This document shows positions 1 to 64,000 of a DNA stretch of 64,000 bases, piece by piece. The notes beneath the pieces were generated by a model. The model was not told the origin of the DNA. It did not search any database and saw only the letters and a program-made list of their open reading frames with translations. Source of the DNA: Rhynochetos jubatus (Eukaryota; Chordata; Aves; Eurypygiformes; Rhynochetidae); NCBI GenBank assembly GCA_027574665.1, contig CM050652.1:39832307-39896306 (forward strand). Reading direction: 5' to 3'. Both the position numbers and the translations under genes were made by a program. How positions within the stretch are numbered: position 1 is the stretch's first letter; each line of letters opens with the position of its first letter.

Positions 1-3000
1 TCCCCTCCCCTGCAGTTCATTGAAATTCCAAAGCTTTGATCGATTCGTTATCATATTTAAAATACAAAGATGTTTTCCATTTCTCTCATGAAGAGTACTG
101 AAGTTTCCCTGAACAATTACACTGAGTCAATACATAAGAGAAGAAGGTCTTATTTTGTACCACTTACTCATTTGATGGGTTTGTTATTTGGTTTTTTGTT
201 TGTTTGGTTGGTTGGTTGGTTTTTGGGGTTTTTTTAAGTATCTCAGTTTTAAAAATGATATCTCATAGAACCGTAAAATGTCAAACGACACTTTTAAACT
301 ATTGGGGAAGTGATTAGCTTAGCTTCCCAATATGACTCATGAATCGCTTTTGTCCAGCAAAGTACCAACATGAAAGACACTGAATACTTCATGTATTTTA
401 GTATATAGAAAGCTCCTTTAGATTATTTTAAAGAAATCTTTATGTCTGACTTTGCCAAACCAGCCATGTGGTAATAAAAGTATTCATTTTTACAGCTGAG
501 GAAAATAAAAAAAAAATTAGTCAAATAATTTTAGAAGCTCATAGGAACTGTATTCCTATGACATATGTCATGCTGTGAATGTAAAAGGACAAGAGTTAGT
601 CTAAAGGTTTTTGAAAATCACCTGCAGGAAGTATTCAAGACTTAAATGTTGATGATGAATGCAGGCCACCAAAGGTTCAGCTAATAAAAGAGAGACCACT
701 TGGTATCTGTTTCCGTTCCTCTAGGACAGAATGAGTATTGTTATATACAGAGATGCAGATCATAATTTAGAGGTATGATAGCAAGCCTTCGAACACAGAC
801 AGACCTTTCTCAAAAATTATCAAAACAGTCTAAGATAAATCACTATAAATATATATATAACAAACATGGCATTTTGTAACTTCAAATATTTTCCTTTGAA
901 TTAAACATGAGTAAATGTCAAATGAAGTGTCTTTTCTGGAGAACCACCAGTCATTTTTTATTCATGTATAACAAGGGCATTTATTTTTTTTGTGTAAAAT
1001 CTTGTGAGAATTATTGATTCCTAAAACCAGAAATTGGCAGACATCTTTCCATATCCCTGTCCATTTCGCGAAAATAACAAGAAGAACACAGCTTGTGTTT
1101 TTCATTACCGGTCTCCTGGGCTTGGTCTGCTTGAAGGAGGCAGCTCAAAACCAACCTGGTTTGCTCCATTATCTTTTTAACTGCAACAAACTATATGGAG
1201 GAAGGTAGCCGAAAAAGTGTGGGAGAAACAGAAACCAGTCTGTTGAATGCAAACTGTATTTTCAGTTATTCTGTAAATAATTCTCCAAGACAGATTAATT
1301 TCAAATGTATGGAAAATCTTCTAGTGATAATAAATGCTACAGGGTCCTAGGAACAGCTGACTGCTGGGAAAGTGGTCACTGGTGGGGAGAGAGAGGAGAG
1401 AGAGGACAGTAAAGGGATGTTTCTTTTAATCAATGGCAACATTACTCCTGTGACACGAATTAGGATATTAAAGTATCAGTGAGACATACGCTGGTTTACC
1501 AAGTGCAGGATGAGTACAGCACAGCCACATGGGTTTGAACCTGGAGTTACAGCAGTAAAGGCTCTTGGGAGCATTGCTGGGATGTCTTGCTCAGCCACAG
1601 GAAGCAGGAATCCTGCTTTTACACAAAACAACAGATGCTCTTGAACAGAGGGGCAATCTTGCAGATTTTGGCAGCAATTGCACTGTTGGAAATTTATCAA
1701 AGTGAAGCCTTTGAATACACTAAAGCAAGCTGAAATCTAAAGGGACCTAGCAGACTTAAAGGCCCAGAACTATTTACCACTATAAAGAAATGTTGTGGGG
1801 GTTTATTTTTCAGTACCAAGAAACAATTCTCATGTGTTATTTATTGACTTTGCTCTAAGCAGGGTTAAGCCTCAAGAGTTGCCCTAGTCTCAGACCAAGC
1901 TTGATTCAAGCCCTTAGTTTCTTACTTTCCTGTGTATTTTTGCCTGGAAAGAAAACATGGAGCATAACTTCTCCAAAATACAGCGTTTGGTAAAGCTGCT
2001 TGAAGTCATTAGGAATAACTCTAGTTCCAACAGTTTCCTGAGCATTTTAAAATAGAATATGTACGTTTTTTAGAGAGTTTTCACTCACTATTGGTTTTTT
2101 ACAGCTAGAAATGTAAATTGGATAGTGCATTTCTCATTTGCCAAGATTTGGAACTTAACTTTCTCATTTGCATTTTTACGTGAAAATATTTCCTCTGAAA
2201 TGTATTTCCTTCTGCTCTAAATAACTAAATTCACAGATATGCATATGCATCTTTCTACAAAAGAAGCCAATTTAATACAAGTAAGGATTTCTTCATTTAG
2301 CATTGTGCTAGCTGCAATTCTTGCATTAGCCATCATTTAATTTTCATTAAGGTGTCAAAAGGAAAACAGAGAATTGTTTTGCACAGATATGCCTATTATT
2401 CACATTGCCTCAGCTTCCTTTGCAAATGGGGATAATTCTTGCCTGATTGACACGTGGATTAATGAGTTGAAATCAGAGCAGTGTATTCACGTCATTGTCT
2501 GTAAATACATAACAGCAAACATGCGACAATGCGTCAGCAACCAGGAGAAACAGTGAGGAAGAAGTAATATCTTTTATGAGATTCAGGCTGTACAGGGCTA
2601 GGAAAGCAGATGAGATTACAGTGTGTGAACCCTTTGATATGTGTATGACCTTAGCTCAGCTTTAGCACTCAGGGTGAGAGGTGAAGATACAGCTGATCCC
2701 AGAAGAAGCAGATTTTTTTTAACAAATTTCTCCTCAGAGAACATCCAACATGTCCTATCCTGCTGAAGATCTCACTAAAACAACTTCTTACTCTAGGACT
2801 GTCTGGGATGGTTGTGCAGGATCCTGTCTTCTGTACCAGAAACAGATGCTTCAGAAAAAGGTATAAAAAGTTGTGTAATAGAAAGTTAAACACAAAAATC
2901 CTCTTTTGTTTTTTTAACATAACCATTCTTTTCTCTTTCTGTACAGCCTGTACCTGATTATATGAAACTGTTTTACCCTGTATCTCAGTAAATGAGATTG

Positions 3001-6000
3001 GAAGAGTCCAAGGGAACCAATGTGACTTGAACTGCTCTGTACCTCACCGAAACATTATTTTTTAGTGATGTCTTCTCATTTCCCAGTGTCAATGCATTTG
3101 ACTCACTGTGGGTTATACATCCTAACAGATAACATCATGCTTTGCCCACTGAGGAAAACTGACTTCCTTAATACAAACACATCAGGGTCCTTCACTGGTC
3201 CTGAAAAAAGTAAGAGACTTATTCACTTAAAGATTCCAGGAGTTACCCTTCGATCCTAAGCACTTTCATTCTGCAGCCTGGGAGGGAAAATTTGTCACAC
3301 TTGTCTCAAAAAGTCTTCAGGGTCGATGCTCACACCTAGACAGCTTTAATTGACAGACCAGAAGAGGCACTCGCAGCATGTGATTCATCTCACCTATCTC
3401 CAATGCCTACTTTAGCATAAGATAAATTGTGCTCTAAAACTGGCCATTTTTCTCCACTGACTGTAATGGAGACTAATAACCTAGGGAGCGCCAAGTGATT
3501 AGCTCAGATGCAGATGTCAATGTCTGGTCAAGGATGAATTCCAGTCACTGTGATCACCATTAAATGAAGGTATATTCAAGATAGCTTTAAACCTGCAGCA
3601 ACTAGCCCCTGCTTTGGCATGGTACTCCACGCAGATAGCAAAATGAATCCAAAATGCTTACCTAAATCTGCCACACCTGGCAGGATGCCACAGCAGAACA
3701 CAGGCAACTCAGATCAAGAGCTGATGCTCATCAGTCCTTTCCAAGCACTGGTACAGCCAAAAGTAACGTGACAGTAGCCACAAAGTGCTGAGGTAGAGCT
3801 AAAGTATGCTGCCTTTCAGCATAGGCGAACTGTATGCACATGGTTCTCAAATGGTTGTCACGACACTCTGAGTCTGGAGGAAAGAGAATTCTTTGCACCG
3901 ACATCAGAGGGGTTGTTTATTCTCCTTTGGAAACAGGATTTTCTGATCTTTGCATTCAGACATTTTCAAAGTCTGCAGAGGGATTAACTCAGCATCTTCT
4001 AGATCACTTTTTTAAAAAATAAAAAGTTTTAGTAAAGTTGTCCCTTCTCTGTTTTACCGTTTGACCTGATTGAAAATCAGATCTATTGATTTCTTTAATT
4101 GCCCTTCTATTGTGACATCTTTCTTATGCAGTGACAGACTGCTTGTAATGTCAACTAAACTTGATTTAAAACTGGTGCTGTACATGCTGCATGCTGCCAA
4201 ACTGGCATATTTAAATTGATGTACCCTGCATTTATTTACAGCACTTTGATATAAACACAGATGCAGAAGAATCTGTTCACAGTTTCTCCATTCTATAAGT
4301 ATTTTCTCAAACCATTTGCATGCTCTGGTGAATTTCTGTATTTCTTTACTGTGATTGCCTTTTGGAAGGAAGATTGTATTCTATATAACGGTGAGAAAAT
4401 GCCTGAAGACTTATGACTTTTTATATGTCACTGTTATGCTTTACTAATACGAAATTAGAGATCAGAGATCAACCTATAGTTTTCCTGGCTGGAATTAATT
4501 ATGCACTCCTCAATGAAATATGTTTGCAATAAACACCAGAGAGGCTGTCTGTCAGATCAGAAACTAATATTTCTGCTGCTCAGAGAGCGTAAGTTCTCCC
4601 TGCTTGGGAGATAGTACAGAGAGGTAGAGAATAAAGGACTTGATAAGGATGCAGAGACAAACGTAATGTCAAATTATAATTAGTATTCAGGTTTCTTGCT
4701 GTTTTCATGCATTTTTAAAGACTAGGTGTTATTCAGTTACACATACTAAAATTCAGTTAAGCTCTATTAGGTAGTGCATTCTTGTCCATAAAAGGTTTAT
4801 AGATCCTAAAAATATCCTGTAGTTTCCTAAATATGATTTGAACAGCCCAAAACTGTAGTCTAAGAAGCCCTATAAAGTATTCTGCTAACACTTAATGCCA
4901 AGAGCACCAATAGCTTTACTCATATTTAAAAAAAAAAGCAGATGCACAATCCTTTGCCGGATAAGAAACTTATGGAATGAAAATTAACATGGAAAAACAT
5001 TTTAAAGCTACCCTCTGAAAAGTGCATTTTGCCACTCTTCTCTTCTGTCTTCTTTTTTCTAGAATATTTCAGTTTGAGGTCTGGGCTGAAATATATCACT
5101 TCCCATAATGTAATTTTTTTGACTATCAGTTCTGCTCATTAGGTAGCTTTTCTATTAAATTAAGTATTGTGCTTTTAGTGGTATGGTTGGCTTAGTAAAA
5201 CTTGACCTGATTTGAATCTAGGAAAATAGGTTAGGATATGAAACCCAACCTTAGCACTTCAGCTATGAATTTTAACAAATAATGCTTTCTTTTGTCTCTT
5301 GTAGCTACAAATTATGCACCATCAACATACCAGATGCATAAAAACTATGTTTATGTTTCTATCAGTCAAGATGTGGTAATTCACAATTTTTGCTCGGTCT
5401 CATCTCAGCTGCAAAATAAATCAATAATAATTAGGTGAACAAGTGCAGGGATACTGTTGGTTAACAAACAGGCTTGAGCTCCTTTTGATACACCTCACCC
5501 TCCCCTTCAGAGAGAGGAAACTCACACATGGTCCACAAGGTTACAGGAAAGCTTCATAGAAGTAACAGTTTATTTAGACCAATTACTTCTTCTATTAGAC
5601 CAAATATGGCCATATTGTCCAGACTTAGGTCAGCAGAATTTTCTCCTGTTATTCCCACCTACCCATTGAGGAAAAAGCCTCAATTTCCCATGCATATGTA
5701 TGTGGAGAAGGTAATTTCTGCTGGTAATCTTCCACCTGGTTGAAATGCATTCATTTTTCCTGGGAAGAACAGCTCCAGAAAGCAGCAGGGTAGAACAAGA
5801 GGTATTTCTAAGTCTACCCAAATCTAACAGCCAGTACCTATAACTGTTCTCCTGCCTACAGACAGATGAATTGTAGCCTTACACCTCCGAACCCGAGAGC
5901 TGAGAGAATGAGAAGCATGTTGTTAAGTCACAAAGGACCACACTTTCTGTGTGAGGGCAAATGAACACATCATTTCTCCTGCAGAAGCAGTTGCATTTTA

Positions 6001-8054
6001 TACACACATAATTATTTGCACAAAAGTTTGTTGTACTAATAAAGAGAATTTGTGCAGTTAAATTAATATTTGATAACAAAAATGTTTGTTTACTATCGCT
6101 TGACTATGTTAAAGTGCTATTTTTCTCACCATTCTGACATGGCTGTCTAGATCATTTAGGGAAGTCCAGATTATAAACATTTTAAAAGGTCTTCAGTTTC
6201 CTTATAAAATATAAGCTGTATCATGTAGGCAACAAGATCCTTGGGTTTTTTTCATTTTCAGTCTGAAATTCTATTAATTAAAAAGTTAACTAAAAAATAA
6301 AAATTAAATAGAAGGTCCCAGCAGTGGGGAATTTTTAATAGTGATTATAGTGAAGAGCTGGTTTTCTGCATAGACAGGACTCTTCTGTAGACACATGTGT
6401 TTTTTTCTCACCTCATTCTATTGTACTGACTGTTTCAAAATATCTAAAAACATCTCTTGCACTAAAGAGGCTTACTTTTTGTTTTCAAAGTTACCGCACT
6501 GCAGAATTACAAAGATTAGCACTGGAAATTTATGAATAGATGTCATTCCTCTAATCTGATATTATTCAAGTGTTTCACAGCTTAATAAAGTTGCAATGAC
6601 AGCAAAAATCTTTATATACAAGAAACTTTAATTTCTATCCCACAGTATATAACTCATACTCTCTAAATTTAACTTCTGCTTATTGCTTATCTCCTTATAT
6701 TCAATAATTACCATGTCTTGATGGTGTTACTTGCCAGCTGGCTACAATTTTTGCCCTGTACCATCAGTGAAATTGCAAAAGCAATATATACTTCTTAGAA
6801 AATTTATGTTGCTCTATTATCAAAAGGAATAATTTGTTGGGTTTTTAACTAAAACATACAAATTGATTTTTTTTTCATCATTTTTTATTTAAAGCAACAC
6901 CATTCAATTTTCTGAATTTCAATTAACTGGAAAGGGATAAGGCAACCTTTGGACATCTCCCGAAAAAAAATTAAAATATCTGTCTTCAGTGATTTTCAAA
7001 GGACCCTCCACTCCAGTAATAAAAATTGTGACTGATTTCTTAAGGACATTTGAGTTTCATAAGTATATATGCATGTGGTTTATATGACCCACAGAATTAC
7101 ACTCAGTGTTTCTGTGAAAATATACTTCTGTCACATAATAGAATCCAATAGTATTCTTAACCTAAGTGAGACTTGAAAGTAAGAAAATGCTTTGATTTGT
7201 GCCCCAAGGAATAACAGAAAAATAAAATAATTGGATTTCCTAAAAGGACACCCTGCACTGAACTTTTCTATTATAGCTTTGTAACATGCAAAAAGAGTAG
7301 TATGCTTCTTAGTCTGAAATATGCCTATACAAAAAGTTGATCAGGCCTGAGGTTTAATTTAGTTCCCAGTCTCACTGAATCTTGTTACTGGAAGTGATCT
7401 CATACAGAAGCTGAGTGATGTCTTAGAGCTTGCCCTTGCCTGAAGAGATACAGCCCATTCAGAATTATTGATAATTATACCATAATTTTTCCTGCAGAGG
7501 TAGAAACAATGTTCAATTAAATACAGCATACACTGTTACATATCTACTGGCAAAACAAGCCTTAAAAATGCTCCCTGCTGCACTTGAGATATCTATAGAG
7601 ACCCCTCCAGCATTTTCTGTATTATCTCTTATATTACTTTTTTATAGGTGTTTTTTTCAAAATTGATGTTTTGAGTAGCAGCAGTTTTGCTTCCTCACCC
7701 ATACCTAAGAATCAGACTCCAGTGCCCTGATCCATTGGCAAGAGAGCATATCTGGATGCATGATAAAATGGGGGGGTGGCCAGATTAGCTCATTTGTTTT
7801 GTCTTCCATTGTGCTATTCGTTATTTCCTGAAATCCAAAATACTGCTGTTATTCCTCAGGCTGGGAGTCAGCAACCTATTTATGTTTCCATGACATCATT
7901 CTTTCTGTGAGCAGCTAAGCAGATTTCTATTGATGTGATATTTTTCAGCACCCTAGAGAGTCAACCAGTAGAGCTAAATTTCTCTTTAATCATACCCAGA
8001 GGAGAAGTCAATGACCTGTATTGTTGAGCAATATTATGTATTGTGGTGAATTAA
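1..8054. other. AT-rich non-coding DNA, no gene seen
   Basis: No open frame exceeds about 85 codons and none resembles a known protein. CpG is rare throughout, as expected for methylated vertebrate DNA outside islands. Small structures are a T/G-rich tract at 187-236, a 7-bp inverted repeat at 541-559 and a 12-bp palindrome ATGCATATGCAT at 2239-2250. None is convincing as a functional element alone. I see no recognisable transposon; strongly decayed copies could be present but invisible by eye. Confidence 0.7.
187..236. repeat. T/G-rich low-complexity tract with (TTGG)n
   Basis: Four consecutive TTGG units at about 205-220 lie within a longer tract made only of T and G. It is a simple repeat with no sign of being part of a larger element. 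Confidence 0.8.
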
Positions 8055-8225
8055 ATGCTGGACATGAGCCAACAATGTGCCCTCACAGCCCAGAAAGCCA
8101 ACCGTATCCTGGGCTGTACCAGAAGTCTGGCCAGCAGGTCAAGGGAGGTGATTCTTCCCCTTAGTCTGCTCGTGTGAGATCCCACCTGGAGTACCGCATC
8201 CAACTCTGGGGCTCTCAACTCTTCT
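8055..8225 (+). mobile_element. CR1 LINE fragment (3' part of ORF2), decayed
   Basis: CR1 is the dominant avian non-LTR retrotransposon; ORF2 encodes endonuclease and reverse transcriptase. From 8061 the plus strand reads DMSQQCALTAQKANRILGCT, a conserved C-terminal segment of the CR1 reverse-transcriptase ORF. It continues to a TGA at 8175-8177. The homology then resumes in another frame from 8174 with VRSHLEYRIQLWG, the conserved follow-on motif. A small deletion near 8163-8172 therefore caused a frameshift. Homology fades before about 8230, so both ends of the element are missing and this copy cannot be active. The family assignment is from recollection of CR1 proteins. Confidence 0.88.
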
Positions 8226-8838
8226 CGGGAGTGTAATTTATATTAATTTTGTGCTATGTGCTGGTTTAAATTTTTTTCAGCCATCTTTCTGTGTTAAGAC
8301 GTATAGAAGTCCATAGTTCACCATCCCAACTGCTTAATTCTAGAACATGCACAACCCTAGGTGATTGAAAGAGTTGTAGGGGAATTAAACATTTGAAGGA
8401 ACACGTGCCCTTATTCAGACCTCAGACAGAAGTGACAGCTTTAAAGCCAACACAGACAGAGAATAATGGATCTGGGTCTGACCTGTTGAAACACACAGTG
8501 TACACTTGTCCTGTCAGTCTTGAATTCTCTTAAATTCAGAGATAGTTTTATATGCAGACAGGTTGCTTGGGAGACCTTCTCTTGTAATGTGTCTGACAAA
8601 AATATAATAACTTATTTATTATTTCAGCTTCTGACATCAGTATTAAAGAATATAAATCTACTTGACTCTTTAAACCTTACACATGAGAACATATTCAAAA
8701 GTATTTGTAAAGAGGAATTAAATTAAAGCTCTGATATTTCCAAGTAGTCTGCAGGGGAACTTTATATTTACATAGTTATGTCAGATTTAAAAGCAAATAT
8801 AATTTATTTCGTGACTTTAACTGTATGACTGTACTCAG

Positions 8839-8856
8839 AAAAAAAAAAAAAAAAAA
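8839..8856. repeat. Poly(A) run, 18 bases
   Basis: An uninterrupted A homopolymer. The sequence just upstream shows no recognisable retroposed gene, so I treat it as a simple repeat rather than a retroposon tail. Confidence 0.85.
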
Positions 8857-11800
8857 GGACATTACATAATTCTGATGCAAATTTGTTTGGTTTAAAAACA
8901 CTAGATTATTCTTCTACCAATTAATAAGAATATCCCAGTCTTAGATTTCAAAATCAATCCTTTTATTTGTGCCTTGAGTACTCGCCCTAGCAATAGAAAG
9001 GCTGCTGTAGACATTGTTAGCAAGTGACTTAGCACAATATGATCAATAGTAAATCCAACTTGCTCACAAAATACTGTGAGGACAAGAGAAACCCAGCTTC
9101 TGGGAGTAACAAAGAAAGTGTCAAGGCAGCAGGAGTGGGGCCACCCATGTGAGGCCAAGCTGGTAGCAGAGGCGACCCCTGCACAAACCTGGCAGCTCAT
9201 GAAAAAGTAACAAAGATTATTAAAATAGCCAACATTTCTTATTAATTAGTACATACAACTGTATTACACCTGCTAGAAACAACTCAAATACAAGCCATTC
9301 CCACTGGGATATCTTTGAATGCAACAGCCTTTCATTCTAGTTTTATTACTTATCCTAATTGAGGGGAAATACCACAAGACCTCATTCATGTATGTATATG
9401 TGGTCTTAGGCAGTCGTTCTTCTGCAACAATCATTTTGATCTTTGCATTTACTGCCTGAGTATAAAGGACTTCCAGCACAACAAACTCGCGCAGTTCAGG
9501 TGTAGGGTCAAGGCACTTAATTCCAGATCCCAGCTACTGTCCTCAAGACAGGGAGCACAGGCTTGCAAGTAAGCTCCCTGGGTGATGGTGAGCAAGGGCA
9601 CTTTAGGAGGACTGCTAGCTGATTCAATTAAGTGAACACAAAATAACTCAATTTAATGGTCCAGTTGATTTCTCTAGTTTCTTCTTGCTTTAGCTCACAT
9701 CTATGTCACTGCTCTGAGATGTGGACAGTTTCTATCCCACATGCCTCTCCAAAGAACTAATTACTTAGCTTTGGATGAGTTTTGCCCTAGGACATTTTTA
9801 ATAAGGCATTTAATATAACTCCTATGCAGGTGATTAGTACTTAAAAATCTAAAGATATGAAGTCATCATATAGAAATTCACCACTTGTGAAATATTCACA
9901 CTCAATCTGTACTTAATCTGTTCTTCTGTACATGTCCTCCATCACCCTACTCAGTCATTCAGCCAAGAAGCATCCTCATATCTGTGGATACAGTATTTCC
10001 TTGGGACTGCTCATTCTTTTCATGCACAGTGGAAAACCATTTTATCAAGTCTAATGCCTTGATGTAGCTCCCTAGATTTCTGGTATCTGTGTAGTGAAAC
10101 AACTAAATATACCACAATGATAACAAAATGGGCTGAAATGGCTTCCCTCCTGTCCTTGATTTACATCATAAGAAGAAACAAACAGAACAGATATAAGGTA
10201 CATAGCCAAATGTTTGGTCTAGTCCCTAACATCAAAATGTATAAAAAATATTCTGTGTTGTTGTAACATCGAAATAGTGATTTACACTTCAGTTTTTTTA
10301 ATATTCTGTACTGTTTTCCTTAGAAGTCAATAGAATTGCACAAGAGTACTTCACATTCAGAAGATTTCTTCAGATTCATAAAAGTTAAATTAAAAAAAAA
10401 GAAAGAAAAAATTAGATTAGGGAGAACTTTTATCTGTCAAGGAGGATTAATAGGTCAAGTAGGTGCAATCTGGCTATGAAACCAGGAATTTGCATATTTC
10501 TTATAGTTTCAGACTGCTCCCTTACTGAGTTTCTTATCCTGTTCGGCCATCAAATTGAATTCTTCACTTGATTTCATTGCTTCATTTTTTTATATTCCCC
10601 CCAGCTATAATTTGAAGTATATCAAACAAAGTGCAAACTTAATCAATTTTATAAGTCCATTCCATCCCACTTCTAAAATAGGGTTTGATCACAGTCTCTT
10701 CTCACTGATCCACCTTACCTTCTGCTCAAATTCCTGGAAAGTCTGATTTCTAATGAGGTGGAGCCATCTGGTGTCTGTCACTTATGTCACACATTCCTCC
10801 AACCTGATTAAAAATACCAGGTTGCTTTAATAGTACAACCTTCTGAAATAATTAATGATCTTTTTTTACTCCACACCCCTCTCCCCAAGTTACCTAAAAT
10901 GTTTTAAAGTATTCTTTGCACTTTTACCTCACATTCTTAACATATGGAATTCAACACAGCTCTTTAGCTCATTAAGTACAATGTTAAGTGAGATTTGGAC
11001 ACACAAGGACAAACTGGGAATGGGGCAAGAAAGCAAAACTCCACCTTGCCTTTTTAACTGTTTGAGAAACCCTAACTTATCATTTCCTAAAAGACCCTTA
11101 AAATGTTACTTCTTGAGTGTGAAAGCATTCATTTCTATGTAGACCAGCTTCCACTCCACAGCACTACCTGCTACACTAACCAGATCCCCATTGATGCATT
11201 ATCACATTTACTTTGATGATTGACAACTGTGTCTTCACCAATGACAAAGGATACTCACTGACCACTTCAGGTGCTGACAGTACACACTGAATCAAGAGGA
11301 GATGCAACTGTATTGACCAGTGCATTTGCCTAGGCTCCACCAAAGGATCTACTGCTGCTGGCAGAGGAAAGCTCTCCTGTGCCTGCTGAGTGTGAAGTTA
11401 GACATGGTACTGTGGCTCCAAACCTCAGTTCAAGACCAAGAGGAAGCTCACATTGTTGAAGCAGGAGTTAGGGACAAAAATATTGACTGATCTGACCATT
11501 AGTAGTTCTGGGAATGATAGAAGCTGACAGGAAATGAATGCCATTACAAATCTGGTCTTATTGCTGTTGCAGTCACGCCCAAAAAACTCCACAGGAGTCA
11601 GAGAATCATTTATTCATCCTTTTGCTCCAAAAAGAATAACAACCTTTTCTAGGGGCCAAAAAAACACCACCAAAACATTTAAGACCCCGCAAAAAATCAT
11701 AAAGGGACACGTCTTCATGGCACAACACTGAGTGTATAAACACTGGTGTTTTTCCTTGTCTGTTGGCCCGGATGAAGACAGGTGACGTGGTGATGAAAGT

Positions 11801-12239
11801 GCACACAGACTGTGCCTGTGGAGGACATAAGCAATAAAATAAACCTAGGGTGTGAAGGAGATGTGCTTTAGACTTGAGACGGGGATTGCTTCAGTGAGCC
11901 TTGATAAAATGAGACTTTGGTACATTCAGGAACAGAATTTTAGCAACTGGGAAAATGTATTAGGTGACTACTGAGAAAGTTAGATTGACCTGTGAGTCAT
12001 CACAGCAGTATTTTATGACATGCTGTTTCATTATGACAACATTTAATCAAAATCATGAGACACTTTCCCTGAACTAGAACACTAAAATGAAAACATCAGT
12101 TAAATTGTTTTATTTCTGTATTACAATAAGAACCACAAGCCATGTGGAGAGGTGCCAGAAATGAAAATATCAAAACTAAATAGAATCCATTACATGAAAA
12201 AGAAACAATTCAAGAAACATCTCATCAGCCTTCATCTAA

Positions 12240-12840
12240 CAAACATGGATGGCAGCAGCAGTCCAGCCAAGGGTGTGCACAGGTCATGGCAGCTCAGCTG
12301 GATGACCGGTCCCAGTGTTTTCCAGCCTGGCATAGCTAGAAGCTTACCAGTAGCTGCTCTAATAGTGTTCCTTGCAGTAAGAAACATTAAACTCTGGGTA
12401 TATGGACCAGTGTCCCATCTGCAGTGATGCTGGTGCCCCTAGGCAGCTAAAGTCAAGTGGGAGGATGCATATCCCCTTCCTAGTCTGGGGGAGAGGGACA
12501 GGGAGCAGGGAACAGGACTGGGAGGAGGAGAGAAAGAGACAAGTACCCACCTGGGACATGGGCAGGACTGTAACTTTGGAAAGCCCTGAAAAGGGCTACT
12601 GTCCCTCAGCTGCTCACCACCACTGCCACCACAGCACCTCTGTTCCCAACTGCACCCTATCCCTCTACTTCTCCTCCCCATACTGCCACCTATGGCCACA
12701 GTCTCCTCCCAGGCTATACCCCAGCCCCACCTGAGCTCCAGCTATCCCCTTGGGGGTGCCTTCACCCCGGGTTACCCACTGAATTCCCTGCGCTGGGAGG
12801 GCAGGGGAATGCACATGGGCTGCAGATGGAGGAAACCACC
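12240..12840. other. GC-elevated patch, unidentified
   Basis: Base composition rises clearly above the flanks. The patch carries C-rich and G-rich runs, with CCACC/CCCC-type runs on the plus strand from about 12600 to 12780. Overlapping frames are open on both strands, up to 110 codons plus and 86 codons minus, which usually reflects GC-rich low-complexity sequence rather than coding. No frame reads as a known protein. CpG is sparse, so it is not a CpG island. It may be an old repeat copy or a decayed pseudogene; I cannot tell which. Confidence 0.35.
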
Positions 12841-15800
12841 TGGTGTCAGCTGCTAGAAATGTCTACGGTCTCCATTTGTGATTTTCATCTTCCTGTAAAG
12901 CTTGTGCATAAGACTATGAGTAAACTCTACCTATGCTTTTATCAGCAAGGGAGTACAATAAAATCTAAATTATTTAATGGGTCTGCTAGATGCTTTAATC
13001 AATACCTTATCAATTATTATTACCAGTGTGAATGGTGTCTGTGGTCCTTCATAAGCAAAGTGATTAACTACATGCCTAAACTCAAGGTTTTGTGTTTAAT
13101 TTAATCCTTGCCACAGGCAATTTCTTATGAGTATCAAGCAAATTGGGGCCCTAGGGCCTGTATTGTAAGAGAATATATCCTACAGTCCAAGGCTGGGCTA
13201 ATGATTGTTGATGAAATGTCAGTTGTTCTCTGCAAAGCTTCTGTCCTACCAGAACTTGATGAATAGTTGTTTATTTTATCTTCATTAATAATGGACAAAA
13301 AATAAATTGTCTTTTCTTTCCAAATCTTTCTAAAAGGTTAGTTTTCTAAAGCTTAAGACTCTAAACTTTTCCAATATAAACATTGTCTTAACTGTGCATT
13401 CAAAAAGATGTTTATCTGTTTTTAAACTGTAAACTTTGAAAGTGATATTTTAACATGACAGTATTCATTGTTTTTCAGCCAACCCCCAAAATAAACCATA
13501 CTTGAAAGTTTCTTGAAACACACCTTTGTCCATGAGGTCAACAACAATTTCCTATACATGTGGGGCATGTAGGATGCTTTTTTGTTTGGGGTTTTCTTTT
13601 TCATTCATAAGAAACTCTGAGATTCCTCAAGCAGGTAATTGTTAATTTAAAATAAAATTCTATTGTATTTTAAATTAAACCTGTCTTTGATCTTCATATG
13701 ACTAGACTCCTCATGTCAAGTGATTGTTAACATGCCTGTTTTGATTGTTTCCTTCTGTACAGAAAAGGTACCTGAAAAGCGAGTTAAAATTACAGTTTTG
13801 ACAGAAATACTTTACCTTCCTCCCCCACAAAAAGTCAGCTAAAAACATCAGTCTTTATGAATAATAAAGTATTCCTTCAGCTGTCCAACTGATATGTGCC
13901 ATCGCATGGTATTTGGATATCAGAAGTTATTAATCCTCTAGAAGAATACTTACTCCTTCATGGTACAACAGGTCTGAATTATCATATCAAAGTCTTGAAG
14001 CAAAGGTTGTCTGGAAATTTAAGAACTGCAGTGAATAACCAGTTCTTGCTGTCATTTTTGAATCTGTCATTCTGTATAGGTGGGCATACAAAACCCCTGG
14101 CTTTTTCATATTTTTTTTCATATTTTTTGCACATTAATATTTTATTACATCAAGTATCTGAAGATTCTTTTTACTTCTGTGGATCACCTGAAGCTTCCTT
14201 GTCCTAAAATAGCCTAGAGGTTAGTAACATGTGGACTATTTTTGTCACGACTCCATTGAAAACTGAAGAATGTACTCACCAATGTCAACTGCTCTGAGAG
14301 GTAACAAGTCTGCAGGTCACTGAGGAAGAAACATCAGGGAAAAAAGGAAAGAAAGGCTCTGACTACACATGAATAACCTTTGCAAAAGGAATTGCTTGGC
14401 TTCACTTACAGTAGTAACCCAGGTAACAACTGTTGACTTGATAAGTTATGAGGAAAACCAAAGACACTGGGCTGGGACAGCAGGGACATTGGCAGCTTAT
14501 GCTCAACACCTAAGTTAGTTAGAAAACAATAAATAGGAAAAACAACCGCCTGTTTATGGGAAGAGCTCATGAGGAGTCCAACACAGTGCAGGAGGAAAAA
14601 AGAAAATATACTGAATCTGATCACTTGTTTCTTCCTCAGAATTCCAGATGGAATTTTGCTGGCAGAAAGACACTTTTGTAAATGATTTATATACATAATT
14701 AATTTAAGGCCTCAATTTGCAAGATGAACTAGCAGTATTTTAGCCCTCAGCAAGGTCCTGCCTTCAGCAGAATGAAGAGGTACAGCAAATGCTAGTAAAA
14801 GTGAATATTAAATGAAACACTACCAAAACTTCGTTGATATTTCTCTCCCTCTCTTGCTATGCAGTATTTCCAAGTTTACATTACCAATGATTTTAAAGAA
14901 CACAAAATATAATTTTAGAAAGAAGAAGCAGCAACAAATTTGTTGATAAGAAATGGAGTGTACATCCTAGTTTGGTACTGACCATTTTTAATATTAACCA
15001 AGTTATTTTGAAAATAATACTTAATAGAATTTAAAGGCTTACCTTGGACATAGCAGGCCAAGAAAATCATACGAAGAAATTTGATATCTAAAAAGCTTTC
15101 TTTTTAGAAAATCTCATCAAAAATACAAAAATGTTAGCTATTTCTACTTACTTTTGTGCCTTATATATGGGATTCTATGCAGGATGATTTAAAGGGCGGT
15201 TTTTTTATTATAACCTGGAGTTATCTTAAGTATAATATCTACTTGCAATGTTACTTACTGCAGTAAGGGAGTAGGAATCCTTGCAGTCCTTAGAAATCTA
15301 CCTAGATTTCCCTTTCTTAGGCCAAAGCTTAACTTCATATGGATCAGGTCCATATCATTCCATTAAATGATTTCATTCCACATCATTATAATTTATAATT
15401 TTGAATATGAAGTATAGTAACATTTTTTCTCCTAACTATGTATCTTCTTTGGAACTCCCTCTTCTTTAATTGCTTTTATAATAGGCAATTTAGCTGCTAA
15501 TGAAAGAATTTTTCTTTGCCCTCTTTGACCTTCAGGGAAACAATGTAAACAATAGGAACTGTGGTTATTTAACAAAATAATTAAGAAAATCTAGTTCTTT
15601 AAAGTATATGAATGAGAAAAACAGCCCATAGTGGGGGAATAGGCTTGGAAGAAAATGTTTGAGAGTCACAGCATACTGGAAGAGGTTGCAAAAGATGATC
15701 CACAGTGACAGACAGAAAAGACTAACTCGTTGACCGTGCAGGGGAAAGCAGAGGAGTAATATAAGGTTGAGACTGCTTATAAACAGAGAGGCTGTTTCAT

Positions 15801-18800
15801 CCCACATGCATACCCAAAACACTGAACTTCCTGGTAATCCAGGTAAGAAACGTACCATGATATCTTTCAAGCTCATGTGTCCAGTTTCCCTGATGTCAGA
15901 GGAAGGTCAGATGAAGAAGACCTCTAGAACACCCAAGTCCTGTATCCAGACTGTATTCATCCCTCCAGCAGACTCAGTAAGATTAGTCTACAAGCTATTT
16001 TGAAACAAGGCTTAAGTGGCTGTGCCTCTGATACTAATTTCTGGTTGATCTAAGTAACAAGACTTCACTTAGAAGAGTGTGCACATGAGAAACCACAGAG
16101 AACACGTTCTTGATCATGAGTGTGAACCACATCTGTTTTAGCTGATTTTTTGCCTCTATATACTAGTATACAGGACCCATTTACCCCAGGTATATGGGGT
16201 CTATCCAATTAGAAAGTCGAGAGCATAAGAAAAGGTCAGATCACAACAGTTCTAGGTAATACAAAGGCACAGTAATTTGATGATTTTAGACTGGCCTTTG
16301 CAAATTCCATTACTTCTTCACTCTTCACCTCTTTTCTACTGTTTTTATACCAATTTCAGCTAAACTTAAATGATTCAATCAGGTACTGAATGAAACACGT
16401 TTTTGGTTTCTGCTAGCACTTCCTATCTGCACTCCTTCCTAGGACTGATTTTTATGCCTCCAGTTAGTCAATTGATTTTTACTCCAGCTGTATTACTGTA
16501 CCCAACTGAGCTTTTATCCCAACAGAATGGCCAGTCTTATTGTACCAGGGAGGTACTGTAATATACCCAGCTCAGCAATGCAGTTATAGTCTGTAAGTGA
16601 GATGATCCTAAAATAACCACCGCAGCAGTGATTGTCAAGGAGCAGACGGCTGTGCTGCTCATTGCTTTCTCTTCAGCTATTTTAACAACAACATTTGACA
16701 GACATCTTATCTGAAGTCACAGAAATGCAGGATAGCTTCACAAAAGACCTTTCACGGGATCAAAATATGCTTAATTGATCCTGAATGGAAGAAGAATAGC
16801 AGAAGCTCCTTCCTTCTCTTCTTTCAGCTATAAATAAGACTCACGATGTTCTCTCCAATCTCTCCTTCCTAGTCACAGAAGAGCCTAATTATATGACAGG
16901 CTGCTGTATTCTTTGTTCCTTTGACTGATCAAATTACAGCTGTATGGTCAACAAAGAGGAATCTCTTCCTTCTCCACTTTTCATAGCTAATACTGACCAA
17001 AGAAAGAGCAAACACACAAGCCCATTTTCCTGATACTGAAGCTGAGGATTAAGTAAACATTCTGTGTGTACCTGTGATGGAGACTTCCTGAGTCAGGAGC
17101 AATGACATCACACACTTGAACAGTATTTCATCAGTATTTCATCCACAAGGCTGTGGCAGAACTGCTGAATGATAACTCATAGTTGGCCTCTATGACATTG
17201 GTTAATCCAGACTTCCACAGATATCAGGGTGTATAGACTGTTTTATAACATCTCTTTACCACACTTCCAAGTTTCACTCAAGCTGAACCATATTTATTTC
17301 AAAGTCAGTGTGTTTCTAGAAGCTCTAGCTTTGAAAGCTATGGAAATATGTGGGGTTTTGCATATGGCTTCTTAGAAAGACTGAGTTTCTTCTTTCAGAA
17401 GCCAATGCATTGATAAGAAAGATACAATGAAATTTTGTCTTGGGATCTTCATTTATGCACCCTTGTCTAAGCTGTGTAAGAAGTGTATAAACCTACCATT
17501 TGGCTTTTTTAAGATTGTCTTTCTTTTATTTTAAGCCTTGAAGTTGAGTTAAACTACCATTCTCAATGTCAACACTGTATTGCAGTTCACAACTGGCCAG
17601 TCCAGCAATTAAAAGACTAAAAGCATTTTGTTGAAAGAGCAGACTGTAACTTTGACCTGATTTATTAGTAAGATAACTTTTATAGCTTTTGAACTGCTAG
17701 ATTAGCACTCAGTTAAATTTTTTTTCTCTGCACATCAGCTAAACAAAGGTTGATGATGTCCTATCTCAGTTAAGAGGAATGTTTAAAAAAATCATACCCT
17801 CCTAAAAGCAAAGAAAGATGTATTTACTCCTGTCTCACAAACTCATAAGCTATGTTTTCTAAGTCTTCTAAAGTTCTTCAAAACTCTGCCAAATTTTTGA
17901 CCACAGAAGAGAGAAACTGTGGTTGGTTCATGATCAAGTTAAGATGGGATACAATAATTATGAACTTTATCAGATTAAGACAGGGAACACCTCACTGGAG
18001 TGTCCTCAGCTAAATGACCTTTGGCATACTCTATACTACAACACATTTCTATGACTCAAGATCTGTTAAATAACTTTTCACTATGAAGTGGAAACGCACA
18101 TGCTGTGGAGACTGATGAGTTGTCCCTGTGCTCTTAATGGTTCTCAACTATTGTCTTCTCAAGGTAAGTGCTGTTCTGAAGTCAGTGGTAGCTACTATGG
18201 TCAATAGCAGGAGCTGGTATTGCTTTTGTACTCATGTCAGCACAGAAGCTACTTCTGACTTGTGGTGCTGACATAACACCAGTAATTCCTATGTTTACCA
18301 TCAGTTAGCTTAATTGCAATTCATAGATGAAGTCAGCAAGAATTTTTTTCCTTTAGTGCTAGCAAATCTCTATTATCACTTCCCATTGAAGTAGTTACAA
18401 AATGCATATGTCCCATAAAAACTCTATTATAGTGAAAGATAGCAGATAAAACTGAACACCTTCCCCCTTGTATATTTAACCCTACCCAATTTAGACTTGG
18501 ACTGGTGTGGCATAGCAACAAAGAAAATTATGTTTTCATCATTCTAGCTGCACTAGTCTCTAGTAAGCAACGCAGGCCAGAAAGAAAAGCCAGAGTAGAG
18601 CCATAAGACTTCCATCATAGTTGAAACAGTTTCTAGCAAGGCAAGACCTGGATCTTGTTCCTTACTCTACTACTCACTAGTCACTTACTGGGGCAAATGT
18701 CTTAAATTCTCCATGCCCGTATCAAAAAGTAGGCCTGCATGTTCCACTTCTGCTTCCAAGGAAGAGAACAAATCTAATTACATAACCAAAAATCATAGAC

Positions 18801-19479
18801 TCATGACTCAATGATACACAGCCAACACTGCTTCAGCAGAGTCACAAACTAGAGAATTCATCCTTTCCATTTTGAGGGGCATGCTTTTGCATACAAAAAG
18901 TGCACTTTTTACAAGCCTTCCCAAAACACTGCTATAACTCCAGACTTTGACAGCACTCAGGTGTGTAGAAAGCTCAGGTTATTTCCTGTTCCAAGAGGAA
19001 TATATCTGACACACTTAAGGTTGAGGGTTACATCTTAAGAAACCTGTGAGCTTCTTCATTTTTTCTTTTATTGTCTCCTTGTACACATATACCTTTATCT
19101 TTTCATTATTCCCATCAATGGCTTTTGAACAAGTGTATGTAAACACTATTTAATCTTCATAAGAAAGGGAATTATTGCCATTGCAAGAGACGACTGTCAG
19201 GAATACTGATGGGTATACCTGATCGTAAAGACTTGTATGTCTGAAAGAAAAGATTGAGAGGGAGGACACACAGTTTCAGCCAAGGTTTATAAAACTCAGC
19301 TTCCCTAAAAAAAAGATATTTAAGTGTAATCAGTTCTGTACATAGAACAAGAATGTTACTCCAATTAGTAAAAAACAATAAGGAGCATAGGAAAAAGGGT
19401 CACAGTCACACTGATAGGTCTTCCTCAGATCTCCGCAGCAGAGTGGTATCAGAACAAACCTATGGTATGTGATTTTATT

Positions 19480-20265
19480 GTGTTTGCGTGGCAAGGTTTG
19501 GCAGAGGGTATCTATAGGGGTAGCTTCTGTAAGAAGCTGCTAGAAGTTTCCCCTATGTACGACAAAGCCAATGCCAGACAGCTCCAAGACAGACCTGGCG
19601 CTGGCCAAGGCTGAGCCCATCAGTGATGGTGGTAGTGCCTCTGGGATAACCAATTTGAGAAGGGGGAAAAAAGACTGTGCAACTCCAAAGAGAGGAGTGA
19701 GGGTACGTGAGAGAAACAGCTCTGCAGAAGGCCAGTGGGGAAGGAGGGGGAGTAGGTGCTCCAAGTGCCAGAGCAGAGATTCCACAGCATCCTGTGGTGC
19801 AGACCATGGTGAGGTGGGCTGTGCCCTTGCAGCCATGGAAGGTCATGGTGGAGCAGAGATTCACCTGCATTCTGGGGAAGACCCCATGCCGCAGCAGTGG
19901 AATACCAGAAGGAGGCTGTGACCCCATGGGAAGCCCATGTTGAAGCAGTCTGTTCCTGAAGAATTGCACCCCATGGAAGGGACCCACACTGGAGCAGTTC
20001 ATGAAGAACTGCAGCCCATGGGAAGGAATCATGTTGGAGAAGTCCATGGAAGACTGTCTCCCGTGGGAGACCCCCCCACACTGGGCAGAGGCAGAGTGTG
20101 AGAAGTCCTTCCCCTGAGGAGAAAGGAGCAGCAGAGACAACATGTGTTGGACTGACCACAACCCCAGTTCCCTGTCCCCCTGAACCACTGGAGGGGAGGA
20201 TGTAGAAAAATGGGGAGTAAAGCTGAGCCCTGGAAGAAGAGAGGGGTGGGGGGAAGGCGATTTTA
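19480..20265 (+). mobile_element. Avian LTR-type retroelement fragment (probable solo, truncated LTR)
   Basis: This block matches, from memory, a high-copy LTR-type repeat of bird endogenous retroelements. The landmarks occur in the expected order. It begins with TGTTTGCGTGGCAAGG at 19481. An AAGCTGCTAGAAG segment lies near 19533, then a region of repeated CCCATGG-containing subunits, a stretch ending in CCACAACCCCAGTTCCC near 20158, and a purine-rich GAAGAGAGGGGTGGGGGGAA close. The 3' portion with the polyadenylation region is absent, so the copy is truncated near 20265. No gag, pol or env sequence adjoins it. Long open frames on both strands, up to 218 codons on the minus strand, are by-products of its composition. 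The class (ERVL versus other) is uncertain, and target-site duplications were not identified. Confidence 0.7.
19922..20090 (+). repeat. Internal 45-47-bp tandem subrepeats of the LTR-type element
   Basis: Degenerate units each begin with a CCCATGG/CCCGTGG motif, at 19922, 19969, 20014 and 20059, giving spacings of 47, 45 and 45 bp. Each unit has a following TGGAGMAGT-like segment and a GAAGAMTG-like segment. Further degraded units can be traced upstream to about 19830. The near-multiple-of-three period keeps long minus-strand frames open and explains the apparent ORFs. Confidence 0.75.
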
Positions 20266-22265
20266 AAGAACTGCAAAGTTGTAAAGGATTCGTCTGATGT
20301 GCTCCTTTTTCTTGTTTGAGGGGCTTAGATTTGTAATATAAGACAGAGCTTGAAAACTTGTTTGTGTATTTTTTATCTCTGCTCTAACACCCTCATTCCT
20401 CCTTCCCAGTCATCCTACAGCCCTCCTTTCATTCCACCATATACTTTGCTTTAGATTAAAAGCACAGGCTATGCTAATGCAGGGTAGAAGGAATATTTCT
20501 ATTAATCAATTTCATTCTTTCAGCAGCTCCCAAGAGGCAACAGAGGAAATCTGTGAGCCACTGGAATTTGCATCATATATTAGTATTGTTAAAGTTGTTA
20601 AGCTGATGTTTACAAAGTGTTTTGAGAATCCCAGATTTATATGCCATGCTCACATGAGAGTGCAAAGAAAATGCAATCCTACTACTCGTTCCATCAAATC
20701 CTACAATCCTTCCAAAAATTAACACAATTCCCAGAAGAGTTCTTATTTCATATTAGGGAACTCCAGAAAAAGATTTCTGCCAAGTACAGAAGTTAATATT
20801 TATTTCACTACTATCAGTTGTATTTTCCAAGTAACAGAGTTAGAGGATATGTAGAACTGTCATCCAATAAAACCTGTAAATGAGACACTAAGAAACTGCT
20901 CTAGCGTTATCAAATAATAGAAATGCTCAAAATGAAGAATGCTGTGTTGTTACAATCCAAAGTTAAATTAGGAGAACTTACACTACATGCCTTTGTCAGT
21001 ACAACGGATACTCAAAGATTAGTCATTTTTCCATATCATTTCCATAAAAAGATAAATCTAAATCTCCCATCTTTGTCTGACTTCAGCACATACTGGCCTT
21101 CTGAAGAAACATTTGTTTGTATGGTTGGAGTAGATAGCCTAATTATCTCCCTTTCTCTCACATTAACTTGTTTCTTGTGGCTGAATGAGATGTTTCAGGT
21201 ATTTTACAACATTAGACCTTGTTCTTCTTAGTTGGTAGTAAATCAGCAACAGAAACAGAAGTTTCTGAAGAAAACACTTAAGTCCTATATTTTTGCAACA
21301 TTTGAGATACATCTCTGAGTTGCAGGAAGCAGCTATTTACAGAAAAGACTCACAGTCTGAAATCCTCTTCTGGACTTATATACCTGTGCTCTGTCCTAAC
21401 CCCTGAGAGAAAGGCTACAACAAGATGAAGTGTTTTCTACTCATCCAGTTGAAACTCTTTCCTCTTGTGGTTAAAGCCTGAAATCTCCTTAGGTCTGAAG
21501 GAATGAATTGGACTGGCTAAATTCATGGGTAAAAAGAGGATTGAGCTCTCGTCCAAACGTTGTTCTGTTCACAATAAATATAAACAGATTTCAGGTCAGC
21601 AGCCAGAAACCAAGCCCTGCAGTACAACCCAGTGACACACAAGGGACTAAAACATCGGAAATGCCATAGGAACATGAATTCACATACACCCTTTACCACC
21701 AAGGATCACAGTTGTACTGGGTCTTTACTGTGTTGGGTTTGGTCAATGTATTATCATGTTATATATAAAAGCTCAGCATGTAGCTGCATTTCACTGAGAG
21801 ATGAAATGTGACCATAAAATACTATATGGAGAGAAAAGGGTAAATACATAAGGGTCACCCTGTATATGTACAGATAGCTGTAGACTTGTAAGATAAAAGT
21901 ACAGCTTCTGGTAGCCTAACCACAAATATAAAACCAGAAGGAGACTAAAGAACACAAACCATCATTAGTTGTACTGGTCCAGAAAAAGGTGACTAAATCA
22001 CAGAATATCAGCAAGAATCATTTGACATGAGATGTCTAAGTGGGTCATTATGTATATTTATCAGAAGAAACTAATGCAAATATAATGCAAAGAATATACA
22101 TTATGAGATACCAGGCATTAAAAATCATAAGACTAGAGTATTCTACTTGTTAGAAACATTCTCAAATATGAACAGCAGGCAAATAGGAATGCTTTTAGAG
22201 ATATTTCTGCCTGAATGGTATAGCTGGACATGGCCAATTAATGCAGAAGTTTAAGGTCTGAGGGG

Positions 22266-22312
22266 AAAAAAAAAAAAAAACCCAAAACCAAAACCACACA
22301 CACACACACACA
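22266..22312. repeat. A15 run plus (CA)9 microsatellite
   Basis: Fifteen A at 22266-22280 are followed by a short A/C-rich spacer and nine CA units at 22295-22312. The track is likely to be length-variable. Confidence 0.9.
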
Positions 22313-23375
22313 AAAAAGTTTGTTTTAACAGTTTTAACCTGATATCTCTTACAGAATTCTAAAGAACATCTTAAGTGCTTATGTTTTGTTAAGGAAAGAA
22401 ACCAGATCATTGGCTACTATTCTCTGCCACTTACAAGCTGACAACACTCTGTGTTTTCATCAGTACATTCAGCAAAGACTCAGATGCAAAATTCCTGGTC
22501 AGCATTCCACATCACCCCTAGTCAGGGTAGACCATAACAATGAGATTATTTGCTATGTTCCTATATTTGGACAGCTACGGAAGCAGGTTGATCCTTTGGT
22601 TAAAATGTACTGTATTAGTGAAGCTGTTCCTGGAAATTGGGATGAAGAAAACAAAGTAGGATGTTTCCAAAATGTTTCTTTCTTTCTTTTCAACTGATTG
22701 AGAAAAATGTGTCCATACATATTTCAGTACACCACATTTAAAAGTAGACTTCTTCAGTCCTGATGAACAATAGTAGGGTCATTCTCTTGCACAGTATCTG
22801 TTCTGTTATTCAAGAAACAGTACATGATCCTTTTAATCAGAACTTTTCTACAGTAGTGCATTAAGTGGGCTGGCATAGTTTGTTAAGAAAGATTTTTCTA
22901 ACCTCTAACAGTGTGAAGGTAAGATAACCTGAAACTCCAGGGAAGAACTGAGGTTGGTTTTGACATCTCAACTTCGGTCTTTAACTACTTTGTAAACACT
23001 TATTTCATTTATGTCTTTTTACTGCAAAATACGTCCCCTTTAACTGACAAATAAACCCCACTGTGATCTTCACACTTCTTTTGTTCTTCCTTACTAAATT
23101 TTTACCTGCTGATCTTTGGGCACACTAAGGGAGACTGTGTCTAGTGTGTGCTGGGTGCTACATGATGCTGTGATCAAAAAATGTGTAAGTCACTTGAATC
23201 CATGCTACACAGGTCTTAGGAAGAGCTGAGGAAGAAGGGCTTAGCCCAGAGCAGTTAGTGTGCCTCAGGCTCACATGTCCTCTGTACTACGGCAGGGCTG
23301 GTTTCTAAACAGCATTGTCTGTCCTCTTGTCCTTCAGGTATCTGTTCACCTATTCCAAGACTAAATCTCACAGTA

Positions 23376-23625
23376 AAGCATTTTTTTCCATTTTGTACCA
23401 CATGACACATCTCTCTGGAGCATTTGGAGTCCCTTCTGCATAGTGCATTCCTCGCAGGCTCTTTTCCAGGGACTCAAGGCCCCCAAAGCTGTAGTGCACT
23501 GCAGGGACGAAGCAACACCCTGCAGCATCATACTGCAGGCAGTGTTCAAGAATGTACAGAGCTGGACAGCTGCCAAATCTCAGAATTTCTGATTTGGGAC
23601 TAAAGTAGTAGCAAGACATTGTCTA
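23376..23625 (-). other. Candidate minus-strand exon or decayed coding segment, unidentified
   Basis: Read on the minus strand, a segment begins after a TGATTTAG sequence that could serve as a 3' splice site, with the coding start ACAATGTCTTGC near 23623. It stays open for about 83 codons, including AGCCFVPAVHYSFGG, and reaches CTTTACT followed by GTGAGA, a fair 5' splice-site match, near 23376. Composition is more protein-like than the neighbouring frames, but a second minus-strand frame is also open here for 71 codons, which weakens the case. I do not recognise the protein. The polypyrimidine tract upstream is poor. It may be chance. Confidence 0.15.
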
Positions 23626-23719
23626 AATCAGCAGGGAGTCCAGCTATCTATATAGTCATCCAAATTTCTGTTAGTAGCTCTGAAGACAGCCAAAGTAGCA
23701 TTGATTTGTTGTATACACC

Positions 23720-23720
<1 letters not shown>

Positions 23721-23753
<33 letters not shown>
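23721..23753. repeat. Poly(A) run, 33 bases
   Basis: Longest homopolymer in the window, with 33 uninterrupted A. It could be the tail of a retroposed plus-strand sequence, but nothing recognisable lies immediately upstream. Its exact length may be unreliable in the assembly. Confidence 0.9.
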
Positions 23754-23758
<5 letters not shown>

Positions 23759-25109
23759 AATAGGCAGTTTACCCAGCAGTGCCTTTAATCAATTACTGGC
23801 ACCCTTTCAGGCTGCATTTATTTATTCTTAGCTGAGGTATCAAATGGAAAATGACACAGTGTCACAGCGAATGAAGGGCAGGTACTTGCCATCACTGAGA
23901 CTGATAAAGTCCTCAGCATTAGGCTCTTCCTTTCTTTAATAAAGGGTGCCCAAGCTGGGATGCTGCTTCTTCTATCTGCCCTGATGCTGATAGTCCTGAA
24001 ACCCTCCCTGACTGACTTTTATGACTTCTTTCCAGAAAAGCAACCACTGTAAGCATGCTGAGACATCTCCATCTGAAAGCTTAAGAGACCCTGTGTGAGC
24101 TTTGCAGTATTAGAAGGGTTATTTTAATATTTGAACTATGTCCTAATAAACCTGAGTTTGTTTATTTATTAACTACTTTTTCATCAATGAGGGTGGAAAA
24201 AACAGTCCTATGAAATAATAGGATGATCTAGAATAAGTGATATACTAGCACCTTTTCCTTGAAGAACTGATACTAGTACAAGAACTAATTCTACCACCTT
24301 TACTCATGATGAATAATATCTATTACAGGTGAAGAAAAAGTGAGGAGCGATGTCAGAGTGCCACCTTTAATGTACATGTTTACAGGTGAATTTAGTTTGC
24401 TAGGAGCTTGGAGATGTTGTTCTATTTTTAGAACATCAAAGATTTCTGTGGAAGCTTTATCCAGAACTAATTTTTCTTTCCTCAGGCATACACTTCTCTT
24501 TGCTTCTGAGAATTTGAAGTAGCTCAGCACAAAAAATATCAGCTTTCCTTTACTTGTTTGATCTCTAACCTTCATTGAGCTTTTCATCCTTTGTGATTTA
24601 ATTTTATCTAAACCTTGATCCTACTGTGCTATCAACAACATTCACACTAAGTAGAAATTACCTGTTGGGGGGAAAAAAAAAAAAACACACCAAAAAAGAA
24701 AATCCTCTCTGCTTTATTTGTGTGGAAAACATACAAAACTCTCCATAGGAGAACAGAAGCAGAACGTTCATATAAAATAAAAAATATTGTCAAAAGAGAA
24801 GGAGAAGAGCACAGAGCACCAATGGTTGTTTGGGGACCAATAGATGCTAATAGTTCTGTTAGCATGAGATGATTAAAACATTCTGTAGTCTCTTTTCCCT
24901 CTCTTGAAACGTTTTGTTTAAAGAACAAACTTTAGCATTCATGAATATGACAGACCGAGGGAAACACTGAGCTGGGCGTAGCATAACACAGGAAAATATC
25001 TCACAACTGAAAAAAAAAATCTACATTTCTGACCTGAAGTTCCTCTGCAATTTCAATGCACTTTTGCAATACCAGAAATTGATAAGTATTAAATTACTTA
25101 GGTGTTTAT

Positions 25110-25185
25110 GGGTTTTGGATAGTTTTTTTGGTTTTTGTTTGGGTTTTTTTTTGGGGGGGGTGGTTTTTTGAGGGGGGTGGAGAGG
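25110..25185 (+). repeat. T/G low-complexity tract with G-runs
   Basis: Alternating T and G blocks include GGG at 25141, eight G at 25153-25160 and six G at 25172-25177, plus shorter GG pairs. The plus strand could form a G-quadruplex, though loop lengths are uneven. No gene context supports a function. Confidence 0.75.
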
Positions 25186-25516
25186 ATATGTGGGCAAAAG
25201 TCAGGTTTAAGGCTGACATTAAAGATCTTTTAATTTTTTTCAGTTTTGAACTTCTGAAATACTGTAAAGCTCATTACATTTCTACTGAGTATGGAGATAT
25301 TTCTTTCGTGCTAGGTACATTCCAAAGAAATTCTGGCATATGGGAAAAATAATCTGAAATGGCAGAAGCTTCATTCTCACTGTTAATACTTTCTTAGCAC
25401 TTCTAGGGACTAGGGATGTTTTTGTAGCATTTTTCTTCTCTCACATTTAAAAGCAGGTGATTTTCTTTCCACTTCCCCCTTGCTTTCTTTTTTAATCTTA
25501 CTAGTATCAGAATAAT

Positions 25517-25528
25517 CATGACGTCATG
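25517..25528. promoter_or_regulatory. Palindromic CRE-type site (TGACGTCA)
   Basis: A perfect 12-bp palindrome CATGACGTCATG contains the full consensus cAMP-response element at 25519-25526, the binding site class for CREB/ATF bZIP factors. It contains a CpG in an otherwise CpG-poor stretch, so the site has either been spared or arose recently. There is no adjacent TATA box, CpG island or recognised gene start, so if functional it would be distal. A chance occurrence is possible in 64 kb. Confidence 0.35.
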
Positions 25529-28125
25529 CTGGAAAAGTTTCTTCTAAGGAAGATGGCAAAACCAGCAATTATTATAAGGCTTCTTCTGTGAAATGGTCTT
25601 TGTTTCATTCTATGGTCAAGGGGAAGAAAGGAATAAGTTGCTCGGTCTGTAAAATGAACAAATCTGCCATTGGGTAACTATTTCCAGTGTTTGCAGTCAT
25701 AGAGTTGGATTATTCACCTAGTGAATCAGGTTATCCTCAACCTTTTGTCCAAATCAGGGTGCACCAAGCCTTTGAAGATTAGCAAGCTGATTAATTCATA
25801 TTTTACCCCTACAGTCAAAGCAAAAATCTTTTCAGATCAAGAAAAGTGGAGTGTTTCAGCAGTCTGTCAGTGGACTACCAAACAGACCAGAAGCCACCAT
25901 CTTCCCAAAACCTCAGAGGTTACTTTTTGATGTTTATGCAGGTCTTTTTCACTGTCTCCCACTGATCACACTCTGGAGAACAAACTGGCTGCCTCTGTTA
26001 GTATTCAGCACACCATGATGTGTGTTGGGTGACCCAGAGAAGCTGTTTATATCTCAGGGCACTGTCTTGATTACTGGGGGTGTTAGTGGCCTCCTTGTGT
26101 TGCTGACTGGAAGGGGAATGTGTAGCAACTGGGTACCTAATCCATGCTGTTTGGATAGACGTTTGCAACATAGGAGGATCAATCTGGGGTTGTGTCTTCC
26201 CTGTTTCCCTGAAGTCATCACCTTTAAAATGTTTCACTGTTGCTTAGTTATCTCATTATCATCAGACTCTTTTCTTAATTTCATCCAGTTAGTTTCAGAG
26301 ATGCTTTTCTGCACTTTGTTTTCTCCTTAACACGAAGTGTGTTGATGAAGGTAGGATAGCTAACCCATAAAGCCAGAAGCTGTTATGACTAAACACAAGT
26401 TTATAATAGGAAGGAAGATACTGTGAGCATTAGTGAGTCTGGTTTTACTTGTTATAATGTTTAAGAATACAAACAAACTGAAGCAGTCCTCATAAACATC
26501 TTAAATAAAATGATACCTTTAAACTTTATTGTTAAATCATACACTGAACTTAAAGGATATCGAGATGAAGGTAATGAAGGATGCAACAACTACGGTGTGC
26601 AGAAATTAATACCATGATTCTAGAGAAAGGTTAATTGACTACTTTAAAATATTACTGGAGAGTTCTAATACAGCCCACATGTTTCACAATTGTTTGATCA
26701 TGTGAGGTCTGGACAAACATCATGATTAATTAACCAGTGCAAAGTTTTGTATTGTCAGAGAACAGGTCTTCTTTCACTGGACTGAAAGATCCGTGCCATT
26801 GTAAAGTTAGCATAATAATGGCTTAAACTGTAGAGTTTAAGGCTAGGGTATAAAATATTCCTGAGCAGTCTTCAGGATTTTCTCTAAAATACGTTCATTC
26901 TTAAATGAAGTTCAACTGCAATCTGCAAATTATTTTCTAATCTATATTATTCCCAAATCCCAAATGCAGAAAATTTCATTTTCTACTTTGTGATTTTACT
27001 TGAATGAAAAGACTAATACATTTTGAGAAAAAGATGGAAAAGTTGAAAACCAGGTTTTCACTTCACAAACACAGATGCTATCACTGTCACTTTTACCTTT
27101 CTCTCTTATGCCATAGTGTTATAGCACTTAAAGGTTCTGAGCAGCTCCAATATGCCCTTGCTGTTAGACAGCTAAAGATGTATTCTGACAAAACGGAAAT
27201 ACCAAATGGGAAGAAGAAAGAAGGGTGAAAGCCATGTTTCCATGGTTAACACATGGAGCTGTCAGGATTAGAACACAGTTCTTCCACGTCTTAGCCAGCC
27301 CACAGGCTTTATAAGCTTGTATATAGACACAGAAATTCTTGCTGTATTTACTAAGGCTAACAAATTGTTTCAAGCTTCTGTTTGGTTCAGATACAATAAC
27401 AATTTAAATTTTTCTGGCTGCTGGCAACTCCTTCCCATCATTTCTGAAATATGTTAAATGTAATAGTATATGGTTAAAAAATGTTGGGTCTCCCCAGGAT
27501 TTCAAAATAAGGCACTTAAGAAGATCTAAACCTGGCCTTGCACACCTGCAAATATTGATGGTACATCTGAAATGGGTAGCAGTGCTCATTTTGTGAAGGT
27601 CTGTCTGTTCATTTTGCATGAAATGAGATGAGGATTTAAAAGTGTGTTTTGTCAGTGACAGAGAAAATGCCACCTAAAGAACCCTCAGCTACAAAAAGGG
27701 GAAAATCCCTAGGGAAATAAGCAAACAAGGAACAAGCAACACTTCATGGACTTTGCAAAGAGACCTGAGTTTTCTCATGACATGCTCTGAAATGGTGTGC
27801 AAGTGTCTTCCAGCTCTCCCAGGGAAACTCCTTTAGCTCAGAAGCTGCTGCAAAAGGCAGACGGCTGATGTCTCATATGATCATTAAAAAATTTGCAACA
27901 TTTACAATGCATTTCCCCTTTTTAATTTCATTCTGCACAGCTGATATGTCTCTCTGATAATTCTCTCTCTAGAAGAATAGCTCATGTTTTCCACACACAC
28001 CTCCTAGGCGACAGATACTTACGCTCAGTGCCAAAGGTTTTCTCAGCCTTGATTCTCAGGCAGCTGAGATTAAGGCACAGCAGCACCTAGGACAACAGCA
28101 TGCAAAGATGTTCTGTAGCCAGCTC

Positions 28126-28200
28126 CATAGAATGTCAGAATCATTTTGGGTCAGAAGGGACCTTGAAAAATCATCTAGTCCAAGCCCTCTGACATGGCAG
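28126..28200 (-). mobile_element. CR1 LINE 3'-end fragment, degraded
   Basis: On the plus strand this reads as the reverse complement of the avian CR1 3' terminus. CATAGAATGTCAGAATCATT is followed by a GGTCAGAAGGGACCTT segment and an ATCATCTAGTCCAAGCCC segment, matching the 3' untranslated end of CR1. Only about 75 bp survive. The pentanucleotide array begins right after it, on the side where the rest of the CR1 would be expected, so array growth or a deletion may have removed the remainder. Confidence 0.75.
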
Positions 28201-28210
28201 AAGAAGATGA

Positions 28211-28320
28211 ATGGAATGGAATGGAATGGAATGGAATGGAATGGAATGGAATGGAATGGAATGGAATAGAATAGAATAGAATAGAATAGAATAGAATAGA
28301 ATAGAATAGAATAGAATAGA
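28211..28320. repeat. Compound pentanucleotide microsatellite (ATGGA)11(ATAGA)11
   Basis: Eleven perfect ATGGA units at 28211-28265 are followed without interruption by eleven perfect ATAGA units at 28266-28320. The two motifs differ by one G/A transition. The tract abuts a CR1 3'-end fragment whose terminal sequence (CATAGAAT on this strand) resembles the repeat unit. Confidence 0.97.
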
Positions 28321-28717
28321 ATTTTCTTCTATGTGTCTCTGTCTAGTGGGTTTTAGTTTCTTGAAGGTAAATCACAACTCAACTGTCAGGAAAAAACAAA
28401 TCCATAGCAAGAATGAATAAAATAAAATTATTACAAAGTACTGAAGCTCTGTATAATTTTTCCTTTATATAAAAATTGATGAGATAGTGTTATCAGTTTC
28501 ATATTTATGAAAGTATGAGGGAACCTGTCAGAAAACTAGATTTCAGAGAACAGTTCTTCACTCACTTGTCATCTTTTGCTTCCCATTATTCTTTTCTTTC
28601 ATTTTCACTAGAATTATAAACTGTTGATTCTGTTATGTAGCCAAAATGACTGCTCATTCATCTTGCTGCATTCCTCTAATTTACTTTTGAGACAGATGCT
28701 TTTAGGGAAGTTCCTGT
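28321..28717. other. Spacer between microsatellite and satellite array, nothing seen
   Basis: AT-rich unique-looking sequence with no open frame of note and no recognisable repeat. It separates the pentanucleotide array from the 170-bp tandem array. Confidence 0.6.
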
Positions 28718-29808
28718 TTCTGACTCAGACCTAAGGGGGGCCATGGGCAGAAACCGAGGCCACCAAATATTAGGGTTAAAGTTAGGATCCAGAGAACCAA
28801 AAAGACCACAAATGCAGGAAAAATTGGGATTGCAAAGGCTTACTAAGAGGACTACGACACTGCTCCAACATTGCTCCCTTCCCAGCTTTGAAAGCCAGTA
28901 CCGAGAGGGGCCTGTACCAGAAACCAAAGCCATAAAATATTAGAGTTAGGGTTAGGGTCTGAAGAAAGAGAAAGCCCACAGGTGCAGGGGGATTTGGGAT
29001 TGCAAAGGCCTTCCAAGAGGAGCACAGCACTGCATCGACAGTGCTCTCACCTCAGATTTCACAGCCAGAAGCCAGGTGGGCCATGGCCAGAAACTGAGGC
29101 CGCCTATTATTAGGGTTAGGGTCCAGAGAACGAGAAATCCCACAGGTCCCAGCATAATTGAGATTGCAAAGGCCTGCCAAGGGGAGCACAGCACTGCACC
29201 AAACTTGCCCTCACCCCATCTTTCAGATTCAGAACAGAGGGGGGGCGGGCACCGGAAAACGTGGCAGGCAACTATTAGATGTAGGTTTAAGGTTAGGGTC
29301 CGGAGAAACAGAAAGCCCTCAGGTCCCAGCATAATTGGGATTGCAAACGCCTGCCTAGAGGAGCACGGCACTGCACCAACATTGCCCTCACCCCAGCTTT
29401 CACAGCCAGAACCCTGGTGGGCCATGGCCAAAAACTGAGTCCACCTACTATTAGGGTTAGGGTTAGAGTGCAGAGTACCAGAAAGCACACAGGTCCCAGC
29501 ATAATTGGGATTGCAAAGGCCTGCCAAGAGGAGCACGGCACTGCACTGACTGTGCTCCCTTCCCAGGTTTCATAACCAGAACCCATCTGTGCCAGGGAGA
29601 GAAACTGCAGCTGGCAACAGTCAGGGTTAGAGTTAGGGTCCAGAGAATCAGAAAGCCCACAGATTCCAGCATAGTTTGGATTGCAAAGGCCTGCCAAGAG
29701 GAGCACGGCACTGCACCAACCTTTCTCCCTCCCCATCTTACAGAGCCAGAACTCAGAGTGGCCAGGTCCGGAAACAGCAGCCAGCAACTATTAGGGTTAG
29801 GGTTAGGT
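28718..29808 (+). repeat. Satellite-like tandem array, about 170-bp units with TTAGGG hexamers
   Basis: About 6.4 head-to-tail units. The conserved core TTGCAAAGGC recurs at 28830, 29000, 29164, 29341, 29511 and 29681, giving spacings of 170, 164, 177, 170 and 170 bp; the fourth copy has one base changed in the core. Each unit contains one to three telomere-like hexamers (TTAGGG or one-base variants), then a GTCCAGAGAA-like motif, a CCCACAGGTCCCAGCAT-like stretch, the core, and an AGAGGAGCACGGCACTGCA-like stretch. It ends with an ACAGCCAGAACC-like and GGCCATGGCCAGAAAC-like segment. The array ends on the right exactly in a TTAGGGTTAGGGTTAGG tract. Open frames of 164-194 codons on the minus strand and 120 on the plus are artefacts of the repetition. 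I do not recognise the family. Confidence 0.95.
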
Positions 29809-32800
29809 CACTCACTTGAGAGTGACTGATGTGAACAATAAATTGTAGCAACCTAATTTAGACTTGAAGGCTTGTCATACTTTCTGTCCCATATTTACTT
29901 CTACTTCACAAACCTATGAAAACACAATTACTGACTTTGCAATATTTTCAGGACCACAGCCCTCTAGGGCAGATCCAGCTTTCTTGCAGCACTGTAGGTA
30001 GAAGCTCTAAATATGAAAGCTCTACATTAAAAAATCCCTTCATTCACTGTGATAGAGAGCATTTTCTCATCCCTTTAGTCACTACTGAAGCATATGCAGA
30101 GCCGTTGCTGATGGCCTAATCACATATGTTAATTAATAATCCCACATCACACTTCCCAGCTATAAGAAAAAGCTAATTCAGTAACTCCAGTTCCATCTGC
30201 ATTTTTGAATGCTGAGCAGATCAGTCAGTTCTTGCCTTCTGTCACACTGTGGACAGAAAAGGTAAGGATGGCTAAAGTGAGTAATGCATACAAAATCTGC
30301 AGGGTGTCTTTGTACTCCAGCAATATAAGAACTGCTACAAATCTGTGATTTAGTACAATGTGTTCCTTCCTGATCTGGAAACTGACTGGTTTTAAGGTCA
30401 GTCTGGTTTTGACTTGTCCATAACCATATCAAGTGAATAAGGCAGCTGAGCTATGAATCACTCAGTGACTTCTGAAGTAACACAGACCGGACTGAGATTT
30501 TTCCCTAGTTCCATTGCTAATATCACCACTGCTTCTGTGGAGTTCTGATAACTGGTTCTGCCCTCTCCCTGTGAGACTTCTGCTGCATGGTAGTTTCTTT
30601 CTCTTGGATGTTTTAATGATGTCTATACTATTTCTTTTTCATGTCTTTTATCCAGACAATGCAAGTTTTACTAAAATTTAAGCTTTGGCTTTCTATTTTG
30701 ATTTTTGAATTGGTTGACTACTAGTCAAATATTTAATTTAATTTGTACTACTGTGTCAGTGTCATAGACCTTTACTGATGTCACATACAGACAGCATTGC
30801 TCAAGGTCCAACAGGAAGTGTGATATTTTAAGGAACCTAAACTCTGGTCAGAGTGTTATTGACTTGATCAGGACTGATGATTTCGGATACCTAGATTTTG
30901 GGGTGCATATCACAGGGTGCCTTAGAGATGTTGATTTTCAAAATGTGGACATTTTGACCCTTCTAAAAATGCGGTTCTTTGTTTTTAAGAATATGTTCTC
31001 ATGTTAAAATCTAACTTGTGCCATCCTCTGTATTTGCTAGTGATTTGTGAATGAACAGTAACTTGTACAAACAGAGAGCAACTGCTTTTAATATTTTTAA
31101 TATTAGATTAAAATAGCAGCCAGCAAGTAAACTACAGCATTGGGTGGGGAAGAGTCAGGTAAGAACTTTTGGGAGGAAAAGTTCATGACACACAGAGGTT
31201 CAGTACTTATTGGCGTTGTCATGAGTTGAACGTCAATGACCAGCCCTTAGCTTTCTTATGGTGCTAGTGGTGTGACATCTCTAGAACTGGATTTTTTTAG
31301 AGCATTTAACAGGTAAGATAGGAAATCTTCATCATACGAACTACTCATTTGAGATCTCACTGGTGAGCTACAGGAGTTTCATATTTGAAGGGAACAAACC
31401 TAGCAAGAGAAACTCTTCATTCATGAAAAATGCCGTCAACACAACCTGCTCATAAAAGCAGAAAAACTGGTGGTAGGGAAAATAGGGAGAACTTTAATGC
31501 TTGAAGTGGTTGCCCATCCTATACTTATACTACCAAAGTGGCAGTCATTATTTTCTTGGGGGGTTTATTATTTTATTTCCACCCTTTGCTCCTTCCTGGG
31601 GAAGATTTCCACATTTTTAGTAGCTCTGTGAAAAGGCCACTCAACGTTATGTCCCCGTATTGACAGCTTCTGACAAAATAAGGTGTTCTGTGCTCAGAAG
31701 TAGACAGTGCCAGAAAAAATTACCTTTATTTCATACAAACAAACAAACAAACAAACAAAAAAAAAAGTGAAGGATTCTTATTTTTGTGTTGGTTTCCGAA
31801 CAGAATGACATTTCATATTGGAAAGATAAGCCCATGCAAGTGTCAATTACCTTATTATTAGAATCTTTATCTTGCCTGTAGACAGCCCCAGGTCAAAACC
31901 CCTACTCTACTGGTTTGGATCCCTGCTAAATATTGAGGGCTCTTCATAAACCAGAATGAATAATGTATTTCATAGCAAAGTAGGTTTTACATCCTGGAGC
32001 AGAAATTTCACCCTGGATCCAAGAAAATCCTTGTCAAAACCAAGCTTTATCCACAAAACGTCTAATATTAATTCTATTCTCTAATTATTCATTTAGCAAA
32101 AACAGGAGATAGAATATGTTTGTCTGGACATATCAAACTCATTCTAGCATCCAGGTTTGTCTGCTTTGTGTTTAACATCCCCATATTAGTAATGAGTAGT
32201 TGCTTCTGTAAAGTCTTGCCAGCTCTCTAAATGCATCATACACACTAGGGAGAAAAATTCTAATTATTAGGAAAACTGAAGCATCAAAAAACAGATTCAC
32301 TCAGTGCAGCTGCAGAGACAAGGTCATGGAGACAGAGTGATGCTCTTCTTTCATGGGAGCTGATAGTGAAACTTGCAACTCTTCTGCCTCGTTTTAGGGT
32401 GTCTTGCAAATCCAGCCCTTGTTAGTTTTCTAAGAAAATTGCCTGCTACATCCCCAACATTCAGCAGCACCTATACCATTTGATATAAATGCTTTCAAAC
32501 TATTAGTATGTGACACCTATAATAAAAATCTTCAGGCATATGCAAAGCTGTAATAGATAAAAAACCCACTATGGCTTCAGAATTCATTATTGTTCACTCC
32601 TCAACACAACTTCAATAAGACTGTACCTTCAGGTACTGCAGGCATATATGACAGCATTGACAGTAATTAAAAACAAACGTTCTTGGAAGGCAGGAAAGCA
32701 AGGGCAACACGAATGATGTTAAAGCACCGTATAAAATGCTTGAGAAAGAACCTGAGGAAAAGGAAGTAGATATGGGTACATGAACAATAGGAGTTCTTAA

Positions 32801-35800
32801 TACATGAAACCACTCCAACTCAGAGGCTGAAAGAAAGTGATGAAGAGGGGAGGAAATGTGTGGGAGGTAGTAGACAAGGATAAATGATTCAATAAGACAA
32901 AATTCAGGATCACAGATGAAAAAAAAGAAAGACTTCTTAAATGTATTTGAGTTTGTCTGTGTTAATTTATTATGTTTTATATCAATGCATTGTCTTCTGC
33001 AGAGAAGCTTCCTCTCCAAGACACTTCCGCTCCAAGTGTCTGAACACCAGCCAGCTCTGCTCTGCTGGAGCTGTGCTCTCTTTCTTTAGGTTCTGCAATA
33101 CCACCTCCAAGGCAGCAGCTACACATCAGGGCTTGCTCATTGTCCTGCCTCTGGAAGCAGAGGTCCAACAACCACAGGACAGGGCAAAAACCTTGCATAC
33201 TTCTTAATAGTCTAGTTGGAGGAACCACCAGTATTGAAATGAAGAATATTTGTGAAAATAATTCATGCATAATTGCCTAATACAATCTTTACAACTAGGT
33301 TTAGGCTAGAGCAGACAGAAAGACTACACCATAGTTGATATATAAACATATATATGTATATGTGTAAAGGCATATGGGGCATTAGATACATACATGTTAA
33401 TCTTTGTTCCTGTGGTCCACTGAGCAATAATTTTCCCTTTAAAGTTTCATTTTGAAGCATAGTATTTGTCTACGAATGCTAGCAAACATGGATAATCAAG
33501 AAGACACATTGACATAAGAACATTTAAATAAGTGAGAATCACAGGTTCAGCCTTCATCTAAAAGACAGAGCAGAGATGCAGTGAGCAGTGCAATGATGAG
33601 GGTTATCTCCTGTCCAATATCCTTCAACAGCAAACAAGTAAAAATATTACAGTACAAATACAACTGCTAAATTTAAAATTCCTGCCCTACCCAGATTGCA
33701 AATCCATATGTTTCTAGGAATATCACCACCTAGCTTACACACTTTTGATTTTAGGTTGATTAGTAAAGAAAGCTTATTTATAAAGATGAATCTGTAAAGA
33801 GATTGACTCTTTAAAAGATAAGGTATTCCATGTGTAATGGACAATGTGTCAAAGATGCTACTATATTCACCATAGAAAACTGTGCATACGCTACCAGAAT
33901 ATTGCCAAATTTAAGAGATAGAAGATTCTCATCTTTTGTTGTGCCTTTACTCCTTTATCTGCTTCCTTCAAAGGAAATTAATTCAGACACTTACTGATAT
34001 TACTAGGCTTGGCTCAGGCCCTATACAGAACAACCACAGAAATAGGCATAGGATAGCCAACGTGTCCCAGAAAAGGGCTCAACCATAAATAAGAGGTGGT
34101 ATTTCTCATGCAAATGGAAGTCTTCTGCATTCTGCCAGAGACAGCTAAAATAGCAGTTAGCTGCTGAATAATGAAAGGAAAAAAAAAAAAAACCATAGAG
34201 AGGAAGTATTCCTTTCTTAGATAGATGACTTTCAAAATTGCCCCTTTCTGACTTTAAGGCACTCAGAGAGATTGATGTGGCAGGCAGGAGCAGGACACTA
34301 TTGCTGTAGTGACCCACTCCTCTCAACACAGCACTTATTGTTATTTCAAGGTGCCACCTGAGAAATGGAAGGTAGGGGTGTAAGAGCATGATCTATCACC
34401 CAGGAATACCTGGGAGTCCTGTTTCCAATGAGGCACACCAACTCTCTCCACATACTGGTGCCACCAAACCTCAGGGTCACTTACAGAAGAGCCTTCATTT
34501 CAGTGAATCTTGCAGAGAGTGTAGTGACAGCCAGGCTGAAGCCATGAACACCTCAGGACACTACCTTTCCTGCTCCCAGCATCTCCTGTCAAGCATGTTT
34601 ACTGGCAGGACCTTGAGGAACACATGTGCACACAGAGGAATGTTGCTTTTGTTTCCAGGCAGGGGTGAAGGATGATTGCTTGGAATATAACACACTTTCA
34701 ATCAGTCACATTAACTCTTTATTAAAGGCACGTGAAGTCTGTGAGAACACGTAAGGGATCGGCTCTTTTGCCAGCTGTCTCCTTTCAACACCTTTGATGA
34801 CCTCCCAGGTTTAAGCTTCTTGCCCTCCCCATCCAAATGTTGTAGTTTTTCCTCTTTTGATTCCAGACAGCAACGCTTTCCATTAAAAATCACTGACTTA
34901 TTTGTAATACAGCTCAAAGGCATTAGCAGTAAACCAGACAGGATAGCATTTGTTCATTTCTTAGTAATGAGGTTTGCTAATTTTTCATAATGCATTTGAA
35001 AATATGAAAAATACTGTTTTATAGATGGAAAAATTACCACAGCAATTATGTCAGAAAAAGATATTAATGAGGGAGAGGAGAAGAGAGGGAGAGCAGAATA
35101 GATTACAACATTCCTTGAGTTACAATACTGCAGATACATGAAAGAAAAATGACAATCAAAGATGCTACAGCCTAAGGAAAAATTAGAAAGAAAATAGTAA
35201 TAACAGAAGTCACTACAGCTCTAATGTTCAAGCAAGAATCAATATTTTGTCTGAAAGCTTTCCAGGAAGACAGGGATGCAGGAGAGGTTTTTCTAAACCT
35301 CACAGCCCTCACCAGCAATAACAGATTTCCAAAATGGCAAATACATCCTCCTAGTGTAGTTCCTCTGGCAACAAAAGCTCTCTGCATCTTTCAAAGCCCT
35401 GTTCCTGCTAACAAGACCTGGGCCAAAAAAAAGGCATTAATTTAAAAAGAGTTCTAAATACTGTGCATGAAATTGAGTGTCACCTGACACCTGTGTCACT
35501 TGTTAGTCAGGGATTTAGTCAGGGTCCCATGCCCTGTGGTTTCTGCCCCACAGAACCCCAGGCTTGTTCACCCTGCAGTTCTCATGTAAGCCCTTACAGC
35601 TGGTGCACATTTCTCCAGGGAAAGGCAGGAGAGCCCACAGTGCAGGCAAAAATACCCAGCATAAAGAACCAAAAAGTTATTTTTTAATATATTTATCTTT
35701 TTCAAGTGAGTTAAGATACTTTGGTTTTTCCAGACTGAGGCTTCCATCCATAAAAATTCAGAGTCTTTCATTAAAACTTGAAATTTTCCAAATTTCATGA

Positions 35801-38800
35801 TAAAGTGCTTAGGGATGTTTCATTTGATTGTATTGTACTGTGGTTAGAAAACACTTTGCAAGTTCCTTCACTATTTAGGGAAAGGAACAGGATAGTGGAA
35901 CAGAACTGACCAGCCAGAACTGAGCAATGCAGTTGAATAGGTTGAATAGCCTCAACAACCCCATTAGAGAAAATTTCCTCCAGCTGATTCCCTCTTTCCT
36001 GACACTGTCTTATCTTGACACAGGGGATGTAAACATATGTGTTAGATATGAAAATTCAAGTAAAACAAAATAACATAAATCAAGTTTTAAAATCTACAAA
36101 TTAATAGAAGTGTTGAACCAAATGAGTATGCACATAGAAACATACTTTAGCAAAATACTTACAGGAGACATGTTTTAAATGAATAATCTGCTTTCCTATT
36201 GTAATCCTATTCCACTGTAATTAGAATAAATAGCCTTTTGATACTTAAAAAAATTCATAGAGATGGAGTTTTATTCAACAAACCAAAAAAATAAAATAAC
36301 AAGTAGTAAATTTTATTTTATGTGATAGATATGATGAACCACTTGCACATCCCAACATCAAATGTAGTTCAGCACCCATACATACTTGTAATCCGTCTTC
36401 TTCCCTCTTCCCACAAACTATTACTTTTACAACTATCATTTTTAGAAGCCACAGTTACACCTCCCAGAGCTACTTATAACAGGAAATTAGAACATTTTGT
36501 GTTCTTTTCTGTTCTGTGGCTTCCTGTCCATGCTCAGGATTTCCCTTCGGCATATGAAAAAATTTATGAATCATGCATCACTTGCTCTAGGTAAATCCAG
36601 ATAGTATGAAGAATCAGGCAAAGCCTTTGTCTGTGTTCTGCCTGGCTTATCTCATTTTTCTGACTGCAACATCACACCTATGATATACAGGCAACTGGCA
36701 GCCTGAGAAATGCCCTGAGTGTCAGACCAAAAGCCTGGGGCAAAGATCTTCACCTCACACTCTGAGAGGGATACACAGTCCTTCTGCATGTAGGCTCATG
36801 GACACCTACTGTCATATTTATGGAGGTAAGTAAATCACTGTTAGTGTTAGACTGACTGCTAGCTACTTTCCACCCTCTGAGCAAAGGGTCTAGTGTCAGA
36901 TGTCCCAGAATTGTTAACCCTTGGACTACTTGGGCTGTTTCAGAGTCCTTCCTCCTTTTATTAAATGCAAAGTGCAAAGTCTCCACATTGCGAATGTCTA
37001 GACAGAGGAAAAAGCAAAAAACCTTAAAGGCTTTAAAATCAGGAGAAGACAGAGCTTTCCTCTCCTCAGAATGTTTAGCTGTCATAGTTTTTCAGTCAAT
37101 CATCTCATGCATTTGGGGTGTTTGAACATTGTTATGCCTGAAAAGGTGTGTGGATGGCAGGGCAGATATCTGCTCCTTCCCTACCTATGTTAGCAATCCT
37201 TTATCAATCTCTTCAGAAACCAGGGTGCGTAGAAACCAGCAGAAGCCATAAGGCTCACAGTGAAATGGTGAGAAGGACGCTTGAGGAGCAAAGGGAAGGA
37301 AGGCAATGTCAGGAATGGATGACCAGTGTTCAAGAGTTCACTGTACACCCAAAGGACTTTGACTGGGAAAGTCCGGCTTTCAGTGTTTTTCAGTAGTAGC
37401 TGGGAGCATGGGTCAAGGGACTGCAAGAGAAGCAAGTGGCATGAAGTCTACAAGACTAACAAGAACAGCTTAATGATTATCCCTCCCTGAAATCAAATAG
37501 GGGAGGCAGCCAAATGCAGCACTACAGGCTCCTGGCACAGCCACCCTCTGTTTCAGCTCTCCTCTAAGGAACTGGGGAAAGGAGAGGTGGTGGGAGGAGG
37601 TAGCACATACCATACTTAGGAGTGAAGAGAGATAAAAAGACTGAAAATCTAACAAAAGTTTGCTCTCTCCCCCTCCTTTCTCCTACCTGCTGTTCTCTCC
37701 ACTCCTGTAATCCCACTGGCAAAAGTGATGGAGATGGCACAAGACTGGCTGTGACAAATAAGCCCCAACAGTCCCAGCTGTGAATAACATCCTAGCTCTC
37801 TAAACCTCAAAAACCAGGTAGTACAGTTCCCTGTGCTGTCTGAATCTCTATCAGACACAGACCAGCACATTTATTTACACACAAGTGTACTCTTGCTGTC
37901 CAAAGATTATCTGGACTGAACACTAGTGTTTCAAGTTGCTTTCATCCTATAAAAATCAGCTTCACAAACAAGAGAGCACTAACGTAATCACTCCACCTAA
38001 TGTTAGTAAAATTGCCTGGAAATAGCTTGAATTTCAGTTGATTAGCACTATATGAAACAGGAAAAGAAATATTAATGTCAGTTGCTGACCTTTACTCAAA
38101 TCAGGAGATATCCCTGTGCTTGCCTGTGTTTGTGTGTGTGTGCTTTGCTCTGTTAATTAGACATCTGTTAAGCAAGAAATAAGGGAAAAAACTGTGACCT
38201 TACGGATGACTCCCACTGAAGTATTTTGTGCAAAGAGCTTATTACATTTCACCAGGATAAACTGTGTAATGTCTGCTTTGATTTTCTTAGCAACCTTCCT
38301 ACAGTCCAACTTGGAAGTACCCAGCACTTGCAGCTTCCAGCAGCTTCACAGGAAGTGCTCATCACCGCTACAGCTCAGCTCGTCTCTGTTGCTCTGGCAT
38401 GGAGAAAGAGTGCGTGAGCAGGTAGATCAGAGACCCTCAGTCTGTCAACCAGCATTGACATCCATACCAGTGTCAGGGCCAAGGGGTGATAGCCAGAGGA
38501 ATGACTGTAGTAATTTATACATTTTGTCCTGCAACATAAATCTTATAAAGTGGAAGATTGTAACAGTCCCCTGATGATCAATTTCCCTCTTGGGTCAAAG
38601 GAAATAAGCTCTGTAATGTTTAGACTAACAGTATGATGAAATTATGTTTAGCTCATCGTAACATAGTACTTCATATTTCACATACATAACTTTCAAATGG
38701 TAATTCATGTCTCATCTACCGATCAGATACTGGAAAATCTCTCCAGGTTATCCTGAAGTACTCTATTTTCAGTTTCAACAAGGACAGCATCAAAATGAAA

Positions 38801-39219
38801 TGTTACACAGGGGGAGAAACTTAGCAGCTGGTACTGATTAACCATTAATTGTTAGAGGGGATGCTGGGATGGATTGGCTTATGGTCTCTCTATGGATTAA
38901 ATGCAGCTCACAGCAGAGTGAAGCATGGCTTAGAGAGAGTATTATAAAGGTGTTTTGGAGCAAACTCCCCAAACAAATAAACAAACAAAGGCTTTGAAGG
39001 TAAGTGGGATAAGGAAAGACAAGCATGTTAGTGGAAAGTGTTAATTTTAAACACTAAGACAAGGCAACTCGTCCTTTCTCAGGGAAGCTTTGGTTCCCAT
39101 CCTGTAATTTAGGCACCTCCTTAGGAGTTACTTTTTGCCCTGTTTAAAAAAACACAAGTAGTGTGTTAATCTGCACCTTAGAATGTTCCTGCCAACGTGA
39201 AGAGATCAGATTTGTTCAG
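29809..39219. other. Non-coding DNA, no gene seen
   Basis: AT-rich sequence with scattered open frames up to 135 codons (minus strand, 32612-33019). None shows a domain, signal or recognisable motif, and several overlap frames of similar length on the other strand. Besides the (ACAA)n repeat at 31735 it holds A14 at 34179-34192 and a short (TG)n at 38131-38142. No transposon is recognisable by eye. Confidence 0.6.
31735..31766. repeat. (ACAA)n microsatellite grading into poly(A)
   Basis: Five to six ACAA/CAAA units are followed by a run of ten or more A. Simple repeat; no retroposon is recognisable upstream. Confidence 0.9.
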
Positions 39220-39225
39220 TATTTA

Positions 39226-39239
39226 TGACGTACGTGTCA
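39226..39239. promoter_or_regulatory. bZIP-type motif, TGACGTACGTGTCA
   Basis: A TGACG half-site and a GTGTCA half-site flank the 8-bp palindrome ACGTACGT at 39228-39235, with two intact CpG in a CpG-poor flank. It lies about 150 bp left of the CpG island. The position is consistent with a proximal promoter element for transcription starting in or beyond the island, but binding is inferred from the motif only. Confidence 0.35.
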
Positions 39240-39379
39240 CAAAAAGGAGAGTTACCGGAATGAGTTTCTCCTCCTTAACTTCATTACAAGTCGTTGGTTC
39301 GTAACAGGGTTTCTTCCTCTCCAGCTTGCCTGTGAGCTCAGACTAGGAGCAGAAATTGAGGGAGTTTTCTGACCTTCTC
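39240..39379. other. Flank of the CpG island; possible minus-strand 5' splice site
   Basis: The minus strand has an open frame running from the island (start codon near 39521) through this flank. The sequence CCGGTAACT near 39255 could act as a splice donor for a minus-strand first exon. The 89-codon frame is arginine- and proline-rich, as expected from GC-rich DNA, and resembles nothing I know. Weak evidence. Confidence 0.15.
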
Positions 39380-39661
39380 TCCGTTTCTTCGGCCAGGAAA
39401 GCAGAGTGGCCGGCAAACGGATGCCGAGCGGAAGATGCGGTGCAGGCGCCCCGGCGGGGCTGCGCCAGGGCAGGAGCGGCACCTCCCCGGGCTGCCGCCC
39501 CGTAAAGCTGACCGGGAGCACGGCCTCGCATCCCGGGGAAAAATTCAGCCGAGTGCCAAGCCTAGGTTTACTGCCAAATCAGCACAAGGTGGCAGCAATT
39601 TAGCACGCTTCTGCCGAGCCTGGGGCAGGCTGTGACTTGGGAGCTCCAAACTCTCCTGCCG
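39380..39661. promoter_or_regulatory. Small CpG island, candidate promoter
   Basis: I count about 23 CpG dinucleotides here, 15 of them within 39421-39540, while neighbouring 60-base rows mostly hold none or one. The core (39385-39540) is strongly GC-rich and includes GCGCC, CCGGCGGGGC and CCCCGG-type strings that fit SP1-like binding. It is the only such island in the window. In birds, unmethylated islands usually mark promoters of genes or long non-coding RNAs. Frames are open on both strands, none recognisable. A TATA box follows 56 bp after the last CpG on the plus strand. A very young GC-rich repeat is an alternative. Confidence 0.6.
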
Positions 39662-39716
39662 ACTTTGAATGAAGGGAATCTAGAGGAGAGATGATCCTGG
39701 GGGAACACTAAGGAGC

Positions 39717-39724
39717 TATAAAAG
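39717..39724 (+). promoter_or_regulatory. TATA box (TATAAAAG)
   Basis: GCTATAAAAGC matches the consensus TATA element and sits on the plus strand just after the CpG island, which puts a possible start site near 39747-39755. No open frame of note follows, so the transcript, if any, would be non-coding or have a non-coding first exon. TATA-like strings are frequent in AT-rich DNA; the neighbouring island is what makes this one notable. Confidence 0.35.
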
Positions 39725-42700
39725 CACTGCCTCTAGCTTAATAGACCTTATACACTGTGGGGAGCATGTGGAGAGCTGACTACAAAGTGTGCTGAACTAC
39801 TGCATAAAAAGAGACCAAGAAAATCCTTGTCTTCGCATGCCAGCATTGCAGGCTCAGAGGAGAAAGTCGTCCTTTGCCACACACCGTTACGTGTGATTGC
39901 TGCTAGGTCTCTACTGTCCAGCTGGTGCTTCCCTGTGAAAAGTATGGTTACGCTGCCCTGGGATGCCGTGTCCCAGTGTGGTGAGACTGGCAGAAATTCA
40001 GTGATGGGCTGGTTGTGGCTGTACTCTGAGCAAGGTGGTATAGAGTGGTGCTCTTCTGGAGATTCCCTGTTGTGTAGGGCGAACCCTTAGAGTCCCAGCT
40101 ATCCACAGGAAGGGACTGGTCAAGTGCAATGGCATACTTACAGGGAATATCTTCTATTGGTTGAAAAACATTAAAAATATGGTAAATCCAGCATCTTGCC
40201 TGATAGCCTTTACCAGTAGTTAAAGCCTTGTCATTATTAAAAATCATGCATGAGCTTTTCTAATTACAAATAGTTCCAGCCACTGAGTCTTACTCTATGT
40301 TTCACTACTGGATTGAAAAGCTCTTTATGATGGAGTATAAGTACGTTCATGAGGGTGAAGTTATTAATTCTTTTTTAATTAAAGGAAACTGGCTGAACGC
40401 TTTAAATCTGTCAGAAAAGAAGGCACTTTATTTCTGTGCTTTTAGTTATTTTACAGCTATTTTCTGTGTGCTTTCCAGTTTCTCAACATGTTGTTAGGTC
40501 GGTGGCCACCCAGAGTGAATGCCTTGTTCTGTTATTGATCTCAGCAGCACCACACAGAGGTAAAATGTCACCTCCCTGCTGCTCCTCATTAATCCCAGCT
40601 TTGTACAGTCAAAGAACTCTGCCCCAATAGCCCCCGATGCAGACATCTCACACTTCAGCACAACTTAACAACACTAAATTGAGTGTCTGTTTCTTCATGA
40701 GACAGGTAGAATTTCTTTTTCTAGGCTGCCGTATTTTTATTCATTACTCTGGCAGCATAGAAAGACTATGTTTACTGAGGGGAGCTCTTCATGTGGAGAT
40801 TTTGATAATCCTGCAGGATTTGAAAGGAAAACAATGTGAGAAATAAAACTAGCTTTAAAACTCTCAATATTTTTGGTATGAAGTAAGGCTTCCATAGTAA
40901 CAATAATAGCTGTCTTTGTTTTCTCTTTAGCAACAAAGATCTTTTAAGGACAAGTCTAGCACTTTTGATTCTTTTGTGCCATAATAGAGATAACTTTTTT
41001 AATGTACAGAGAAGTCACAGTAGTCCATATGCTCCTATCAATTCCAGTTCTTTTTCCCTTGGGTACAACAAACAAACACAGAAGGGAATGAGAGATCTGC
41101 ATATTTAGGAAAGTGTCAGCTCTGCTTCTGACCTTTTTTTGCAGTTTCTGTACCTGAGGAACACTCAACCAGTTTCTGTCTGTTACTCTGAGACCTGACA
41201 AAAATGTGCAAGCCTCAGGCTGAGCAGGACACCTCACATCTACCTCACTTGCAAGCTTATAGTGGTGCTATAAAGGGGTCAGGTATGTTAAATATCTTCT
41301 CTAACCCTGAGTCTCAGTTTAAGCAGAATGAAAAAAGTAGAAGAATAATCAACAAGATGAGTGAGTCACAAGGAGGAAGGGCAGAGGGATCAAAAGCCTC
41401 CTATGCCAGACTTCAGGATCTAACTAGAAATGACAGTGAGTGACCTAATCCCTCTCTCTGGACTCACCTACTTTGTGCTATTTGGATCTGGTGGTGATAC
41501 GAAAAGTTTTCTGGTGGATTTAGGATTCAAACCATTAGTGAGAACAATATAAGAACTATAATCTCACATCAGTCATCACGTCTGAATTTTGGGGCGTGAG
41601 TGTCCCAATAGCAGTAGCAGACTTATTCTGTGAGTACTAACAAGCCAAACTACAGTAGTAAAGATAATAGCTTAACAGTTTCTTCCCATTCTTAGTTCAC
41701 CACAGTTGATCTGAACCAGGAGCACTGCATCACAATGTTGTTAAACACCCCATTCAGAGTAATACATCACCTTCAGTTTGGCTGAGGTTTTTGCATCTTA
41801 TATATAGAGTTTACTTGACCCATGATTCTTCCAGAGATCTTTTGGTACACATTTATGGAAAATGGAACAGCCAAATTTCTCAAGATCAGATCAGAAGTTT
41901 CCTGAGAAAGTCAACAATTACTTCATAAGCTATTCCTTGGCTAGTTTCCCACTGTTGATTTATACTGTCACTCCCAGCTAGTCAATAGAAAGGCTGGAAC
42001 ATTTCTAGATGTATTTTCCCCCTGAGGAAGACATCTGTAATTGAAATCTGTATTACAGTTGATTAGATGCCTCAGCAAATGCAAGACTCCCATACCATGT
42101 CTAGTAAGAAACGATCTGTTCTGAAAGAAATTATCTGTCTTAAAGGTGTTACATTCAAAAGAGTAAAAGAGACCTGGAAGAAGAAAGTAAAGTGACCTCT
42201 TCAAGATCATACAGGAAGCCCGTGATAGAGCTAGGACTATGCTACGCATCTCAGGTGTTCTGCAATTTTTCCACATTTCATTGTTCTTGGAGAGCTGTTC
42301 AAGCTTGAGAAACTCTGTCCTGTTGTGATACCCAGATCTGTGGCAGTAATAGACCTAGAAGTGCTGAGCTCCATGATGTCCTGGTGACCAAAGCAGCAGG
42401 AAAAGAACAACCAGAAGAAAAAGAAGCTATGGCTGTTATATCCATGTTTTTGCTTCATATCTTCTCCAGATTTTTTTCTTATTTCACACAAAGATCTTTT
42501 ATCTGTAAGAAAAAAGATCCTGATTTTCTGACATAATCAGATAAAGTACCAATTTATAATACCACTTAACTGTACTCTTGGTTTTTATCCATCTGTCTTG
42601 TAGATCTGATTGTGAGATGTGTGTATCTGGGACTGTCTCATTCCACGTATGTAGGGCACATTGCACAGCTGAGACATGGGCTCTAGCACTGTTCTAGCAC

Positions 42701-42904
42701 AACAATGGCATGCAAGAAAAAAAAATTGTTCTCTTGAAATATTCTGCTCTATTTTGCTGGTCAGCTTTAGGCATTCAGAACATGACTTCCGTGCCTGCAT
42801 CTTGAGAGAATCAAATGCAGTACCTCAAAAATCTCAATCTTTAGCCAGAATAGCTAACACCACACTGTCCCAGGTGGCCTGTACTTTCATGTTAAGAGAT
42901 TTTG

Positions 42905-42936
42905 TAAGTAGGTGCTTTCATAAGTAGGTGCTTTCA
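42905..42936 (+). repeat. Perfect 16-bp tandem duplication
   Basis: TAAGTAGGTGCTTTCA occurs twice back to back, at 42905-42920 and 42921-42936. It looks like a recent slippage or duplication event, probably length-variable. Confidence 0.9.
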
Positions 42937-43408
42937 TATGTAGTCTCCAACATGCTGGATAAACAACCTGAATTTCTCTATCCAAGATAATCATTGAGAG
43001 TGGATGAAAATGCCCGAGCATCAGTGGCATAGCACATTAGTATGTGAGTCAAGCGATCAGCTCCTGAACATGGTTGATGGCTATGATGAATTCTAGCTGG
43101 AAGGAGGTATTCTTCCTGCAGTCACAGTAATTGCCTGTGTCTCTCAGAAGGTGGGGGGTTAGGGTACAATCCTTTTTTTTTTAAATAGCTTGTGGTGTGA
43201 TATTCCTGAATAAAATTGTTAATAATCCCAAGTAGTTTTGTCATATACCCTGAAGCTAAACATGGTTTTTAAAACTTGCCTGTGTAAACATTTGGGCAGT
43301 TTACAATGCAGCTCTTACAATAAGACCCTGAATACCTCGCCTAAGGTCATGAACACTGAAAGGCGACACATCGCTGAACAGTTGAGCTGTAAAAAAGTAT
43401 TTTTGAAG

Positions 43409-43437
43409 ATATTGCCTGTAAGGCAATATACAGGCAA
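43409..43437. repeat. Two overlapping inverted repeats
   Basis: ATATTGCCT (43409-43417) pairs with AGGCAATAT (43421-43429) across a 3-base spacer. TTGCCTGTA (43412-43420) pairs with TACAGGCAA (43429-43437) across an 8-base spacer. The two 9-bp stems share bases, so only one can form at a time. No known regulatory RNA is implied. Confidence 0.7.
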
Positions 43438-45724
43438 AATACAGAAACATTGCAGCTTTTCAGCAGGGCTAGCTTAGTAGTGCATTCCTGCAGTTCTGCT
43501 TGCTTCTGTACACTGTTTACCTCATTCAGAGCTAGCTGTGCATGACATAGCAATGAAGGAATAACCTTAATATATGTTTGTTTCCATTCTACATCTGTAA
43601 AATGGGCTACCTGGGCTTCCTAGCCTTGTGCAGATAGCAGACTGACAATAGTGGAGGACAGATTTTGAAGAGAGAATGCTGTCTGACCTGATGACAATGA
43701 AAGCCCTACATATACCTTGGCAGGGAATTAAATTGGTGCACAGTAAAATTCTCCTCTCTCTGGAGAGCTAACATGCTTAGAAATGTTCGTGGTCACTGCT
43801 CTCCTTGAAAGAACGTGGAAAACTCATGTGATAGAGAAGCTGACTCCCTTCCAGGTTCTGCACAGCTATTAATTCTTTACATACTACCTAATTTTAGCAC
43901 AATTAAGTAAGCCTGGGAGTTTATTCAAACCTTGTGAAGTTTAAGAAATATCAGGTGCATCAGCAGTGTGGGTTTAAAAGCACGTTTGAACACTGATTAA
44001 CATATTCCTATAATGATACAATCATAAAAATGGGTCTGAAGAGGAGATAAAGTCCTTTACAAAGACCTCTCCCTTATTCACAAGAGTGCAGACAGAGGAA
44101 ATGTGAGGCGCAGAAGATGAGTATCAGTGAAAGCAAGTTTAATTGGCAATGGCAAGCGCTGTTGTGTACCAATGTAATATTTTGGCCTTCTCCCAGCACT
44201 GAAAATGAAAATAGAAAACAGAAAAAGAAAGTGGAAAAAAATGTCCACAGCTTTCCCAGTCTTGTTTTCCAGGACAAATGCCCTGACATAAATATGAAGA
44301 TGAGCTTCATGTATATCAAAGACTATTGCCCTTTTTGGAAAAGTTTTCTCATTCCATACAAGGACAAGAATATATTATCTGATGAGCCTTCCTAGTACCC
44401 ACTAGTCCCCTGATTCTCTGTCAAGAATATGCCCATTTGTCCAGCTGTGAATGGGGTGGTTGGATTTGTCCCAGTGATGAACGGGTTAACTGATAGTGAC
44501 CTTTTTTTCCCTCACTAAATATACAAAGCAGTCCACATAAAAAAATATATAACTGGGCACATTTACTTCCAGTGAATTCTTTATCTTCCAGATAAAGGAA
44601 ATCACAGACTCTAGTGATGGGCTGAGACATATATTCCCCCATGGTCTCTTTTACCTACCTAGATAAACCAACCTTTCTAGCCTACAGTTTTCTATTGTAA
44701 CTCATCAGCTCATGCAAATGGAGATGCCAGTCCTGCTTTGTGATAGCCAATATGTCCCTAATGGGGCAGTAGGAGAAAGCCCACACCAAGGAGATCTTTC
44801 GACTAACTTCAGTGCCTGAATCTAATACACATGCCCTAGGAGAAGAAGGAAGAGAAGACACTAGATAATCACTTGGCAGTTCAAGTATCATCACATCGCA
44901 CTCAAAATCACCAGCTATCCCGCACCAGCTTTTTCCACACTCATCACATTTTTCTAATGCTTTCTGTTTTCATTACAAAACTGGTAGCACAAAAATGGCA
45001 ATCCCTGATATTTGCCTATGTTAAAGCCAAACTAACCCACCCAGATTATTTATGCAGTTTACTAACATTCCTGTGAGTAATTGCTCTGCTTTCTCCAAGA
45101 TCAGGTAGGAACTGATAATTGAAAAGCAGTAACTTTTTATGTATCCTTGCCACAAAGAACACATACACTAATAATGCAGGATTTTGTTTGGTTTGGGGGG
45201 GGTTGTGGCGGGTTAGTGCTCCTTCATACATCAATTTTCCTAATCAAAGTGCAGCGTTCATTAAACACTGCAGAATTTGCTTAGTGAAAAAGATACAGCA
45301 TTTTGGAGAGCTCCATCACAAAAACATTTTTGATCTTCCCTTTCATCATAAACAGCTTGAATGCAGCAGGAAACCTGCGGCACTCTGTCTCTTGTTTAAA
45401 AATGTATGAGTAGTGTGATTAATGGTTTCATCTACCAGATGAATCGAAAAGACGATTTTCCTGGGATTGTACCAAGTGCAGATCACTGAAATGCTTCAGA
45501 AGAGGACTGTGTTGCTCCACATATATTTTCTTAATTAAAAGATCACTGCAATCACTGACATTAAAGAAAATGATGTTGAGTTCCTGTTTTGTTTCAGAGG
45601 ATGGATAGATGGGTTTCACTCCTGCTGTCTCACAGTTTCAGATTTTCCCAGAGCTTTCTAATGGCTCCAGTGGGCATTCCTAAATTGTCCCTTTGAGGCA
45701 TTTCTCGAGATCAGCTTTTTTTTT

Positions 45725-46190
45725 TAACAGACAACAAATCTGGAAACAAGTCCCTGTTGGGGGATCCCAGGGCACCATCTGGAAGAGAAGGGTTCCTGAG
45801 TGCCCAAGTGTTTAATGGGGTGTTTATATATCACTAGACATATCTGGACCAGTCGTGGGCTCCCAAGACCCTCCTGGGGCTGCCTGCAGCAACTCTGTGA
45901 GTCCCAGCCTGGGTAAAGGGTTGGTGAATGCAGGAACAAGCTGTGCTCTTAGCTGTGCCTGACACCATTTCATAGAGGTAGTGCTGGCAGAGGTAAGACT
46001 TGTCCACCTGTTCCAGTACATGACTTAGTGAGAGTCACCTCCAATTGGGCTGGATTCATTACTTTCCTCATGTCTGAGCAGAGACTGCAGATTTGGCAAT
46101 GACCCGTGCCCAGGCTTATCCTGGCCAGTCTGAAGGATGCTCATTTATATGGCAGCAACTGATAGGAATCTTTAAGAAATCAACAGGTAC
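45725..46190. other. GC-elevated block, possible old LTR or other repeat
   Basis: Composition rises against the flanks, with many CA/TG dinucleotides where CpG may once have been (for example GGACCAGTCGTGGGCTCCCA near 45850). The style resembles decayed avian LTR sequence, such as a CCTCCTGGGGCTGCCTGC segment and an AGCCTGGGTAAAGG segment. I cannot define ends, terminal TG/CA or a target duplication, and no retroviral protein is encoded. Orientation is unknown. Confidence 0.3.
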
Positions 46191-47201
46191 CTGGAGCAAA
46201 GGACAAGCTTTGGATTATGTAAGACAAGGCAAAGGTGCTCTGTAACCAACATATGAGCTGCTGAAAAATGTGAGGCTCTGGCTCAGAGTGAATATGCAAT
46301 GCTGACCAAATCTATCACAAGTCAACAAAATGTTTTCCTTAAATTTTGCTAGGTTCTAACCTAAGTGACAGCTACAAAACAAAAACAACTGGGAACATCT
46401 AAATACTACAGGAGGAAAACTAGTCACTACAAAAATGCAGTGATGAAGGCCAGGCTCTGTAATTAATTTATTAATTACCTTTTTTCCTAATCAAAAGTGT
46501 AATAGATATGTTGTACTGTAAATACATTTTATATCATTCCTGTCCTAAAGAATACCCAATATAATTATAATCCTGATTAGATCATGAAAGTAGATCATCT
46601 TGGTATATTTGAAAAAAAAAAGAAAAAAATCTTTGTCCATATTGTACTCATAGCTCTACTTCATCTTATTCCTGGAGAAAGAAAGCTTTTGTAAATAGCA
46701 GAGTTGAGTAGCTATGCAAAACGAGCAGGGAATTCTCAGAGAATCCAAAAGCTAAAATTGTTAACTCAAATATTCTGAGTACAAATATTAACTATAATTC
46801 TCCAGTGAATTCTCTGATTTTGTTAGCTGCAGAAAACAGATGTATGAACAGATACAGTATCCAGATAATTCTTTTATTAGGGTGTAGAAAATATTTTACT
46901 TTTTATTTCAGGTTTTCTTCTGTCTCATTACCAAAACTTCTGCTCCATAAGAACCATATTTAACATCCCCAAATCCAATTTGCTTTTTCCCAAGTTCAAT
47001 ACCATAATACGTATTTTGCATAGAATTTAGCTAATTTGCTAACAATTAATCAACTTGACTTAAAAATCAGAACCACTTGGCAAGTCTGGCTGTGATATAT
47101 TTGTGTGAAGGCCTTTCAAATATGCAAATATGTAAATCGCTGAAATAGAGTCTTAGAAAATTTAACACGTTTCTCAAGCATTTTATTTCTCTTTGCTACA
47201 T

Positions 47202-47220
47202 ACACACACAAACACACACA
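47202..47220. repeat. (CA)n microsatellite, interrupted
   Basis: Two short ACACACACA blocks are separated by one extra A. Simple repeat. Confidence 0.85.
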
Positions 47221-48066
47221 TTATGCACATTCTTATTCTTCCTCTTTACAACTCCCTTTTGTATGTCCTGTTCTTCCCTTCTTTCATGATTACTAGTGAT
47301 CTCACTGAAATGAATGTCTATCATTGTGTATATCAGTCAACACGCTACCTGACATCATTGATATCCACAGCATTCTGTTGGAAAGCAGAAACCTTCACAA
47401 CAGTACTTTAAAACAAAATTTGTCACATTTTTGTCAATTACACATATGAGGAACTGTGCAGCTGGATGGTCCCATCAGCAAATTGGAGATTGTGTCATAA
47501 ATCACTGTCTGCCTCTAGGTTTCTCTTACACTCATCACATGTGGATGCAGTGCATATTTCCTGGTTATCAGCCAACAGGTAGAAAAAGATTGCCTGGGAT
47601 AACAGATTACCTCAGTACCAGACCCCCCGCCCAAGGGACAGGATGGGTGTATTGGAAGTTTTAACTTTAGCCAATTGCTCATGGGTTGATAAGATACTAG
47701 TGCCCTTCACAGGCAGCCAGAGCCTCTCAGGTTTCCTTTAGTAAAAATAAAGGATTCAGTTTGTTGTCTTTAACAAATATATCCTCCTGTGCACTGAGCT
47801 ATGTGGCAGGGTCTGCTGTTCAGGAAGAGACAGAACTTAGATATATAATTTATGAAGCACTTTTGGCACAGAGATTATAAATATTTAGTGTTTTGGGTGC
47901 ACACTGTATGTTATGTGACCTGAATCCACATGAGGCAAAGCAGCCCAGGCTTTGGACTTCAGGAGCTGAAAGTCTCAGTGCCTTCTAGGCTGAACTACTG
48001 TCAGAAAGACTTAATGCCAGATACATCCCTTTCTCAAGCTGACTCCCTAACATATTAAGCGTTGAA

Positions 48067-48087
48067 TTATTTATTTATTTATTTATT
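48067..48087. repeat. (TTAT)n microsatellite
   Basis: About five TTAT/TTTA units. Simple repeat. Confidence 0.85.
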
Positions 48088-48256
48088 AAGCACATTGAGA
48101 CCCAGGAATGAGAAGATTCACTATCCAGTAGATAATATCCCTATGAGATAAAGAATACAAGATTGCAAAGTACTTTTATGCGCTATTTATTTATATATAC
48201 TCTGCAGAGCTGAATCTGATAGAGTTAATTACTGCACTCTCCTCTGTGACAGCTTC

Positions 48257-48290
48257 CTCATCCGTATCTTGCCGGTCTGATGCGGATGAG
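48257..48290. repeat. CpG-containing inverted repeat
   Basis: CTCATCCG (48257-48264) pairs with CGGATGAG (48283-48290) around an 18-base loop that itself contains GCCGG. Three CpG in 34 bp stand out in CpG-poor surroundings. It lies inside a 121-codon plus-strand open frame (48246-48611) that I cannot identify. Confidence 0.6.
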
Positions 48291-51002
48291 CTCAGAAATC
48301 CAACCAATGACCTGAAACACCCTGATGAACAAGCTGCTAGTGTTAAAATATGGAAATGTGTTCCAGCACACATTCAGGCCATTGCAACAAACAGGACAGT
48401 GGCCACTGCTGCAGGAGAAAGGGCTGGAAACCAGCTTTCCAAAAGATGCAATGCTTTGAAATCACACATTTATACTGCCAGTTCAAACACCTTGAGGAGC
48501 ATCACAGGCTGCAGCAGGAATGAATGCTCTGGTAGGTATCAGGGTACCAAAAGCACCCTGTGTCTTCCTTCCCCTCATCAGCATGTGGCAAAGCAGAGAG
48601 AGGGCAGCTGATTCTTTGTAATGGTGATGCTTTCAGATGACCAGCTGATGTAGAAGAAAAGCAAGCATAACACAGGGGATCCAATGGAAGAGCGATCAAA
48701 GCTGTCCAGGGCTTTGATCATCTTCCTGCTGCTAACCTTCAGAGTATCAGTTTGAACCTTTCCCACTCCCACCTTCCCAAAAGGCCTCAGCAAATGCATT
48801 AGTTACAATTTTATGTAACTCACAGGAGGATCATGCAAGTTCTATACATGCATGAATTTTATATATCCTGATAGGTCTGTAAATAACTTATCTTTCCCAG
48901 TGGAAAAGCATGGCATCTGGTAACAATGTTAAGTAAAATATAAACCATTTGTTGACAAAATACAATCACATACTATGCAGCATTTCACACTCTGAAGGGA
49001 ATTCAGTCTTCAGAAGAAAGTCACTGGTGACTTTCAAAACTGGGAATGCCAAGGCTGTGCTGCTGTTTTTTAAACATAAAGCAGGTGTAACACTGCATTC
49101 ATAATTCACACTCCCACTGCAGCAGCCCTAGCAAAACAACAGAATCCTCCTTTCACCATCAGCACAAGTGAAGGGTGATGTTTGACAACTTGTTTGGCAA
49201 TCGTTTGGATGGTGGGACTGCTCAAAACTAGTGAAAGGCCTGAGTCATTTATTTCTGTGCTTTTCAAATTTGTTTCTTTTTCAAAGGCAACAGAAGCAAT
49301 AAAACACAAACTACTTTACTGTAAATAAATTATTCCTTGTGGTACTTTGCTGAAACATTCTTTTCAAAAAATCTTTGCCACCCCCAGGAAATATTGTGCT
49401 GGCTCCCCTGTGCCAACAAGGCAGATGTCTCATGAAGGACATTAGGACTAAAATTTCAGTGCAGCAGTTCATTTACATATCAGTCCCTGAAATATTAATA
49501 TGGGAGCTTTTCTGCTGAATTGCTCCCCAAGGGCACTGTGGAAACTTGTACATTAAGACCAACTTTTCTGTCACAGCGAGGTGTTGTAGTCATGATGGTT
49601 TTCTGTAATGTAGTCATTTGTTTCCCTCTTAAACAGGGGTATCAACCAAGTGTATTGATCAGCAGTACTATAAGTTGAGGACAGAAATACTTCTGATTTC
49701 TTCTATAAATGTTCTTCCTAAAATATCACCTGTAGATATTGTCTCACATGCTGGAAACCACAATTCACTTCTTACCAACATAAGGGAGGACTCAAGGCAA
49801 AGGCTCAGCCTTGAGGAGGATCCTAGTGGTAGAAAATAATAATGACCTGATGGAAGCTTTTCAGATTATTTCAACTACTTTTTCTGCAAGTCATCCTTGC
49901 ATTCTTCTTGGACATTTAGTTTTGAAGGCCATGGTCAATTGCTTTTTTAGATTCTGATTAATTTCCAATGAAAATTAAGCTGAAGTCTTGTTTTCAGACA
50001 ATTGTTTTAGGGTTCATTAAATATTGAAATTGGAATGCATAATCTTCATTTTACACATAGTACCAGTTTGTTAAAAATCCCAAGGTCCTTTCCCTTGCAT
50101 AGGAACTTAAGGGTTTTTTAACATTTAAAATTACTCTGAGATAATGTCAAAAAATAGTACTTTATGATATAAAAATGCCACTTTAAGTAACTGAAATGTG
50201 AAATATTCATATACTTCATTTGTAAAAAAAAAATTATTTAAAGATTTTTTTTAATTGAAATTTAAGGTTTGATAATCTCATCATATAACAATATATGTAT
50301 TTCATTCATGTGACTATTCTAATAATAATACAAAACAGGAGGAAACAACATATAGTGAAGGACAGAGAAGTATTACTACACATTTGGTTCATAAATGCAT
50401 TTGAAATATGAAAAGAAAAGTTGACAAAATCACTAGAATGACGCCAGTATAAAAAATGTTATATACTTATTTGAAAAAAACTGGGGTCTACAGCGCCAAT
50501 TCGTACTGATATTGTATAGTTTTGATAACCTAAATAATAACACTTTAAATGTTTGCAGGCATCTAGTCCTGGACGGGAGCTTACGGGACCTTACTTTCCA
50601 TGTATATTGCCCCCGTGATCCTAAATGGATTTGCTTCAATTTGCGAATTAAAACCAACCTGCCCCCATGATGAATCCAAATCAAGCTGTGTATTGATGGG
50701 CACTTCTCGTTTGTTCCTCCTTAGTTTTCTCCTCTGGCTGTTACCTCTAAATGTACTGGAGAACATTTGGAGCACTTAGTGTTTCTTTGCTGCAGCAACC
50801 ACACCAGCAAAAGGAATAGCAGAAATGTGTCTTCACCATCAGGAGCAGAATCATAGGAAAAAAAAAAAAAGCAAAGATTACAAGACTTTGCCTCATCTTT
50901 CCCCAGATGTTTCTTTGCTCAGAAAATATAATAATTGTCAACTTTCCATGATCCAGTAATAGGAAGCTTTTCCAAACATGTGTCTGTTGTGGTTATTTTA
51001 AT

Positions 51003-51210
51003 TCATAGAATCACAGAATGGTTTGGGTTGGAAGAGACCTTAAAGACCACCTAGTTCCAACCCCCCTGCCATGGGCAGGGACACCTTCCACTAAATCAGG
51101 TTGCTCAAAGCCTCATCCAGCCTGGCCTTGAACACTTCCAGGGATGGGGCATCCACAGATTCTCTGGGCAACCTGTGCCAGTGCCTCACCACCCTCTCCG
51201 AGAAGAAAAT
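51003..51210 (-). mobile_element. CR1 LINE 3' end (ORF2 tail plus 3' UTR)
   Basis: The typical avian CR1 3' terminus in reverse orientation. On the plus strand it begins TCATAGAATCACAGAATGG, the complement of the CR1 3' terminal repeat. It continues through the GGTTTGGGTTGGAAGAGACC and CCATGGGCAGGGACACCTTC landmarks into the ORF2 tail. On the minus strand the last 38 codons of ORF2 are intact (51207 down to 51094), including [16 protein letters not shown] and [16 protein letters not shown], with the natural stop at 51093-51091. Homology stops at about 51210, so this is a heavily 5'-truncated insertion, the usual outcome of CR1 target-primed integration. The intact tail suggests a moderately young copy. 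It cannot move by itself. Confidence 0.95.
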
Positions 51211-53582
51211 TTGATATATCTGCCAGAGAGATGATGTCACTGACATCATTTTATGAAAATACAAGGAGTATGTAACTGGTCTGCTTACAAGTGACTGACA
51301 GCACATGACCTTGGCATAAAGCTAAGTTTATGTTGTTGATTTACTGTAACAAGTTCCTTCTGGGTTTGGTAATTAATATCTCCTGAGTTAAGTGCCTCAT
51401 GTCATCGCACTAATAAATCTCGTCCGGTGCATAAAGAAGTTGAATTTTCTGAGGTGAGCCTGCTACTGAATTTATATGTACAAAAAGCAATAGTCCTCTA
51501 TTTCCTTTCAGGGACTTAAATCATTCACTCACATATTTTGTCTTTTCTAAGGTTTTTATGTGACAGCTCTCTTTAGATTGCCAGAACCTGGGATGAATTC
51601 CATGGAGCCAAAACCTGTATGTTATAATGGAAATATATATTTGCTCTGTCACTTAAATCCAAATGAAATGCTTTCCAGACATTACAAGCATTTGGACTCT
51701 TAATATCAGTCTTGTGTGAAATCCAGTCTGTTTTTGAGCATCACCTGACAATAAATTACCTGAGAACATGGATAGCTGCTGTGTATACATAACCACTAGA
51801 AAACAGCAAGTAAATTCTAGCGGGGAAACTGCTAATTCTGCCCTCTCACTCCAGGTAACTTCCATGACTGTAGAATTACATTGTTACCATTGATTAGCAC
51901 ATCAACAACATGGCAATTTGCAGTAGATCAAATGGCTGCTAAAAATAGCTTCCTACTACTCTCCGTGGGAAGGGTTTGTAAATTTTTCAGTAGCGTTGCC
52001 CTTTTGCCCCAGCAGGGTGAGATGACTGTCTTCTCCACTTTTTCCCAGAGGTGGCTTCCCGCTCTGCTCTTTTAGCTCAGTGTATTTTACAGTGTGTAGA
52101 AGTAGCAGCGCTGCATAGACCTCACCGGTTTGGATTGCTCTGAAAAAGCATGCTTGACTGGAGGGTAACATAAAGCCTTCTGAAACTTTTTCATGCTTTC
52201 TTTCTCATCCTTTGTAAGTTCATCAGTCTTTTACTGAAAGCCATACCTTTTTTTTAATTTTTAGAGAATCTGTATGTTGTTATTTACTTGCTGCTATTTC
52301 ATATCATACCCTTTGAATATTTAAAATGTTGTCATAAATATCTCCTATTTGTCCATAGCAAAGTATTTACATATAAAAAGGGTTATTTAACATAAAAATC
52401 AGGGTAAATACACAAATCAAGGCAAGTGTAATTATGATTTCCATAAGGGCAAAAGAGTCTTGCAAGACCCAGTGGCACTGCAGCAGCCATATATGCAGCA
52501 TATGTGCTTCCATATGTGCAGGAAGGATTATGTGACACCAGAAGGTGCAAATGGGTGGAAAGACCCAGAGAGTTTTGCTCAATGCCCTTAACTATCTTAT
52601 CCACAGCCAAATCTGCTGTATGTGAGGATCTGGATGCTCGGATTTTGTTGCTGCTTTGGCTTTGTGTACTCCAGGCTTCCCACCTACCACAACATGGTGT
52701 TCTGGCAAAGCAAAAAACATGCATCAGGAGGATTTCAAAAGTCTTTGGTCTGGTTTGCTGTCATAGAGAGAGGAGTGCTTAGTTATTTTCCTGAAGTCAT
52801 AAGCACATCGTATTTATATTAAATGTTATTATTTAGTATCCTTCGGTTTAGAAGTTAAACTATTTTCCTTGTGCATGTGTGTCTAAATGCAAGAATGCAA
52901 ACAGAGCAAAGGGAGATCTTTTATTCTTAAGAAAACAATGTTCAAGTCGTTTTCATTAATCTGCTTTTAAAAATTTCTTTCATTGGATCAAAATTTGCCA
53001 ACCAAGCTTTTCCATTCAAAAAATATTTGACCAGTTCTACCTGCTATAAAATATCAAAAAGCAACTGGATTTTCATGTGGAATTTCAGCTAAAAACAGGA
53101 GAGGCTGAAAGTCTTTTTCTGCCAGTGTTAAAATGCCCATGATATGTCTAAAAATCTTTCTGACAATTTCCTGATCTAACTTGAGGAAGTTTTATGTTAC
53201 ATCTATCTCACGAGCTAAGGAGGACTTGATCACATAACAAAACTATCCTTTCTGAGCTAAGTCATCATGACTTTATTATATTTGTCAGCTGCAAGCAGAA
53301 AGAATCCTCAGCAGGAAATTTTTGTGCTTCAGAGGACTCTGTTTCACCAAACTGAAAGTAATCATAAAATAATTCACTTGGGAAAGATAATTTTAATAGG
53401 AAAACAAAAAGAGTGGTAATTGAAATGCAGTTAAAAATGCTTAATAACTTTAGAAAATCTCACACAGAGAGAAGGTTACAACATTTAATAATTCAGCCTC
53501 ATCTAGCATGAGAGTAAAAATAGTAAAGGCTAGGAAGTGTCTTGGATAGTGAAGATAACTAATAGAAGTTATATGGAATCAC

Positions 53583-53634
53583 AAAAAAAAAAAAAAACAA
53601 CCAAAAAAAAAAAAAACCCAACACCAAAACCAAA
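53583..53634. repeat. A-rich low-complexity tract
   Basis: A15 at 53583-53597 and A14 at 53603-53616 are separated by CAACC and followed by an A/C-rich tail. Simple repeat of uncertain assembled length. Confidence 0.9.
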
Positions 53635-54210
53635 TGGATAGAGGAAGAAAAGAGCAGATCAAAATGTACAGAATGTGGAGAAAAAAAGGAGGAATCTAGG
53701 AGCCAGGAGCAGGAGCCCTAACATCAGCTATGGTCAGCTGTTGGGCAGAAATGATAGAAGGTCAATAATGCAGAAAAACTGATTTCAATAAATGTTCTTG
53801 ACCCACAGATGAGAAATTATTGTGTGATATAGCTCCTACCAATAACAACCAAGGACATAAAGCAGAAGGCAATACTGTTAAACATTTTAAAAGTAAGCAT
53901 GCCTGAATAACTTTTGTTTATGAGTCTTAAAACAATAAGCTGATGAGATGTGTCAACAGCAATGCTGAGTTTTAATAGTCTTGGATAACAGGAAATTTCT
54001 GACTGATATAAACAAAGCTGCTGTTAACATTTTTTTTAAGTATTTATAGTTTAATCATGTTGGTATGAGCCCAGACAAATAATGAAAAGCTGATGTAGCA
54101 ATCTGTTAATACAGATATAAGGAAAGGAACAAATCAAATTAGCTGTGATTTAAGGAAAAAAATTCTCAAAGTAGATTAATGTGTTTAGTTTGTTGGTTGG
54201 TTTTTGTTGC

Positions 54211-54227
54211 TTTTTTTTTCCCCCCCC
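54211..54227. repeat. T9C8 homopolymer pair
   Basis: Nine T followed directly by eight C, a simple low-complexity tract after a (TTGG)-like stretch. Confidence 0.85.
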
Positions 54228-57200
54228 AAGAATCTAAGGCTTAGCTGAGAATGGCATTGTTAATTCAATACAGTTAGTGTCTTAATGCTGTTCAGAAATG
54301 TTTTGGCTTTGTTCTGTATGGTGTTTTCACTGCACTGAAAAGATAAAAAAATCAACATTGCATACTTTTGAAGATTCAAAACTAGTTAACTGGATTGGTG
54401 TCAGAGTAATTGTAAACAGTTTTCACCATCATTGAACAGATGTGTTTCTAATAAGTACCTTTGGGGATCATTTGTATTGAACATTTTTTCCAAGCAAACT
54501 TGAAGAAAATGTAAAATGTTAAAAGGAAAAGGCTAGAAGCTCAAGACAACTGGATTCATACTGATTCCCCTGTCCTAAAACATGAACTCACACTCAAGCT
54601 TTAATGAGTCAAACTGGAATCATAAAACATTGAAAACCTTCACTATATGGAATCACAAAAAATACCCAGTTTATCCTGGGTTACATCAGATAAATAAACA
54701 AGATTACATGTCATTTTTACTTTGATCAAAATGATTAGAACTACTTTAGTCTAAATGTCATGACAGAACCGTTTCTGTCTAGCTCTGCCCCTTTTATGTC
54801 CTAGTCACAGCATCTAAACAAGAGGAACTATTACAATGAACTGCTTACTTATGCATATCAGAAATGGGCATGATTTTGCATCAACATTTGCACTTTATAG
54901 TGATGGTTCTGCTTTCTGAGCAAGATTTAATGCTGGCCACCACTCTTTAAAGAACTGAGTAAAGTTGACCATGCTCCTCCACCCCAACAGTTGGTCATGC
55001 TGCTTAAAAGCTGAAGAAAGGAAACTTCAAGTTTCTCCTAATCCAATACTTACATAAAGTAAAAGAATTTTTTTTTTAAATCATACCTCTTTTGTGACAG
55101 ATTTCTGATAGTCATACTGAAAAAAAATACAACTTGGCTATAAAAATTGTCACACTTCAGTTTGTTTCCAAAATAGAAGGATACTTCTATTAAATTGAGA
55201 GTCCTTAAAATGTCACTATGGCTCATGGATACTAAAAAAGCAGAACAATGTATCAAAATAATACTGAGCTGTTAATTCCTGTTTTGTTGTGAAAAGCAAA
55301 CAGTCAGCTGTGAACTTACCAGGAAAAATCTAGGTGACTATTTTTGAAATCTATTTGCTTCCTTCATGAATGTCATTTCTTTTTCTGTTCTAGCCTTTGG
55401 CCTACAACCATCTGCAGGGTGTACAGTGATGCTATTAGACAGCTCAGCAGGAATTGGTCACACCTTCTGTAGGGGCATCTCCTGCGAAGGATCAATTCGT
55501 TCCACCAACAAAATGGTTCATTTCTTGCTGTGTCCTATTTTACCTTGTTTTGTCTTCCTCCATTGTCATTTATTTCCTGATGGGTTTAGAGGTTTTAGAA
55601 AGCCACTGACTGTCAGTAAATTGTAATAGATAACATACATCTGCTAGCAGTGTTTACATCAACACAGTCTATTTCCAGAGGTATTTGATGTATTTACCCC
55701 TTCTATTTGAGGAGCAGCTCGAACAGTCATTTTTATGCCTCTGGGGAGTTCAGTATGTCTTCTTCTTCTAACGACAATAGTTTATTCAGGTGCAATGCAT
55801 ACATATTGCTTATTTAGCAGTCATCTATAATTCCATGTGAGACAGGTAAGGTTTTGGATAAATAGGCTAGTCATAAAAGTAAACAGCTGAGATTTTCTTT
55901 TCTCCCACTTATTGTCATCAATAACAAATTTACAACAACAGTATTTGTGCTGTGCCATGCAACATATTCATTTGGAACATTTTAACACCGCATGCTATCA
56001 CACTCCCCTCTCGTCCTATTCCTCAAGAAAAACAACTTCCTAAAAGCCCTGGCTCAGATCCAGGGCACTTCATATCCAGCTTTGAGTGTGCCTCATTTTT
56101 AGGCTCCTGTGATTTGGAATAGAAGAGAACTGAATGAGTTTTATAAACTAAGTTTCCCATTGCCCTTTAAAGTGGAAAGAGGTGGGTACTTCTAAAGGAC
56201 TCCGGGAAGTCCAATCTACTTGTAGGGTGTGCTTGTTACTCTACTGCTTTGTAAACTATCCCATAGGTACAAGAAAAAATAACCAGTAGAAGTAACCATG
56301 CGTTCACAGGATCCTAGTAGTCTGAGCACTGGTGGTGTGAAGCTGTTTCTCCTTGGTTTTATACAATGTTAAAAAGAATACAGAAAAATGCAGTGAATAC
56401 AGTTCTGCAGTCTAACCAGTTCTCTCAAGATTGCATTGGGGCTGTGAAAGTAAAGATAGCTCCTGTCCTGGCAAGAATACAGTTCTAACTATTGCCCTAT
56501 CAATTTAAATTTAGCTTTTCCAGAAAGCACCATTTTGAAGAGGTCTGGCACTAAACTGGGGGCTCTAAAAGGAGACAAATAAATAATTACTTTTCATCAG
56601 AGCTGGAACAGGACCCCATTTGAAATAGGGATGACGTTTTGGATGGTACACTGACATTTTGCTTACTTTACATTAATAGCTTCCACTATCTTCAAAATTA
56701 CATGAACATGACCTCTTCAGCCCCTACTTTGTGTGTAGAAGTCTTTCTCTTTTAAGGCACAAACCGTAAGTCCCTAGCGTGCCACACACATACAGTTTTA
56801 AAATAATTCATCTGAAGTTGAAGACATGTCCACAGGCGAAATATAAAATACAGAAAAAAAATAAATTCAAATAAAACTGGGAAGAGATGAAGAGGTTACA
56901 GATGAAATTAAAACCTCAAGTTATTCTCATACTGAACCATTCATTGCCTCTGAAGAATGTAAACATATCCTCAGGTTATTTATAGATCACCCCAGTGCAG
57001 AGGGTCTGCCCAATCTGGATGATATCAATCTGTCTTTTCTTTAGCCACTAGGATAACCACTTCTAGATTAGTTAAAACCTGTGTTGCTTGAGTTTTTTTA
57101 TGACTGTTAGTGATGTCAGTATAATCAAACTTCTCACCAGGATTTGTGATTCTCACAGAAGACCTGCCACACTGACTCAGACAATGTGCTTTTCCATCAG

Positions 57201-58929
57201 TAGCCATAAAGACATGCTTATGGAAGAGTAAAAGAACAGAAACATTGTCAACCTGTTCTTTTCTGTATTTAGTGATTCTGATTGGATTTCTCTTCCAGGA
57301 ATTTCTGTCTTCTCAAACTCACATTCCCTTTTAGCAACCACAGCATGCTTCAAGAGGTGTTCCTTTTCTTGCTTATTCTTCTAAGGACTGTGTCACTAAA
57401 ACTATAACTCTCCTTACCAATTTTCAAGCTATCAATAATTTTCCCAGAAGGTATACATCCATGTATGGCAATATTGTCTTTAAACAGACAGCAATTTGTT
57501 TCTGTTTGTTGTGTACTTATTTATAACTTTAATATATATCTGTATTGTTTGTTTTTCTTACATTTTTTAAGTCAAGGTGATGTTTGTCATCAGTGTGACC
57601 CCTGTAAAGAGACTTTTAGCATCTGGTTGTGTCTGACAGTGACTACTAGCTGGAGGTATTCTACTCTGGAGCAGTAAATGCATATTGTCTGCGAAAGTAA
57701 TTTTTAAAACTGCCTTGACATTATTAACATAAGAAAAGCAACACCACTACTTATTAAATCAGTGAGGAATTTAGCGGATGGAAATCTGTGTCTAGAAGAA
57801 GAAACGAAAAAGATGAAGAGCCTGGAACCTTATCAGGTTGCTATAATACAGTCATATCATCCAATTTGAGAAAGGCCAATCCTATGTATAACAGTGAGAG
57901 CAGGGAGCCTCAAGAGAAAGCCAGTGTGATACAAAACCTGTCCTTGATCCAACCCTCTATCTGTATTTCTCAATACATCTTTCCATGAATGCTGGTGGGC
58001 ATTGAACAGGTACTTAATGCCAGTCAGGACACATTGGGACAAACAATTTAGCTATCTAAGGTGTGATAAAGAAGAATTCCCTAGTAGGATAAGATATTTA
58101 GATTCAAAGACCCATATGCAGGTGCTAAATCCAAAACGGACTCTGTTTCTTCTAAGTCTTACTTTAATTGCTTATTTATGCTCCTGAAAACTTCAGGTCA
58201 TTCCTGAAGAGGTTTATTTCTTTAGATATTCTCTGAGCAGGTTCAGTGCTGCCTGAGTAGATTACACCTCGGCAAAGGTCACTGCCATCCCTGCTGCTCA
58301 TATTCCAGCCTGGTAACAGCTGGCTCCATCATAATCTGAGAAAGGCAGGTTCATTTTCCTCCTATGCCTGAGAATTTTCACACCTATATTCCCTGGATCC
58401 CAGCAAAGTACCCTAACCCTCCACCTAACCAAGAGCTGGGAGCTTGACGGAGTCTGTACCACTGCTGATCAGAGTATGAAAGGAAATGTGTCTCATGTGC
58501 CTGTTTTTTAGGGTATTCCCCTGGGTGGGAGGAGGACTTAGGTGTGATCTCTCTTCCAAGGACTGTTTACACACTGCAGCTTAGGACTGGTGCATATGAA
58601 ATGCATAAACAGGCTGTGGAAGAACATCAAAAGCCTGGGTCTTCGCTCGTCCCCAGGGAGTCCTCTAACTGCATAATCATGCTCATGGGTAAACTCTTTC
58701 TAGGTTTTTCATGCTTTCATGCACAAAACAGCAGGCACCATTAGGAATGTCCCCAAGGAGCCAGGTGTTTTACCAGAACAGGTACAAATCTCTGATGGAT
58801 AGAGATGACCCTTGTATTTTTACATCATGGATAAAGATGATAAGAATGAGCCTGTTGCAAGGAGAGAAATGCTGCTAACATTACTATGGCTATGTTAATT
58901 AAAAAAAAAAAATTACCATGCTTATTTTT

Positions 58930-59400
58930 AAAAGAATGTAGTGGGGGCTTTTTGATGGGAGGGAGAGAGAGGGACGGCCTGCTGCAGAGCTGCTCCTCTG
59001 CCCTGGCACTCCTGAAAATAGGATCAGGCTGGAGACACTCCTGGCCTCTCTCTCTCTCGTACTACCTCTCAACAGAGGCTCCCAGCCCTACTGCCCTGGG
59101 ACAGCATCCCACTTACCAGGAAAAGACCATGGGGATCAACCCGCTCTGGACTCAGAACCCGTCACGACTGCAACACCATGGACATGGGATCCACGTAGAA
59201 GGTTGGCTTACACCACTGCTCGGAAGAGCACTTCTCCAAAGGGGTTCAGACATGGAATTTGACAGCTTCTTTTACTCACAGGGGTCAGTGCCTTTAATGC
59301 AGGTCATTTCTGATGTTATGGCTGGATGTCTCATAGGAGTCTGGCATTCTATGTTACAAAATGTAACTTGTCATTTGTTCTTTTTTTATTTTTAAGAAAT
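58930..59400. other. GC-elevated block with decayed CpG, possible old retroelement
   Basis: A 169-codon plus-strand frame (58886-59395) runs through this block, but its start lies in a lysine-rich A tract and no domain is recognisable. The sequence holds several CpG plus many CA/TG pairs, for example GGATCAACCCGCTCTGG near 59130 and ACATGGGATCCACGTAG near 59184. This suggests a formerly CpG-rich insertion decaying by methylation, as for LTRs. Ends and orientation cannot be set by eye, and it could also be a decayed processed pseudogene. Confidence 0.3.
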
Positions 59401-62400
59401 AAGAGCCATTCTAACTGTAAAAGGATAGTATGTAGCTACTCTCGCAAAAAAGCTATAAGAATTCCAGGGTGTGATTCATTATGGTACAACATGCAATTTA
59501 TAAAGGTACGGGTGAAATGAAAGGATCCCCACATTACTATAATATGCCGTTATTGTTCTTAAAATTGATCAGGATGACAGACAGGACTATTAAATAGTAT
59601 ATAATGTACATCACTGACAAAAATGTTGCATTATGCAAATCAGCTACTACTTATTCATTATGTAAGGTCCTGAATTTTTCTTTTTCTTCATCATCTTCAA
59701 CTGTACAGCCCTTGATGAACCCTCAAAGCAAAAGTTACTACTAACCAGAAAAGAAACAAAAACTTTTAAACAGGAATTAGTTATTTGATTTCCAGTAGGG
59801 CTCAAAGAATTTGTACAACAAACCAGGATAAAATTACAGAAATTTCCTATAGTATTATTAAGCCGATATTCTCTTTATCTAAAATACCATACAGATTTTA
59901 CTAAGTGGCAGCTGTAGAGTTCGTGCATGTATAGTAGGCAGATGGAAATGATCAACAGTAACATCTCCAAAGGGGCTTTTGTGGTGCATCAGACCAGTGA
60001 GTCATGAAATGAGAAATGTTCGCGTGACAGAACCCATGAGCTCCATACTAGATGAAAGCAAACACCATCAGGTGAATGTTCTCCAGTCTAACACACAGTG
60101 AGAGACACACTGTAGTCATTTGACTGATATTTTTTTAAAAGATTGTTCCAAACTGCTTGGTAGTTCATTTATCCACGGTTCACAATTTTCTGTGCAAAAC
60201 TGTGTCCAAGCGATTTCAATTACTGCAAGGGCAATATTAGATGTAAGTGAAAATACTGAAATGTTATGGCTGTTATTACATATAACATAAATAAAGTCAT
60301 GCAGGTTTTTTGTCATTCGCCTTTGAGCTGCAAAAAAGAATCTATATAATAGGCTGAAAGTGAATTTTATGCTGAAAACCATCATGCTTGCCTATTCTAT
60401 TTTATGAACTAAACAGGGCCTGAAAGTTACATCTTGTTTCACTCTTAAAGGTAAGTCTTTACTGCACATTTATTTTATACTTCAAATGTTACTGATCTTG
60501 TATTTTAGTTCCAAATATCTAAGTATCTCTCTCTAGAAGCATTTAATACCTCCCAAGGTCTTCAGCTTCCTAATTTACTTAGGAAGCACTTTGCTGAGGT
60601 ACCGATATTGCAATAAACATTGAAAACCTACCTTCAGGTTTTTTCAGCTCACCGGAGGCAGAATAAACACAAGGTCTCAGAATTTCTTTCCCTTTCTGTC
60701 AGCTAGTGGCCACAAACTTTTCAGTTTGAGTGCAATTTTTTCTAATTCTGACATTATTTTTGTTCTTCATGCAGGGGTGACCTATGCATGGTGGCCATGA
60801 ACAATTTTTAAATTTCAAGTTTAACTCTATCCATAACTGGGATGAGTTGTGCCTGCTTGCTTTGTTATGTGCATGGTGAGCAACAGCTGGGCTGGCACTG
60901 GGGTCAGGCCCACTTTTGACTTTCTAGAGGAAGCCCTCATGAGTCACACTTAGCTGATGGGTCTTATCCGTAGCAAAGAGACTTTGATTCATTGGGTTGA
61001 AACATACAGAAACTAACACTGGGCTTCATGCACGTGCAATGCACACACTCACTGCACGTATGGTTTTGATATCTGTTGTCTTCTGAGGTAACACGCATTG
61101 GGTTAATGAAGTAGTACAGCCTTAGTAGTTAGACCTTGTGCTTGACTGAGGCATGCTTCTCTATGGGTGTGATGATTCTGTAGAGCAACTGGTCCCCACT
61201 GATGTTTTTTCCTGCTTAAGGAAATTTACACTTCAGTGGTCACGAATGCACCCTCTCAACTAAGCATTTCTAAGATCTAAAAGATGATCAGACAGGAACT
61301 GTGCTTCACTCCACATACTTTAATGATGGTCATTTAGGAACAGAAATATATTAAATGATCACCTGGGTATCACGCTTTAAACTTCTAGATTAGAGCATTT
61401 TTCCATCACAAAGAGTTACTATTTTCATGTTCTGCCTATTCAGAGACAGTGTTTCACTCAAAACCACAAATTTCAGGAATACTAAGATGGCAAAAACTAT
61501 GGAGAAATTCTTGTTTCCTTGTCAGCCATGAAACCCAGAAAGCCATTAATATGTCTTACATCTGCTATCATTGTGTGCGTAAATATATTATACTTCTTCG
61601 CAAGTAAATGCCCAAGTGGTAATAGTACTTTGTTATAGACCTAAAAATCCTGTTATGAGCAAAAGGAACACACCATATATGCAAAGCCAAGAATTTCTTG
61701 TTAATGTCATACAAATTTTGTCTATCAACAATTCCTATAATGTATAGAATTACTAGCCAAAGACAGAAAGAATGCTATTACAGAAAAAGTCTCTACAATA
61801 GTACAATGACAATAGTTACATGTGCTTCCTAGTATCTATACTTTTCTCTGATTTTATACCCACCTTCTACTGCCCCCCCAGGTCCCCAGGTTGTTGGCTT
61901 GGGGCAGAGATGCTATGGTGAGTCATCGGTGTCCCCAGTCCTTTGCCATGAGTACAATGTTGATGGTTTCTTCCTCTTCATTCCCAAGGCCACTTGGATT
62001 CTTTTATATGCTTGCTAATACAATATGCACCTTGCTCCTTCTTCACTGGTCTGTAATTCCATATTATATCTGCATTTATTATATACATTGTGTTTTCATA
62101 AGTTAGCTGACTGGTTCTGGTTGTTAGCTTTGAAACTGCTTTTGTCGATATCATCCTGTGCCCTTTCAGTTATCATTCCATACTTCTCTGTTCCTTTGCA
62201 CAGCATCCTGCGTCCCTACTTCCAAGGCCACAGCTACCATCCCATGGCTGTGCTCCTCCACACCACACCATTATGCTCGTCATGAATATTTCATTCTACA
62301 TGGCACAATTCTATATTAAGAATAATGGCTATACCACCTAATTCTACAAGGCTACATAAGAGTAAAACAAACGAGAAATATTAAAATAGTTATTAGAAAA

Positions 62401-64000
62401 TTGCTTGTTTAGCTAAAACAAAGCTCAAGGCAAGCCATGGCAAGTACAGAAAAAGTCAGATTGATGAAGTAAGCCTCAATCCTGAGCACCTGCAGGTTTC
62501 ATACGAAGTCTGTGGCTGTTACTAACAACATCAGTATTATTTATACTGGGCTACCAGTCCTCTGAAGAGAATAGAAAATAGCCCACAGGATAGGATGAAA
62601 GATATAGGCTAAATATTGAAGAGGCTTTAAAAAGCTCTCTGACATTTCTGTAATGACCTTATGGGAACCTACTGATTTATGAAACTTATGCCATGTTGTA
62701 TGTCAGAACGAGAATTGTTTCTGTAGAGCTCTATAATGTTGGAAGTAGATATGCTAAGGCCTGTGGCTGTGCATCATCCCACATGCCAGGCTGAGTGTCA
62801 GGTCTCCACCCACAGTGCCGGTTAGGAGATCAGAGGATACAGACTTGGCTGACTGCACATCCCTACAGCCTCAGAGCAAAGTAAGTCTTCAGGACTTGTT
62901 ACAAATTTCAAGAAGAGTTTTCTGCTTTGACCACTCATTTCATTTTTGCTGCCACCTTAAGTTAAGTTTCCCAGAATGTTTTGTAGACACCACAGGCTTT
63001 AATTTTAGCGTTATCTTTCTTACTATACCCCTGAGTCCCAAATCAAGATAATGCTTGTTCAAGAAGTTTGTGGTAATTTGGTCATTTCAAAATTCTTTAA
63101 TGTTTCTCTGTTTGGAATTTTGTGTTTAATCTCCATTTCCAAAGAAAATAAACAATGGTATTCCTTATAAAATTGTAAACTTTACCTTTCAGTAATAGCA
63201 GAAGAAGAGTAAGAAAAGGGGTCACGAGCTCCCCATGATGATGGTCAGACTACTCTTAGGAAAAAAGCACATACATATCAAAAATGAAGATTAAAACCTT
63301 GAAATGAGAGAGAAGAAATTTCCTCTTGTCAGTGTCAATTTTTTGCATTTTACTTTAATTTTTGCACATCACATAGAGATAGTTTCTTTTTGGTTCACAA
63401 GTGAGTTGTATGTGTTCTATAGATAGAAGAAATCCATGTCAGAGTCAAATACTTCCACACAATCTGAGTGTAACTAAGAGAACAATTAATAAATTGATCA
63501 CACTGGAGGAAGCTGCTTGGTTTTGGATGACAAAATTTTATCTAAAAAGCAGATCAGATTTTTGTACAAAATCAGTTCCCATTGGCAAGATCTATTTCTT
63601 TAATTAGCAAGAAATTTATAAAGCATATAATTTTCTTCTACAATCTATTTTTTTCTATACTTTTACAAGCTTTATTTCTCCTCTTGGGTTTTCCTTCACT
63701 TTTTAGGGACCAGACAGGGTAATCTGCTTCCCTTCTTTCCTCTGGATGTTTCTACTAGATAATTAATGTTCATACCACCTAATCCATTTTTTTGATATCT
63801 AAAGAACTCTCTCCCAGAAGACAAGAAAGAGGCAATCTTCCCATCTGCAGCAATGCAACCGGGAGAGGCTGTACTGAAGTCACTATGTTTTTATAGCTGA
63901 GCATTTTCAACCTTTAAATTACCCTGAGATTCCTTGATGTCAAGAAGTTCAGGATTTACAGCAGAGCTTGTGAGATCAGCTTTATTATGTTTTTGAGAAC
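59401..64000. other. Non-coding DNA, no gene seen
   Basis: AT-rich, CpG-poor, with open frames no longer than about 90 codons and none recognisable. No CR1, LTR or satellite sequence is visible. The window ends without a feature crossing the boundary that I can detect. Confidence 0.6.

Follow-up and report, generated by a model that had tools for sequence, protein, structure and literature searches.

An array of TTAGGG-bearing satellite units, probably an isolated outlier of the large satellite blocks of the same genome

The window, the whole 64-kb stretch of DNA analysed (C5:39832307-39896306), contains a short array whose unit belongs to a satellite family that forms large blocks elsewhere in the genome. 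The array is probably an isolated outlier of this block satellite, a fragment that was joined into a chromosome break and then decayed without function. A graded series of similar islands is scattered over many chromosomes.

The array and its telomere hexamers

The array was confirmed as a real head-to-tail repeat with TTAGGG-type tracts, consisting of six head-to-tail units and a partial unit at each end (28717-29808). Tandem Repeats Finder reported positions 28734-29807 with a period of 170, 6.3 copies and 74% matches, and the score of 982 was the highest among 14 rows for the window; self-BLAST moved the left limit to about 28717. The spacings given in the first-pass annotation proved exact, the distances between a common word in successive units being 170, 164, 177, 170 and 170 bp. 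In the alignment, pairwise identity among the six full units was 70-83%. The G+C content of the array was 0.52, compared with 0.33 to 0.46 in the 2-kb bins of the window. BLAST at E ≤ 1 found no further copy of the unit in the 64-kb window, the three short matches being at chance level. The array, its units and its hexamer tracts are located as follows.

28717..29808, + strand: whole satellite island (Tandem Repeats Finder, self-BLAST extent, alignment)
28734..28903, + strand: unit 1, 170 bp (alignment)
28904..29074, + strand: unit 2 (alignment)
29075..29235, + strand: unit 3, about one hexamer shorter (alignment; spacing 164)
29236..29415, + strand: unit 4, about one hexamer longer (alignment; spacing 177)
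29416..29586, + strand: unit 5, holding most of the genome-search query 29433-29602 (alignment)
29587..29747, + strand: unit 6 (alignment)
29748..29808, + strand: partial last unit with hexamers at its end (sequence, alignment)
28770..28787, + strand: hexamer tract of unit 1, degenerate (sequence)
28940..28957, + strand: hexamer tract of unit 2 (sequence)
29110..29121, + strand: hexamer tract of unit 3, two hexamers (sequence)
29275..29298, + strand: hexamer tract of unit 4, about four hexamers, degenerate (sequence)
29451..29468, + strand: hexamer tract of unit 5 (sequence)
29621..29638, + strand: hexamer tract of unit 6 (sequence)
29791..29807, + strand: hexamer tract at the right edge of the array (sequence, edge placement)

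The first-pass annotation had placed TTAGGG hexamers in every unit; an intact copy was indeed found in each, although several of the tracts are degenerate. It had also described a single hexamer orientation and a right end within a hexamer tract, and both were seen in the sequence: positions 28718-29808 hold 11 TTAGGG and no CCCTAA, compared with 13 and 7 in the remainder of the window, and in 2,000 mononucleotide shuffles of the same interval the TTAGGG count never exceeded 3. The hexamers make up about 12-24 bp of each 170-bp unit, and no uninterrupted hexamer run makes up the array. The spacings of 164 and 177 bp arise because unit 3 has about one hexamer less and unit 4 about one more.

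Blocks and islands of the same satellite

A search of the unit against the source genome, which the first-pass annotation had proposed, was performed with one window unit (29433-29602) on 1,331,379,947 bases in 148 contigs. At least 59 places matched at E ≤ 0.001 (40 of 1593 candidates scored), and the matches fell into two classes, blocks and short islands amid other DNA. Moreover, a 36-base core of the block unit had 22,867 + 27,433 = 50,300 exact matches in the genome and none with the reversed control; at 176 bp each, these copies correspond to about 8.9 Mb. The large arrays bear out the suggestion of a dispersed satellite with a nucleosome-scale unit carrying telomere hexamers. The family consists of head-to-tail tandem units of one length class, in high copy number and in long homogenised arrays. 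The window array itself is short and not homogenised: the mean K2P distance among its six units was 0.286, compared with 0.019 among units of the C11 block, 0.043 for C13 and 0.030 for C128. The extents of the blocks below were taken from short sampled stretches, the blocks not being read end to end.

C11, 8.740 to at least 9.000 Mb: block (sampled)
C11, 13.734 to at least 14.001 Mb: block (sampled)
C13, 8.330 Mb or earlier to at least 9.800 Mb: block (sampled)
C14, 16.5 Mb or earlier to at least 17.523 Mb: block (sampled)
C19, first base to at least 233 kb: block (sampled)
C128 (unplaced contig), first base to at least 578 kb: block (sampled)
C22, first 1.2 kb: satellite variant, 87% identical (sampled)

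The block unit was 176 bp long on C11 and 177 bp on C13 and C128. Block spacings were mostly six apart, with 176 (209 times) and 170 (10 times) on C11, 177 (184 times) and 171 (26 times) on C13, and 177 (45 times) and 183 (6 times) on C128; therefore, unit length depends largely on how many hexamers are present, both in the blocks and in the window. Runs of four hexamers accounted for 182 of 259 runs on C11, 203 of 308 on C13 and 43 of 57 on C128, as counted intact in ten 10-kb block stretches, where a run broken by mutation scores as several.

On a subtelomeric nature, which the first-pass annotation had considered typical of such a unit, the sampled positions speak both ways and on balance do not support it. 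On C11, C13 and C14, the blocks lie in the interior of the contig. Of the contig starts read, two (C11 and C13) show a telomere next to other DNA, and both run from TTAGGG into a different G+C-rich repeat of about 62 bp, not the satellite unit; this ~62-bp repeat is the true subtelomeric repeat at these two starts. Among the four ends named, the contrary cases are C19 and C22, which start within the satellite, without a telomere. The blocks may be centromeric or pericentromeric. The ~62-bp repeat directly inside the telomere occupies 6326-7208 of the C11 start stretch and 1303-2378 of the C13 start stretch.

Several further observations were made in the sampled stretches. Equal-scoring matches recurred every 704 bp on C11 and every 708 bp on C13, that is, every four units, which hints at higher-order repeats inside these blocks. 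Beyond the block of C128 (0.7-1.5 Mb), three samples have stretches in common such as GCTGCATTTTGGCTGCC, probably another repeat. The C13 block contains a spacer of about 1.15 kb (sampled stretch, about 1117-2269), which by eye seems to resemble the reverse complement of the C17 DNA between two satellite remnants (stretch 4779-6230); next along C17 comes a 22-bp repeat in an array of 3.4 kb.

Exact words were also used to find islands. The island-type junction word CAACTATTAGGGTTAGGG had 14 genome matches, lying in ten islands including that of the window, none in the blocks and none with the control. The core word with the island-type base had 204 genome matches (control 0), and among the matches listed, at least 12 loci outside both the blocks and the compared set look like further islands (C2, C3, C4 twice, C5, C7, C8 twice, C13, C16 three times), of which C8:18.5 Mb alone was read, in part. 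The compared set comprised 17 islands with both edges of each: the window and those at C1:58.6, C2:28.9, C3:102.5, C4:33.7, C4:45.5, C5:14.3, C5:26.9, C6:15.4, C6:22.8, C8:20.3, C8:24.5, C11:8.49, C15:19.9, C17:16.7, C22:2.5 and C22:5.3 (Mb). These 17 are not a random sample, because they were found via similarity to the window unit or via exact words. The smallest has about one unit and the largest about fourteen. Both unit orientations occur in two of them, C3:102.5 and C6:15.4, and likewise at the C8:18.5 locus; in C5:14.3, a four-unit stretch is repeated at a distance of 673 bp.

Probable insertion, divergence and origin of the array

Island edges were set by local alignment. The phases of the 34 edges were scattered all round the unit, and 6 of the 34 lay in hexamers against 3.6 expected (p = 0.14), which is not a significant enrichment; hexamer-directed insertion was rejected on this count. 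The right edge of the C1 island, which the alignment had placed too far by a few bases, by eye also lies in hexamers, giving 7, and the C17 edges are imperfect, with more satellite about 1.1 kb past the right one. No sequence was common to the 600-bp flanks of the 17 islands. Among these flanks, five short pair matches were found, and two of them each joined the left flank of an island to its own right flank and are direct duplications (2 of 17 islands). At C1:58.6 Mb, a 27-bp sequence is present on both sides with 25 of 27 bases identical, and hexamers stand at the start and end of the array. At C15:19.9 Mb, the duplicated sequence is 20 bp long and identical in both copies; one copy adjoins the right end, and the other lies 220 bp ahead of the left end, as though additional DNA had entered along with the array. 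One of the duplications was detected in the 50-bp flanks and one more in the 600-bp flanks. At the other 15 islands, the window included, no convincing target duplication was found, and the best flank match of the window had p = 0.136 and, in the 50-bp-flank test, 0.54. Furthermore, the marks of a transposable element, namely fixed ends and common flanks, were absent from the 17 islands and their 34 edges.

Break repair leaves such traces: ends at scattered phases, a target duplication now and then, inversions, and additional DNA. A like range of outcomes accompanies telomeric insertions at breaks in the horse, according to PMC7215372, and the interstitial telomeric sequences of horse and human treated there resemble the present islands in that duplications (2 of 17) and inversions (two islands) are found here too. 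Those sequences are TTAGGG runs, mostly joined in register with the repeat, whereas here the inserted DNA is satellite and the edges are not significantly tied to hexamers.

Divergence (K) was calculated from the consensus of the 17 islands after removal of CpG sites and of strongly truncated units. The islands lay at K 0.022 to 0.167, the window being the farthest of the 17; it was also the farthest from the block consensus (0.197). All 17 resembled the island consensus more closely than the block consensus, a closeness that is partly circular because those islands built the consensus. At six sites that distinguish the two consensuses, 30 of the 36 cells of the window carried the island state. 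Neutral sites in birds accumulate 2 to 3.3 changes each per billion years, and at such rates a K of 0.167 would mean about 50-85 million years. This is not a clean clock, because block-edge units on C13 and C128 are similarly diverged (K 0.149-0.166, nearly the level of the window) and the tree splits the window units. In this weakly supported tree, which predates the retrieval of eight of the islands, the window units did not form one clade, and the window was grouped with C5:14.3, C5:26.9 and C1:58.6 (support 80/40).

In six other islands (34 units), the hexamers and the remainder of the unit are equally decayed: among non-CpG cells, 52 of 558 hexamer cells and 394 of 4285 other cells were changed. 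In the window, the counts were 10 of 102 and 115 of 815. This equal decay argues against a telomere-like role kept in the islands, and the window array likely has no present function. Within a 54-column core in the middle of the unit (around ATTGCAAAGGCCTGCCAAGAGGAGCAC), differences were less than half as frequent as in the remaining columns outside the hexamers: 113 of 1999 versus 430 of 3170 cells in 40 units of seven islands, where cells are not independent and C5:14.3 holds near-copies, and 26 of 300 versus 89 of 489 in the window alone. The slower core, found even in islands, speaks against pure decay after insertion, and part of the island variation was probably inherited from arrays with a constrained core.

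On the favoured reading, a satellite of 170-177 bp units with TTAGGG hexamers on one strand builds blocks of hundreds of kilobases elsewhere in the genome, and a fragment was likely cut or copied out of an ancestral array, possibly via an extrachromosomal circle. This fragment was likely joined into a chromosome break during repair, and the island has probably decayed in place since then. Family membership, the copy number of the core, the sampled block positions, the divergence, the scattered island ends and the hexamer steps in unit length are observations, whereas the repair route, the age and the lack of function are what we infer. Counting against this reading are the 15 islands without a convincing target duplication, the window units not forming one clade, the nearly equal divergence of block-edge units on C13 and C128, and the slower core in the islands. 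The reverse course, in which a short dispersed repeat came first and a few of its copies grew into blocks later, agrees with the island state of the window at most of the diagnostic cells and with the (partly circular) closeness of all islands to their own consensus. We nevertheless regard it as unlikely, given that the islands hold several units each with random phase and ends, as expected of pieces of an existing tandem array, and are without mobile-element features that could explain dispersal before amplification. Of the idea in the first-pass annotation that the array is a seed of a dispersed satellite, the dispersed family stands and "offshoot" fits better than "seed".

The array could also be what is left in place of a larger lost block, from an old centromere or heterochromatin, and its position as the most diverged of the islands would suit such an origin, as would the other islands on C5 at 14.3, 26.9 and (by pattern only) 60.5 Mb. 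This account is quite improbable, since the array is sharp and short, the 64-kb window has no other copy, and similar islands are scattered over many chromosomes. Delivery of the units by a mobile element has a precedent in oyster Helentron elements, which contain satellite-like arrays according to the excerpts of PMC7492417; the many different phases of the island ends, and 600-bp flanks alike only in the five short pair matches, of which two each link both sides of a single island, make it very improbable here. A relic of chromosome fusion, or telomere repeats captured and amplified on the spot, had both been put forward in the first-pass annotation. Hexamers in every unit and a right edge within a hexamer tract favour these ideas, but there are no head-to-head hexamers (all run one way), similar islands lie on many chromosomes, and hexamers at island edges are not significantly enriched. 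In addition, the non-hexamer part of the unit is common to the blocks and recurs in large numbers elsewhere; the 50,300 core matches therefore refute an on-site birth of the unit, and we consider fusion or capture extremely improbable.

Related satellites and other features of the window

TTAGGG forms part of a larger satellite in some birds (excerpts of PMC7348932). In the chaffinch (Fringilla coelebs), satellite monomers contain short TTAGGG clusters, according to the title of Liangouzov et al. 2002 (Russ. J. Genet.), as cited in PMC10887557, PMC7348932 and PMC12111239. By that title, the chaffinch repeat resembles the present one as a bird satellite with short TTAGGG clusters within a longer monomer, and TTAGGG clusters were found here inside each monomer. 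A TTAGGG-bearing bird satellite is, as far as the title goes, a kind already in print (chaffinch 2002), and the present satellite may be the chaffinch family itself. No description of this unit was found in a literature search outside which most subscription journals lay, searching with the sequence letters of the unit gave no matches, and no TTAGGG-bearing satellite appeared in the excerpts of PMC8687609, PMC11375038 and PMC7757076. Satellites that build blocks also occur as single units or short arrays outside them, as in TCAST1 of Tribolium castaneum (PMC5844308), 1.688 of Drosophila and dispersed human alpha satellite. Each of these is a major satellite with euchromatic islands outside its blocks, as here; in contrast to the present family, they are not described as carrying telomere hexamers in the excerpts available.

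The satellite with its tens of thousands of units and graded islands is of more interest than the window island. Because satellites turn over fast, a record of earlier states does not usually survive. Old versions would be preserved in islands that strayed into ordinary DNA, so that variants of one satellite could be ordered and dated. We tentatively raise the possibility, which we think has less than an even chance of being right, that this is the main centromere-type satellite, built on telomere motifs, each unit carrying a TTAGGG cluster, with the number of hexamers in the cluster setting the unit length in 6-bp steps. It may have shed fragments into chromosome arms for tens of millions of years, and the islands (0.02 to 0.17) may be a fossil record of the succession of variants and of how the present block type took over. 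In practical terms, telomere FISH and qPCR assays of telomere length would likely be confounded in a bird whose interstitial TTAGGG clusters number in the tens of thousands.

Long open frames run across the array; they were set aside as a side effect of the repeat, which is rich in G+C and has a length that three mostly does not divide, and an open frame of the array, used as a protein query, gave 335 candidates and none at E ≤ 0.01. The array had no match in phage records and none in viral contigs. In prokaryote contigs, a 19-base word occurred at four loci; since a comparison of these loci with the block unit gave no match at E ≤ 1e-5, the occurrences were attributed to chance. Rfam and tRNA scans of the window gave no matches. 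Some 400 bp to the left of the array, positions 28119-28322 hold a worn CR1-like 3' end and, after it, an (AATGG)/(AATAG) microsatellite (28209-28322, 99% matches by Tandem Repeats Finder). A CR1-like 3' part at 51004-51230 is better preserved than the one at 28119, and we take both to be CR1-type 3' ends. Both suggest a bird as the host, and the copy at 51004 is the stronger hint. The window also contains a minisatellite with a 45-bp period and 2.2 copies at 19952-20053.
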